Source: Rhodosporidiobolus odoratus
Lineage: Eukaryota; Basidiomycota; Microbotryomycetes; Sporidiobolales; Sporidiobolaceae
Assembly (NCBI GenBank): GCA_034387635.1
Contig: JAOANU010000001.1
Location: 1,736,001-1,800,000, forward strand
Length of the DNA stretch: 64,000 bases
Direction of reading: 5' to 3'
Position numbers and translations under genes: made by a program. Below the pieces are notes generated by a model. It saw only the letters and a program-made list of their open reading frames with translations. It searched no databases and was not told where the DNA came from. This document shows positions 1-64,000 of this stretch, in pieces (within the stretch, counting starts at the first letter, position 1; each line of letters starts with the position of its first letter).

Positions 1-311
1 GTCGTAGTGTAGCTACCAAGTTATAAGAGCACAAGAGATGGAAAGAGAAAACGAGAGAGGAAGGGAGAGGAGAGGAGCCTGCGAGGGAGAAGAGGAGAGA
101 GACGATATTTTGTGGAGGTCGGAGGGTCGAGAGGAAATAGGTAGAGAATGGACGAGAGGCGTCGGGCGATTCAGCGAGTGGGAGAAAAAATGGCAGTCGA
201 GTATCGTCGTCGTCGGTCGTTGAGGGAGAGGCAAGGGAGGGTAGAGGGCGGAGGAGGGAGAGGAGCAGTGGAGCGGGCGCTATATAGCGGCGGCTCGCGC
301 GACTAAGGCGC
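1..311. other. 3' flank of the STM1-like gene, no gene seen
   Basis: No coding signal beyond the downstream flank of the STM1-like gene, which ends at 312 on the minus strand. The plus strand is strongly purine rich (GA-rich) from about 38 to 270, so the transcribed strand of the flank is CT-rich. A TATATA-containing string at about 281-287 has no obvious gene to serve. Confidence 0.5.
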
Positions 312-1948
312 TTAGGCGAGGGCAGGGAAGGCCGACGCGTCCGGGATGGCCGGAGCGGACGAGGCCTTGCCACCGCGGGGGGCAGCGCCGTTGCGGGCAC
401 CACCACGGCCACGGCCGGCACCACGACCCCTGGGGGCGCGATCACCACGCTCGGCACGGTCGCCACGGGGGCCGTCGTCGCGGCGGGGGCGGGGGGCGGA
501 GCGGAACTCGACCTCGAGGAACTGCTTGCCCTCCTTCTGCTTCTTGGCCTTGCCAGAGGCAGCCTTCTGCTCGCAGATGACCCGAGCCAGGATAAGATAT
601 GCCAAAGGACAGATGATGATGAAAGTGAATGGTGGCGTCGCGGAGGGTTGAAAAAATGCGATGGTGCGGAAACATGCGAGTGAGAAGCTTCAGCACGGCA
701 ACAACGAAGAAAACGCAGAGAAAGCACGAACGGGAGCACCGAAGAGCCACTCCTCCTCCTCGTCACCCTTCTTGGTAACAACCTTGGAGTTCTTGAAGAG
801 GGAACTGGAGTCCTCGCCCTCGTTGGCCTGGCGGGCCTCGGGGAGCGCAGCGATGTTGAGCTTCTTCTCGGCCTGGGCGGCGAGGTACTGCTCGTAGGTC
901 TGGGTGTTGTCCTCCTCCTCGATGGGAGCCTCACGGACGGGGGTGGCAGCTCCCTCAGCGGGGGTCTCAGCCTTGGCGTCGGCGTCGCCGAGCTGCTCAG
1001 CCTCGAGCTCCTTCTTGCCCTCCTCGGCACCCCAGCCAGCGGCCTCGGCCTTGTCGGAGTCGCTGTCGATAGTGAAAAGGAAAAGAAACAGGAGGGGAAG
1101 AGCAGGTCAACACCAGGTCAGGGGCCCGCTAATCAAGAGGATCACCAACGCACACACGGCCAGACTGGGACTGGCGGTCGAAGGGACGGCCACCGCCGTT
1201 GTCGCGACGGGGGCGGTTACCACCGAGGTAAGTACCAGCGTTACCGCGGGGGTTGGATCCGCCGGGGCCACGAGGGCGGGCAGCACGGCCACCGTCGCGA
1301 GCGAACTTGCTGGCTGGATGCCGGTAAAGCAGCAGAAAAGGGAAAGTCGAAAATCAAGGTCGAGTCGGGCGAGCGAGGCAGAGAGTGAGTGTCAGCAACG
1401 TCGTCTCGCCCTCCTGAGCCATTTCTACCCCTGCGCACGCCGCACTTTCCGCGAGATGACGACCCTACATCCCTCGGAGCTCTGTCTAGGCCGTACATCT
1501 AGCAGAGGGAAAAATTGAGAAAGCGAGAGCTCACCGCGGTCCTCCTTCGCACCCTCGCCAGCGGGAACGTCAGCGTTCACGGAGCGGTCAGCCTGGGGCC
1601 TGCGAGGCCCGCGCTGGTTGTTGTTACGCTGCTGCTGCTGAGCGGGCTTGGCCGGGGCGGGGGCAGGAGCGGGAGCAGCTTTGGGGGCAGGAGCCGGGGC
1701 GGGCGCGACCTCGCCGTCGTCACCCTAGATAGTACAGTATGGATATCAGTATTTCAGTACACCCTCTGAACTTCAGGATGATGGAGAGGAGCGAGGGAGG
1801 CTGGATGGAGAGTTGTGAGGAGCTCGAGCAAGTCGTCTCGCTCTCTCGCTCCACCAGGACGAGGGAGGGGTACAGGGCGGGGCGGGAGGAATAGGATAGA
1901 ACATCGACATACGAAGACTGAGAACGGGTTAGAGCTGAAGACGGACAT
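312..1948 (-). CDS. STM1: STM1/SERBP1-like ribosome- and RNA-binding protein
   Basis: Five exons, complement(312-566, 732-1062, 1154-1313, 1535-1724, 1913-1948), give 323 residues with all phases agreeing. The N-terminus MSVFSSNPFSVF followed by an acidic GDDGE is the Stm1-type start. The middle is Ala/Pro/Gln rich, then Arg/Gly rich, with GGRPFDRQSQSGR resembling the HABP4/PAI-RBP1 core. The C-terminus has many RG repeats and ends ASAFPALA, close to the usual 'FPAL' end of the family. Family members bind the 80S ribosome, clamp the mRNA channel of inactive ribosomes and bind RNA and G-quadruplexes; the role here is inferred from that. The donor of the fourth intron is ambiguous (GTGCTC, GTTCGT or GTGCTT); only GTTCGT keeps the frame. 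The first intron is fairly long (188 nt). Confidence 0.85.
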
Positions 1949-2838
1949 GGCGATGGAGACAGCTGGAGAGAAGCGAGAACGCTGGATTCCATCTTTCCAA
2001 TCCTCGCGCTCATCTGTGTTGGCCAGTCAGGGCCCTACGGACGTACCTTCAAGGTATACAGTCAGTGTGTCTATCAGAACGGCCCTCTTCCTGCGCCGGC
2101 GACGCTTTACCGGAGCCATTTCTGCTGCACCTTTAATTCCGCTTTCTGCCGCCGATCCCGCATCAGTCGACGGAACGGTCTCCGCCAAAGCTATAAGAAC
2201 GCACATCTTGTCTGCAAAGCGCAGTCAGCGGACCCCCGCCAGCTGCTCAGACCGCCGGACCCATCCTTCTCAACTCCGGGATCCTCTTCGCTTCGCTACT
2301 GCGCACACCCACATCAGCGGGCGAGTCCCAATGCACCCTCGCACGCATCTTCAACAGCGATGGGACACACGCTCGTTCGAGGGCGGAAGATGTATATGCA
2401 GCGACACTGTTGCGGCGCCTCGCAGAGAAAGCCAAACTGCTTTTCCTTGTCGATCTCCCTCAACCCGTCCTCTTTCGACAGACCTCGGGGATGCAACATA
2501 ACGCTGCAGATGCAGGGCACTCGCTCGACCTGTTGCCCTTGATGAAGCCTTGCCCCTTCCGCCTTTCCTTAGGCTTTGACTGCTTCTTTTTGCTGTCACG
2601 CTGGACAACCTCGTGAAGTCTGCCCCTGCAGCGAAACAGTGTCGACTTATCTTCGTCGCCTTAGTGACCTCGGTAAGCCGGGGACCATCGCACCACGTGA
2701 GACGCAGACGTGTTGCCCGAGCCAAGCGATGACAGTCACAGAACGCGACGCGGAGAACGTGTAAAGTAGGCTCAGCTGCGCCAAGTCAGCCCGTATGAAA
2801 CGCTCTGGTACAATCTCCATCCTACGTCCATGACCGCC
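1949..2838. other. Upstream region of STM1-like gene, no gene seen
   Basis: About 890 bases between the start codon of the STM1-like gene and the stop of the minus-strand membrane-protein gene. Open frames here are short, use poor codons and lack splice-linked partners. It should hold the STM1 promoter and 5' leader (minus-strand transcription) and the 3' flank of the upstream gene. No repeat or RNA gene recognised. Confidence 0.45.
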
Positions 2839-3983
2839 CTACACTAATCGAACTTCAGCCGTACTATCCCTTCGATCCCGGTCATGCCCTTCGTCCAAAT
2901 CCTCCTTGACGGCGTCCTCATAAGCCGGGGGCGCAGACGCCGGCACTGCGTCTCTAGCGTTCTCGCCGCTTCGCAGTAGCGGCCGATCTTCATCCTCCGA
3001 CGCCGTTCGATCATCGTCATCCTCCAGTACGTGCGTCGCGCCCTCGTTATTCCGCCGATTCCGCTCTTGCAGAGGCACATCTGCTCCGCCTGCGCTTGTG
3101 TTGCTGCTCATGGCGGTGCGTAAGGCGAGACGGCTTTTGGTCCACTGTTCTTTCAGGCCGTTGATGACGCCGCCGGTGAAGGGAATCAGGAAGAGACAGA
3201 AGAGGAGAAGGATGATGAAATGGGAAGAGTCCCAGCGAGAGGGCGGCCAGAATGCGCCGGGGAAGCTGCAGCAGGACACGGGTCAGGTCAATGTCGGGAG
3301 ATCAGATTTGGCAGTAGTGTCGCGTTGGAGATGAGCGGGGATGGCATCAGAAAGGGAGCAACGGGGAGAGGGAGCTCACTGGCAAAACTCGTTAAGGTGC
3401 GCTTTCGAGACTGCAGGAGCATCGTGGCAGTGAGGATTAGCAAGGCGGAATTGCGGCGAGACGACGAAGACTCGCAAAGCGTCGGTACGACCACATACCA
3501 GAAGGAAACGGAGAGAGAGGTATGGTAAGGCTTACTATGCCGACTAACGGAGTAGCCAATGCCGCCAAAGCCGTCCGTAACCTGCAGGGCAACTTCCGTT
3601 CCAACTTCGAGGTCACTCCCATCCAGATTCCACCAAGTCAACCCCGGCATTCCCATCATCCCCACCTGCGCCAAGACCTGAACCTCCTCCGTTGTCGTCT
3701 GATTCTCCGCCGGTAGAGTCGTAGCGTTGACGATGGCGATCGAATAAGGCGGACCCATACCGCCCCCGAAGCTTATCCGGAGTTCTTCGCAGAATATCTT
3801 GTCTGTTGAGCGATACCAATCTCCCCATGGCGATCCGATGTATGGCAGGGGGTTGACGTCTTCTTGTCGTGCCGTGAGAGCGGAGAGGGGCGTGTCGATT
3901 GAAGGCGCTGGTTTGGAAGAAAACGGGAGGGCGGCGACAGATGAGACGGCAAGGAGTGCAAGGAACGACGCTCGTGGCAGCAT
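2839..3983 (-). CDS. Type I membrane protein with PPxY cytoplasmic tail, unknown function
   Basis: Two exons, complement(2839-3265, 3499-3983), give 303 residues. The protein starts with a clear signal peptide (MLPRASFLALLAVSSVAALP). An extracellular domain of about 140 residues follows, with NAT and NQT glycosylation sequons and a TWWNLDGSDLEVGTEVALQV stretch typical of fungal secreted or surface proteins. One membrane segment (HFIILLLFCLFLIPFTGGVI) lies at the start of exon 2. The tail is acidic, with RPLLRSG and APPAYEDAV; PPAY fits the PPxY motif bound by WW domains of Rsp5/NEDD4 ligases, so ubiquitin-driven sorting is likely (inference). The 233-nt intron is longer than most here and contains spare splice sites, so isoforms are possible. 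I do not recognise the ectodomain family. Confidence 0.75.
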
Positions 3984-5422
3984 GGCGACGGAATCAAGAG
4001 AGGTGGAGCGCCAGAGGTAGCGCGGGACGTAAAGGTGGTCGCTATAGCTAGGTGGAGGAGAACAGGAAAAGTATAGGTGGCGGAGTTGAACGAGGGCGGA
4101 ATGGGTAGGTGTACTCTGTAGACGACGGAATATGCGCGTCAGTATGCTGTGCTGGACGGCGCCCCGGCTCATCCGGTCACAGAGGCAAAGCGTGTGTGCC
4201 CCACCTCCTCCCTCCCCGACACCTCGCGCGCAACGCCTCGTCCCCTCGAAGCCGCAGAGCGCGCTGTCTGCAAGCCGGACCAAACCCGGGGATAGCTGTA
4301 CGCACCTTTCGTGCGTTTCACTACTCTTCGCTAGCTCTAGACGTGCGGACAGTCGATTGCTTGGCTGCCGAGGTGGACGAAGCGGTGGAGGCCAGCTTCG
4401 ATTCGTTCGTGCTGGAGTCTGCGCTGTGTCGAGTCTTGTCACTAGCTATTTGCGTCGGGCCTTCGGGCTTGTAAGCAACCAAGCAGAAGAGGAGAGAGAG
4501 GTCGACGACTCGGAGGGCGCGATGAGCGGGCCCGAGTCGACTTCGGACTGTACATGCTAACACAACCAGGATCTGCTGCTACGCTCGTCTCTGGCTCAGC
4601 ATGACCTAGATCAGGCGTCCAGCACCTCCCTTATCCGCACCGCGTCGATTTCCGTTTTCTCCTCATGCTGTCGATCCGCCTTCTTCTGCAGGTCGGCACG
4701 GCGCCCGGGGCAGCAAGCCCTCCTGTCTAGTCGACAGCAGTGGAATTAGTCACACTAGTCAGGAGTAGAGCTGTCAGAACGGTGCTCAACATGGGCAGTG
4801 CGTTTTTTTTTCTACTTCCAGTTTCAGCTTGCCGCTGTCCGAATGAGAGTCGTCCTCCTCCGCAGGGTCCACAGCGACGCCTTTACCTCACCGCGGCCCG
4901 CTCGGCCTCTGACCGGCTTGGCTCACACTCGCCCAGGACAGACGAAGCCAGGCAACATCGCTTTTGCACCGTCAATCTTTGATTCGCTTCATGTGTGGCG
5001 CGCAGTCGCCCTCCCGCGCCGTTCTGGCCTCGAAACCATGACGCTCTTCTTCGCGCACTCGTGTTGCCGTTCGTTGAAACGGACCGACGATGTTGACTGG
5101 ACGAGGCCTTACCTTTTCTCGGATCGCGCTACTCGCATCAGGCCCAACTCGATGTAGCTGGGTGTCCTCTACGCTTCGAGGCTGCGGGAATCCAGCCGCT
5201 AGCCACATGCGCCGCTTCTGCGTCACCTCGTGCCATCGATTTCGGACTGCGAGCTGCAGTTGAGAAGGCAAGAAGCGATGCTCGTCTCTGTCCAATAACC
5301 GACATGAAGGAAAGCAAGCGTGGTTTACTACAAGCAACAAGCACTACGACAAGAACGGAAGAGAGAGAGGGAAGGGAAAGGCAATGAAGTTCACCGCAAA
5401 GTCATGCCAACCTCGCCATCGC
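3984..5422. other. Gene-poor stretch, no supported gene
   Basis: About 1.4 kb between the start of the membrane-protein gene and the stop of the next minus-strand gene. Both strands carry frames of 60-140 codons, but none has a known motif or a consistent chain of splice sites. One short minus-strand frame starting near 5302 begins MSVIGQRRASLLAFSTAARS, which looks like a mitochondrial presequence, but it ends after about 55 codons and I could not join it to a sensible second exon. An undetected small, intron-rich gene remains possible. Confidence 0.35.
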
Positions 5423-7162
5423 TCAGGAAATGCGCGGCCGTTTCCTCGGATCCGTCGTCGTCGTGTCGCCCTGCTGCAGATCACTCCAAGGACGACCATG
5501 GATGAGCGGATTGGCGTACGGGTCGTGGATGCGGTACGATTGAATCTGAGTTGAGCCGAAGGGGTATTGAGGAACGCTGGTACTGGCGCTGGGGGTGAAG
5601 GAGGGGGCAGAATACGCTGGAGCGGCGAAAGATGGCATGGGGTTGTACTGAAAGGTCGAGGAGGAAGTGAGGGCAGGAGCGGAAGGGGCTTTGTACGAGA
5701 TGGGAAGGCCGAAGGGTAATCGAGGGCCATCGTCTTGGTCCTGCTCGGAGTCGCTCCCGCCGTCGTCTTGTCTCTGGCCGTGGTAGACGTAATCGTATCC
5801 CTGTTCGTCTCCCGAACAGTCGTCGTCCTCGCCCTCGTCCGACTGATCCGCCGCCTTCAGGGCCGAGATGCGCTGCCACTCAGCGTGATACCCTGGCGAC
5901 ACGCTCACCCCCTTCGACGCTGCCGGGGCCTTCGACGCCCACACTCCCGTGGGCAGACTTCCACTCCGGTCCCATTCCTCCTGTACCTCAGTCGAGAGAT
6001 CCTTCCACTTGAACTCGTTGCCCGTCTTCTTCTGCCGCACGAAGGCGTTGATCTTGCACTTGACGAGCGGGAGCGTCTGGTCGTTGAGCTGAAATCTAGC
6101 CTGATTTGCAGCCGCTTCTGTGCGAAAGGCAATCATGACAGAGCCGCTATGGCTGCGTTTAATGGCAAGAGGGCGCGGGATGGCTCGTTTGCCTGAGCGT
6201 ACGAGAAAATGGAAGACGAGCTGAGCGGTCACGGAGGAGTCGAGACCAGTGCACATGACGATGTGCAGAAGGGCGAGCAGCTCGTTCGGCATTGCGCGGG
6301 GGTTCTGGCAGTGGAAGTCGAAAACTGGGCCGGGAGGGGTGGCATCGAATGCGGGCGGTGGGAGAGGGGGAGGGAGATCTAGAGGAGGCGGAGGAAGCTG
6401 CTGCTGTAGATGTGGGTTGTTATGTCGCAAGAGATTGACGGTCGGTGCAGCAGGTGGGGGTGGTGGGGGAGTAGACTGAGGCGTGGTAGTTGGATTGACC
6501 GCTGGTAGCTGGTTACGGGAACACTTCAATGCTGTGCTACGACCGGCACAGTGGAGGTAGCGACTCACGTCTCGTTCCGCCGCAGCTCTCTGCCTCTCCT
6601 CCTCGACGGCAAACTGGACCGTTTCAGCCATACTCGCGTAGTTTTTCTGCCTCTCCGCTGAGAGTGCCGCTTCTAACGCCTGTCTCTGCACTAGCATCTG
6701 CTTCATCCTCTCTTCTGCCAGCGCGGTTGCGACGGCCCGCTTGACCTCGTTCTGTTTCGCCGCTCGCTCCTCGGCCAAGGCGCGGTCGACGGCGGCTTTG
6801 CTCACGTTGCGAACGCGTTCCTTGACCTCGTCGAGGGTGTAGAGCCTCTCCTCTGTTTGCGTGGCCGAGTCTTGCGTCTTCTGGCTCCCTGGCGCCTTTC
6901 CCTCGAGCCAGTCGCGGGCGCGAAGGAGTTGGTTAAACTCGGCACGCTTTTCCGGCACGCCCAGCTCCTCCTTTCGAGCGATGCGCTCCATCCTCCTGCG
7001 CTGAAAGAGTGCCCTAGCTCTATTGCGGTGGTCTGCGGTGCTCTCCGGATGAAAGGGCACGAGGGCGAGCTGATAGGAGTGAAGGGTGTCGAGCGAGTTC
7101 AGTGAAGGCAAGAGGGAGGATTCGAAGCCAGGATACGGGTCCATGATGGCTGGACGCGCCAT
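5423..7162 (-). CDS. Proline-rich, coiled-coil-containing protein of unknown function
   Basis: An open frame of 579 codons from an ATG at 7162. About residues 95-205 are Ala/Glu/Arg rich and probably helical or coiled coil; a Pro-rich linker with PPPPPP runs follows, then a more ordered part (VFHFLVRSGKRAIPRPLAIK, then SGSVMIAFRTEAAANQARF) whose pattern loosely resembles an RRM-like alpha-beta fold. The C-terminal third is acidic (GEDDDCSGDEQG) and then Ser/Pro/Tyr rich, ending RKRPRIS, a possible nuclear signal. A good donor (GAC|GTGAGT, near 6569) and an acceptor 60 nt later would remove 20 in-frame residues, so a short intron is likely inside the open frame. No family recognised; a nuclear or RNA-related role is a guess. 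Confidence 0.7.
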   Translation of the reverse strand: MARPAIMDPYPGFESSLLPSLNSLDTLHSYQLALVPFHPESTADHRNRARALFQRRRMERIARKEELGVPEKRAEFNQLLRARDWLEGKAPGSQKTQDSATQTEERLYTLDEVKERVRNVSKAAVDRALAEERAAKQNEVKRAVATALAEERMKQMLVQRQALEAALSAERQKNYASMAETVQFAVEEERQRAAAERDVSRYLHCAGRSTALKCSRNQLPAVNPTTTPQSTPPPPPPAAPTVNLLRHNNPHLQQQLPPPPLDLPPPLPPPAFDATPPGPVFDFHCQNPRAMPNELLALLHIVMCTGLDSSVTAQLVFHFLVRSGKRAIPRPLAIKRSHSGSVMIAFRTEAAANQARFQLNDQTLPLVKCKINAFVRQKKTGNEFKWKDLSTEVQEEWDRSGSLPTGVWASKAPAASKGVSVSPGYHAEWQRISALKAADQSDEGEDDDCSGDEQGYDYVYHGQRQDDGGSDSEQDQDDGPRLPFGLPISYKAPSAPALTSSSTFQYNPMPSFAAPAYSAPSFTPSASTSVPQYPFGSTQIQSYRIHDPYANPLIHGRPWSDLQQGDTTTTDPRKRPRIS

Positions 7163-7375
7163 ATCGAGATTGTGCGGGCAGTCGCGGCGAGGTCAAGCAG
7201 CTCGGAACAGAGTGAGGTCGGGACAAAGGCCAGCAGGAGAAGGGGAAATGGGTTTATTACATTTGCTCGATGCTCCCGTTTGTAATGAGAATACATTTGC
7301 TCCTCTCCTCTGATCACTGTCGGCAAGCTACTGCGCGACGCAATCCTTGTCTACTACCACATCCTGATACCGAGG

Positions 7376-8521
7376 ATGGCTAGCTCACCCAACACTGCAC
7401 TCTTGTCTTTACCACCACTGCGCCCTTCCCCTCAGAAGCAATCCTCCTACTCTCGAACCGCCGCTTCATCCTCAGCCTCGTCTTCAATCCTGTCTCACTC
7501 GAAAGCCACGAAACGAGCCCGCTCTTCCTCTATCGTATCCGTACAAGAGGTACCCGAAACCTACGACGACCAGCTCGACCAGGCCGCCCTCACCAACGTG
7601 AATGCCGAGTGGGTCAACTACAAAGGTCAGTCTCAGCCCTGTACACCCTCCCAGTTGCCTGGTGGAGGGCTGTACTCTCACTCAGAGTGACTCAACAGCC
7701 ACCGGGAGGCGCCTTGGACTCGTCCGGCTCGGAGTAGGATACTGATGGCTCTCGTCATTTTCTCCTTTTTTGTTGTCAACCTCGCTTTTCTCCTTTGACA
7801 GGCGCCTGGCTCATCCATGTCTTCTTCATCGCACTCGCCATCGTGCTGCTCGAGACGGTGCCTGGAATATCGCAAGACGTGACGTGGACGATCGTCAACT
7901 TGGGCTACCTATCTGTCCGTTTTCTTCCCTTCTGCAAAGCTGCTCGAGGGGTCGACTGACACGGATTTCGCTGATCCGCAGGCAACTTACATCATCTTTC
8001 ACTATGTCACCGGCGTACCGTTCGACATGACCAACAATTCGGGAGTGTACGACAATCTCACGCTGTGGGAACAAATCGATTCAGGAGCCCAGTACACACC
8101 CGCGAAGAAGTGGTTAACTTCGCTGCCCATCGTTCTGTGCGCTCGCTTCCTCCTTCCTTCCGTGCAGCCTGAACTTGACTCTGACTTCGGTTTTCTCTGC
8201 CTCCTTGCCTCTTTTTCTTCGACTTTTCCATCAAACCGCATGCAGCTTCCTGGTCTCAACCCACTACACCCGCTACGACTCTCACCCTCAGCTCTTCACC
8301 CTCAACCTCGTCGCCCTTCTGTGTGTCGGACTCGCACCGAAACTGCCCATTTTCCACCGGCAAAGGATCCGGTTTTTTGACGCGGGAGAAGGGACCACAC
8401 CGGGTACGCTTGCTTTTCCTTCCCTTGCCCTGCACGACGAGTAGAGCTTGACGTCAGCTGCTTCACAGATCCTTCCGCGCCTCCTACGCCGAAAGACGAG
8501 ACTAGCGCACACCGGCTATAA
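7376..8521 (+). CDS. ORM1: ORM/ORMDL family regulator of sphingolipid synthesis
   Basis: Five exons, 7376-7625, 7802-7914, 7982-8136, 8246-8403 and 8469-8521, give 242 residues with consistent phases. The diagnostic core is present in order: NAEWVNYKGAWLIHVFFIA, TVPGISQDVTWTIVNLGY, FHYVTGVPFD, LTLWEQID, then WLTSLPIVLFLVSTHYTRYD and the last hydrophobic segment. Orm proteins sit in the ER membrane, bind serine palmitoyltransferase and inhibit it in response to sphingolipid level. The N-terminus is about 80 residues longer than animal ORMDLs and rich in Ser (SSYSRTAASSSASSS, KRARSSSIVSV), as in yeast Orm1/2, where kinases of the Ypk type phosphorylate it; similar control is likely here. The gene is divergent from the minus-strand gene starting at 7162, with a 213-bp spacer. 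Confidence 0.93.
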
Positions 8522-8983
8522 ACATCGATGTTTGGCCACGGCGAGGGTTGGCCTCGTCAGGTGGCTCATGACGACTGTTGTGTGGTGAGTGCAGAAGGGG
8601 CTGTGTTTGTGTCTTTCGCGATTCTGGGTCCTATCGCTGTTCCCTCCCCCTCCCTCGTCCCGCCTCTTCGATCAGTCTTTGCCAATTCGCCTCGTCTCGG
8701 GCGCCTTCCGCTTTCGCAGTGTCGGTCTTTACTCTACTACAATGTCATTCTCACACCATGTCTCCACTCAATCGTCGTCATTCGCAAACTATATAGCTTC
8801 CCGAGGGCTCGAAATAACTTTGCAGTAATACTTGGTTCTCGATCTACTCTCTCTTTCTCTCTCGAGTCTCGACTTCACAGTAGAGCTCTCGAGAACGGGA
8901 CGGACAAGAGCATGCGGAACTGCGATGTGGGACGGAGAGATGAAGAAAAAGAAACAACAACAGCTATGTACTCGACAGTCTGT
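8522..8983. other. Convergent intergenic region ORM / MLH3
   Basis: About 460 bases between the stop codons of ORM (+) and MLH3 (-). The plus strand is CT-rich in the middle. No gene, repeat or RNA recognised; it should contain both 3' ends. Confidence 0.5.
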
Positions 8984-11900
8984 TCACTTCAGCCGCGTCC
9001 AATCCACTCCCGTCCCCTCGCCTCCTTCACCGCTTACCGCTTCAATCGATGTCGGGAGTGCCGGGAGGTTGACGAGCGGAACGAGCGATGGTCGACCATG
9101 GGCGCATTGAAAGGGGAAGTGGGTCTTGGCGAGTGAGGCCAGGAGGGAGGCGCATTGCTGGGGAGTAAGGCCTACCCCAGACAGAGCACTCGTCAGTCTG
9201 AGCGGGAGAGGGTGATGGACGAAAGTGAGACGTACCGTCGTTGAACATGATCGCCCCACGACATGCCTTACTCTCCACCAACTCCTTGATCACTACCGGC
9301 GCATCCTTCGCCTTGCCTAACCAGCCAGCGGCTCCATCTCCTGCTGCCGCACGTCGCTCCTCCTTGACACCAAGCCCACGCGGAGGCGCCCTTCGCTCCC
9401 TCAACTCGGCCAAGAAAGACCTGACCAACTCCTGCGCCGTCTTCGGTTCAGACGCGAGTCGAATAGCAAGTAGGGCGGGAACGGTCGAGATGAAGAGCTG
9501 GGCGTAGTCTTGCCCCGCGGCAGAAGGAGAAGAAACCGAAGGAGAACAAGTGGAAGAAGGCGAAGGATCAAAGCGAATCCCCCACTTCGCAAACTCCCCC
9601 TCCCACTTCGCTACCTCCTCGACCTCCCTCGAGCTAACGACCACTCCCACTTTCTCGCCCTTCTCCTCGCCATTCCCTCCGCCGCCGAGACGCTTCACCT
9701 CAACGTCCTCCCCTCTAGCCACCCGTCCCGCCAGGGCCTCCCAAAACCCCTCGACCCGAATTCGCTCAGAAGCGGCATGTTGATCCACCAGCACTAGGGT
9801 AATGCCCGCTCCGGTCGAGGCCGGAGCAGAAGGAGGAGGCAACCTGACCAGCAGAAACTTGCAATCCACCTGCGCGATCACCTCGGCCTTCTCCAGATCG
9901 TCCCGGGTGAACCTTCCTGCCCCGTTCGAGGATAGTGGAGAGGGCGACGCAGCACGAAGAGAGATCATGGTCGGTGCTTGCGCGGGCGCGGGCGTGGGAA
10001 GAGCAGCGGAGCTGAAGAAATTGCTCATCTTTTTCAGCCGGGTGTGGGTTAAGGCGGGTGGGGCGGCGGCGGCTGAGCGCTTTGCGGGAGTGGCTGCTGA
10101 CATGAAGGTTGAAGTCGAGCGCTTGCAAGAGGTGAATACCGAGGCGAGAGTCGGGGTAGGATTCGCGGTGGAGGTAGATCGGAGGACGGATGCAGCGGTG
10201 GGAAGGGAGGGGAGAGAGGGGATGGAGGCTTGGCCTGCATGAGGAGAGGGGGCAAAGATGGGGTTTTCCCAGTCCTACAAGTGACAGAATAGTAAGAAGC
10301 GATCGATAAGGTCGTGCTCGCGGACAGACGAAGGAGGAGAGGACGTACGTCAAGCGTGGTCCTCAGCCATTCAGGTACCTCCTCCGCCTCATTGTCTCTT
10401 TTCGAATCCTCCCAACTTCTCTTCAACCGTCCCCTCTCGACAATCCCCCTATCCCTCGCCTTTCCATCCCAACACCGCTCACGACCCTCTCCCTCTCCCG
10501 CCTTCTCCGTTACCGTCGAGGAAGGCTCAAGGTCTGGTCTTGTCCCTTCGCGCCAGCTGTTCCCCGTCCGACGATCTATGAGGAAGACCTGCTGCGTGAC
10601 GGGGTCGACCCATCGCTGCGCTTTTTGTGCCTCGTCCTCCCTGGCTACTTCGAAGTCGCCGATCGCGGGAGGGACCGTTAAGAACGGGCTGGCGACCGGT
10701 ACTTCCGAATGCATGCGGGAAGCATGTGAGGCGGGGAGGCCGTCCTGTCCCTGTCGCCATTCCTTCGTTCCCTCCTGCTCAGGTCTGGCCTTCCACTTCC
10801 GGCTCCTCATCTCACCGGCCGAAGGCATCATCTCTCGCGCCGAAACTTCTCCCGCTTCATCCCGTGCGCGCTTCTTTGGCGTCTGTTTCGCGCCTGTAGC
10901 GGAGGGAGCGGGGGCAGGAGTTGGTGCGGCGGCGGCAGCAGCGACATGCGCGAAGCCGTTTTCGAAAAGGAACCGCTTGACGATACTGGTGAGGAGAGCC
11001 TCGATTCGTTTCGAGTCCTGCGCCAGACGATCCGATCCACTGAGCTCAGGCACTGTCGCCTCAACGAGAAAAGGGAAGTAACGCACGGTAAACTCGACCA
11101 CCCTCTTCGCCGGTTCCAAGCTCACATCCACGCATCCACTCGGTACGTCAAGGCGCATGAAAAAGACTGGGTGTCGCTCGACCGCTTTCTTGGGGCTTTT
11201 GCGGGAGGCTTTTGTTGAGCCTGGGGGAGGGGAAGAGGTGCTGCCGGGAGTGGCGGCAGGGAAGGATAGGTGGGAGACAGCGTGGCGAGAGAAGGAGGAA
11301 GCTGACATGAGGGTGTTGAGGAGTTTGTGCAGCGGGGAAGATTGGGGAGAGAGGGGGCGCGAGTTGACGACTGCCAGACACAGAGAGTGTAAGTCCGAAT
11401 AAGAAAGCCCGGCGGAGGAAAGGCAGCGCACATATATGCTGACTCGCTTTACTGTGCGCTGCAGACAGCGAGATGAACCCGCTCATGTGCACTCTCGACA
11501 TATCCGCACCTTCTTCCACCTCATCAAACTCCCAGACCTTCTCAACTCCGGCTCGACCCCACAGCTGTTTCCACCGTCCAAGCACGCCTTCCGTCGCCTT
11601 CGAGAGGTGCAGTATCGTCTTGCCTTCGCCCAGAAAGGCTGACGAGGAGGACGTGGTATCCACCAGGGAGAAGGACACGGCAGGATGAACGAGGGCGAGG
11701 GTGGCAAGAGAGGTGCGAAGAGACGTTCGGAGAGTCTGCTCGGCCGAGGCCTTTTCGAGAGGACGTCTGCGGACAGGAAACTGCACGTTGTGAAGCTCTT
11801 TGAGCGGAGCGAGACAAGCAAAAAGCGGAGGAAACGGCGTACCTTCCAGAAAATGTCGCGGACGCAGACCGTGGTCCCCTGACCTGTCCTCTGCACGCCA

Positions 11901-12349
11901 GTGGAGCCTCTTCTGAGTACCTCGCCGTCTCGGAGGACTACCTCATGGGTTTGATGCTCTCCCTGGGCCCTTGAGCGCAGTTCGAGGGTTGCAAGGTCGA
12001 CCATGCTGGCGAGTGCCTCGCCTCTGAACCCGTACGTGTCGACGGCGCTGAGCAGGGTGTCGGTGGCCGGTTGTGTGTGGGAGGGTAGCTTGCTCGTGGA
12101 ATACCTGCCGAGTTGATCGAGTTGAGTTGCGGGAATGCCGATTCCGTTGTCGTCGCACTTGAGTGACCAGGTGTCGAGGTCGACGGTGGCATGTATACGG
12201 GTAGCATGAGCGTCCAAGCTGTTCTGTACGAGTTCTTGTAAGATCTGAGGGATTGAAGGGAGGATTGTAGTTGAGCGGAGAAGGGAAGAGGTTGCGGATG
12301 AGAGGGGAGTGATTGGGGGAGGGTGCTCTTGTAAGAGGGGGTTGTTCAT
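8984..12349 (-). CDS. MLH3: MutL homologue MLH3 (MutL-gamma endonuclease subunit)
   Basis: Five exons, complement(8984-9171, 9236-10274, 10349-11370, 11432-11780, 11843-12349), give 1034 residues. The N-terminal GHKL ATPase is complete: ELVQNSLDAHA, CDDNGIGI, GRYSTSK, TYGFRGEALASM, RTGQGTTVCV. The transducer domain follows (MSGFISLSAAHSKASQHI, MRLDVPSGCVDVSLEP). A linker includes VDPVTQQVFLIDRRTGNS and DDWENPIF, seen in MLH3. The C-terminal domain has the metal-binding endonuclease motif DQHAASERIRVE (DQHA-x2-E-x4-E), ACRGAIMFNDG and QCAHGRPS. CAHGRPS with FNDGLT separates MLH3 from PMS1. MLH3 pairs with MLH1 to nick DNA during meiotic crossover resolution and in some mismatch repair. It is divergent from KRI1 across only about 170 bp. 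Confidence 0.93.
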
Positions 12350-12518
12350 GGTCTTGTCAAGGTGTATACAGTGTCCGATAACTCGTTAGATTAGATCGAG
12401 GACAGTTGTTGATCAATGCTGAGCTTCCCCTCGTCCACTCGCCTTCCATTTATAACATTACCACACTCGTTCACCTTCTTACTGGACGCCAAACTCAGTC
12501 CTATATTCAGCCACTAGC

Positions 12519-15098
12519 ATGGCAATCACCAACCTCGCAGACTCTGACTCGGGCTCTGACTCGGAAGACGACCTCGCCTTGTCCTTCAAGGTCAACCAGA
12601 ACTTCGCAGACAAGTACGAGTCAAAGAAGCGTGGAGAGGAACTGTCAAAGCGTACGCACGACCTACTTACCCCCACCGCTCCCGCTCGCTCATCCTCGCA
12701 TCTCTTCCTCCGACAGTTCAGGACAAATACGGCAAAGACTATCAACTCGAAGACGACGATCAAGACTCGGAGGACCTCTCGTCCGACGATGAAGACGCAG
12801 AGTTTGTAACCCCTCAAGTCGACGCCGCCATCCTTGCCACGCTGGCAAAGATCAGGGCAAAGGACCCTTCGGTTTACCAGTCGGATCGCAACGTTTTTGA
12901 GGGTGCGTCTGCCTCCTCCTGGCCTGCTACTTGTCCGTTCTGACGATCAAGGTAGCGGTGGTTCAGCTGTGGAGTGGCGCACTAACGCTTGACTGTTCTG
13001 TTTCATCCATCTGCCCGTAGAGGAAGAAGCCCGTACCGCCTCCCTGTCCACCGCTTCCACCTCCCGCGCCAACAAGTCCTCCTCCTCCAAGCCCGTCCTT
13101 CTCAAGGACTACCAACGGGCCCGCCTCCTCGCCAACCCAGAAGACGACGACTCCCTCGACGCCGCGGAACCCTCTGCCTACATCGAGCCTACTCCGGTCC
13201 AAGAGCAAGCCAGGCTCAAGAGCGAGATCAAGGCTGCGTTCAAGGGTTTGGTTGAGGACGAGGACGAAGCGGCTGGGAGTGACGAGGAGGGGGGATTGTT
13301 CACTCGCAGGGCCAAGGGAGAGGATGAGAGGGACAAGGAGGAGAGGGATTATGAAAAGTTCCTTGAGACGGCCGTGGGCAAAAAGGCGGTCAAGGCGGCG
13401 TTGGGGAACGAGGAGGCCTTCTTGCGAGAGTGCGTCTCGCTTCTTTTCTTGCCTCTTCCCCCTCGTCACTTTATCCGGATTGCAGCGGAACTTCATCCTC
13501 CCCAGTAGGTAGCTGACCTGGACTCTCTCATAGCTACATCCTCAACCGCGGCTGGATCGACCGAGAAGACGATGCGACTCACATCCCCTCTTACGACGAA
13601 ATTGTCAACGACTCCTCGGAGAAGAAGAAGAAAAAGAAGGGCAAATCCAAGCTGCTGGATGACGATGTGGCTGTGGACGCGGATAGGAAACCCCTCGACA
13701 TTGGAGCGCATGATCATGAGGACGAAGAGTATGAGGAGAGGGCGGACGAGTACGAGACCAAGTATAACTTCCGATATGAAGAAGCGTGCGTCCCCTTCCC
13801 GTTTTCTCATCTGCTTCCGCTCCTCCTTATCGCAAACGCACCGATGTCTCCTACCCCCAAACCGCTTGCAGTGGCGCCTCTGAGCTCGTCACCCACTCTC
13901 GCGACGCCGTCTCCTCCGTCCGCAAGCCCACCACCGCCGTTTCCGCCCGTGCCCGAGCCCGCGACGCCGCCAAAGAACGCAAAGAATCCGAAAAGCTTCA
14001 ACGCAAAGAAGAAGTTCGACGACTCAAGGCGCTCAAGCGGAAAGAGGTCGAGGACAAGTTGCAGCAGTTGGTTGAGGCGGCGGGGTTGGGAACTCAGGGG
14101 TTGGATGGGATTGATCTGGAAGGGGAATGGGATGAGAAGCGGCATGAGGAGGAGATGATGAAGATTTACGGGGAGGATTATGAGGGCATGGACGTGAGTT
14201 GGTTTTGCTTTGCTTCTCTCGCCTCTCTCGTGGTCTTCTCGCGCGCCTGCGGTGGCAGGTACTGAACCCAGAATCCGCTGCACAGGACGATGGCTTCAAG
14301 CCGACTTGGGACGATGACATCGATATCACCGACATTGTCGGCGAAGATGGCGGATCCGACTTTGGCGAAGGCAATCTTGAAGACGACGTGGCGATGCACC
14401 TGCCTGTTGCATCTACCTCGGCTCTGGTCTACGATGGGGAGGAGGCGGAAGACGCAGAGGAGGTCCCGATTGGGAAGAAGGGAAAGAAGGACAAGAAGGG
14501 GAAGAAGGCCAAGCGGGACGAAGAGGGCTTCCCGACCGAACTCCTCGAGGCGGCCAAGGCAGGTGGCGACGCCGAGCGACAACAGCTCCTCGACCGCATG
14601 GTCGACGAATACTACGCCCTCGATTACGAAGACAAGGTCGGGGACGTCAAAACTCGTTTCCGTTACGCCAAGGTTCAGCCTTCCAACTACAACCTCACCC
14701 CCGAGGAGATCCTCCTTGCCACCGACGCCGAACTCAACTCGTTCATGAGCCTGAAGAAGCTCGCGCCGTACCGACAAGACTCGCCGGCGTGGCTCAAGAA
14801 GCAGCACGAAAAGCAGCGCAAGAAGGTTAAGGAGTTGAGGGATGTGCTGAAGAAGCGCAAATGGGGCGAAGAAGTGGACGAGGAGGCAGCGAAGGAACAG
14901 CTTGAGAAGAGAAAGGAGAAGAAGCGAAAGTACAAGACCCGGGCGGAGGGCAAGGAGGACGGCGAGGAGGGTGGTGCAGATGCGTCAACGTCCCGGGCGG
15001 CCGATGGAGAACCGCTCAAGAAGAAGAAGCGGGCGGGCAAGTCGGAGCGGAAGAGGCTGAGGGCACAGGGCGGTCAAGCAGAGAGGGAGGAAGAATAG
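12519..15098 (+). CDS. KRI1: KRI1-like 40S ribosome biogenesis factor
   Basis: Six exons, 12519-12651, 12717-12902, 13021-13429, 13534-13785, 13872-14193 and 14286-15098, give 704 residues. Family blocks are in order: acidic start with LALSFKVNQNFADKYE; DKYGKDYQLEDDD; AKIRAKDPSVYQSD; KPVLLKDYQRARLL; YILNRGWID; the block ending YNFRYEEAG; a long Arg/Lys/Glu helix; and the Kri1 C-terminal signature FRYAKVQPSNYNLTPEEILL with SFMSLKKLAPYR. The tail is Lys-rich (KKKKRAGKSERKRLRA), fitting nucleolar location. In yeast Kri1 works with Krr1 in the SSU processome to make 18S rRNA and the 40S subunit. All five introns are 65-120 nt. The start is the first ATG after the divergent MLH3 promoter. Confidence 0.93.
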
Positions 15099-15587
15099 CC
15101 GGGTCGCCTTCTCTCCTTTGTCGGCTCTTTCGCCTTTCTGCAACGCATCGGAGGCAGTCCTACACAAACATCGTGTCACCGACTTGGCGAGACCACCCTC
15201 TGCAGGGTGTACCGGCTCTCGGTCTCTTCGAGGACCCGATCCGAGAACGCCGGCGTCACTCTACTCTTCTCTCTTTCAGCACGCAGCCCGTCGTCGCTGT
15301 CTGATACTTGCTATCTCTCTTGACCGCCCGCACCGTCGGCTACGCAAAGCTCGCAGCCGCTTTTCCCCACATCGCCTGAATCTCGCGCTCCCTGCTGAAA
15401 CATCAAGCGGTTCCACCAGCAGGAAAGAGAGCTGCAATCCACGCTGCTACACTGTCTGCCGTGTGTCTCTCCGTCGCTTCCTCGTTCGTCGACGACGGCT
15501 GACACAACTCCCACAGCAACATACTCGACAACTTTCTCCTCCCTGTCCCTCCTGATATCACCCCACCCGGCCTTGTTCTCGCCCATC
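15099..15587. other. 5' region of the carrier gene
   Basis: About 490 bases between the KRI1 stop and the carrier start. The last 250 bases are pyrimidine rich on the plus strand, as is common in leaders of this genome. No separate gene seen. Confidence 0.45.
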
Positions 15588-17034
15588 ATGACCTCCCCTC
15601 TTCCTCCTCTCGCTCAAGCCACCTCTGGCGCACTGGGCGGGGTCATTTCCAACGCCATGGTCTTTCCCCTTGACACCCTCACTTCTCGCCTTCAAACTTC
15701 CTCCCGCTCAGCCCGTTCCCGTGCTGCCCAGTCCTCTTCCGGTAGCAGCAAGAATAGCAAACAAGGAGGCTACTCCTCCCTCTCGACCGCAATCCGGACC
15801 ATCGTCTCCCGCGAAGGGTGGCAAGCGTTCTACGCCGGACTGGGTCCCGATTCGCTGTCGACCTTGGTGTCGCAATTCGTCTACTTCTTTCTCTACTCGG
15901 CGCTCAGAGATCGATTACAAGCCAGGAAACTCGGAAGAGGGGTCGGGGTCAAGGTTGCTGCGTCTCCGGTAAACGCGGGAGGAAAAGGAAAACCTCCTGC
16001 TCCGCCTGTACTTTCAGCGCTCGAGGAACTAGCAGTGGGATGTTTGGCAGGCGTCGTTGCCAAGGGTGTCGTCAGTCCTCTGAGCATGATCACCGTGCGG
16101 GCGCAGACGAGCAGTGAGCCGAAGCAGGACGCCGTCGGCGGGACGAAGGGGGACAAGGCACTCGTTGACGCAGGAGCGCTGTCCCGTCACGAGGCAGACA
16201 AGGACTACAGTGCATCGCTCGACTCGAGCGATACGGACAGCGACGAAGGAGCGTACGCTGCGGCGCCGGCTGCGGTGAGGATCGGAAGGGAGATCTACGC
16301 GGAGCAGGGCCTTCGAGGGTTTTGGAGCGGCTTCCAGAGCACGATACTGCTGGTGCGTCGCTAAACAATGCTCTTCGTCGCCTGATGTGCGTCGTGTCGG
16401 ACGAAGTACATCCAGATTGACCTTCTCAAACTTGTTTTCCGGACCGAATCTTGCCCTTCTGTGTTCCTGCCGCCCATTTCACCCAGACTCTCAATCCTGC
16501 CATCACCTACTACGTCTTCGCTCTCATACAACGCGCCGTCATCCCCGCCAGGCATCGTTCTCACCCGACACCAGCCCAAACTTTCTTTTCCGGCGCTCTT
16601 GCATCAGCCGTAGCATCCGCTGTCGTGTTTCCCTTGATTCTTGCCAAGGTGCGCCTTTTCCTCGACCCCTCTCTCCGCACTTCGCTGCAGACGCAGGGCT
16701 GAAGCGCGTTTTGTTGCTTCCCGCCCGTCGCAGACCCGCCTACAATTCCGCTCGCCAACTGGAAAGGCCCTCTACACCTCCCAATTTGACGTCTTCCGCA
16801 AGACCATGTCCAAGTACGGCTGGAGAGGCTTGTACGCTGGGATCGAGGCGCAGCTGCTCAAGGGGTTCTTCAGTAATGGGTTGCAGCTGTTGCTCAAAGA
16901 CCGGTGGGTTCCTTCTCGTTCACCTCCTCTGGTCAAAGACTTACGCCTGCCTCTCTTTCTGCAGTATCGAGCTGGTCATCGTTGTCCTACATCGGATCCT
17001 CAGTCGCCGCAGCCCCCGGACTGTGGAAGCTTAA
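15588..17034 (+). CDS. Mitochondrial-carrier family protein, peroxisomal adenine nucleotide carrier type (ANT1/PMP34-like)
   Basis: Four exons, 15588-16352, 16487-16648, 16734-16903 and 16965-17034, give 388 residues. Three carrier repeats are visible by their PxD/ExxR-like motifs: FPLDTLTSRLQT near the start; GVVSPLSMITVRAQT in the second, a degenerate form; and FPLILAKTRLQF in the third. The arrangement GALGGVISNAMVFPLD, YFFLYSALRDRL, and TLNPAITYYVFAL resembles the PMP34/PMP47/ANT1 branch that exchanges ATP for AMP (or CoA-type cofactors) across the peroxisome membrane to feed fatty-acid activation. A Ser/Asp-rich loop (DKDYSASLDSSDTDSDEG) of about 50 residues between the second-repeat helices is unusual. 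Substrate is inferred from family only. The next gene converges on it, with 283 bp between stops. Confidence 0.82.
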
Positions 17035-17317
17035 TCTTCCCTTCCCTTCCTTTCTCTTCTTTTTTTTCCTGTAGCGAGGTTGTCCCCCACCTTATATCGT
17101 GTGCCTGAGACGAACCTGTACCGAGGACAAAGAGTACGACAAGTTGCAAAATAAGTAAGGAAAGGAAAGAGCTGCTGCCGTCTACTGTGGTATAGCTTGC
17201 TGATCCAACAGATGTAGTTGTACAAGCGCAAGAGCTCAGTGTGACTAGGGGAAGTAAGAGTGAGATCCAAAGATGAAATCCAACAAAAGGAAAGGAATCA
17301 AGGAGCAGAGGCTGAAA

Positions 17318-20300
17318 TCATTCGGCGGGAGTGTCGGGAGCGCGGTCGTCAGAGCTCCCGTCAATTGCGCCAAAGCCCTCGGTACCCTGGCGAGGTGGAT
17401 GTCCGTGGCCGACGATATCGTGGATCTGCGGAAGTGCAAAACAAGGTTCAGTCGGGAACGCGACAGCAGTGAGAGAGTCGAAGCAAGCGCACCTCGGACC
17501 AGAGGTTGAGGGCGTGCAAGCGGGAGAAGTGCTCGTCGAGGACCTTGGCGAGTTTGCGAGCTTCGGCCTGAGGTACCACAGACCACAACATAGGTGTTAT
17601 CTGTGCCAATGAGGTGGAGAATATCCGTCCAGGAGGGATGCGTACCGTATCCTTTCTCCCTGCCAGACTGGACGGCGGCGGATGCTCCCCATGCAAATCC
17701 CAACTCCCCTCCAACCCAATTGGGATCTCCGCCGTACTAGTTGCCCTCCTTCTCCGGGTACCGTCCTGAATGTCGAGCGGTTCCGGTGAATCGGTGACTT
17801 GTTCTGGCAGATCAGGGTCGATGGCGGCAGGATTGGGACCGCTACCGCTACCGGAAGCGGACGAGGATTGACTGCTTTTGTTGTCTTTCTGCTTGGAGAG
17901 CTCGGAGACGCGCTTCGTGATCCGAGTAGCTTCCTCCTTCATCGACTTTTTGAGGTGACCTGCGGAGAGAATATAGCATGAGGACTGTAAGGTAGGGTGT
18001 GAGGATAAGGAAAGAGCGCACGCTCGCGCTCTTTGTTGATCTTGATGTATTCCTTCCGGAACTTGCGGTCCCAGATCGCCTCTACACGTAAGAGAAAAGT
18101 AGTGGTTCAGCAACAGCTCCAACAAGGACTCGAGGCGGGAGACACGCACTGCCAGCCATATACCGCTTAACTGGTGCCTCCTTGATCAACCCTATATCCT
18201 CCTTGTCCAGCGCCAGTACAGACATAGACTCGATAGACTCCATCGGTCGAACAACCCCCGTCACCGAGATGCGTTCGCGAATCATGCCGTCGACGTATTC
18301 GGGGCGGTTGAACGGCTGAGTTGAGGTGTAGATGGTCTTTTCGAGGTCGGGAATGGCCTGGTCGGTCTGGCCGACGGCTTTCTTGCCTTTCTTTGTGGCC
18401 GAGGCGGTGGGCAACGTGCCGTTTGGCGCAAGCGGGGCGGATGGAGCAGTCGAAGGAGCGAAGGAAGCGGCAGACGAAGCGGCCGGGCGACTCGAGATCG
18501 TTGGCGTAACCGAGTTGGGAGACGGAGGGCGGAGAAGAGAGGAGGCGTCCGGGTGGGTTGGGTCACGCTCGACGGGAAGACGCATGCCCGCTGCGGAGAC
18601 TTCGCTGGCTTGTTCACCATCCGGCGTAGTAATCCATTTCGCGAACGAGGCCATGGCCCGGAAACAGTACTTGGCGGGCGTGGTGAAGGAGAAGAGGGGA
18701 AGGTCATGGCAGACTTCGTCGTACACCTGGAGATGTACCTGGGAGCAGAGGATCATCAGCCAACGGCTCGTCACCGATGTCGCGAATGCGCACCTTGGTC
18801 GGCGGATACTCTATCGCCTTCCTGGATCGCTCCGGATTTTGGTTGAGGATACCTTGCCGAACAGGGTAGCGGTCCGGGTGAGCGGCACGATGAGCCATCT
18901 GGACAGAGAGGCGGCATCAGCTTCGTCATGTCAAGCAGGGAGTGTAGGCGCTTACATATACGATCTCGTCTCGCAGAACTTCCTTGTCGCCGGCCATAAT
19001 GTACAAAGGGCAAAGTCCGCCCAGACTAGGTTGCCAGATTGGACTCACAAAGGGGTAGACGAGCTTTGTGGTCCGAGATACGTCAGCTCGTATCTCAACT
19101 GTGTTCTCGGGATTGCGAGACCGCGCACCTGTTCGTTAGTCGCATAAAGCTGAATCTGATCCTTCAGCTCGATCTCTTCGCCATCAACCTGGACCTTGAT
19201 CACCTCTGCGACTTCGGCTTTACTCTGTCCACCGTCTACAGAACCATTCTGCTGAGAAGCGCCGAGCTTGTCGTCCGGGCCGTGGCCTTGATGGCGCTCT
19301 GCTTGCTTCGGATCGTTATCGGGTAGTTTTTCGACGGCATTGGCTAGCTCGTGAGCCTTGTTGTGCGTCGTCAGGTTGGAAAAGTGATGGCCGTGTTTGC
19401 TGGAAGAAGAAGAGGAGGATGACGACTTGTTCAGCTTGCGGGCGGCAGCTTTGAGACCTGCAACGGAGGTTTCCTTTGAGGCGCGTACTCGGAACTCGGC
19501 TGGCGGTGGCGGCCAAAGGGTCGAGGGCTTGAAGACACCAAAACCGTATGGGGCTGCGGACAGTCTCCGGTAAGCACTAACCAGGGTAACAGCAGAGCTG
19601 AAGCGAGCGCACGAGGTATGTCCGTTTCGGTATTTTCGAGGATCGACGGGAAGCTATGTGTCAGGTCTGTAGACGAAGTCATGTCAGCATCGTCATCCAC
19701 TCTGAAAACCAGCTAGATATTTCTTACCGCACCAAGGGGAGATGAGGATGCCTGCAAGGTTATTGAGAAGGTCAGCTCAATTCGAGGGGCGCCTAATCCG
19801 AGAGCGTGACTCACAGCCGGCCGGAAGAGGCAGCCCAGCGTCACGTAGCAAGCACAGCAGAGCAAGCGCCATGCCACCGCCGGCGGAGTCGCCGCAGAGG
19901 GTGATTTTTGAAGGGTCGACAGCACGATGCTTTGCGCCGGGAGGCGGCCGAATGAGGTATAAGTAGGAGGACAGGCAGTCATGCACTGCAAGAAGGAAGA
20001 AGTGGATTGAGCACGACTCGGTATGAGGGGAGTGGAGAAGCTCGACGCACATCCGCAGGGGAAGGGGTATTGAGGTGCGAGGCGATATTCGACAGCGAAG
20101 ACTCGGCCGCCCGTTTTTCGGGCCTGCAGATGAAGAGTCAGTGAGTCCGCAGTGTAAGCATAGGATAATTCCGTACTAAGCGCCAGTAAACGTAGCGGTG
20201 AGTGTTGATGCTGCCGAAAAAGTAGCCACCGCCATGAATGGCTAGAATCACCGGCATATCGTCCATGTCGCTTGTATATGCGTCGTCTTCGCGGCGAAAT

Positions 20301-21269
20301 TGCGGAGCCGTCTCATCGAGATCTTCTAGGCTGTGCACGTTGCGTTGCTCGCGAGCTGCTCGTGACTGCGACGCCCTCTCCTCATCGCTGCCCGTTGCGT
20401 CTTCCGCATCCGACATTGAGATCGTCCGCGGCAAATCTAGCAGAACACAAACTTCAGAACGTAGTAACGAGAGGACTAAGGAAACGCGGCAACGCACCGT
20501 GGGTAGCAGCCGCCCTGGCTTTCCCCTCTCTCCGCCTTCTCCGAGTATCTTCCTTTGCCGCCTGCTTTAACTGCTTAAGCCTAGCTTCCCGCAAATCATC
20601 CTCCCAATCTGCATCCTTGCTCTTCTTCCCATGCTTTGCCTTCTCTCGCTCCTTTTCCCGCTTTTCCAACCCTTCCCAATCCCGCTTGAGGCTGATCCAC
20701 TCGCCATCGACTCCGCTGTCGGCGTGCGCAGTCCGCTGCCACCATTCCCGTCCACCGACCACCTTCTGGATCTCCTCCTCGCCAATGCCCGCAATAAGGA
20801 TCTTGCCAGCTTCCAACCGGGTCGAAAGAGGGATGGACACGCGAATGACGCGCACCCAGAAGGGGGCGGGGACGAAGTTATTGCCAAACTTTTGTGCGTC
20901 CTCGACGGAGTGTAGGGAGGACTTCTCAAACTGGAAACAGGGGAAGAGGGTTTAGCTCATTCGACGGTGGGGGAGGAAGTCAAGGGAACGGCGACGTACG
21001 AACATCTTCATGACGCTGAACGCCTCGTCGTACAGCAAGCTATTCCTCGCTTCCCTGCGATGTAAGGTGCAAAGATTAGCTACACCTCGCGCATCTACCT
21101 CCTCCACCTCGGGACCGAGTCGGCAACAGTGAGAAAGGCATGGATGGACAGCGTACGACTTGGCCGAGATCTTCTTGCGCATCACATAGTGCTTGAGGAA
21201 TGTACTACTCATGGTAGAGATAGCTGAGAGTGCGACCGTGGCACTGTTGAACGGGAGAAGGTAGTCCAT
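17318..21269 (-). CDS. Hormone-sensitive-lipase-like alpha/beta hydrolase with large extensions
   Basis: About 16 exons, giving roughly 970 residues from MDYLLPFNSATVALSAISTM at 21269 to a stop at 17318. The hydrolase core has the oxyanion motif AIHGGGYFFGS, FAVEYRLAPQYPFPC, the nucleophile elbow CGDSAGGGMALAL, SPWCDLTHSFPSI, the acidic residue in IMAGDKEVLRDE and the His in VYDEVCHDLPLFSF, so Ser-Asp-His are all present. This is the HSL (family IV) lipase/esterase pattern; acylglycerol or steryl-ester hydrolysis is likely but the substrate is unknown. Odd parts: about 230 residues before the core with a highly charged KRE/KHGKKSKD segment; an insert of about 120 residues between Ser and Asp with nine consecutive Ser; and about 350 residues after the core, Ala/Pro rich then charged. 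One internal 78-nt intron (about 17571-17648) is in frame, so retention would not break the protein. Confidence 0.87.
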
Positions 21270-21599
21270 CCTGGACTCGACACAGGAGAATGAGGGCGGC
21301 CTAGGCGGACAGAGACAGTAGTCAAGGCAGCGTAGCAAGGAGACTCAGGTGCGCAGAGTGAGAACGACGAGAGAAAAGTGAGAACAAGCCGGTTCATCCT
21401 TCATCTCGCAACCTCGGAACGCCAGGCGGGTTGGAGGCTGTCGATTGCCTCTCATTCTGCTATTCCGGTCTACCGGACGATATCTTTCAACCGGTTGCCG
21501 ACAAGGTGAAGAACAACAGTCGTAATACATAACAAGATCTGTGCAACAAAGCCTAAGTACGAAAAACAGAAAACCGCTACCTTCTCCCCTTTTGTCTCC
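21270..21599. other. Spacer HSL-like promoter / b2 3' end
   Basis: About 330 bases between the HSL-like start and the b2-like stop. Nothing beyond promoter and 3' flank is visible. The hydrolase frame has an additional possible upstream reading, but its only extra ATG-less codons make MDYLL the best start. Confidence 0.4.
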
Positions 21600-24042
21600 C
21601 TAAAGACTCGCCTTGGTTTCCTTCGAGATCAGACGCGGCTGAGCGCCGAGTCCGTTGCCGACTGCGGAAAGAAAGTAGAAAATCAGCACAAGACAGAGAG
21701 AGACGCAGGCAATGCGGTTTCCCCTTACCACCAGCGAGAGGCTCGTAGTTGGCGCGCATGAGGTAGTCAGGTTGTGTATCGACGACGCGAAGGCCGAGAG
21801 CAGAGGTGTCGAGCTGTGAAAACGCGTTCAGAGAATCAGCAAGCAAGGAGCCGAAGGAGAAGTCGTGGAAAACACACCATCTCTGGCACGACGTCTGCGA
21901 GTGTCGGGGCGCCGAGCAGACGCATGTCCATCTCCATCTCGTCCTTGAGGATCTGGATGGCTTTGACAACACCGTCCTTGCCGTACGCGGAGTAAGCGTA
22001 GAGGAAAGCCCTTCCGATACCCACGCCCTTCGCGCCCAAGGCGTAGGCCTTGAGGATGTCGCCTGCTCGGCGGACACCGCCGTCGATACTGCAGGTGGAC
22101 AGGTCAATACCAAGCGGAACAGAGGTAGAGGCCTAGAACCCACTAAACCTCGAACCCATTCTTGAGCAGATCCCTCTTTCGCAATTCGCTCATGGTTTCT
22201 GCGAGGATCTCGATACCCGACCGGGCGAAGTCGAGCTGCCGTCTGCAGGTCCTATCCGTCAGCGATGGCTCGAGCTTGTAGAGGAAGCTCGGTAACTTGC
22301 CCGCCATGGTTGGAAAGCACGACTCCCGCAAGGCCGGCTTCAGCAGCTAACACCGCATCTTCCCAGCACTGCACTCCCTTCAAAACGATAGGCATCCGCG
22401 TGATAGATTTGAACCATGGGATGTCCTGCTTGAAAGAAATCGGAAGACTCGTTCAATGTCGCCTTACTGAAATTCGGGGCGAAACGCGACCACGCACCTT
22501 CCAGCTCAGCCCCGGGTCAATGAAGGAAGAGATCGCTCGCGCAGCTCCTTGATTCTTGTCGACCTTCTCGCCGGACTTGTTCTGCACGTTCGAGCCTTCG
22601 TCGACAAACTTCTGCCTCATGTCCTTCTCTCGACGACCGAGTTGCGGAGCATCGACGGTGATGAAGAGACCCTTGATACCACGTTTTTCAGCGTGCCTGG
22701 TGGCGGAAGGACAGTCAGAAAGTGACAGGAAGAGGGATGGCGAAGTGGCAGGAAGCGCTGTCTGCATCTGGGTACGGAGGCGAGAAGGAGGACTTACTCG
22801 ACAATCTTCTTCGTGATCTCACGGTCCTTGTTGACATACAGCTGCATCCACTGCACCTGACCAGGTTGTGCAGCATCGACAATCTCGTCGAACGAGCAAG
22901 ATGCAAGTGTCGGGATCATCTGAATGATATCTTGCTCGCGTCCGGCCCAGGTCAGGTTCTTCTCTCCGTCTGGGTGGCCGAGTTTGCCGAGAGCAGTGGC
23001 GGTAATATAGATTGCTATAAGTGTACAAAGTGTCAGCAAAGCCGGGCGGAAGTTCTGGTCAGACCATGAAGCGAGAAGGCGGAACCAGGGCCATCTCCGA
23101 GAAGAGGACGCCATGGCACATTCCAGTAAAGGGGGGAAAGGCGTCTGAGTACGACCGCCGGACAGAGTGAATGAACTCACGTAGACTGGACTTCTGCCCG
23201 AGCATGGTGCAGCTAAAGTCGACCTTCTCGACATCTCGAAGAATTCGAGGTCGGAACCAGAGGCGTTGAAACGCAGAGCGGTTCTCGCGCATGGTAATTT
23301 CGTCATCTGCGCCTGAGCTGTAGTAGCCCCAGGCGCCGATGGGGAGGACGGATTTGGCGACAGCCTGTCGCAAAAGCGGTGAAGTCCAGTTGAGAGGCCA
23401 AGCAAGCAAAGAAGAGATCCGCGTACCTCAAAGTCGTACAAACTTAGGCATTCATCTAGCGGAGGCTTGTTGGCCATCCTTTGCTTGCGCTCCTTTTCCT
23501 CCTGTGTATCCTCTTTTGGCTTGATCTTGAGACCGGAGAGATCGACAGCGCCAAGGTGCTTTTCCTTCGGGAGGTACTGCTCCAGGGTACCAGGTGGATG
23601 GATAGGCTCGCTGGCAAGTGAAGAAAAGAAGCCAGACAGGAAGGTCAACAAGCGCGTGGCAGGATTAACGGAAAAAGAGCAGGAAAACGAAAGGATACTC
23701 ACTAGGCCTCCGTCGCATCTTGTCCCGCATACTTGAGCAAGATCTTCATACCGCCGGGATGCTCCGGCGCGACTGTACAGCGGACGAGGTGGGCGAGCGA
23801 CAGATGGTTGAAAGAACGAACGAAAGAAAGCCGAAGAAAAAGCCGATGTCAACGCTTGCGGACTGCGGGGCAAGGAGTGTGGTGGCTTACACTGTGTCAA
23901 TATGCACGTGCCGTCAGCAAGTGTACTACGCATCAAATGTGGACATAAGACGCACCTCTGTCAAGTCGTAAGCATTTCCACTGACAATGACCCATAACGA
24001 CTCTGCCGAATTGTGCTGAGCGACTTCAGAGTGATGCAGCAT
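21600..24042 (-). CDS. CYB2: Flavocytochrome b2-like L-lactate (alpha-hydroxyacid) dehydrogenase
   Basis: A cytochrome b5 domain comes first: [40 protein letters not shown] (HPGG haem ligand). The FMN-dependent hydroxyacid oxidase domain follows: [78 protein letters not shown] then RQLD (catalytic His and substrate Arg), [29 protein letters not shown], and YEPLAG near the end. The last exon in the phase that fits ends KETKASL, stop at 21600. It should oxidise L-lactate to pyruvate with electron transfer through haem. The only ATG in frame, at 24042, leaves no mitochondrial presequence, unlike yeast Cyb2. Exons 1-3 need a one-base exon at 23891, and the intron after SNHGG uses a GC donor (both in findings). 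Roughly 12-13 exons. Confidence 0.88.
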
Positions 24043-24515
24043 TGTTTCTGTATGCTGGCCTGCCCAAGGAGTGCTGTGGCGATGCGATGGAACGAGTGAG
24101 GCGGATGCACGAAATAACCGGTTCAGGTGAGTGGAGGGTGAGGTCGAGGGAAGCGCGCGAGCGAGTGTGTGCAGGGAGGGGTGCAGGAAGACTGAATTCA
24201 AGCAGTCAGGCGGTCACAATTGTGCTAGTATGTTGTCGACGGCGGTAAGTGCGGCTGAGGGGAAGCTGTTTGCCCCCACGCCGACCGGCTCCCTCGGCGT
24301 TCTATTCCGAGTCGCTTTCCCTTTTTTTCCGATTCGTCCTTGGTACTTGTGGATTCTATCGCTATGTGCAGAGACGCCTGCGCTCTAAGGTCTATGGTGG
24401 AGGAAGAACTACGGAGCTTGGGTATCCCCTCATGCCGCGCGCCTTGCCTTCGCTCCACCTTCGCTCTCTTCAACAACCCTCTTCAGCTTACATACCTGCA
24501 ACTGAACATGTTCGT
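24043..24515. other. b2 promoter region / FSH1 3' flank
   Basis: About 470 bases. The b2 frame stays open upstream to a TTG at 24201 but has no ATG there. Otherwise nothing recognisable; this should be the promoter and leader of the b2-like gene. Confidence 0.4.
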
Positions 24516-25647
24516 CTAAAGCTTACCGCCCTCCGTCGCCGCTCCCTCTCCCGATGGCGACGGCAGAGTCTTGGCCGCCTCGGCCCCGCCGCCATTCTCT
24601 GAGAAAGCCTTGATGTAATCCACGAAGAAGCGTCGCCAGCTCGCTTTGGACGGCGTGTGGTGGCCTGTGGGAGTCGAGGCAGAGGCATCGTCAGTACAGG
24701 GTAAGTAAGGACGGATTGGATGGAGTGCAATCCGAGTGAAGGAATCGGATACCCACCTCCATCATGCCACTCCACCCGTGCGTCCGTAAAGGCTTGCGTC
24801 AGAGGTATAGAGCGATCTAGGGGCAGGAACAGCTGTTGATGAATGACAGTTCCTGAGGGAGAAGAAGCTGACAAGCGAACCTTCTCCGACAATAGTATCA
24901 CCCTTGCCCAAGACGTGCAATGTCGGAGTGGTAGGCTTGCTCGTGAAGTATGCGGATGTTTGGGGGTCTAGCGGGAAGAACCCAGCGCTCAGGATAGCGA
25001 ACTTGAAAGGCTTTGGCGGCCATTGCACGGACGAATGGCTCGAAGGTGCGGCAAAGATAGGGTCAAGCGTTGGGTTCTCAACGAGAGCGGCGAGGATGGC
25101 GGCAGCGGCTCCGCCCTGACTGAACCCGAATACGCCATCAAATGGTCCTTGCTTCTCGAGAATGTCGCGAAGGTACTGCGAGCAATAGACAGTGAGAATG
25201 AGGAGGGGCTGAGGGCAGACTGAAGTGGCTAACCCGAAGTGTCGCGTCAAAGTCTCGGAACTTGCGGTAGTGTCCGTCTCCGGTACTCGGCTCAGCGAAC
25301 CACCATGCTCGAGGAGTATCGGCGTCTGAGGCTGGAGCAGAACTGGCATCGCTGTCGAATTTGTTCTTGAAGTCCTCTGCGGATTCGGTCGGAAGGTGGA
25401 CGACGTGCGGCTGGCGCCAGCAAAGGGACGTTAGGGACTGTATGAGGGCTGGGTGGTGGAAGAAAACGCACGGGGTCGACGAAGACCAGCTCTGCCTGGT
25501 CTTTCAGCGCCCGTCGGAGCGCACCCAACCTGCCCGAGAAGATCGCCTGTGAGCAAAGGTCAGCTCCCTCGGGTACAGTAATCCAGTGCGTAGGTGACGT
25601 ACAGCGTTCTGCGTGTAGCCCGGCAGCATGAGAATCCGCGGCACCAT
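24516..25647 (-). CDS. FSH1: FSH1-family serine hydrolase
   Basis: About six exons from ATG at 25647 to a stop at 24516. The first exon is 15 codons (MVPRILMLPGYTQNA) and joins AIFSGRLGALRRAL, exactly the FSH family start. Then come ELVFVDPPHVVHLP, WWFAEPSTGDGHYRKF, the nucleophile elbow GVFGFSQGGAAAAIL, FKFAILSAGFFP, TPTLHVLGKGDTIV (with the acid residue) and VEWHDGGHHTPS with the catalytic His. It is a compact alpha/beta hydrolase related to yeast Fsh1-3 and human OVCA2. Cytosolic esterase activity is expected; natural substrates are unknown. The C-terminus (SGEGAATEGGKL) is low complexity. It is divergent from the PKA gene. Confidence 0.88.
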
Positions 25648-26261
25648 GTTGGAAGTACAGTGAGCGGCGGTGAGAAGGACCGGGCGAGAACAGCGAGGGT
25701 GACCTGAAAGGTTAGGCAGGTGGCAAGGAGCAAGCTGCGTTGCTGTGAAGAGTGCTGTACAGTAGCAGCGCGAGGGATACGAGGTGTGCACAAGGAGAAG
25801 CAAGGTGAACAAGAAAAAGTTCGACGTCGGTCCGCCGCAAACTCCTGTCGCGCTGCTCTCCCATCTGCGTCCTCTCACTGTAGGTCCTGATACTCTACTT
25901 CCCCCCAGGGGTAAGCGATTGCGGCTCAGCGAAGAACAGTACGCGCAGAGAACAAGGTCAACGCGCGGTCGGCATTCCAATTCGACCCGATGAGGCAAGT
26001 TCGAGACTCTTTCACATTCAGGCTTTCCTGTTGAGGATGGGAGCTCGCCAGCCTTGCCTAGCTTGAGCCAGCCATCCTCGTCCGCCTGCTGTGCTCTCGT
26101 CCAGAGTACCATCTCTCCCCTCGTCTTTGCTGCCTGCGCTGCTCGTCTTTCCCTCCTCCAGCTTCCGCTTTACCCGATCCTCCGACTCTTTGTTTCCGAC
26201 CAGCGTCTTTGACCGCAGCCTCCCTCTGTTGACGTTACCGAGTTCACCCTTTTGACCCGCC
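25648..26261. promoter_or_regulatory. Divergent promoter region FSH1 / PKA
   Basis: About 610 bases between two divergent start codons. The half nearer the PKA gene is pyrimidine rich on the plus strand (26050-26240), a probable long leader. No clear TATA box or known operator recognised. Confidence 0.4.
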
Positions 26262-28331
<2,070 letters not shown>

Positions 28332-28779
28332 TCTATTTATTCAGCTTCATCTTCTCATGTTCATGCCTATTCTTCCTCATCCCGCCTCATCCGCCCCATT
28401 CAATCAACTTGCTCTGCTGGCCGGCGCCTCCGCTTCCACATAATCTTGTTATCTTCTGCATTTGAGCTGTTTTTTCGTGTATCAGATCGCGTCTCGCCTC
28501 CCCCTGCACGAGCTCCCGTATAGTGCCGCATCTATAGCAGGCCACTTCTCGCTTCAGACGCTCGGTGGAAAAGGATACTCATCAATACGCTGGTTTCTAC
28601 TTTCCCTCGTTCAGTCCCTTCAAGGTTCCCTTGTTCGAGCATCGCTTACTGTAGCTATCGCGGTACCTCTCGCAAGGCCTTCGAGTCCGCGCATCGCTGT
28701 CGCCGCTACCTCGACTTGCTCCCGTTCTCATCAGCGCGACTTCGACGTGTCTTGTCCTCCCTAAACACCTGCGAAGCCC
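28332..28779. other. Spacer PKA / SLD3-like gene
   Basis: About 450 bases. The first 150 bases are pyrimidine rich (PKA 3' flank). No separate gene supported. Confidence 0.4.
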
Positions 28780-30985
28780 ATGACGGCTACGACGACTGCT
28801 CGAACAAAGCCAAAGCTACTTTACACGCTTCAAACACGCCCGCCTATCCCCTTCCTACCTCGCCCGACATATCCCATCCGCACTCCTCCTCGCGATCTCG
28901 CCACAGCCTACAGCGACGCTCTGTGGCCGCAAGCTGACTCGAAGCAGCCGCATCAGGTGCGCGGGCTTACCTTCTCGCAATGGATCACGCTGACAGACTG
29001 TCCCGCAGGCTATTCTGGAATCCTTCGCTCGGCTCCTCATCCATGTCCTCGCCGAACAAGCTCCAGCAGCTTTCAACGCACTCGCTCGAGGTCTCCTCCT
29101 GCCGCTGCAAGACTTCGACAAGCGCTGGCGAGACCATGTCCCGACTATGCTGGAGAAGGATGATGAGACAGGGAAAATAGCCGTCAATGCGAGCGAGCCA
29201 TCTGCGCTGGAGCAGAGCCGCTTTCGGGAAGACTATGCGCGATGGGAAAAGCGGGAGACGGTGCGGCTGGAGGAGGAGCGCGCCGCCAGGAAGAGTAAGA
29301 TGACGAAAGGAAAAGGGAAAGAGCGAGCGATGGACGAGGATGGAGGGAGTCAGGTGGACGGCGAGAGCACACAAGAGCAGGAACCAGTGCAGCCGCATTC
29401 GGGCGACTGGCTCGCCGAGAAGGAGCTCTTCGAGTGAGCCTTTTCCAATCCTCCTCCAAAGCCCCCAAAATTGACGCTTCGTTCAGAACCCGCCTGCAAG
29501 CTCTCCTTCTCCTCGCTCTCCTCTCTCTACCTGCGACCCTCCAGCCTGAGCTTCCGAAGAAGGGCCGGAAGAAGAAGAACCCGGAGAAATACGCAGAGAC
29601 GCTCGACCCAGCCATGTTGCTCGACTTCCTTACCGACCGCTTGCAAATCTGGCGGGTCATGAAGGACGTCTCCGACTTGGACGTGACGACGCTCGGCGAC
29701 TCGCAAGAGGGAGAGGCGAGCGAAAAGGTCAAAGCGGAGGTGCAGCCGGACGCCGTGCAAGAATGGTGGCAAGGCATCGTAGAACCGCTGTATGTCCACG
29801 TCTTGTCATCCGACTCCAAGCGACAGCGCTGATTTCTCCATTCCGCAGATTCCGTACCCTCGTGGACAGCAGCGTCTTGTCCCATCATCGACTCAAGCTC
29901 TTCCCTGCACCTTCGCAAGCCGAGCGAGTAGCTCAGCGTCTAGCCCCCGCTCCTTCACCCTTCAAGACCCGCTCTCTCCTATCGCTCGAGCGCTCTGCGC
30001 GTCGACGACAAGCACAAGACGAGTCTACGCAGGTTGCAGCGAGTCCGACCATGAAACGGCTTATGTCGAGGTCGTCCTTGTCGCGAGTCGGCGTTGCTCA
30101 GAAGGCAGCCGACCGTGAAGACATCTTCAAGATCCCGAGTAAACCGTCTGGTCGCGCAGTAAGTGGTGTCGACGACAGCGCAGAAAGTGGTGTCGACGAC
30201 ACGACCACCGCCGACAAAGATGTTGGCATGAGTGAGCAACCTACAGCTCGTCGCCCTCGCAAGCAGGAACGTCCGCGACCGCTTCCTCGAGGCGACAGCT
30301 CGACGGCCGCGAGGCAGCTGCTGCAGCGGAGGGAGGTCAGCCTGGGCAGGAAGCCTGTGCCATCTGCCGTAGGCTTGCAGAAAAAGCCCGGCACGGGTGG
30401 AACGACCGGTGGAAGTAAGGACGGAGGCGAGGGAAGGGAGAGGAAAAGGAAAGCCGCCAACCCTCGCAGTGCGTCTCTCTCGTTATCCTCTCTACCTTGT
30501 CGGGCTAATTCTCGTCGCTGTCGCCAGAGCTCTCGACAGAAGATCGCGATCGTCCACCCCTCACCCTTGTCCCCGATACCCCCTCAAAAACAGCAGCTCG
30601 GGCAGCCACCGGCCGGAAACCTTTCGCCCGCGCCCCTTCCGTGCCCTCCCTCGCCGCTCTCGGTGCAGCGTTCCGTGCCGGCGCTTCTGAATCCTTCCCG
30701 CCGCCTTTCTCCTTCGGTCCCGCACCTGTCTCTGGCAACCCCCGCAAGCAGCCTACTCGCGATACTACAGCACACAGTGCGATGGACGTCGAGAATGCAG
30801 AGGTGGACGGTGATGACCAGCACGAGGACGATTGGCTCGACGGACGAGAAGCAGATTGGCACTCCAAGGGTGGGAGGGATCGCCAAAGCAGCTACAATGG
30901 CGACGAGGAAGAGATCCAGCCGACGACTATGGCAGCATCGACGCCGCAGAAGCCGCAACGAGCGCTGCTTGTTCCCGACACCTAA
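28780..30985 (+). CDS. SLD3: SLD3-like DNA replication initiation factor
   Basis: Five exons, 28780-28956, 29009-29433, 29487-29789, 29849-30468 and 30528-30985, give 660 residues. The central block resembles the Sld3/Treslin domain: FETRLQALLLLALLSLPATL, then LLDFLTDRLQIWRVMKDV and QEWWQGIVEPLFRTLV. The C-terminal half is disordered and basic, with KRLMSRSSLSRVG and LLQRREVSLGRKP. CDK-type sites are visible: TPSK and TPQK fit S/T-P-x-K, and SPTMK is close. Sld3 recruits Cdc45 to loaded MCM helicase and is phosphorylated by S-CDK to bind Dpb11; that role is inferred from resemblance. An internal near-repeat (SGVDD twice, about 30160-30205) adds to low complexity. Assignment rests on pattern, so other chromatin or replication adaptors remain possible. 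Confidence 0.6.
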
Positions 30986-31227
30986 AGTAGGGGGAAAGGG
31001 TTTTGCCAGGTTTAGAAGGTCGAGGAGGGCTGGTGTATCGTCCGTTGCGCTAAACTTTGTTGTCGTCTTACTGTGCGTTGCATTGCAACATTTCCTTCGT
31101 CTCGTCTTACTGTCGAGTTTTCTCGCGTCAACGTCGCGTGCGGTCGAGCCTCTTCCTTCAGCTCCTCTCCCTCCGCTTGTTCAGTCAACCTTCCCCTTTC
31201 CTTACTCTTGCTCGTCACCCGTCCACG

Positions 31228-33192
31228 ATGATCAATGATACGGTGCGCACGCCTTGCTTTCTCCCGAGGAGATCCGCCGTTGACCTACCTCGTCCCGCAG
31301 ACAACGACTGCTCTCTCGACCGCTACTTCAAGCGACAACCGGGATTCCATTTCTTCTTTCGGCACCAGTATCGCCGACGAGACGACGGGCGTAGTCGACG
31401 TCGCTGCGCATGTTGAGCTTCATCCGTGGGCGAAGGGAAAGAAGGTTCTGAAGCCGGTGCAAGAGGGAGAGAAGATTAGGTCCTTGGCCAGTCTCGCCGT
31501 TACTTTCGAGATAGGGAAGACGCTGACTCCCTATATGTCTGACCGACAGAGGAGAAGCGGCTTGTACGATCTGACAGGGACGACACGCCCTCGCAGCGCT
31601 GACTTGTCAAATCCCTTGAGTCGAGATTCGGTGCGCTAGTCCTAACTGCGCACTCGGCTGACCCGCCGACCACGATTCTGACCTTCCCTTATGTTTCAGA
31701 GATCTACTGCAGAACTCATCGACGCCGATATCGAGCTGAGGGAACACTTGTTGAAAGCGCTCGAGGAAAAAGAGGAGTTGTCGCAATTGCTCGTGAGCTG
31801 TTCACAGTTGCCCGCGTGCGCGTGGGGCGACGACGCTGAATGTACATGTGACCTGCTACAGACCAGTCTTCGTCAATCACACGCCCTGGTCTGCTCACAG
31901 CTAGAAACGGCAAGGGTGCGTAATAAGCCGCTACCGTGTTGCATCTCACCGCGCGCTGACGGGCCTCGCCCGAGCAGAATGAACTAGGCAACCAAGAAGA
32001 TGAGCTGTTTGTACTACGAGAAACTCACGAAGAACACGGTCGAGAGCTGAAAGAGCTGAGGAAGGCCAAGGACTTTGCGGAAACCGAGGTGAGCCTGCTT
32101 CTTCCCCCAGAAGCTGTCATGACGCACTCATTCTCTGGCCTCTAGCGCTCCCTCGCGCTACAGGCGAAAGAACAAATAGAGGTGCGTTTTTTGCAGCTTC
32201 TGCTTGTTGATTAACCGTTTGATCGCTTCCCCTCCCTACAGCACGAGACGGGTGAGCTCGCAACAGCGCTCCGAGCAGAAGCCGCATCTCTCGCGACGGA
32301 ACTGGCAGGTAGCCGGGCGGAATTGGAAGAGGCGAAGGTGCGTATACTCCGCCGGTTCCTTCAATATCGCTCACGCCCATGGTTCAACGATCTTCCCTCT
32401 CGGCAGGCTATCCAGGCCGAGCAGGAAGAAGCCTGCATGGAACTCCTTGAAGAGCAGAAGAAACTTGAGATTGCCTACAACGAGGCGGTCGCTCAGGTTA
32501 GCTCTTTCTCCACGACATTCTTGACGCGGCAACCCGCCTGACGCATTCCTTCTAGCTTGACACTAGACATACTCGCTCGTCAATTCCGGAAGGAGATGAC
32601 AATGGTGGAGAAGACGATGTGCGTTGCTATGCCATACCTTTGCGGATTGCGACGATAACCTCATCCAACTGCAGGTGACTTCGCTGCACTCTGTCACCCT
32701 GCTTGAGATCCCGGATCCTCCCGTCTACGATGGCGACCTGCTTCCGTCGCAGACAATGCAAGCAATTCATGGCGAATATTCGCAGGATGGGCTGGAAGAC
32801 GTCTCGCAAGAATGGGAAAGGATCGATGCCGAAGACATGGTCAGCCCACCGTACCGTATGCAAGCCGCCAACCGTCGCCCTACTGGAAGATTCTTGTCGG
32901 TAAGCTCTTCTCCACTGTATCGACTGGACAAGCGAAAAACCCTTAAACAAGCCTGCCCGCAGAAACGCCGGCGAACCCCTCCAACACACCTTCTCCTGAG
33001 CGCTGCGTCGCCAGGCGAGGATGTTCGAACGGTCAAGAACGATGTCGAGCAGCTCAAGCAGTACGCAGTCCTTCTCCCTCGTCGTGCACGACGCTTTTCG
33101 ACTCGTCAACCCCTTGCTTGCGCAGGACCATTGCCATGTTGATACGAGACAGAGGGGCATCGTTCGAGCAATCACGCGAATCGATGGAGTAG
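31228..33192 (+). CDS. Coiled-coil protein of unknown function, twelve small exons
   Basis: A chain of twelve exons from ATG at 31228 (MINDT only, then an intron) to TAG at 33192, about 425 residues. Exons inferred: 31228-31242, 31301-31630, 31700-31792, 31862-31915, 31978-32088, 32146-32181, 32242-32337, 32407-32496, about 32556-32619, about 32675-32900, about 32963-33061 and about 33127-33192. The middle is a heptad-rich coiled coil (ELREHLLKALEEKEELSQLL, RETHEEHGRELKELRKAKDF, ATELAGSRAELEEAK, EACMELLEEQKKLEIAYNE), which predicts a dimeric scaffold. The first long exon has VELHPWAKGKKVLKP and GEKIRSLASLAVTFEIGK. The C-terminal part has TSLHSVTLLEIPDPP and a last helix (TIAMLIRDRGASFEQSRES). 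Nearly every intron is phase 0. No family recognised; a centrosome/SPB or cytoskeletal scaffold is possible but unproven. Confidence 0.68.
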
Positions 33193-33656
33193 TGCCAGTA
33201 CGCAGGGTGGGCTTCTGCGGCTTGGGGCGGTAAAGCCTAGCGTTCCGACGTCTCTACGCACCTTGCAGCCTTCTCAAACTCGCGTTTTCTCGTTGCCTCC
33301 CCCTCTACATGCCGTTGTGGTCGAATCTGTGAGCGTGTGAGGCGCGTCGGCAGTAGAGGTGCTTCGTGGCGATTGATTTGCCGGTCACAGAGCAGGCGTG
33401 AGCAGATAACACTCCGACTCAAGTGAAAAGAGGGAGAAAGGTGCGACTTATCAAGCCCGGCGCATACTCGACGCGAAACAGCTTGTCGGCTGTAGCATGT
33501 GGCGTATGTGCAGCAGGGGGGGGGGGGGGCCTGACCTCGACAAAGGGTAAACGAGAGGCGAACGGAAAAAGAGGCCCCTCCTTTTTTCCTTGTCCTCGTC
33601 TCGAGAGTCACGCAGGAAGAGCAAATTGGCCGCTCGGATTTTGCGGTAGCATTCCC
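33193..33656. other. Spacer with a 14-base poly-G run
   Basis: About 460 bases upstream of the GEF frame. It contains a homopolymer of about 14 G at 33516-33529. Nothing coding is supported, although the frame of the downstream gene stays open through much of it without an ATG. Confidence 0.4.
33516..33529 (+). repeat. Poly-G homopolymer (about G14)
   Basis: Fourteen consecutive G on the plus strand upstream of the Rho-GEF gene. Such runs are prone to replication slippage and sequencing error, and can form G-rich structures. Confidence 0.8.
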
Positions 33657-36600
33657 ATGTCACTATCCTTCTTTCAGCTCTTACAAGCAGTCTCAAAGCG
33701 CTCGTTTGTGCGCAAGAACGAGCCAAGCGACGAACCTCCTCCATTTTCTCCCCCTCCTCTGTCTCCACCCGACCTCCCAATCGCTGCTCGGTTACTCCGC
33801 CATGATCAAGATGAGCTCAGCAAGCCCGTATATCGCCCACCCAGCAGCGTATATTCAGTCCAAACCTCCGTTTCACCACCTCGCCTATCCGAGCGATTGA
33901 GTCGCTCTTCGGCCAGTCTGACGCTCCGTGGAGGGGAAGAGGGCTCACTCGTATTGGGAGACGAGGCTGCCCTGCTGAGAGAGATCGGCGACCGGTTACG
34001 CTGTCGGTGGGAGAGCATGCATGGCGAGCGCGATGGCCAGAAGAATGATGATAGGGTGTTAACGAGTGCTGGAGAGGCCGCGTCAAGGTTCAGTATTCGA
34101 TCGTGCGACGGGCAAGAACCTTCCGGTGCGTTCGTCGGTCCCCTGAGTCTGTCTGCAAGCGTGGGAAGCCGTCGAGGAGAGGTCCTCGAATCGAGGCATC
34201 CCGACGACTCCGACTCCGACGTCGCTTTGGCGCTTCTCCGGAGCAGTCCGGCGAGCAATTTGGCGGGAACAGGCACCTACGGGAGGACCGGGGATAGCCT
34301 TGGAGACAGCAATGGGGTTGGAACAGATATGGCCCCGAAGCCTTCCTCGTTCGGAAGAGAGGGCGGGTTCATCCGGGTTGCTCTTCGTTCTCGACCTCCG
34401 ACCATGCTTCCGATTACACGGCGCCGGATCTCCAATCTTCCAAGCTGCTGGCGACCTTCCTGCGAAGGCGTCGGCGGCCAGAGACTTGCGTCGCAGGAGT
34501 CCTCCTGCCGCCCGCCACGCACTGTCGCCGTCGCGCGCTCGAGTCTCACACTGCCTGTTCAGCCGAGCTTCCGGACCACTGTGTAGCCTGCTGAGCCTGA
34601 CCCCTCTCTCGCATTGTCCTCCCCTGACATCGTACGAACTCGCTCGCCCTCCCTATCCATGATCGGGTCTGCACCTTTCGCCAACTGCGACTCGACTCGC
34701 CGCCTGCCATCACGACATGCTGGTCAATCTTCTCCGGACAACTCGTCGTCTGACGATGTACGACGCCGACGCTCTTCCCTCAAACCTGGTTCCGTTGTTG
34801 CGGATTATTTCGACCTCGACTTTTCTTTCCTAGATGACGAACCGCCTCCTCGCCAGTCCACTTTTAGCAGCGCCCTGCTACCATTCGGGACGAGCAGAAG
34901 GACAGGGAGACAAGAGAGTCTGGGAACATCGGGTGACTGCGGCGGACGCAATAACGACTCTTACGACACGAGAGCCATAAGCGGCGCCCTCCCTTGTACG
35001 TACCCTTCGTTGACTGTACATGTCGGCAATCCTGAGCTTTCCGCACATACAGTCTTCTCCGACAAGCGCAGGTCGACCGGATCGACGCACAGCCTACCCT
35101 TCCCCAGGGTCAGAAGCAGCACACTCCCGTTCCCAGCCCGTCCCAGCAACCCTCGCAGCGTCTCATCCGACGCAACGGCTAGTCATAAAAGTCTTGGTCA
35201 CTTGTCGGGCGAAGCTCGACCTTTCCTTCCCAGCCGTCTTAGCCCGCACTTCGACGCTTGCCGCCCCTCCGTGGCTTCGGTACTGTCTGCAGGTTCAGCC
35301 GGAACCGGCAGCTCCGCGCCAAGCTCAATGCGTCTGTCAAGGCTGTCGCCGCCGCTCGTGTTTCCGGCGCCCATGGTGATGGGTCTGGATGCGGAGGAGA
35401 AGCGGAAACGTCTCGCTGCATTTCTGAACGAGACGGCGAGCGCGATGGAGGGCGGCAAGTCGCTCGCGATGGTACTGCCTGAGACGCAGCCCGCCTTGGC
35501 CGAGCAGAAATCGTTGGCGGAGCTCGCGGAAGAATCTGCCGAGTCACCCAGAACGATCTCTCGCTCCTCGACACGCGGCGGTATCGAGTACCGCCATCCG
35601 TTCCAAGCAGGCACAGCACCACCGCCACCCGCCGCGCTGGACGAAGGCCTCTCACCCACCTCCGGCAGTCAATGCACCTTTCGCCCGGAAGCTTACGGCG
35701 ACCCGCCCTCGCCCACCACTGCCGAACCTTCAGGGGCGATACGACCTCGAGAAGAGCTGGGTCCGAGGAGAACGGTTTATTTCACCCCGGATCTTTCGGA
35801 TTTATCGCCTCCGCTGCCTGCTGGTACAGCAGAAAACGGTCGGTACGACGGCGACCAGTCTGGTCAGACGGGCATGCACGACGGCGAGCCCGCTGGACTC
35901 GGCTTCGCGGGCATCGAAGTCAAGCCGTCAGGCGCGCTTCGTCCCGCTTCCGAGCACTCTCCCAGTACAGTGCGCGCTGGCTCGCCGTCGTTGCCTGCAT
36001 CCATACAGTCGGCGTCGAGCAAGTCTACGCAGGAAGTTTGGGCGAAGAAGTTGGAAAAGCGCAGGAGGGTGATTCGGGAATTGGTCGAGACAGAAACGTC
36101 TTACGCGGTGGACATGGCGGTTGTCCGTGATATCTACCTCGCTCGGGGTCGCGGCGCTCGTAAGTCCTCTCCTTTGATTCTTTCGCTCGCTTCTCCTTAG
36201 CTGTTCCCGCCCAGTCTCTTCCAGAGCGCACTGCGCGATCCTTCCTGCTCCAGCTGAACCTGATGACTTCGATCACTGACGGATCCTGCTGCAGACATGG
36301 CTCAAATCGCCGACCACGTTATGAGCACGGGTCTCGGGCTCGAGCACGTCGGCAACGCCAGTCTTGCTTCGCCAGCCATCGGTTCTTCCAGTATCCTCGA
36401 GGGTCGCCGCTCTTCCTCGATGCCGCATCTCGATCGTCGCACTTGGACCGGTATGAGCTCGAAGCTGGAGCAACGCCGACCCACAGTCGTGCCATCCCTT
36501 CCGAACCTGATGCCGGGACAGCCGCTCATGGCTTCAAAGGACTTGCATATCGTTTTCGCGAATCTGGAGGAGATTGCGGCGCTCGCCGAGGGTTTCGCCA

Positions 36601-39011
36601 ACTTACTCGACAGTGCGTCAGGTAGTTGTGACCCGGAAGCGATGGATGATCAGATCGGCGAAGTCTTTGTCGAGATGGTGCGTTGCCTTCCTTTCCAGTG
36701 TATGCTATGAGCTCTCGACTAACTTAGTTCCCGCTCCATCTCCTTTCAGATTCCCCGCATCCAACAAGTCTATTCCACCTACTGCGCTCGCCATCACCGC
36801 GCTATCGTCCGCCTAAACGAACTCGAACCGAGCCTTCGCACCTACTTCTCCGAGTGCAAGACGCTTTCCCACGGCCGCACCAACGCCTGGGATCTCGCGT
36901 CCCTGCTCATCAAGCCTGTGCAGCGCTGCCTCAAGTATCCTCTGCTGCTCGACCAGATCCTTGCCGTCACGCCTGAAGATCATCCCGACTATCCGCTGCT
37001 GAAGCGCGCGAACACCGACATGCTCATGGTCGCCGAGCACATCAACGAGACTAAGAAGAAGCTGGAAGTCGTCGACCGCGTCGTCAACAAGGACAAGCAC
37101 TCCCAGCGCCGCGACGCATCCCGCGCCTCGATCTCGTCCACCGTCACCAAGAAACTTCTTCGCTCTTCGCAGAAGGCCAAGTCGGCTATGGGTTTCTCCG
37201 AGCAGCAAGGCGACGACCAGCTTTTCGACACGTTGTGCGCCCTGGTGGACTCGACTCGCAGCGGCGTCTTGCGGTTCTCGAACGAGATGCGAGATTGGAC
37301 GAAGAGCACGAGGACGGCACTCGAAGCGCAGGTCGCGATGGTGGAGGGGTGGATTGACATGTATGCCCCGATGGCGGGGGAACATAACGCCGCGAGCATG
37401 AGCCATCAACGCCTCTGCATCTTCCTCGACGAGGTCATCATCCCCATCATCGAAGGACCGTGGCGCGAGCTGGTGAGCACTGCTCTCTTGCTATCCTCCG
37501 AGTTTTGCTGACTGAGACTTTCCCTGCTTGCTCTCAGGACCACGAAGTTCGCCGGTCGCTCATTCTCAAGACGGATCATCTCCTTAGTCTCTTCGAGAGC
37601 CCACGTCAGGTCATCGCGAAGCGCAACGATAAGATGCTCGACCACCATCGCTACCTCGCCAAGAAGCTCCCCTCCGACAAACGTGGGTCGGAGGACTTCC
37701 TTGTGCTTTCGTCTCAGCTTCTCGAGGAGCTCCCTCGATTCCTCGGCAGCGTCTCTCGCTACTTCAACATCATCGTCGGCCATTTCGCCGGTGCCCAGGC
37801 CGCCTATCACGAAGCGGTTCAAGAGCAGTGGAACAGTTTCGCCGAGCAATGGCTTGAGCAGATCTCGGGCAACTCGTACGATGATATAGAAGCGTCCTTT
37901 GCTGCGCAGCACCAGCCACTCGCGCAGATGGTAGACACTCTGGCTGCCGGTCTCGGTCTCGTAGCCTCTCGTGCGTCTGTTTTGCCATTTCCGTTATTCT
38001 CTTTCCTCGCATTCGCTAATCACGCTCAATCTGGCTCCTGGCTGTACAGAAGGTGAAGCTCCGTCGAGCCGCAAGCGCTCTTCTCGCCTGTCGCGCATGT
38101 CCACCGTTTCCGCGACTGCGGATCCAACGTCGTCTCGTCTCTCCCTCTCTCATCAGCCTAGGCACCCTTCCGAGACCCGCCCACCCCAGAACCGCCAGTC
38201 GCTCGTGTCCGTCACTTCAGACTATTTCTCCGATCGGCGAGAAACGCGCGGCAGCCTCGGCTCGACCACCCGGGGTAGCGTCACGTCGGATTCGTCTGCA
38301 CCTTCCTTAGGGCCGGCCTCTACCCACGGTTCCATCAGTCCCTCCGGCCTCGTCAGTCCTCCGCTATTCCCGTCGCAACATCGTCAGCACACGAAGCAAG
38401 CCTCGGTCGACTCAGCTCTCCCCAAAGGCGTCGTCGTGTATGAGCCGCTCGGAGGTCACGACCGCCGTTCGATGGCCATCCGCTACGACGCCCCGCTTCC
38501 GTCCGTACCGCAGTATCAGGTCTCGCCGCTCGATCCCACAAGCGAAATGGCGCACTCCTCCTCTGCAGCAGGGGATGACTCGAGGATAGCCTACCGAGAG
38601 TCTCTCGACGTTCCTCGTCTGCGCGAGGTTCCCGGTCGTACGGCGAACGATCTCCGCGACAAGTATCTCTCGTCTTACAGCGTCTACATGCCGGCCGAAG
38701 ACGGGTACGCCGAGGAGGAAGAGTTCAACCAGGAGGGCCCGCTCTACATCGCGGAGGCGATGGCAGCCAGCGGCGCAGAAGCTGGGTCGTTCCGTGGTGG
38801 ATACCGTCTTCTCGCATTTAAGATGACCGACCGCCTTGAGGTCGAGCTGGAAGAGGCGGATTCTCTAGAGGGCGGGAGCGGTTGGCTGCTTGGGCGGTTG
38901 GTCGGCGGAGACGGCAGACTTGGGTGGGCGCGCACGGAGCACTTTGTCATGGTCGAAGATGAGGATCAGGAGGAGGAGGAGGAGGAAGGAGGCTTGGGAG
39001 AAGCGCAATAA
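33657..39011 (+). CDS. DH-BAR-SH3 Rho/Cdc42 guanine nucleotide exchange factor (Tuba/Gef1-like)
   Basis: The well-supported part starts at ATG 34659: exons 34659-36159, 36295-36677, 36750-37472, 37538-37970 and 38050-39011 give 1333 residues. After a long Ser/Pro-rich region comes a DH domain from about residue 460 (RRRVIRELVETETSYAVDM, then FVEMIPRIQQVYSTYC, LASLLIKPVQRCLKYPLLLD, the alpha-5-like block, and LKRANTDMLMVAEHINETKK). A BAR-like helical domain follows (about 780-1010: LFDTLCALVDSTRSGVLRF, SEDFLVLSSQLLEELPRFL). A Ser-rich stretch leads to a C-terminal SH3-like fold (YRLLAFKMTDRLEVELEEAD, GWLLGRLVGGDGRLGWARTE). This order matches DNMBP/Tuba and S. pombe Gef1, Cdc42 activators at membranes. 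Upstream, the same frame is open from 33657 except for one TAG at 34584-34586, so the N-terminus may be longer (see findings). Confidence 0.85.
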
Positions 39012-39235
39012 TTAGTTTTCTTTCGTTGATAGTTCGTCGTCGTCGAGTCGTTCATGTTGTCCTAGTCTTGTTCATCTTTTGGCTCATCTTTACGTTTGAG
39101 CATGTGCATTGCATCGGATCTTTTCCTTGTCAACCTTTTTTGCGCGAGTTGCTGACTGAGCGAAAGTCTGGAAAGCGAGAAGCGGGCGTCTCTCGTTCGT
39201 CACGCTTGTCGCACCTCGCAACTCTGCTAAGCAAT

Positions 39236-40555
39236 ATGGCAGACAACGAAGCACCTGTGACCTTCATCAAGAAGCGCAAGGGCGCACCCTCTGGCTTGCG
39301 CAAGAAGCCCACTGCCGCCACCACCACCTCCGCTCAAGATGAACCCGCCGCATCCGAAGTCATACACGCTACCAAGCGAGCAGTCACCAGTCATCTCGTA
39401 CAAGGCACAGGCAACAAGCGACGCAGGACGGAGGAGCACGGCGCTCCACTGTCTGACTCCGAGGAGGAACACCAAGAGGAGGAACGTAAAGCCTACGCCG
39501 TTCGCCATTCTTCTGATCGAGCAGCAGTCAGGCGCCGTAGCGAAAGTCCTCCCGCCTGGGTTAGCAGCGAGCAGGTCAAGGAGATGGCGAGGGATAAGAC
39601 TGCCTTGCCGGACGAGGTCAAGAACGACGGGCTCTATCACGGCGCGAGCAAGGAGAAGCACCAGGTTCCGAAGGCAGTAGGGCCGGTCAAGGGAGGACCA
39701 GCGAACGTGCGGACGATTACCTTGGTGGATTACCAGCCCGACGTCTGTAAGGACTACAAAGGTTCGTTACTTTACCTCTTCCTCGCCCTTTCCCTCGACT
39801 GACCTTCCTTTGCATCGTGCAGAGACCGGATTCTGTGGTTTTGGCGACACTTGCAAGGTGAGCTTTCTGCGGCGCTTCTTCGCCAGACCTCCTTGTACTG
39901 AATGCCCTGTTTCTGCCCATTCAGTTCTTACACGACCGCGGCGACTACCTACACGGCTGGCAACTCGACAACTCCTTCCTCTCTAACTCGGCGGCCTCCG
40001 GTTCCTTCATGGCCAAACAACGCGCACGCGACGAAGACAGGGCCGATTCCGACTCCGACTCGGAAAACGGGGAACTGCCGTTTGCTTGCCTCATCTGCCG
40101 CAAGCCTTTCGGCCCCGATCCTATTGTCACGCTGTGCGGTCACTACTTTGACTCGGCTTGCGCAATCAAGCGCTTTGCGAAGACGGGCAAGTGTTTTGCC
40201 TGCGGCTCGAGCACTAACGGCGTCTTCAATCGGTAAATTCTGTCTGAACTGTTGTTGCCTCCGCACAAAGCTGACCTTCCTTGCTGTCACGCGCAGCGCA
40301 ACGAAGCTCATTACTAAGCAAAAAGAGCGGGAAACCTTGAATAAGCAGGCGCAGGAGGAGGAAGAAGGGGAGCAGAACGGCGATGAGGGAATCGAGATCG
40401 AAGGTTTGGGCGGCGACGAAGCGGGTCAAGCGGCTTCGACCAGCAGGTCTAACCGCATGCCCGAGGTAGAAGATGAGGGAGATATAGAGTATGAAGAGGA
40501 AGAAGAAGAGGAGGAAGAGCGCCCGCGCCGGCGGCCAATCATTGAAATCCAGTAG
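39236..40555 (+). CDS. CWC24: CWC24/RNF113-like splicing factor with CCCH and RING fingers
   Basis: Four exons, 39236-39761, 39823-39857, 39925-40232 and 40297-40555, give 375 residues. VTFIKKRKGAPSGLRKK at the start is typical of the family. [20 protein letters not shown] continues to TCKFLHDRGDYLHGW, a CCCH zinc finger (C-x8-C-x5-C-x3-H). ELPFACLICRKPFGPDP with TLCGHYFDSACAIKRF and KCFACG gives a C3HC4 RING. The C-terminus is acidic (EEEEEEEERPRR). Cwc24 binds the 5' splice site in the activated spliceosome and leaves before step one; the RING may act as a ubiquitin ligase in the animal homologue. A 35-nt exon carries the core of the CCCH finger ([12 protein letters not shown]). Confidence 0.93.
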
Positions 40556-40672
40556 TACCGGGTGTATACCTAGCCTTCTCTTGTTGTATGCGGTATCGTG
40601 AACGTATAGGTGCTATTGATACAGTATTGATCGAGTCTAGTCAGGATACGGAAGTACGGCAGCAAGGCTGCG
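40556..40672. other. Convergent 3' ends CWC24 / glutaredoxin
   Basis: Only 117 bases separate the two convergent stop codons, so transcripts probably overlap at their 3' ends. Confidence 0.6.
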
Positions 40673-41493
40673 CTACTGCAAAAGCTCCTCCAGTTTGCCT
40701 TGCGACTTGAGCTTCAACAGGTCGCTGCAACCTCCAATCTTTTCCCCCTTGATGTAGATCTGCGGCTGGTCGAGTGTAAGTCCCGGAAGAAAGCCGCACG
40801 GTGAACGAGAAGGCCTAGGTGAGCAATGAAGACTGACCTGCGGCACAGTAACCTTTGACACGCCGTGACGCTCAGCCAGGTAAGACTGGATCGCTGACCC
40901 TTGGTCGTGGTGGTTGAGCTCCAGGACCTGCGTTCGCAGCCGTGTCAGCGACGCCGAAAGCAGATGACAGTTGAAAACCCGTACCTGCATCCGTCCTTCT
41001 TGCCCCAACTCCTGCAGAACAGACTTTGCTTCGGTACAGTAAGGGCAATATGACTTGGAAAAGACGGCGACAGGCGATTTGATGAGGCTCTGTCGTCGGT
41101 ATCAGGTGAAAGAGAAAAGGGGGAGAAGGCGGCATCAACATCGTAAAGGTGGACAAGGCGACGACGAGCAGGTACGAGTAAGAGCAGAGTAAGCGTGCCG
41201 AGAGGAGGGGGACGGGCAAAGATGTCGGGTTGCAGTGAGGGAAACAGACGAGATGAGGTCAGCCACTGTCAAGGAACTGATAGTACTGTACCTCCGCAGG
41301 GAGATGTCGTGACCGCTCCCAGAGCCGAACGTAGCTACTACTACTGAGGCCTCAAGAGCGAGTCCGGGCCTCACTCGCCGTCGCGTGCGACGGAGGACGG
41401 CCTTACCTCGACGGACTGTTTCGCCAACTCTGCCTGCTCCTGGGTAGGCGCTGTACTGAAAAAGGCGCGGCGGATGGTGCTCAGGAAACTCAT
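40673..41493 (-). CDS. GRX1: Dithiol glutaredoxin with N-terminal leader
   Basis: Four exons, complement(40673-40759, 40838-40927, 40985-41089, 41407-41493), give 122 residues. The active site is VAVFSKSYCPYCTEAKSVL (dithiol CPYC). The glutathione-binding VTVPQIYIKGEKIGGCSDLL (TVPxVFI and GGxxD) is intact. The first exon (MSFLSTIRRAFFSTAPTQEQ) is basic and Ser/Thr-rich with few acids at first, so it may be a mitochondrial or dual-targeting leader, as in yeast Grx2. It reduces protein disulfides and glutathionylated proteins with GSH. The first intron is 317 nt, several times the local norm. The MFS gene lies upstream on the same strand, 276 bp from this start. Confidence 0.92.
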
Positions 41494-41769
41494 TGCCGTA
41501 CGAAGAATGGGATAGCGGACTGAGCGAGTCGAGTAAAGGGCAGCGGAAGAGGAAGAAGGAGGAGCGTACGCTGGAGATGTGCGGATTCAATCAGCACTGG
41601 CACGGCATGCAGTTCAAGCGTCTACGATATGTTACAAGAATATCTATATGCCCGTCGCCGATTACCCGAAGAAACTCAAATCTCGGCAACTCTTCTTTCC
41701 TCCTTGTCCCTCCCCTTCTGCGGCGCCTTCGCCTTGGCTCCACGCTTTAGAAGCCCAAGACTGTCTGCC

Positions 41770-44041
41770 TTAGACCGCCACCTTCGGTGTATAACGACTC
41801 CAGCTGCGGATCCGAGCTCCATAGGCGTAGAAGATGAACGGGATGACGGACATGACGAGGGAAAGAAACGCGAGCAGCGACATGGCCCAGTGGCGGCCTG
41901 CGGGACGAGGTGCTGGTCAGTTCGGGCTGTTCAGGCAGTTCAGACTCCCAACGAGATGCAAAAGGACTCTAGAAGTGGACAAGACAGGCGCAGCAGCGAT
42001 GACTTACCGAGAGACCTGTACATCGGTCCGGTGAACATGACGGCGCCTCCGGAGATGGGGTAGCGGACAAAGGTCAGAGTAGCAAGAGCGCTCGCGGCCG
42101 TCGAGAGGTAGGCGTCCTGTGATTTGAGACGGTGCAGCGCGTCAGCGTACGCTTTCAGAGGGTCCCAGAGGAAGAAGCGTACAATGATATACTGGTAAGA
42201 TGCTATGAAGATGCTGAGAATGCCGCAGCCAAAGACGACTTGCGAGGCAAGGACTGCCCAGATCGAGACAGAGCGCCAGCTGCACCATGCGCCCCAGAAG
42301 AGGCCTATCGGGACGAGGAAAGTACCGCACATGGCGATTCGCAGATGGACCTCGGGGTGAACGGGATGACCTTCCTCGGACGCCTTCCTCGTAGCATGGA
42401 GTTGCGCCTTGTACATGAGGGGAATGAAGGCGCCGCAGACGAGAAGACCGACGATGATGGAGATGAAAGTCAGGCCAAGCACGCCGTCGCTCAGGTTGTA
42501 TGGCTCGAAGATGTAGTTGAACCTGCACGCGCAGGTGAAGGAGCGGTATAGGAACGGTCAGAGATACGGCCAGTGACGTCTACGCGGGACGGACGACTTA
42601 CGCAACCAGGTCGCCGAAGAGGATGATATCTGCCGAGTTCGAGGTATCAGCGAAGTCAGCCCCGAGCGTAAAATCAAAAGAGCGGTACTTACAGACGACG
42701 CTCATGTATAAGGAGAAGAGAAGGACGATGGGCTCGAGTACAAGCATCGCAAATGGCCTTTTCAGGGCATCGAAGAAGTGATGGCTGAAGGGTACCGTCT
42801 CGCGCAGCCTCTCCAGCGCGCTCCTGTACCTCGAATCGCCAGACTTTTCGCGAAGAGCTAAAGCGCCATGATATGTGCGGATGAAAATCAGTACGGAGAC
42901 AGCAGCTCGATCGAGGACGCAAAGGGCTCACCTGATGCCTTAAGCCTGAGGATCTCTGGCGCAAAAGTCTCCGGAAGGAAGAGGAAGGTTGTCACAAGGA
43001 CGAGAGCCGCCCTGCATGAAAGAAATGAGTACACAGGTTTACGTCAGAGAAGAGGCTCGGTGCGAGCAGTGCGAAGTAACGAGAAAGAACGTACCAGATG
43101 CTCGTGACCCAGTCACACCACTTGTAGTCATACAGCTCGCCGATAAAGCCGCCCAGGATAGGTCCTCCGGCAGGACCGAGAAAGCCAGCTACCGCAAAGA
43201 CTGGGAAGGCAAAGCTGCGTTCTAGGGGCGACCACATATCTGCCAGACTTCCTCCTGCGTTGGACAGAGGCGTCGCACCGGCGCAACCTGCGAAGAACCG
43301 AAGGATGCATCGGGCGCAAATGGTAGAGGTGCATGCGGTACCGATCTCGAATAGCATAAAGAGCAGGAGGGTGATTATGTAGACTGGGTTCCTGCGTCGA
43401 GGCAAGGTCATGAGTACAGTGCTCAGAGCGAGGTATGTGGTGGAAGTAGCTCACCTGCCGCCAATCTCGGAAAGAGGCCCCACAATCGGTGCAGCACAGC
43501 CGAAGCCGACAAGGAACAGCGCCGTGTCGAGAAGAACCTGCTCCAGGAGAAGCGTCAGCCCAGTATTGCTGCCATGCCGTCGAAGCAAGGTTGTTGGCTT
43601 ACCACTTCTTCCGACACACCGAGGTCTACTGCAGCGTAGGGAGCTGCAGCTGAATTAATAGAGCCTGCCTGACCGACGAGAATAGCAATGTGCGCGGTCA
43701 TCAAGGTGTAAACCCATCTTCGTGTGCGCGACCAATTCTGCGAGCCGTCCACTAGGTCAGCGGGTTCCGCGCGATACAGAACAGAGCAAGAAGAAACACA
43801 CCTTAGGATTCAGTTTGTCCCCGGGCACAAAGTCGACGAGGTAAGGGTCCTCCTGTACACCCGCTTTCTCCCGTTGCTGCAACGCTGCGTCTCCTCCTTC
43901 ACGATCAGCCCCTTGTGCTGGTTCTGGCGAGAGAGTCACCGACGTGCGAGCTGAGTAAGGCGGCTCAGCTGAAGCTGGTCGAGGGTGCGGCTGCAGGGTG
44001 TCGTCACGTACGAGGGAGCGCCGAAGCAAGATGGACTGCAT
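41770..44041 (-). CDS. MFS transporter, DHA1 drug/polyamine antiporter type
   Basis: Multi-exon gene ending at 41770 (KVAV stop). About twelve membrane segments are visible, grouped 6+6: RRWVYTLMTAHIAILVGQAG, VLLDTALFLVGFGCAAPIVG, NPVYIITLLLFMLFEIGTA, then CARCILRFFAGCAGATPLSN (motif C-like helix), FAFPVFAVAGFLGPAGGPIL, and a second bundle from PFAMLVLEPIVLLFSLYMSV to SLLAFLSLVMSVIPFIFYAY. PLSEIGGRNPVY is the MFS motif between helices 2 and 3. The first half of exon 1 is a soluble, Arg/Pro/Glu-rich leader ending DPYLVDFVPGDKLNPKNWSR, typical of Tpo1/Flr1-like proton antiporters in the plasma membrane. The ATG at 44041 is the first in frame. Substrate cannot be read from sequence. Divergent from APA2 across about 120 bp. 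Confidence 0.87.
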
Positions 44042-44163
44042 CTGAGGGAGCCGGCAAGCAGGAGCAGAGAGTTGCGCCTCCAGTGTCGAAGTCAACCGCG
44101 CAAATTCCAAAATAGCCCGCTCCGGCTCTTTCGCTCTTTCCACCGCAGACCACAAAACCCCGC
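44042..44163. promoter_or_regulatory. Compact divergent promoter MFS / APA2
   Basis: About 120 bases between the two start codons must serve both genes, or the 5' leaders overlap. No operator recognised. Confidence 0.45.
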
Positions 44164-45526
44164 ATGTCGACTACCTTTGCTGGACTCGGACCCAAAATCA
44201 AGGCGCAATACGCTGAGGCGCTGAAGCGGGGATCAGTAGTCTACACGGACAGTGAGGTGTCCGAAATGGATGACGAGCAAACGGGGATCCCAGTGAGACT
44301 TCCCCCGCCGTCGAAGTCGAGAACGTAGCTGACGGTATCGTATAGTTCGAGGTCAGGTTCGCGCCCTCGCTAGCCAGGAAGCCCGAACGAGAGCAGGTTG
44401 AGGACGAGGCGAAGAAGCAGGAAGGAGAAGCGGATGCCAAGAAGCCATCGGATCCGCTGGCCTACCCTGGACAGCCTGATCTCCTGGTCGCAGAAGATGT
44501 CGTCAAGGAGGACGAGCAGGATGAGGGAGAGGCATTCTTGGTGTTGGTGCGTTTACGCTCCTCGTCTGTTTTTTCCGCTCTGCTTGCTGATTCTCCCTTC
44601 TTGCCTTGTCTCGACCAGCTCAACAAGTTCTGCATTATTCCTCGACACTTCTTGCTTGTGACAAAGGAGTTTGTCAAGCAGACGACACCGCTCTCCCCGA
44701 CTGAACTGCTCGCAGCGTGGTCGATTCTTAAGCAATTGGGCGGTCGAGAAAAGCATCTGGCCTTCTTCAACTGTGGTCAGAACAGCGGAGCCTCGTATGC
44801 ACTGCTCTCTTGTAGTCTCGCGCTCTGCTGACCTTGCTCGTTTTTTGCCAGACAACCACACAAGCAGTATATTTTCCTTGCTATCGCCTTAAACGATTCG
44901 TTCTGATCTGTCCCGTGCCCCTTCAGCTTGCAGTTCATTCCGATTGCCAACGGAGTCGCACCCTTCGACAACTTCATCGACGAGAACAAGCCGAAGACCA
45001 CGAGTTAGTATTTCTTCTCACCATCTTCGTCGGCTTTTTCTCCAGCGTTCTTTTCGCAGAAACACCCTTTCAGCTTCCCCTCCCTTATGCCACCTTTACG
45101 GCCATGATCCAGCCGCCTTCTTCAGGCCTCGCCGCCGACATCGCCACCCACCTCGGCGAGCGCTTCCTTTCCTGCCTCGACCTCATGATTGATCACCTCC
45201 GCCGGCTCGCCGAAGAACAGTCTTCCTCCTCCTCGTCCGCATCATCCCCCTCATTCCGCCTCTCCAACCTCTCCTACAACGTCATCCTCACCCAATCCTA
45301 CATCCACCTCGTCCCTCGCCGCGCCGAGAAGTACCTCACCGTGTCCGGTAGAGGCGTCTCGATCAACTCGCTTGGATTCGCTGGGATGGTGCTCGTCAAG
45401 GAGCAAGGGGCACTCGAGGAGATCAAGCAGGTTGGCGTGCTGGAGGTGCTCAAGAGTGTGGGTTATCCCGCGGCCGAGGGAGGAGAGAGCAATGTTCAAG
45501 AGATTGAGCCGGCGTTGCAGCAATAA
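44164..45526 (+). CDS. APA2: Diadenosine tetraphosphate (Ap4A) phosphorylase / ATP adenylyltransferase
   Basis: Six exons, 44164-44292, 44346-44546, 44619-44794, 44852-44866, 44927-45003 and 45060-45526, give 354 residues. FEVRFAPSLARKPE, LNKFCIIPRHFLLVTKEFV, PLSPTELLAAWSILKQL, FFNCGQNSGAS and then QPHKHLQFIPI spell the family signature; the His pair in H-x-H is the catalytic HIT-like motif. The C-terminal half has PLPYATFTAMI, FRLSNLSYNVILTQSYIHLV and INSLGFAGMVLVK. The enzyme splits Ap4A with phosphate to ADP and ATP and helps set dinucleoside polyphosphate levels. A 15-nt exon (44852-44866) supplies the catalytic motif (finding). An acidic insert (EDEAKKQEGEADAKKPSDP) sits early in the protein. 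Confidence 0.93.
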
Positions 45527-46976
45527 GAACGGACGCAATGTCAAGTGGTCTCAACGAGCACCATGCGGAGTTCGCGCAGGAGGTGCCTTCGGCGGTTTCT
45601 GTACGGTTGGTTGTACCGAGCCAAAACGGGTCAGAGAAGGGACTTGTATCCAGTCACGGACGCGCTGTACATCCTAAGGTCCTGCGCGCATCTCTTGGAA
45701 CGTCAGAGTGCTAGACGTCGACAGGTAGAGGCTGCCGATGCAGCACAGAAAGCATGCCAGGGTTGAAGGGAAGAAAAAGAAGCAGAAAGACAGGCTGCAG
45801 CGCTTCAAGCGTTGAACTGAGCAGGGTCACTCGCGCTGCCTTCCGTCATCTCCGTGCTGTTTAAGAAGCCAGATGTCGAGCTAAAGCTGGCGAGAGAGCG
45901 TGGGACAGAAGAAGGAAAGGAAAACGCCGACAGCAAACGGCAGATTCGAATCAATTGATCACTCGATGAGGATCGACACGCCCCTGTCAAGCCGCCAATG
46001 CTCTCGGCGAAGACAAGCGCGGGCAGAAGCAACAGCGGGACGTGCGTATGGAGGCGAGCCGGAGGAGACAGAGGAGGTGAGAACAAGCGGGCTTCGGGGG
46101 GCGCTGCTCGTGGTTGTTCCGCTCCGACACAGTCGATGATGCCGGCGTGCGAGGTGAGTCCGTTCCTCCCTTGTAGAGTGAGTGTATGACAGGAAACGGG
46201 AGAACGTTTGTTCAGAAACCAGACGGGGCCGGCGATCGGATCTCGAGGCGGCGTCGAGGCCTTGAAACCCTTCTTTCTCGTGTAGCTCACCTGGGTTGGC
46301 AGAGTACGATTCAGACTACTCTAGTCGGAGCACTCAGCTTACCCCGAATCCACTCTCTGTCCCCCCCGTGTCCTGTCGCCACCTCGGGTCCCTCTCTCTT
46401 CTTCACCCGGTTCCTCCTCAGGAGCAACTCCCTCTCTCTTCTCCCTCTCTCCGACTCTCTCGACCTTCAACTGATACTGCCACAAGTCAACTAGCACCAG
46501 TCTATCACTCTCCTACTCACCAGGTGCGCTATTCTTTCTACTGTGTTGTTTGTCGCGCTCGTACGTCCGGCGGATCGAGGCACCGTCTTCGCTCACCGAC
46601 CGCACCCCCTCGATTCATAACCTCACGGGTGGTGCGTAGCGGCACAGTGAGTATCTACTAGCCTGCTTCTGAGGCCCCCGCTCGGTCTGATCTCTCACGG
46701 AGACGCGTTGAGCGTGACGGGAACGAGGGGGATGAGAAGCTGGGGGACCAGACGCGTTTCGCCAAGTCCCATCACACTCTCTCTCTTTAGACCCCACACA
46801 CCCTTCTCTCCCAGTACTCAGACCAACAGCCTGACAGCCTCAACGCTTCCCGCTGTCCGAGCGTCAACCAACCTCGACTAACCCTCTTTCCGCCGGGGCC
46901 TCTTGCTTCTCCACAGGAGTCGTCTCTCTCCCCTCCCCTCTCCCCGCCTACCGCATCTGCACCAGGCAGACGGCGA
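45527..46976. other. Long pyrimidine-rich 5' region of the acyltransferase-GT2 gene
   Basis: About 1.45 kb with no supported gene. From about 46330 to 46960 the plus strand is dominated by CT-rich tracts (CCTCTCTCTC-type), which suggests a strong promoter and a long leader, perhaps with a leader intron: GTGCGC at about 46523 and several later CAG acceptors are available. The first half (45530-46290) has a minus-strand frame ending STEMTEGSASDPAQFNA that could be the end of a small gene, but no start or domain supports it. Confidence 0.45.
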
Positions 46977-49900
46977 ATGGCCACCCCAATCCATTCCATG
47001 TATTCCGCCTCGGGCGAATACGACAACTCCGACCCCGCCGCCCACTCGACCAACTTCTCCCGCCCCAGCGGCTACGGCAACCCCTCTCCGACCGGATCCC
47101 ACGAGGACCTCGAGCCTTCCTCCGCCGACCCCCTACACGGCCAATTCGCCACTGGCGGAGATGGCGCCCGTCCCGATTCCTACGTCGACTCGGACCTCGA
47201 AATGCGCAAGTACCAGGGCCTGTCGGCTTCGGGCGTCGCAGGGTACCAGGCTGTCGGAGATCTGTCAGAACCGGGTAGTCCGGTGCAGGAAAGCTCGTAC
47301 GAGCGCAGTCACGAAAGTGGTAGCAGCGGTACCAAGGTCGACCAAGGTTCGACTTCGCGCCTGCCGCGACCCGAAACGATGAGCAGCGAAGGAAGCTACG
47401 ACGCGAGGCACAACCAGAACGTACGCTGTGCTTTCCCGTCTACATCGCTAGGAGCTCCACATACTCATTCTTTCCTTATTCTCCCTTCTTCCGGTTCTCC
47501 TCTGTTGCAGTCCGAGTCCGGTCACGGTCACGGTCAGTACGGCGGTGCTTACGCCGGATATGCCGACAACGGCGCGCTCTACCAGCAAGGCTCGCCCAGT
47601 TCGCACTTCGGCAGGCATCGGGAAGGATCGTTCGGTGTCGAGTCCGGCCGTGCTTCGACCATCGGCACCGACCACGTTCCGGCGCACAACATGCCGCAGA
47701 ACTCGTCGCGTGTTGCGCTCAACCAGGACTGGCGCAACTCGTACGACCAGGGCAGCGAGATGAGCCGGAACATGACCATTGCGGAGGTTGCCCCTGGCAA
47801 GGAAGGTTACGGGCGCGCCGGTTCTTCGTACGGCGACGAGAAGAAGGATTTGGCGCTTGCCGATCCCAACGCTGCGGCCAGCTACGCGCCCCTTGCCCCA
47901 GGCTCGCCCGCTGTCGGCGGCGCCCCGCCTAAAGCTGGTGCTCGCGACCCTCCTGCAGTCGTAATCTCGAGGACGAACCGCCTCGACTGGATCGACGGTC
48001 TTCGTGGTATCGCTTCGATCATCATCTTCACCCATCACTTTGCCGATCTTACCTGGTCGCAAACGCACCCGAACACTCTCGCTGAAGGTTCTTTCCAGGG
48101 TATCTTGAGGTAAGCAGCGCCTTTCTCCATCCGTCGCATGTGGTCGAAACGTCGTCTTACCGTTCTCGCCGCTCCCAGGAATGGTCAGCTCGCCGTCGGC
48201 ATGTACTTCCTTCTCGGTGGTCGTGTTCTCGCCGCGTCTTTCCTCAAGTCGGCCTTCACCGTCCCAAAGGCGCCCGTCGTGCATGGCGATGATGAGCCGG
48301 AAAAGCCCGTCGTGGCCCGCAAGCCTCCTGGCCCACGTTGGCTTACCCTTTCCTCCTCTCTCTTCCGTCGTTCAATCCGTCTCGCCTTCCCGGCCATCGT
48401 CGTCGGCTTCATCCAATGGCAGGTCTGCGCCACCGGCCTCATGAACACCACAATGCTAGCTGAACAGCAGTTCCTCTCCCCGTCCGCCCTCTGGGTTCCG
48501 ACCTGGTGCAACATTGGCGACTTCGCCGGTTTCCTCCAGTTCTGCCTCGACCTTTTCACCAACGGCAACCATCAGTACATGCTCACCGTCGGTTCCGCCC
48601 TGTGGACCACCTACGATCAATTCTGGGGATCCGTTCTCGTCTACGTCGTCGTCGCTACCCTTACTCCCCTTCCGTACCGCGGCCGTTACTCGCTCTACTT
48701 GGCGATCTGCGTTGCGCTCTGGTGGATCAACTCGCCGAACATGCTGTACGTCGATCCTCACCTCCCCCGAAGAACACCGTTGGCCAGCTATACTGACGCT
48801 CACATTCTCCTGCAGCTACATGATCGGTTTGTGGTGCGCCGACTTCTACGCGTCGGGCTTCGTTCGCAAAATCCAGGACCACTGGAAGTGGACTGTCGGT
48901 ATCGAAGTCTGCGCCATGGCTCTCGCGCTCGCCATGATCTCCGGTGGAACCAAGGTCGCTGGTCCCGCCAACCGCGCTCTCGCCTCCGTCACCGTCTACG
49001 AGGGCAAGTACGGATGGAACCCGTCCTACGTTTGGCCGCAGTACATGATCACCAGTAATTGGTGCGTTTCCTCCTTTCCCCTTCTCCCTCACCGCAGAAA
49101 CTCGTGACTGACTTGACTTTCTCGCAGGATCCCGCCTACGATGGTCCTCGTCTGGGTCGAACTCTCGCACTGCATGCAGTGGTTCATGAGTTGGGGCCTT
49201 TTCACCTGGGTCGGCAAGGTCTCGTATGGTTTCTACCTCATGCAGTTCCTCACCATCTACGGCCTCATGCCCCACCTCGTCCTCCACTTCTCGTCTTACG
49301 AGAGTTCCTACTGGAACGTCGTCACGCCGACTTACATCATCTGCTTGATGTTCAATTTCCTCGTCGCATGGTACGTTCCGTTCCAAGTCTGCTCGCTAGG
49401 TTCCGAGCTAATTTTCCCTTCCTTTGCGCAGGATCTCCTACCACCTTCTCGACCGTATCGGTCTCAAACTCGGAAAGTGGATCTGGGACGGTCTCTTCGT
49501 CTCCAAGCCCAACACCGCCGGTTCGCTCCCTGTCAAGATGGTTCGCCACGCCGGTTGGTGCGTCACGAAGGGTCCGATCGTCTTCTTCCAGGGTCAAGGC
49601 AAGAGCTGGTCGACCAAGTACAAGTCGTTCAGGGAGGGTCTTCACACTGCCATGAACTGGCGTACCCCGACTACCCGTCCCGCCGTTCCCGACCCTACCG
49701 ACCCCGAGGTCCTCGCCCAGCTCCACTCCACCAGGTGGACTTCGGATCTTAGCGGCAACCACGAGGCGATGCGCACCCGCAGGCTCCTTCGCCTCCAGTC
49801 CTTCATGTGGATCCCGCACCTCTTCCTCATCCCCGGTCTTACCGTCCTCTGGGTTCTCACGCACCCTATGGGTAACTGGACCTACGATGCGCTCACCTTC

Positions 49901-51329
49901 TCCTCGCTCTGGCGTTTCGTCTGGGTTCTTTCCCTCCCGAACTGCTTCTTCGCTTGGCTCGGTTTCATCACCCCCGACATTGCGCCCAACCCCGGCACGA
50001 TGGACAACAAGCCCGTTCACCGCGAGTACATCCGCAACTTCTTCGTCGTCCTCGTTACCAAGGGTTCCAACGAGGCCGCCGTCCGTCGTGGTTACGGCAA
50101 GCTGATCAAGCTCGAGAAGTTCCACCCTGCTGTCAAGGTCGTCGTCCTTACCGATGAGCCCTACGTCTACCCGGATCTCCAGAACATCGTCTGCCCCAAG
50201 TCGTACAAGTCGCCGCTTGGCAAGGCCAAGTACAAGGCCCGCGCGTTGGATTACTTCCGTTACCACGTCTCGCTCGGTGTCTACGATTGGATTCTGCACA
50301 TGTAAGCGTTCTCCTTTGCTCCTTCTTCGCTCACGACGCTGACACTATTTGAATGACAGGGACGAAGAATCCGTCACCGACGCTGAGTCGCTCCGCCACT
50401 GCATCGAGTTCATCCGTTACACTCCTCACCACTTCGGTCAGGGTATCATTCTTTACAACGTACGTCTTCCTGCTCCTCGTCGTGGTAGGCAGACCCAGCT
50501 CACCTAGACTCTGCTACTCTCCACAGGGTACTGGGTACTGGGACAACTGGTACTTCACCGTCGCCGATGGTATTCGTGTCGGCGACGATCTCGCCCGTTT
50601 CCATCTTCAAAACACGATCATCAACCGACCCGTCTTCGGTGTCCACGGATCTTTCCTCATGACCAACGGTGAGATGGAGAACGAGTGTACCTGGGACTTC
50701 GGCTCTCTCGCCGAGGACTTCGAGTTCTCGCAGGACGCCTGGCGCCGCGGTTTCACTTGCGGTCGTATCCACGGTATCGTTCGTGAGCAGTCGCCCACCA
50801 CTCTTCGCGATTTCCTCAAGCAGCGTCGTCGTTGGTTCATGGTACGTTCCCTTCTTTTCACTATCAAGCGCGCTGGCTCACCGTAACTTTCTCCTATACA
50901 GGGTATCCGTGACATCAAGGGTCTTTACGGTCTTCCTCACCTCGCCATCAACCTCTGGATTGTCGGTGTCTTCACCCTCGGTGCCACCATCGTCAACCTG
51001 CCGCTCGGCTTCATTGAGCACTCGCTCACCCCGCTCTGGATCGCCGTATGCGCCAACTTCTGCTTCATCACCTTCTTTGTATGTCGTCGTTCAGTCCATA
51101 CCCTCGAGAGAGCTTGAGCTAATCTCTTTCTCCTTTCCTCCAGACCCTCTACCTCTGGGGCATCTTCTTCCAAGAACTCGACTTTGGCCAAACCTGGTGG
51201 AAGATCCCCATTCACCTTGTCTGCGCCATCATCATCCAGCCGTTCGCTTCCGTCGCCGAGGGTCTCTCGGCTATCTGGGCCATGGCTTCGGAGGACTTCG
51301 GCAAGTTCGAGGTCATTGTCAAGAAGTAG
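46977..51329 (+). CDS. Fusion protein: acyltransferase-3 domain joined to Egghead-like family 2 glycosyltransferase
   Basis: Ten exons, 46977-47420, 47511-48109, 48179-48745, 48816-49061, 49128-49370, 49432-50301, 50360-50459, 50527-50841, 50902-51078 and 51144-51329, give 1248 residues; every phase agrees and there is no stop between domains. Residues 1-300 are disordered (Ser/Gly/Tyr rich). About 302-720 is an acyltransferase-3 (OafA/NodX) domain: RTNRLDWIDGLRGIASIIIF followed by THHFADL, NGQLAVGMYFLLGGRVLAAS, RRSIRLAFPAIVVGF and later helices ending DRIGLKLGKWIWDG. After a linker with two membrane segments (near 800-880) comes a GT2 domain resembling Egghead/BRE-3 beta-mannosyltransferases: RNFFVVLVTKGS, VVVLTDEP, YDWILHMDEESVTDA (DxD-like), HHFGQGIILYN, GSLAEDFEFSQDAWRRG, and FLKQRRRWFMGIRD (QxxRW), then C-terminal helices. 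It probably makes and acylates a membrane or extracellular glycan or glycolipid; substrate is unknown. Confidence 0.92.
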
Positions 51330-53444
51330 TGTTTCTCTCTCCCTTCACTTTCTCTCTTTCGCATACCCCACTCCCTCCCCCCACTCCCCGAAAGACACTG
51401 TTTACTCTCCCTATACTTCCTCTCTCTCTCATCCCCATTCGTTCGCACCGTGGACTCTGCTCGTACTCGTACTCCCATTTCTCTCGCCCGTGTCTGTCTC
51501 TAGACTGCTCGCTCCCCCTTTTCTCTTTTCAATCTCTCCAGTTTTCCTTTACGGTTTCGGTCTTATAGTTCTACTTACCCCTTTTACCCTGTGCACACGT
51601 TTGTTTGCCTCGTTCAACTTGCTATCGAAATATACACCATCCTCAGCGTTCAGAATCCTGTTTCGTGGCGTTGTGCAGATTCGTTTGGCTGCAACGGCCT
51701 GACTGCACTGGGCGGTGCAGCTTGGAGTGCGCAGTTTATACGGAAACAGCAGAACTTCGGCAGAACTGGCCAGGAAAGGAAAGGAAAAGACAGCTCACGG
51801 CCGTTTCACCTGCGGCTCGTGTTCTTGTGTATGAGCGAGCTGGCGACGGTGCAGACAGCTGGTACGGTCAACCTGTCCCTGCAGGTCTGACGCCTGCGCA
51901 GACGAGCCTGACAAGACGCTGGCGAACCTTACTGAACGCCAGGTTGGGAAGGTCAGGCAAAGTCGGGATGGAGTGCTAGCTTAACTCGCTGTATGGTGAC
52001 TGCCAGACCCTTAGCTAGCGGAGTCAAGGCTCGGGAAGCGGAGAGGGAAGTCCGGTGTTCAAACTTCCCGTGCGGACGAAGAAGTAGCGGATAAGTCGAT
52101 TTTTCCATGCGATTTGTTGAGGACATGGCGAGTAGCCAGTCGTCGAAGCGTGGGAGTTTGCCTAAGCACTCTCCAAGAGCGCCGATCCTTGGCAGCGTCG
52201 AATGCTGTGACTTGAGCCGACCAACGTCGAATAGCTGGATTGCTTTTCTGTGGGATCTTGGCAAGCATGAATCGCGAGGGAGCATGAGCAAGTCGAGGCC
52301 GCTCGTTCGTAGTGGTCGGAGAATTTGCCGCTGTCATCCTTCCCCTCGGCAGCTGTTGAAGTAGCAGAAATCCGCGTGGGGTCCATCGCGAGAGAGAGCG
52401 CCGCCTTGCTCAAGTGGCGCTCGCGGGCAGTAGAATATGTTTCCTTCCCGTCAGCATTGCACGCAGGGCCTTTGAGCGAGCCTCTCAACCTCTCGGCCTC
52501 GCAATGTGAGGGTTACACGCGTGAGGTGGCGAGGAGTGCTGGCAAGGCTTTTTCTTTTTTTCTCGACCGTGGTGCTCGTCCGCCTGATTCGTTCGACTGT
52601 GCCAGCAGATCGCACAGGAGCACAGCCTTCGTCACCGTCGTGACATGTGGACCGTGTAGCGTACGATAGCTGGAAACTGTTTGTCCCGGGTTGCGTCGTT
52701 CGAAATAGCGTTTTCTTGCTTCACTCGATGATCCGCCGCGCGCGCAACAACGTCACTTCGATTCCCGGAACGACCTCGAGGCAAGGAGCGGCTGGAGCCT
52801 AAGTGGTACAGTGGCATGACTGTCGGATAGGCGACAGGGGAAACGAGCGATGTATTTATCAGTAGGAAGTGTTCCCGTGCTCAGAGCCCGCAGCAGTCGC
52901 GGGAGGTCAATTCCACGCCAGGCCGCACCGAGCATCTGTGCCCCCCGTTACCCCCTATACCAACATCGAGAAGACAAGGTGCCAATTGCGAAGGTCACCG
53001 GAGTATCCGTAATCAAACCATCTCAAGGCGGACCTGCACAGCAATACGGCGGCTTGTGGCCGCTGGCACAACTGTCGAAGGCTCCTTGCCGTCCACTTGC
53101 GCAGGGCCCTTGGCCAGGCGGGCCACCCTCGCCGTCCGAGAAACCTTGGGGATGCAACCTCAGAAAACACCGCGTCCACATTCGCCTGATACAATGTGAC
53201 ACGGCAGCCGTTTTGCCCGCCGTAAGCCCCAACTCCAGGAAGGAGACGATTCAACGCAACCGTGCGCCGGTAGCCACAAGGGAAAACTCGCGAAGAAGGA
53301 AAAAAGCAGAAAGCGCACGGAGCAAGAGCCAGCGAGCAAACAAGCCAGCCTTTTCTTTCTTCGCCCAGATGCTTAGCATCGCTCTCAACTGACTCGACAA
53401 TGAAGGCCGCACGAAGATCCACCTCGAGTTACAACCGTGCGCGT
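51330..53444. other. Gene-poor 2.1 kb between the fusion gene and RPL29
   Basis: 51330-51600 is CT-rich and is the likely 3' flank of the fusion gene. The rest has only short frames. One plus-strand frame with ATG at 52850 stays open for 180 codons but looks like no protein family and has many rare-looking residues. I see no repeat, LTR or RNA gene. It could hold a noncoding RNA. Confidence 0.4.
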
Positions 53445-54075
53445 TTAAGCAGTCGCAGACTTGGACTGCTTGGCAGCAGCGATCGCCTTCTGGGTACCAA
53501 GGGCGGCGTAACGAGCGTTGCGACGGAACTTGGGGTCGACCTAAGAGGCAGAGAAAGGAGATCGAGGGATATGGGAATAGAGGTTGTTGTCAAGGTGGAA
53601 AAGCCGAAGATGGGGTGAATGGAGCGGCAGGCGGGGCAGGTCGTGAGTGTCGTGACGTCGACGAGCGGGGCATCGTGAAGAGAGGGATTGCGAAGGCTCA
53701 GCGCAGTCCGCGGCAAGAGAGGGAGGGGAATGACATACACCCTTCATGGAGGGGTACTTGTTGGTCTTGGGCTTCTTGATACCGTTACGGTGAGCCTTCT
53801 GCAGACGCCAATGCATGCATCCGGATGGGGGGTCAAAGGCAAGATACCGTTAGCATTCTAGTCCACAAGTGCATACTGGTCGGCGAGTTTGGCGAGACGG
53901 GCAAGAACGAGACGAACCTTGTTCTGGTTGTGGTTCGTGTGGTTCTTCGACTTGGCCCTGTGCGAAGGAGACGAATCGAGAACCGAGAGACAGGCATTGT
54001 CGCGAGCGGTCGTTGGAGCGAGGGTAGTCAGCGATAAGGGCCTTGGGGGACGGGAAAGGGCCAGGGAGCGCACAT
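53445..54075 (-). CDS. RPL29: 60S ribosomal protein eL29
   Basis: Four exons, complement(53445-53540, 53739-53798, 53918-53957, 54074-54075), give 65 residues, the usual length of fungal eL29. The protein begins MAKSKNHTNHNQNK, continues KAHRNGIKKPKTNKYPSMKG and VDPKFRRNARYAALGTQ, and ends AAAKQSKSATA, a near-textbook eL29. It lies near the subunit interface and peptide exit region of the large subunit. Exon 1 contributes only the AT of the start codon; the G comes from exon 2 (AT|gtgcgc ... cag|GGCCAAG). The third intron contains the palindrome ATGCATGCAT at about 53812. High intron load is typical of ribosomal protein genes. Confidence 0.95.
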
Positions 54076-55088
54076 CTTGTCAACCTAGTGTCCCCGAGAA
54101 CGCAGCGCAGCGCGGAACGACAATTGACGAGCGAGAGTCAGCTGCTGTTCTAGTGCGCCTGCCTCGAGATGATTCTGCAGTCCTCCTGAATCTGCTTGCC
54201 CATCCAAAATTGGCGGCACTTCCCCTTGACAGCTGCACTCCAGTCTGCCCGCACCTGCACCCCTCCTCCGCTGTATGTGAGGCGAGACTCGAGGTCGAAA
54301 AAGATTGAATAGGAGATGAGAGGGGGAGCTGTCGACGGCGAACATGGGCGCGCGGAGGGTAGGAGGACATGTAGGAGGTCGCTAGTCGGGTACGGGTAGC
54401 ATGGTAACCTACCTGGGAAGTGTTTAAAGACTTGCCGAAGGAGAAAGAGAGTTGGGCTCAGCTCGACTTGAACCTCTCAACTCGTAGAATCGGCTCAACA
54501 ACCTCAAGTGCCAAGACTGGCATAGGATATACTCTTGGCTCGCTCTCTAAAATCTACTGACAATCTCGCGCCCCATGAGTGTCTTGTCGAGCCGGCGTTG
54601 CTATCCTCTCGCACCACAATCCCTCACACGTCTTGACATGACCCCTAGGGCTATGTAGGCCAGCTGGTTGGAGTAGCCCTCGTCAGCTACTGAGCTCACC
54701 ACTTTGATTGGTTGGGCTGCTCGGAACCAGCTCCTGACTTTCTCTCCCCATCCTCGCGGGTAGCTTTCATTTCGGACTTACGACTCGGGTCCCGCGTGCA
54801 GCCTGCACTTGGCCTGCACGCTACGTCTATTCTCTGCAGCCGACCTCCGCTGGCGATAGCTTGCCCTTCCACTCTGACGTTTTCGTGGACTTTCAAACTC
54901 TCTTACCTGCAGCACCGCCTGCTCGGGCTTCTCGTAGACGATGTCCCTCCTCTGGCGCTGCAAGCCTACAAGTCGCCTACAAGCAGCAACCAGAGCTAAA
55001 AGAGAGGCTCCGACTTCGGGTTCCGACAGATATCGCTTGCCGACCGCTTGCCTTTTTCCTTTCTTTCTCTGGCTCCGGCGACATCGTC
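54076..55088. promoter_or_regulatory. Divergent promoter region RPL29 / membrane protein gene
   Basis: About 1 kb. The region next to RPL29 is presumably its strong promoter. The stretch 54560-54900 is CT-rich on the plus strand. A T-loop-like string (GGTTCAAGTCG, minus strand near 54470) does not fold into a convincing tRNA. No gene supported. Confidence 0.4.
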
Positions 55089-57070
55089 ATGGTCACAGCG
55101 CAAGAAACGCTCTACGGGACTTACCAGCTTCTTCCCAAGGGAACCAACGTCTTCGCGGTTGTGGCCGAGGGCCTGCGGCGGTCGGTGCGTTTTTTCTGCT
55201 TCTGCACCTTCCGCCGAGACGGCTCATACCCTCCCTGCTCACAGATCTACCCGAATTTCCCTCCAACCTTTGGACGCCAGCTCCTAGCCCTATTGGTCAT
55301 TCTCGCCGTAGAGGCAGGGACCTTCGCGGTCGCCTACGGGCTGAGGGCCAGGCAAATTAGGCAATGGCTACCGTTCCGACTTCACGCCACCGCAAGAGGG
55401 ACGTACATAGCGCCGCATTTCGTTCTCTCGTGCGTCTCACCTTTGATGACACACTGTCGGTGCTATTGCTGACGCACTTTGCCGTCTCCAGCTGGCAGCT
55501 AAACTCGGTCATCTTCCTAGCCGTCCTTTCGGCATACTGTTGGAAAATGAGCCTGCATGCGAAGCAAGAACACGTTCCGAACTATCTTCTCTGGGTGATG
55601 CTGCCCTGGATCGTGATCTGGCAGGCAGCAATGCTCACTGTACGTTTTTCTCTCGTACCCTTTTCCCACCGTTCCCCTTCCCGGCATGCTATTCGGCAAC
55701 TGACTCGATCAATCACCCTAGCTATGGTCTCTCGCTGTCGCTCTTGCTACACCCGTCACCGCCACGGGTAGGGCGAAGACCAGCTGGGTCGGATCGCCCC
55801 TCTGCCTCAACGTGAGTCCCCTCCTTTCCTCGCTGCTTTCTCGTCGACCTCGGTGTTGAACTATCTTCTCGGTGGTAGATTGTCTTCACCTGTGCCTGTG
55901 TCTTCTGCCCCACTTTGACGATAATTCTCAGCGCGATCTCGCAGCAGTAAGTGCTTCGCCGCTGCTTCACTCGCTTGCTGACGTACCCCGCCTATAGCCT
56001 CTACAACCGCATGTCCGATGCCTACGTAGACGCTCTCGCGTCGCTGTATACCGCTGCTGCTAGGTTCGACGCTTCCGACACTTCTGCCATTCAAGCGGAA
56101 CTGGCCGCTCAGGTAATTCCCTTCGAGTCCTTCCTCGATCAGTTCAATCGATACGACCCCATATTCCGGGCTGTATGGGCGTCTTGGGTCTTCTCAGCGC
56201 TTGTGCTTGTTCCGGTATGCCTCTTTCACCGACCTGGTGCTAGAAGAGACTGACAGTCTGTCCTGCTACGCCTCGCTCCAACAGACCTTCTTTGTCGTCG
56301 CGACGCTCTATTTCCGTCACCTCTCAAGGGAGCTCGGTATGCTGAGCTCGCTGTCAGCGAGCCGATTTGCAGCATCTGGTTCTCTCAAGCGGAAACAACC
56401 CAAGAACGACCCTCGCACAGCGCTCAGGCGGGCTTTCTTCGACCTCATCCTTGCCACGATCGGCATCCTATCCGGCGCCTGTACGTTTCCTTGCCTACGT
56501 TGGACGGCGCGCAAGTCCGATGGACTGACTACGTTCTGACCCGTATCACCCCGTCTAGCTATTAACGGTGCCATCAGCGTCTCTCTCGCAGTCCTAGGCA
56601 GCGATAGGGCGAATGACGCGGTGCCTATCCAGGTGATTACCCTGGTCTCCACGTACGATCCATATGCTGCGTCCCTTGCAATCGATTGTCGGTCCGCTCA
56701 TCCCTTTTCTTCTGTCCCTTCCTGCAGCTACGCCCCCGCAATCCTCGCCTTCCCCGCCTGCATCCTCGCCATCGTTCGCTCCTTCCAACTCTCCTCCTAT
56801 TCCCACCCAAACGCCGGCGTACTTGACACCTTCGTCGCCAGTCCGCCCTCAGGCGGTAGTGGTGGGCACAAACACCCTGCGGGCAACCGCAGAAGTGCTA
56901 GTGCCGACAGTATCGATTCAGCGCAGGCGATCCAAATCAGCGTGTTGCGCACTATTCAGATCGAGGTAGCGAGGGAGGATACGAGGGATGAGGAGTTTGA
57001 GATGGGCCAGGCTGGTAAGAAAGGGGAGGGGGAGAAGGATGGGGATGAGACGAGCGAGGTGATTTGGTGA
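55089..57070 (+). CDS. Multi-spanning membrane protein of unknown family (intact paralogue)
   Basis: Nine exons, 55089-55184, 55245-55429, 55492-55639, 55722-55811, 55879-55946, 55998-56214, 56285-56480, 56559-56652 and 56728-57070, give 478 residues with consistent phases. Start MVTAQETLYGTYQLLPKGTN. About seven hydrophobic segments: RQLLALLVILAVEAGTFAVA, SVIFLAVLSAYCW, VPNYLLWVMLPWIVIWQAAM, LNIVFTCACVFCPTLTIIL, AVWASWVFSALVLVPTFFVV, FFDLILATIGILSGASINGA and AYAP-type AILAFPACILAIVRSF. IYPNFPPTFGRQ precedes helix 1. The tail is hydrophilic and acidic (GEKDGDETSEVIW). Seven helices suggest a receptor or transporter-like protein, but I recognise no signature motif. A decayed copy lies just downstream, inverted. 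Codons before ATG 55089 stay open but have no ATG. Confidence 0.78.
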
Positions 57071-57313
57071 GGCGTCTTTCCGCGTATACTGGGTCGTTCA
57101 TCGGTCTTTCGTAGATCAGCTTGAGGGGAAAATGTACAGCAAGCGCAGTCAATAAAAAGGCAGTTCAGTCTCATCGTGACCTTCTCAAAAGAGCGATTTT
57201 GACTGTTCACCTTGAGCGGGTACAGATACTTTGACATACCCTCTGTCCTATTTCCTCTTCTTGTTCAAGCTTATCGTCCGTTCCAATCCGAATCCATCCT
57301 CAAGATGTAAAGG
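57071..57313. other. Spacer between convergent paralogues
   Basis: About 240 bases between the stop of the intact membrane-protein gene and the stop of its inverted, damaged copy. It is the centre of a tail-to-tail duplication. No direct inverted DNA identity is obvious by eye across the centre. Confidence 0.5.
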
Positions 57314-59330
57314 TCAAAGCCCGAAGAAAACGACCATCAAGCTCTCTGCATCCCCCCCCCCCCCCCCACCCTCCCCCGTCTCCTTTCCAACACTCTCGCT
57401 AACCGTACGCACGATCTCAAGGGTGCGCTGCACCGAGAACCGAAGCGGAGAGGTAGGGAACGCCGTGCCAACCAGCGATGGCAAGGGGCGTGTGCGCAAG
57501 TCGCTTGACTTGACCGGGACGTTTTGAGCGGGTCTTTCGCCAGCGTCGAGGAAGATGAGGGAATTGAGGTTGAGCGTCGTACCACGAGGGGAGGCGGGAA
57601 GCTGAATGGCGCGGAGGAGCGCGAGAGCAGCTGTAGCGGCGGCGACGAGGGCGGAGGCGTAGCTGCGAGGAGGAGCAGGCAGGGAGGAGGGAGAGAGCTG
57701 GCACGGTGAGCACAGCTTCTGTGGATGACTATGATGAGAGCGTACAGCGACGCGAGCGACGAGACCTGCAAGCCGATCGGGCGGTTCGATTTCTCATTGC
57801 CTAGTATCGCAAGTGCGGAGGCCGATCCTCCGTAAATGACTGCACAAGAAATGGTTCGTTGTCAGCGATACCAGAGAAGGGCAAAGAGAACTGTGGGTTC
57901 ACAAAATAATCGCGAATGTGGCGAAGACCATATCCCAGTATGCCTTCCTGACTTCTTTTCTCGGATCCTTGATGTGACCCTGCCTCGGCATCGAGAAGGA
58001 CCCACCCACAGCGGGCTCACTCCCTATAGCCGAGTCCACGACGCCAAACTCGCGAGAGAGGAAGCGGAAGTAGGGAACCGCGACGACGAGGAAGGTCTGC
58101 CAAGAGTCGATTGACCAGGCGTTTCGAGCGAAAGAGCATTAGAAAGGGGTTTGGACGGAGCGATATCAACAGGACGGCGGAAAAGGCCCAGCAGGCCCAA
58201 GTGGCACGGAACATGACGTTTTGCTCGAGCGAGCGGTCAAAAAAGGCTTGCAGTAGGGGTATGAGAGCTGTGAGTTCCGCTTGCATCTTAGTGGACGGTG
58301 TTGTGGGCGAAAAAGAAGCGGCAGCAGCGGTAAGTGTCGGAATGAACAGTCTGAAACGCCGCATACAGCAGGTTGTATCGGCTGCGTCATGAGGGGGAAA
58401 CTGTCTGAGTCGGAGGACAGCGGAAAGAAAAGGAGGAAAAGATACTGCTGGGAAAGACCGTTGGTTGTAGCGATCGCAGCTGGGCATACGACCATGGAGA
58501 CGAGAAAGAACGCCTATCCGAGGGGCACAAGAGTCAGATTGACTGGCAAAGGACGAGAGGAAAGAAATCTTGCTCACATTCAGATATAGACATAAGGGTG
58601 TCTGGAGACAGCCGTACCTCCAGGCGATCTCTGGACTCCTCGCCATCAGGGTAACGGCGAGAGACCAAAGCTGATGCATCGGGTCAATCAGCTTCGTGAT
58701 CCATGCTTGTGAAGAAGAAGAGAATCGAGAGGAAAAAGGCACAATGTCAATGAGGAGGAACAACGTACTGCGAGCATGGCCGCTTGCCAGATCACGAATC
58801 ACGGTAGGCTGACGACAAGGAGGTAGTTCGTGACGAATTCGTCTCGAGCGTGTACGATCATGAAGCGGCAGTACAGTCAGCATCGCGAGGAAAATGACCG
58901 AGTTGAGTTGCCAACTTTGCGGCCGAAAACCCGGTAAGGCCGATCGTGAGAATCGCGAGGAAGATTAGCACACGAAAGTACAAACTGCGGAGCGATATAC
59001 GTGCCCTTCGCTGTTTTCTGAAGCCTGAAGGGGAGCTACTGCGAGACCCTCTTCGCTCGTAGAAGATAGGCTGCCGCGAAAAGGGGAACCTCGATAGCGA
59101 AGACGCCGATGAACGCGTACATCATGCGGGTGAAAGAAGGAGGCAGAGGAGGGTAGATCTGCACAAGTAGGGGAGAAGAGGTCAGCGTTAGAAGGAGAGC
59201 AGGACCTTAGGAAGAATGTTTCACCTTGTCGTGCAGCTGCTTCGCTACTCCAGTGAATACGTTCGTTCCAAGAGGAGAGAGAGAATGAACTCAGGGGAGC
59301 AACTGCACAGCAGTCAGCATCGTGAGTTGA
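57314..59330 (-). pseudogene. Decayed inverted paralogue of the membrane protein at 55089-57070
   Basis: Exon by exon it matches the neighbour: GTNVF then IYPPLPPSFTRMMYAFIGVF, LPFRLQKTAKGTYIAPQFVL, WQLNSVIFLAML, LWSLAVTLMARS, MQAELTALIPLLQAFFDRS, FRATWACWAFSAVLLI, TFLVVAVPYFRFLSREFGVV, SASALAILGNEKSNRPIGLQ and a last exon ending at 57314. Intron positions are largely kept. Lesions on the minus strand: TAG (near 59033) where the intact copy has Trp before LPFRL; a net 2-nt loss near 58870 that shifts frame; TGA (near 58803) where the intact copy has the Trp of LPWIVIWQ; a further shift near 58350; and TGA near 57900. The first exon also looks broken. The C-terminal exon still reads open and includes a poly-Gly run from C16 at 57352-57367. 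Sequencing error cannot explain all of these. Confidence 0.75.
57352..57367 (+). repeat. Poly-C homopolymer (C16) inside the paralogue's last exon
   Basis: Sixteen C on the plus strand, read as a Gly run on the minus strand. A slippage hotspot near the C-terminus of the decayed copy; absent from the intact paralogue, where the equivalent region is not homopolymeric. Confidence 0.8.
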
Positions 59331-59993
59331 TCCAGCAACGGAAAGAAGAATCAGTCCGGAGGCGAAGTGAGCCCAGCGGATTTGAGCCTGTCCCCGGGAG
59401 CTGGGCCTTCGAGCCGCTATCGATCGTGTTGTACGAAGGAGTGAGGAGCAGCCTTGATCGTGCCACTGTCGCGCCATGACCGCAGCACGTTTGCAGGTGT
59501 ACTGCAGGTTGAGCCGGAGTGGGATGGCCACAGCTGGTGTGCCCAGTCTGAAAAAGGCGACGAGCAGCAGCTCAGCGTGTATACTCTCCGCGAGATTGCC
59601 GGAAATGGCCCGAGAAAGGCAGGAAGAAGAAAGTGCTGCAAGGAAGAAGCTCCGGCAAAAGGAGAACCTGTTCTTCTTGCAGAACCCTCCCACGCTATCC
59701 TCCTGCCTTCCTGCTACGCTTATGCACCGTTTGACGCGACACCACTGCGCCAGCTCGCGGTCGGCCTCGCGTACCCCACGCGGCGGGGCCTGAAGCTGTA
59801 ACGCAACGCCGGTAGAGCGGCGCGAAGGACATCCTTTTTTCCTTAGCTTGCTGTGTCTATATAAACAGGCGCCGTTGTCAGGTTTAGCAGGGGAACTTTG
59901 TAAGAAGAGGAGATCGAGGCGCACCTTGTCCTCGTCGCCAAGAAGTGTCAAACCCTTGAATCCTCCGTCCCGCCAACTTCCCTCGCGACCTCC
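59331..59993. other. 5' flank of the decayed paralogue
   Basis: About 660 bases. It holds a TATA-like string (TATATAAA on the plus strand near 59856) with no clear gene start nearby on that strand. No gene supported. Confidence 0.4.
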
Positions 59994-60323
59994 TCAAGCC
60001 TCGACCTTTCGCTTCTTCTTCTTCTTGCCGTCACCGCTCTCGCTCTTCCTGCGCTTCTTTGACTTTTCGCCGTCGTCCGTGGGGTTGGCGAAAGATGATG
60101 TGGATGTGACCTGGACAGAGGGGAGGAGGTCGCCTTCGTCCTTGAGAGCCTGGGCGAGTCGCTGTAGAGAGGCTCTGACGACGCCTGAACCGGCAAGCAG
60201 GGCAGAGCTGTCGGATGCGAGGAATGAGGCGAGGGCAGAGTGGGCTTGAGAGTTTGAGAGGGAAGTCGAAGTGGAAGGGGAGAGGCGAAGGGGAGCGGGT
60301 AACTTGGCTTGGGTGAGTGCCAT
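59994..60323 (-). CDS. Small lysine-rich protein, unknown function
   Basis: Single exon of about 109 codons from ATG at 60323 (MALTQAKLPAPLRLSPSTST). The middle is a likely helix (SQAHSALASFLASDSSALLA, GVVRASLQRLAQALKDEGD). The C-terminus is a dense basic cluster (EKSKKRRKSES then KKKKKRKVEA), a bipartite nuclear or nucleolar signal. Divergent from ERG9. A nucleolar or ribosome-assembly role would fit the tail, but no family is recognised. The frame continues upstream of the ATG only through untranslated-looking sequence. Confidence 0.65.
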   Translation of the reverse strand: MALTQAKLPAPLRLSPSTSTSLSNSQAHSALASFLASDSSALLAGSGVVRASLQRLAQALKDEGDLLPSVQVTSTSSFANPTDDGEKSKKRRKSESGDGKKKKKRKVEA

Positions 60324-60685
60324 TTTGTAGTGATTATGTGTGTAGGGCAATGCGAGACTGCCGCGGTCCAACAGGAGGTTGAGAGCAAGTCGAACGAGTC
60401 GAGTCTCGGCAGCGAAACGAGAGCAATGAGCGCGTCTCCCTCATTCACACTGGTACTAGGTTCCATACAGTCTATCCAGCACTGCTACCCACGACCCAAG
60501 GCACCCATTTTGACCCTCATCGAGCCGACACAGCTCGCTGCTGCCCTTCCCCCTTCTCCCACTCTTCACCATCTCGCCCTTTCTTACGCTCTCGCACCTC
60601 GTCGAGCGAATCAGGTCGACGCGCCATCCTCACCCGCACTTTTCAACTCACTCCGTCACCCGCGCTTCAGCGAGCTACCAGCATC
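60324..60685. promoter_or_regulatory. Divergent promoter Lys-rich protein / ERG9
   Basis: About 360 bases between two start codons, CT-rich near ERG9. I do not see a clear sterol regulatory element. Confidence 0.4.
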
Positions 60686-62854
60686 ATGCCCTCCGCCTCG
60701 AAAGTCGCTCAGTTGTTCTGGTACGCCTTAACTCGACCGACAGAGGTCAAGGCCATCATCACCTACAAGGTCAGCCCGTTCTTCTCGTTCTGAGTCGACC
60801 GCGACCAGGACTCACCGCTTTGTCCGTGCAGATGTGGCGCGACCCGCTCAACACCATCGAAAATAACCCGGAAGCCGGAATGTCAGTTCGCGTCATCGTC
60901 TCCGCCGGCCCATTGCCGTTGCCCGCCGGATGAGCGCGAGCACGAAGTACTGACGAGTGTCAATGCTATAGGGACCGAGAAAGCATGAAGAAGTGCTGGG
61001 GCTACCTCGACGCGACTTCCCGAAGTTTCGCTGCCGTTATTCACGAGCTTGATGGAGAGCTCTCTCGAGTGGTGCGTGCCCCCCCCCCCAGACTGCTCTC
61101 CTTGCGCGACACGAGCTCACCCGCGCCCGGCTTCGAAGGTCGCCCTTTTCTACCTCGCACTCCGTGGCCTCGACACCATCGAAGACGACATGACCATCCC
61201 GATCGAGAAGAAGGCGCCGCTGCTCGAGAACTTTTACAAGTTCCTGGAGCAGGATGGGTGGAATTTCAAGGAGTGTGAGTTACCTCGTCGAGGTCTACCC
61301 GACATGATTTCGCTCATATCAAGTTTTGCCTGAAACAGCGGGACCCAACGAAAAGGACAGGGCGCTACTGGAAGGATTCGAAGTCGTCGTAGAGGAGTTC
61401 CAGCGATTAGATGAGGGGTGTGTTCATATCCGCTTCGATTTCTCCAGCTCGGGAGAAACTGACCTTCGCAACTTGCAGTTACCGGAGCGCCATTTCAGAC
61501 ATCACAAAGAAGATGGGCGCTGGCATGTCGCGATATGCCAAGGTTCACGCTGAGAACGGTGGCAAGTTCTCGGTCGACACCCTTGCCTCCTTCGACCTCT
61601 ACTGCCACTTCGTCGCCGGATTGGTCGGCGAAGGTCTTTCTCGTCTTTTCTCCACTTCGGGCAAGGAGTCAAAGTACCTCGGCGATCAGCTCACCCTCTC
61701 CAACTCGATGGGCCTCATGCTACAGAAGACCAACATTCTGCGAGACTTCCGCGAGGATACCGACGAAGGGCGCGTCTTCTGGCCGGCCGAGATCTGGTCA
61801 AAATACGTCCAGAAGCCGGAAGATCTGTACAAGAAGGGCAACGAAGAGAAGGCGCTGTGGGCCTTGAGTGAGATGACGGTCGATGCCTTGTCTCACGCTA
61901 CCGACGCGCTCGACTACCTCACCCTCCTCGGCAACCAATCCGTTTTCAACTTCTGCGCCATCCCACAAGCCATGGCGATCGCAACTCTCGACGCGTGCTT
62001 CATGAACCCGGCCGTCATGCACCGCAACGTCAAGATTCGAAAAGGCGAGGCTGTCGGTGTGCGTCTAACTTCCCGAGCCTGTTTTTCTTCCTGCTTGTAC
62101 TCACCGCACCACCGTCTATCGCGCGCCAACAGCTCATCCTTGCCGCTACGAATCCTCGAGATGTCGCTTTCATGTTCCGCGATTACGTTCGCAAGATCCA
62201 CGCCCGGGCTCGCGCGAACGACCCGAGCTTCATCAAGATTGCTGTCCTCGCTGGAAGGGTAAGTTGTCTCTCTCCTGCGCGATCTCCGTCACACACCCGC
62301 GATGCTCCCTTCCGCTTACCTCGTACCGCTGCTCCACACTTTCCTTCCGCTCTCGCATCTCTGCTTATTGTGCTAATCCCGTCTTCCCCGCGCAGATTGA
62401 ACAATGGACCGAGTCACGATACCCTTCCTTCATCAAACCCGGTCAGCCAATCCCGACGTCCTCGGAAGATTGGCAACCAGGCATGGATGCGCGTATCAAG
62501 CAGCTTCCGGGGCCGAGTCAAGAAGTGCTCGACAAGCGGTTCAAGGCGCAGCAAATGGGTGAAAAGCAGAAGATGACTACGGAGGACGTGTGTCGCGCCT
62601 ACCCTCTTACCATCCGCCTCTTTTGCCGTGACACTGACCTGTTTCTTCGCCTGCGGCTTCTACAGTACAAGTTCCTCGCCTACCTCATGTTCGGCATCTT
62701 TGGCGTCGTGGGCGGGATCTTTGGCCTGTCAACGTTTGGCATTTGGTGGTTCTTTGGTCGGGAAGGCGCTCGGTATGGCGCGACGAAGGCGATCGAGAGC
62801 GCGGCGCACGCTACCAAGGCGGTCATGAGTCAGGGGATCAAGGGGGAGCTGTAA
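60686..62854 (+). CDS. ERG9: Squalene synthase (farnesyl-diphosphate farnesyltransferase)
   Basis: Nine exons from ATG 60686 ([20 protein letters not shown]): 60686-60769, 60832-60881, 60972-61071, 61139-61274, 61339-61417, 61479-62058, 62133-62258, about 62396-62587 and 62667-62854. Motifs in order: [38 protein letters not shown] (first aspartate-rich DTIEDD); [37 protein letters not shown] (second aspartate-rich region, NADPH side); [27 protein letters not shown]; and a C-terminal membrane anchor ([20 protein letters not shown]). It joins two farnesyl diphosphates to squalene on the ER, the first committed step to ergosterol, competing with carotenoid synthesis for prenyl diphosphates in red yeasts. 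Intron 3 has a C11 run (61079-61089). Confidence 0.96.
61079..61089 (+). repeat. Poly-C run (C11) in ERG9 intron 3
   Basis: Eleven C just after the intron's GTGCGTG donor. It is unlikely to affect coding but is a slippage site. Confidence 0.7.
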
Positions 62855-63303
62855 GCTGTGGCGTGAGGAAGGCCGGAGGACGGGGCAGATGGGAGTGGAG
62901 GGACCGTGCGAGAAAGCCAAGAATACTGGTCGTTTTCCGGTGTTCATGTGATCCTGTGTTTAGTGCAAGTATACCCTGACCCTAGTTGTGGTTGCAATAG
63001 TCGGTGTATGACTCGTGCGTTGGCATACGATGTGGAGAAGGGAAGATGAAGGAAAGCGGGCGACCCGCTCCGGAGGAAAAGGCGGAAGAAGAGATTCCAC
63101 CAAGTCCACCGCTCCTCAATTCGCTCGTACTTTGCACGCGAAGTCACCCTCACCAGCAGCAGCAACGCCGTTGCCCAGACTACCACGGCACTATCAAACT
63201 TGCCTACCGTTCTTGTGACATTTTGATCTCACTCCGCCTTCCCACGGCCGTCCAATTCCACCTCAAGCTCACTCTCGCTCTACACACCCTCGAACACACT
63301 GCC
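62855..63303. promoter_or_regulatory. Spacer ERG9 3' flank / PRS promoter
   Basis: About 450 bases. The last 180 bases are CT/CA-rich and are the probable leader of the PRPP synthetase gene. No separate gene seen. Confidence 0.45.
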
Positions 63304-64000
63304 ATGCACAACGGATCGTCCATAAAGCTACTCACAGGTGAGCTCACCTCGCCTCGCTGCCCTTCCACCTCCCGCTTGAGCCAAGACGAAATGCGAGATG
63401 AGACTGATCTGCTCTCCCTCGTCTCTCTCGCCCTCGGTCGCTCTTGGCACGCTCGTGACTGGCTGCAAATGCAACAAATGCAGGTAACTCCCACCCGGAG
63501 CTCGCTCAAATGGTCGCCCAGAGGTGAGCTCCTCACTTCCTCTTCTTCGGTCAAGAACCGCGGGGGAAGACTCAAAATGAGCCAGATGCAGAGCACGCTG
63601 AGCGCGCATGGATACTGCCTCATGCTGCTGGGATGCTTGCAGCTGCTCACTAGCGGTCGAGGGTCGACTCTCACCGCCCCACACATCATCAAGTTCTCTT
63701 TTTCGCTGAGGCTGACCTGTTTGGTGCTCGTCTTGACCACACTAGGCTCGGCATCAGCGTAACGCCTTGTACGGTGCAGAAGTTCTCGGACAACGAAACG
63801 GGCGTGCAAATTTCGGAATCAGTCCGAGAAGAGGACGTCTTCATCCTTCAGACCGGGTTCAACCCTTCCGCCCACTCCTTCAGCGCCAAGGCTCGCCACT
63901 ACGGTCCCGATGGTCACTCAGAAATCTCTCGCCCTGGTACACCCCTCCCTCCCCTAGCCAACGCCAGCGACCTCAACTCCCGACCTGGCTCTCCATCTAA
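63304..64000 (+). CDS. PRS: Ribose-phosphate pyrophosphokinase (PRPP synthetase), 5' part, cut by window end
   Basis: Exons 63304-63337, 63484-63523 and from 63746 to the window edge, phases consistent. The start reads MHNGSSIKLLTGNSHPELAQ, then RLGISVTPCTVQKFSDNETG and VQISESVREEDVFILQTG, the N-terminal PRS signature including the ATP-binding region. Right after LQTG the family block is interrupted by an insert (FNPSAHSFSAKARHYGPDG, then SRPGTPLPPLANASDLNSRP and on past 64000), rich in Ser/Pro. Yeast Prs1 and Prs5 have such non-homologous inserts, so this is a Prs5-like or Prs1-like subunit. It makes PRPP for nucleotides, His and Trp. The catalytic and C-terminal regions are outside the window. 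Confidence 0.9.

What the first reader, a model, noticed from the sequence alone, without database searches (positions are those of the whole stretch)
46977..51329. Acyltransferase-3 fused to an Egghead-like GT2 in one membrane protein
Seen: ten exons in consistent phase encode 1248 residues with an OafA/NodX-type acyltransferase (LDWIDGLRG, FTHHFADL, RRSIRLAF) and then a GT2 with DEES, AEDFEF and QRRRW motifs resembling Egghead/BRE-3. The junction exon (49432-50301) is a single open exon that carries the last acyltransferase helix and the start of the GT part, so the fusion is not a gene-calling artefact. Known: each domain exists alone; OafA-type enzymes O-acylate glycans and Egghead makes Man-beta-Glc-ceramide. 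Inference: coupled synthesis and O-acylation of a glycan or glycolipid, for example an acetylated extracellular polysaccharide or polyol/glycolipid of red yeasts. I know of no described enzyme with this architecture.
Basis: partly seen in the sequence, partly recalled or inferred. Interest (0 to 1): 0.92.

Follow-up and report, generated by a model that had tools for sequence, protein, structure and literature searches.

The report
Fungal sugar-transferase fused to sugar-acylating enzyme
A red-yeast gene really does encode one membrane protein that joins an acyl-group transferase to a sugar-polymerase-like glycosyltransferase, and the same fusion occurs in distant fungi, which suggests a single machine that both builds a glycan and decorates it.

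The parts
46977..47420 (+). exon 1, aa 1-148, low-complexity N-terminus
   Evidence: splice and frame reconstruction; the first 300 aa vary more than both domains in the 10 of 12 compared relatives where they could be scored against AT3 and GT2 with 80 or more shared residues or nearly so
47511..48109 (+). exon 2, aa 149-348; end of N-terminal region, AT3 helix 1 with DxxR and R-X10-H
48003..48038 (+). R313 to H324: R-X10-H motif of AT3 helix 1
   Evidence: R313 in 43 of 43 and H324 in 39 of 43 fused rows that have residues there; 6 more fused rows lack helix 1; essentiality of this motif in OafA from PMC7448272 passages
48179..48745 (+). exon 3, aa 348-537; AT3
48369..48380 (+). R412xxR415: RxxR motif of AT3 helix 3
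   Evidence: R412 in 49 of 49, R415 in 48 of 49 fused rows
48816..49061 (+). exon 4, aa 537-619; AT3
49128..49370 (+). exon 5, aa 619-700; AT3 helices 9 and 10 (first part of 10)
49432..50301 (+). exon 6, aa 700-990: junction exon; end of AT3 helix 10, linker helices, two GT2 N-terminal membrane helices, D941
   Evidence: single open frame of 297 codons
47985..49441 (+). AT3 domain, aa 307-703 (PF01757), introns included
50360..50459 (+). exon 7, aa 990-1023, begins with DEES (D991)
50527..50841 (+). exon 8, aa 1024-1128, with E1086-D1087 and Q1122RRRW1126
   Evidence: D991, E992, E993, E1086, Q1122, R1125 in 75 of 75 rows, D1087 and W1126 in 74 of 75
50902..51078 (+). exon 9, aa 1129-1187, C-terminal GT2 membrane helices
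51144..51329 (+). exon 10, aa 1188-1248 and stop
50288..51149 (+). GT2 domain, aa 986-1189 (PF13632), introns included

Best explanation
A bifunctional polytopic membrane enzyme. SHOWN: one open reading frame holds an AT3/TmAT half and then a membrane GT2 half, both with their main catalytic motifs. INFERRED: ten AT3 helices leave the linker on the cytosolic side, so the following two-helix hairpin places the GT2 catalytic domain in the cytosol, where it uses a nucleotide sugar to build or extend a beta-linked glycan, probably a wall or extracellular polysaccharide or its lipid-linked precursor. The AT3 half binds acyl-CoA (most likely acetyl-CoA) from the cytosol, presents the acyl group through its pore and O-acylates the product on the luminal or outer face. 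Fusion keeps synthase and acylase at a fixed 1:1 ratio and side by side.
Against: No activity, product, localisation or topology is known. H324 is lost in 4 of 43 fused rows (Calocera P0030 Ala, Paraphysoderma P0039 Gln and P0042 Ser, unnamed P0049 Asn), so acylation may not be needed in every member. In Calocera the AT3 score falls below Pfam's cut-off, 28.4 against 31. The Phe of the helix-2 FxxxxG motif (important in OatA and HGSNAT by PMC12423673) is Tyr here (Y357) and Phe in only 13 of 45 rows. Ser of SxxxY in helix 9 is replaced in 14 of 48 rows. Foldseek's own 50 best rows are glycosyltransferases; the HGSNAT match comes from the VIA second look. The AT3-GT2 distance correlation is expected from shared ancestry alone. 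The genome has another candidate O-acetylase, Cas1_AcylT. D, DxD-like, ED and QxxRW motifs do not separate polymerases from single-sugar transferases (recalled: ceramide glucosyltransferase has them too).
Confidence: 0.55

Rival explanations
1. Glycolipid enzyme: the GT2 half adds a single sugar (for example beta-mannose, as Egghead does by recall) to a lipid such as glucosylceramide, and the AT3 half acylates that glycolipid.
Against: No Egghead or BRE-3 sequence was available for comparison, and no row is named egghead among the 120 of 175 rows listed. Cellulose and hyaluronan synthases match equally well (differences under 1 Z are ties).
Confidence: 0.25
2. The AT3 half is mainly structural or regulatory (an acyl-CoA-sensing membrane anchor) and the protein works as a glycosyltransferase only.
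For: The R-X10-H histidine is replaced in 4 of 43 fused rows. GT2 is more conserved than AT3 in 12 of 12 compared relatives. Many chytrid gene models hold the GT2 without AT3.
Against: H324 is kept in 39 of 43 rows, DxxR in 43 of 43, R412 in 49 of 49; the AT3 profile match spans the whole domain.
Confidence: 0.15
3. Artefact: two neighbouring genes wrongly joined.
For: Such joins probably exist in the database, for example the Puccinia model P0058, an AT3-like start that runs into a CNNM domain.
Against: One 870-nt exon spans the junction. 47 of 58 homologues, from many genomes, are annotated with both domains. Two transcript-like contigs carry the whole frame. Linker identity to P0001 is 62-76% in four relatives that I place in the same class by recall (P0002, P0003, P0006, P0014).
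Confidence: 0.02

Closest known systems
AT3-SGNH O-acetyltransferases (OafA, OafB, OatA)
   Same: AT3 half with DxxR, R-X10-H and RxxR; fusion to a second catalytic unit
   Different: Partner there is an extracytoplasmic SGNH domain reached by an 11th helix (PMC7448272, PMC9558356 passages); here it is a membrane GT2 with a predicted cytosolic catalytic domain
HGSNAT and the TmAT superfamily
   Different: HGSNAT N-acetylates a heparan sulfate end (abstract); PMC12423673 names SGNH, NRF and racemase fusions and its main text does not use the word glycosyltransferase (passages and term counts)
Cellulose and hyaluronan synthases (BcsA, CesA, CvHAS, XlHAS1)
   Different: 7-15% sequence identity in the structural alignments; three C-terminal membrane helices in the model; product unknown; fused to AT3
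Egghead/BRE-3 (GT2)
   Same: Depositor names of several family members
   Different: Not compared: no Egghead sequence at hand; Egghead is not known to me (recall) to be fused to an acyltransferase
ZtGT2/Cps1-type fungal GT2
   Same: Fungal GT2 of patchy distribution, proposed to make an outer-wall polysaccharide (PMC5653360 passages)
   Different: Not compared by sequence; that paper says P. graminis and U. maydis have no similar protein, while P. graminis and Ustilago bromivora are listed with the fusion (U. maydis itself was not shown)
Cas1p/CASD1
   Same: TmAT-type sugar O-acetylation in fungi and animals
   Different: Another Pfam family (PF07779), separate gene in this genome, SGNH partner in CASD1

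Membership tests
AT3 / Acyl_transf_3 (PF01757), TmAT superfamily | Profile match over the whole domain | tested here: met
   50.2 bits against cut-off 31, positions 2-325 of 326
AT3 / Acyl_transf_3 (PF01757), TmAT superfamily | DxxR and R-X10-H in helix 1 | tested here: met
   D310, R313, H324; in relatives 43 of 43 (D, R) and 39 of 43 (H)
AT3 / Acyl_transf_3 (PF01757), TmAT superfamily | RxxR in helix 3 | tested here: met
   R412, R415; 49 of 49 and 48 of 49 rows
AT3 / Acyl_transf_3 (PF01757), TmAT superfamily | FxxxxG in helix 2 | tested here: inconclusive
   G362 kept (44 of 46 rows), but the Phe position is Tyr here (Y357; Phe in 13 of 45 rows)
AT3 / Acyl_transf_3 (PF01757), TmAT superfamily | Ten-helix TmAT fold | tested here: met
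AT3 / Acyl_transf_3 (PF01757), TmAT superfamily | Acyl transfer to an extracytosolic sugar | not testable with these tools
   needs biochemistry
Membrane GT2 (processive beta-synthase type) | Profile match and D, D(E)E, ED, QxxRW | tested here: met
   PF13632 100.6 bits; motifs in 74-75 of 75 rows
Membrane GT2 (processive beta-synthase type) | Fold with flanking membrane helices | tested here: met
Membrane GT2 (processive beta-synthase type) | Makes and translocates a polymer | not testable with these tools
   motifs and fold do not decide processivity
Egghead/BRE-3 beta-1,4-mannosyltransferase | Closest sequence relationship to Egghead | not tested
   no Egghead sequence was fetched; only depositor names support it
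Egghead/BRE-3 beta-1,4-mannosyltransferase | GDP-mannose to glucosylceramide activity | not testable with these tools
   needs biochemistry
AT3-SGNH fused acetyltransferases | SGNH domain after an 11th helix | tested here: not met
   three Pfam families at E up to 1, none SGNH/GDSL; the partner is GT2
ZtGT2/Cps1 family | Sequence orthology to ZtGT2 or Cps1 | not tested
   no ZtGT2 or Cps1 sequence was fetched; distribution per PMC5653360 differs

The most novel reading that the evidence does not exclude
An early-fungal synthase-acylase: one protein that polymerises an outer-wall or matrix polysaccharide and O-acylates it as it leaves the membrane, kept from chytrids to rusts and smuts, and serving as the missing counterpart of ZtGT2/Cps1 in lineages that lack it. 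To my knowledge it would be the first polysaccharide synthase with a built-in acylase.
Probability: 0.2. Interest if true: 0.87.

Novelty: new variant of a known kind. Interest (0 to 1): 0.64.

Why it matters
Acylation of wall glycans can change charge, recognition and enzyme resistance, and few fungal acylases are assigned (by recall). A fused synthase-acylase points to a defined, acylated fungal glycan not yet assigned to a gene, gives a single gene to delete in a tractable red yeast, and adds a new partner to the AT3 repertoire. Its presence in rusts and smuts, two of which are reported to lack ZtGT2-type synthases, makes the question of what replaces those synthases testable.

Tried and rejected
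Gene-calling artefact: rejected (see rivals). Bacterial source of the fusion: 29 prokaryotic loci encode GT2 relatives (best 40% identity, a cyanobacterial MAG) and one viral contig. A motif screen of these 30 loci gave five hits in four loci (L012, L018, L024, L025) that read to me as unlike AT3, and none in the other 26. An AT3 family search was run on the source genomes or records of 16 of the 30 loci: 10 of 16 have AT3 somewhere; I did not match contigs to loci beyond the motif screen. Solved structures by sequence: none with the full protein, the 17-row alignment or the GT2 alignment. NCBIfam: no family for P0009 or P0066. Viral structures: 8 matches at E up to 0.001, not followed further. 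Gene cluster: I scanned 19 of the 33 stop-to-stop frames of 250 or more codons and one of 236; the 10 of 20 with a Pfam match look like housekeeping or signalling genes, so no biosynthetic cluster is evident, but most exons were not scanned.

Origin of the fusion: in the GT2 tree of 75 rows (quick method) the 49 fused and 2 partial rows sit with P0060 and P0125 on one side of a 100* branch, against 22 others ('fused' = over 70% of the AT3 columns filled). P0060 is a truncated fusion by its N-terminus. P0125 (Rhizoclosmatium) starts at the linker and may be a true standalone or a clipped model. Holding the 51 rows together is not rejected (p-AU 0.376), which does not prove one origin. Rows left out of that tree include fragments, odd models and near copies (P0008, P0027, P0031, P0036, P0038, P0041, P0044-P0046, P0054, P0057, P0058, P0063, P0077, P0078) and most of the other standalone GT2 rows. 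The last 55 of 175 rows were never shown, so absence from Ascomycota or Mucoromycota is not claimed.

Beta-mannan of Rhodotorula as the product: recalled as a known exopolysaccharide; the listings of two paper searches gave no support or contradiction. R. toruloides functional genomics (PMC5922974, term search of the main text) does not use the words egghead or mannan and has one passage on 'three probable glycosyltransferases', not identified there.

Literature: ten searches. Judged by titles and starts of abstracts in the listings, none describes an AT3-GT2 fusion; no paper of the library holds both Pfam accessions. Papers outside this open-licence library were not seen.

Full report
What is there. 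The window lies in a 24.8-Mb genome of 45 contigs. At 46977-51329 on the + strand ten exons with nine GT-AG introns of 58-90 nt encode 1248 residues. A deposited protein of Rhodosporidiobolus odoratus, a Sporidiobolales species, has the same length and differs at 6 of 1248 residues, so an independent annotation reached the same protein.

Domains. Pfam-A gives PF01757 Acyl_transf_3 at 307-703 (E 2.5e-13, 2-325 of 326 profile positions) and PF13632 Glyco_trans_2_3 at 986-1189 (E 1.3e-28); PF13641 is below its cut-off. The first 300 residues are variable and short or absent in several relatives. Exon 6 (49432-50301) spans the junction in one open frame.

Not an artefact. 47 of 58 proteins carry both Pfam domains by the database's own annotation; 5 carry only PF13632, 5 only PF01757, 1 neither. 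Two contigs hardly longer than the frame, P0008 (3702 coding nt of 3978) and P0028 (3729 of 4155), hold the fusion without introns; since the window gene has nine introns, I read these as assembled transcripts (inference).

Distribution. Alignment A3 holds 75 of the 182 proteins seen; 49 of its rows count as fused (over 70% of the AT3 columns filled). By the organism names, 25 of the 49 are Pucciniomycotina, 6 Ustilaginomycotina, 1 Agaricomycotina (Calocera), 6 Chytridiomycota, 4 Blastocladiomycota and 7 unnamed. I looked up the lineage of eight species; the rest are placed by recall. The listed relatives of the GT2 half without AT3 are, where named, almost all chytrid proteins, most of them 39-46% identical, plus one rotifer protein; more distant ones are prokaryotic. 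In a GT2 tree all fused rows fall on one side of a fully supported branch, and one clade of fused rows is not rejected. An ancient single fusion is the simplest reading, but loss, transfer and the unseen rows leave it open.

Catalytic residues. Passages of PMC7448272 report that OafA R14, H25, R69 and R72 are essential, and PMC12423673 names DxxR, FxxxxG and RxxR as conserved features. Here these are D310/R313, H324 and R412/R415. Among fused rows with residues at the site: D310 and R313 43 of 43, H324 39 of 43, R412 49 of 49, R415 48 of 49. H324 is lost in Calocera, in two Paraphysoderma paralogues and in one unnamed protein, so some members may not acylate. The Phe of FxxxxG is Tyr here (Y357) and Phe in only 13 of 45 rows; its Gly (G362) is kept in 44 of 46. 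Ser of the helix-9 SxxxY is replaced in 14 of 48 rows. A further arginine, R363, right after G362, is present in 45 of 46 rows with residues there and may be a family mark. In GT2, D941 is in 74 of 75 rows (1 gap), D991, E992, E993 and E1086 in 75 of 75, D1087 in 74, Q1122 and R1125 in 75, W1126 in 74 (1 gap).

Mechanism. AT3 proteins are thought to pass acyl groups from cytosolic acyl-CoA to extracytosolic sugars. Ten AT3 helices return the chain to the cytosol; the linker helices and the next two-helix hairpin then place the GT2 catalytic domain in the cytosol, where nucleotide sugars are. This topology needs no extra helix, unlike AT3-SGNH proteins, which add an eleventh. Synthesis on one face and acylation on the other by one protein follows as the most economical model; each step of it is inference.

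What product? The name Egghead is the depositors'. Structure fits polysaccharide synthases about as well as PcManGT. King et al. 2017 (PMC5653360, passages only; [quoted passage not shown] The fusion is listed for P. graminis (P0023, P0025) and for Ustilago bromivora (P0048); U. maydis itself was not shown. That is a suggestive but untested link. Against a simple swap: by the same paper some chytrids and many Agaricomycotina do have ZtGT2 relatives, and I found the fusion in some chytrids and in Calocera.

In the own genome I found no second copy, and the gene carries the only PF01757 match found. Several other PF13632 matches look to me like chitin synthases, from recalled signature motifs. 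A Cas1_AcylT gene is also present, so this is not the only candidate O-acetylase.

Verdict. Both halves belong to known kinds; their combination, conserved across three fungal phyla, is not described in any paper that ten searches of an open-licence library listed, as far as titles and abstracts show.

Noticed in passing
P0037 and P0054 (Paraphysoderma sedebokerense): P0037 (1394 aa) has two Acyl_transf_3 stretches before the GT2; P0054 (1374 aa) has a similar N-terminal extension by eye although Pfam calls only one. Either AT3-AT3-GT2 proteins or merged tandem genes; five family members were listed from this species.
   Followed up: partly
G000:C22:99726-100837 (-): A separate Cas1_AcylT (PF07779) gene, another candidate glycan O-acetyltransferase, lies elsewhere in the same genome.
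   Followed up: no
window 61411-62259 (+): Part of a squalene synthase gene (TIGR01559, E 8.6e-81, 271.7 bits against a cut-off of 286.75, probably because only one exon was scanned).
   Followed up: no
window 44816-45523 (+): ATP adenylyltransferase C-terminal domain (PF09830), the nearest upstream frame scanned that has a Pfam match.
   Followed up: no
window 36723-37508 (+): RhoGEF domain (PF00621, E 2e-21).
   Followed up: no
P0058 (Puccinia graminis model): An AT3-like N-terminal part by eye runs into a CNNM domain; probably a chimeric gene model.
   Followed up: partly
P0177 (Brachionus calyciflorus): A rotifer GT2 without AT3 is 44% identical to the fused GT2 part over 88% of it; its branch is long (1.23) in the tree. 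Whether this is a shared old gene or a transfer is open.
   Followed up: no
position R363 of the protein (exon 3): An arginine right after the conserved helix-2 glycine is present in 45 of 46 fused rows with residues there; it could mark this AT3 subfamily.
   Followed up: no
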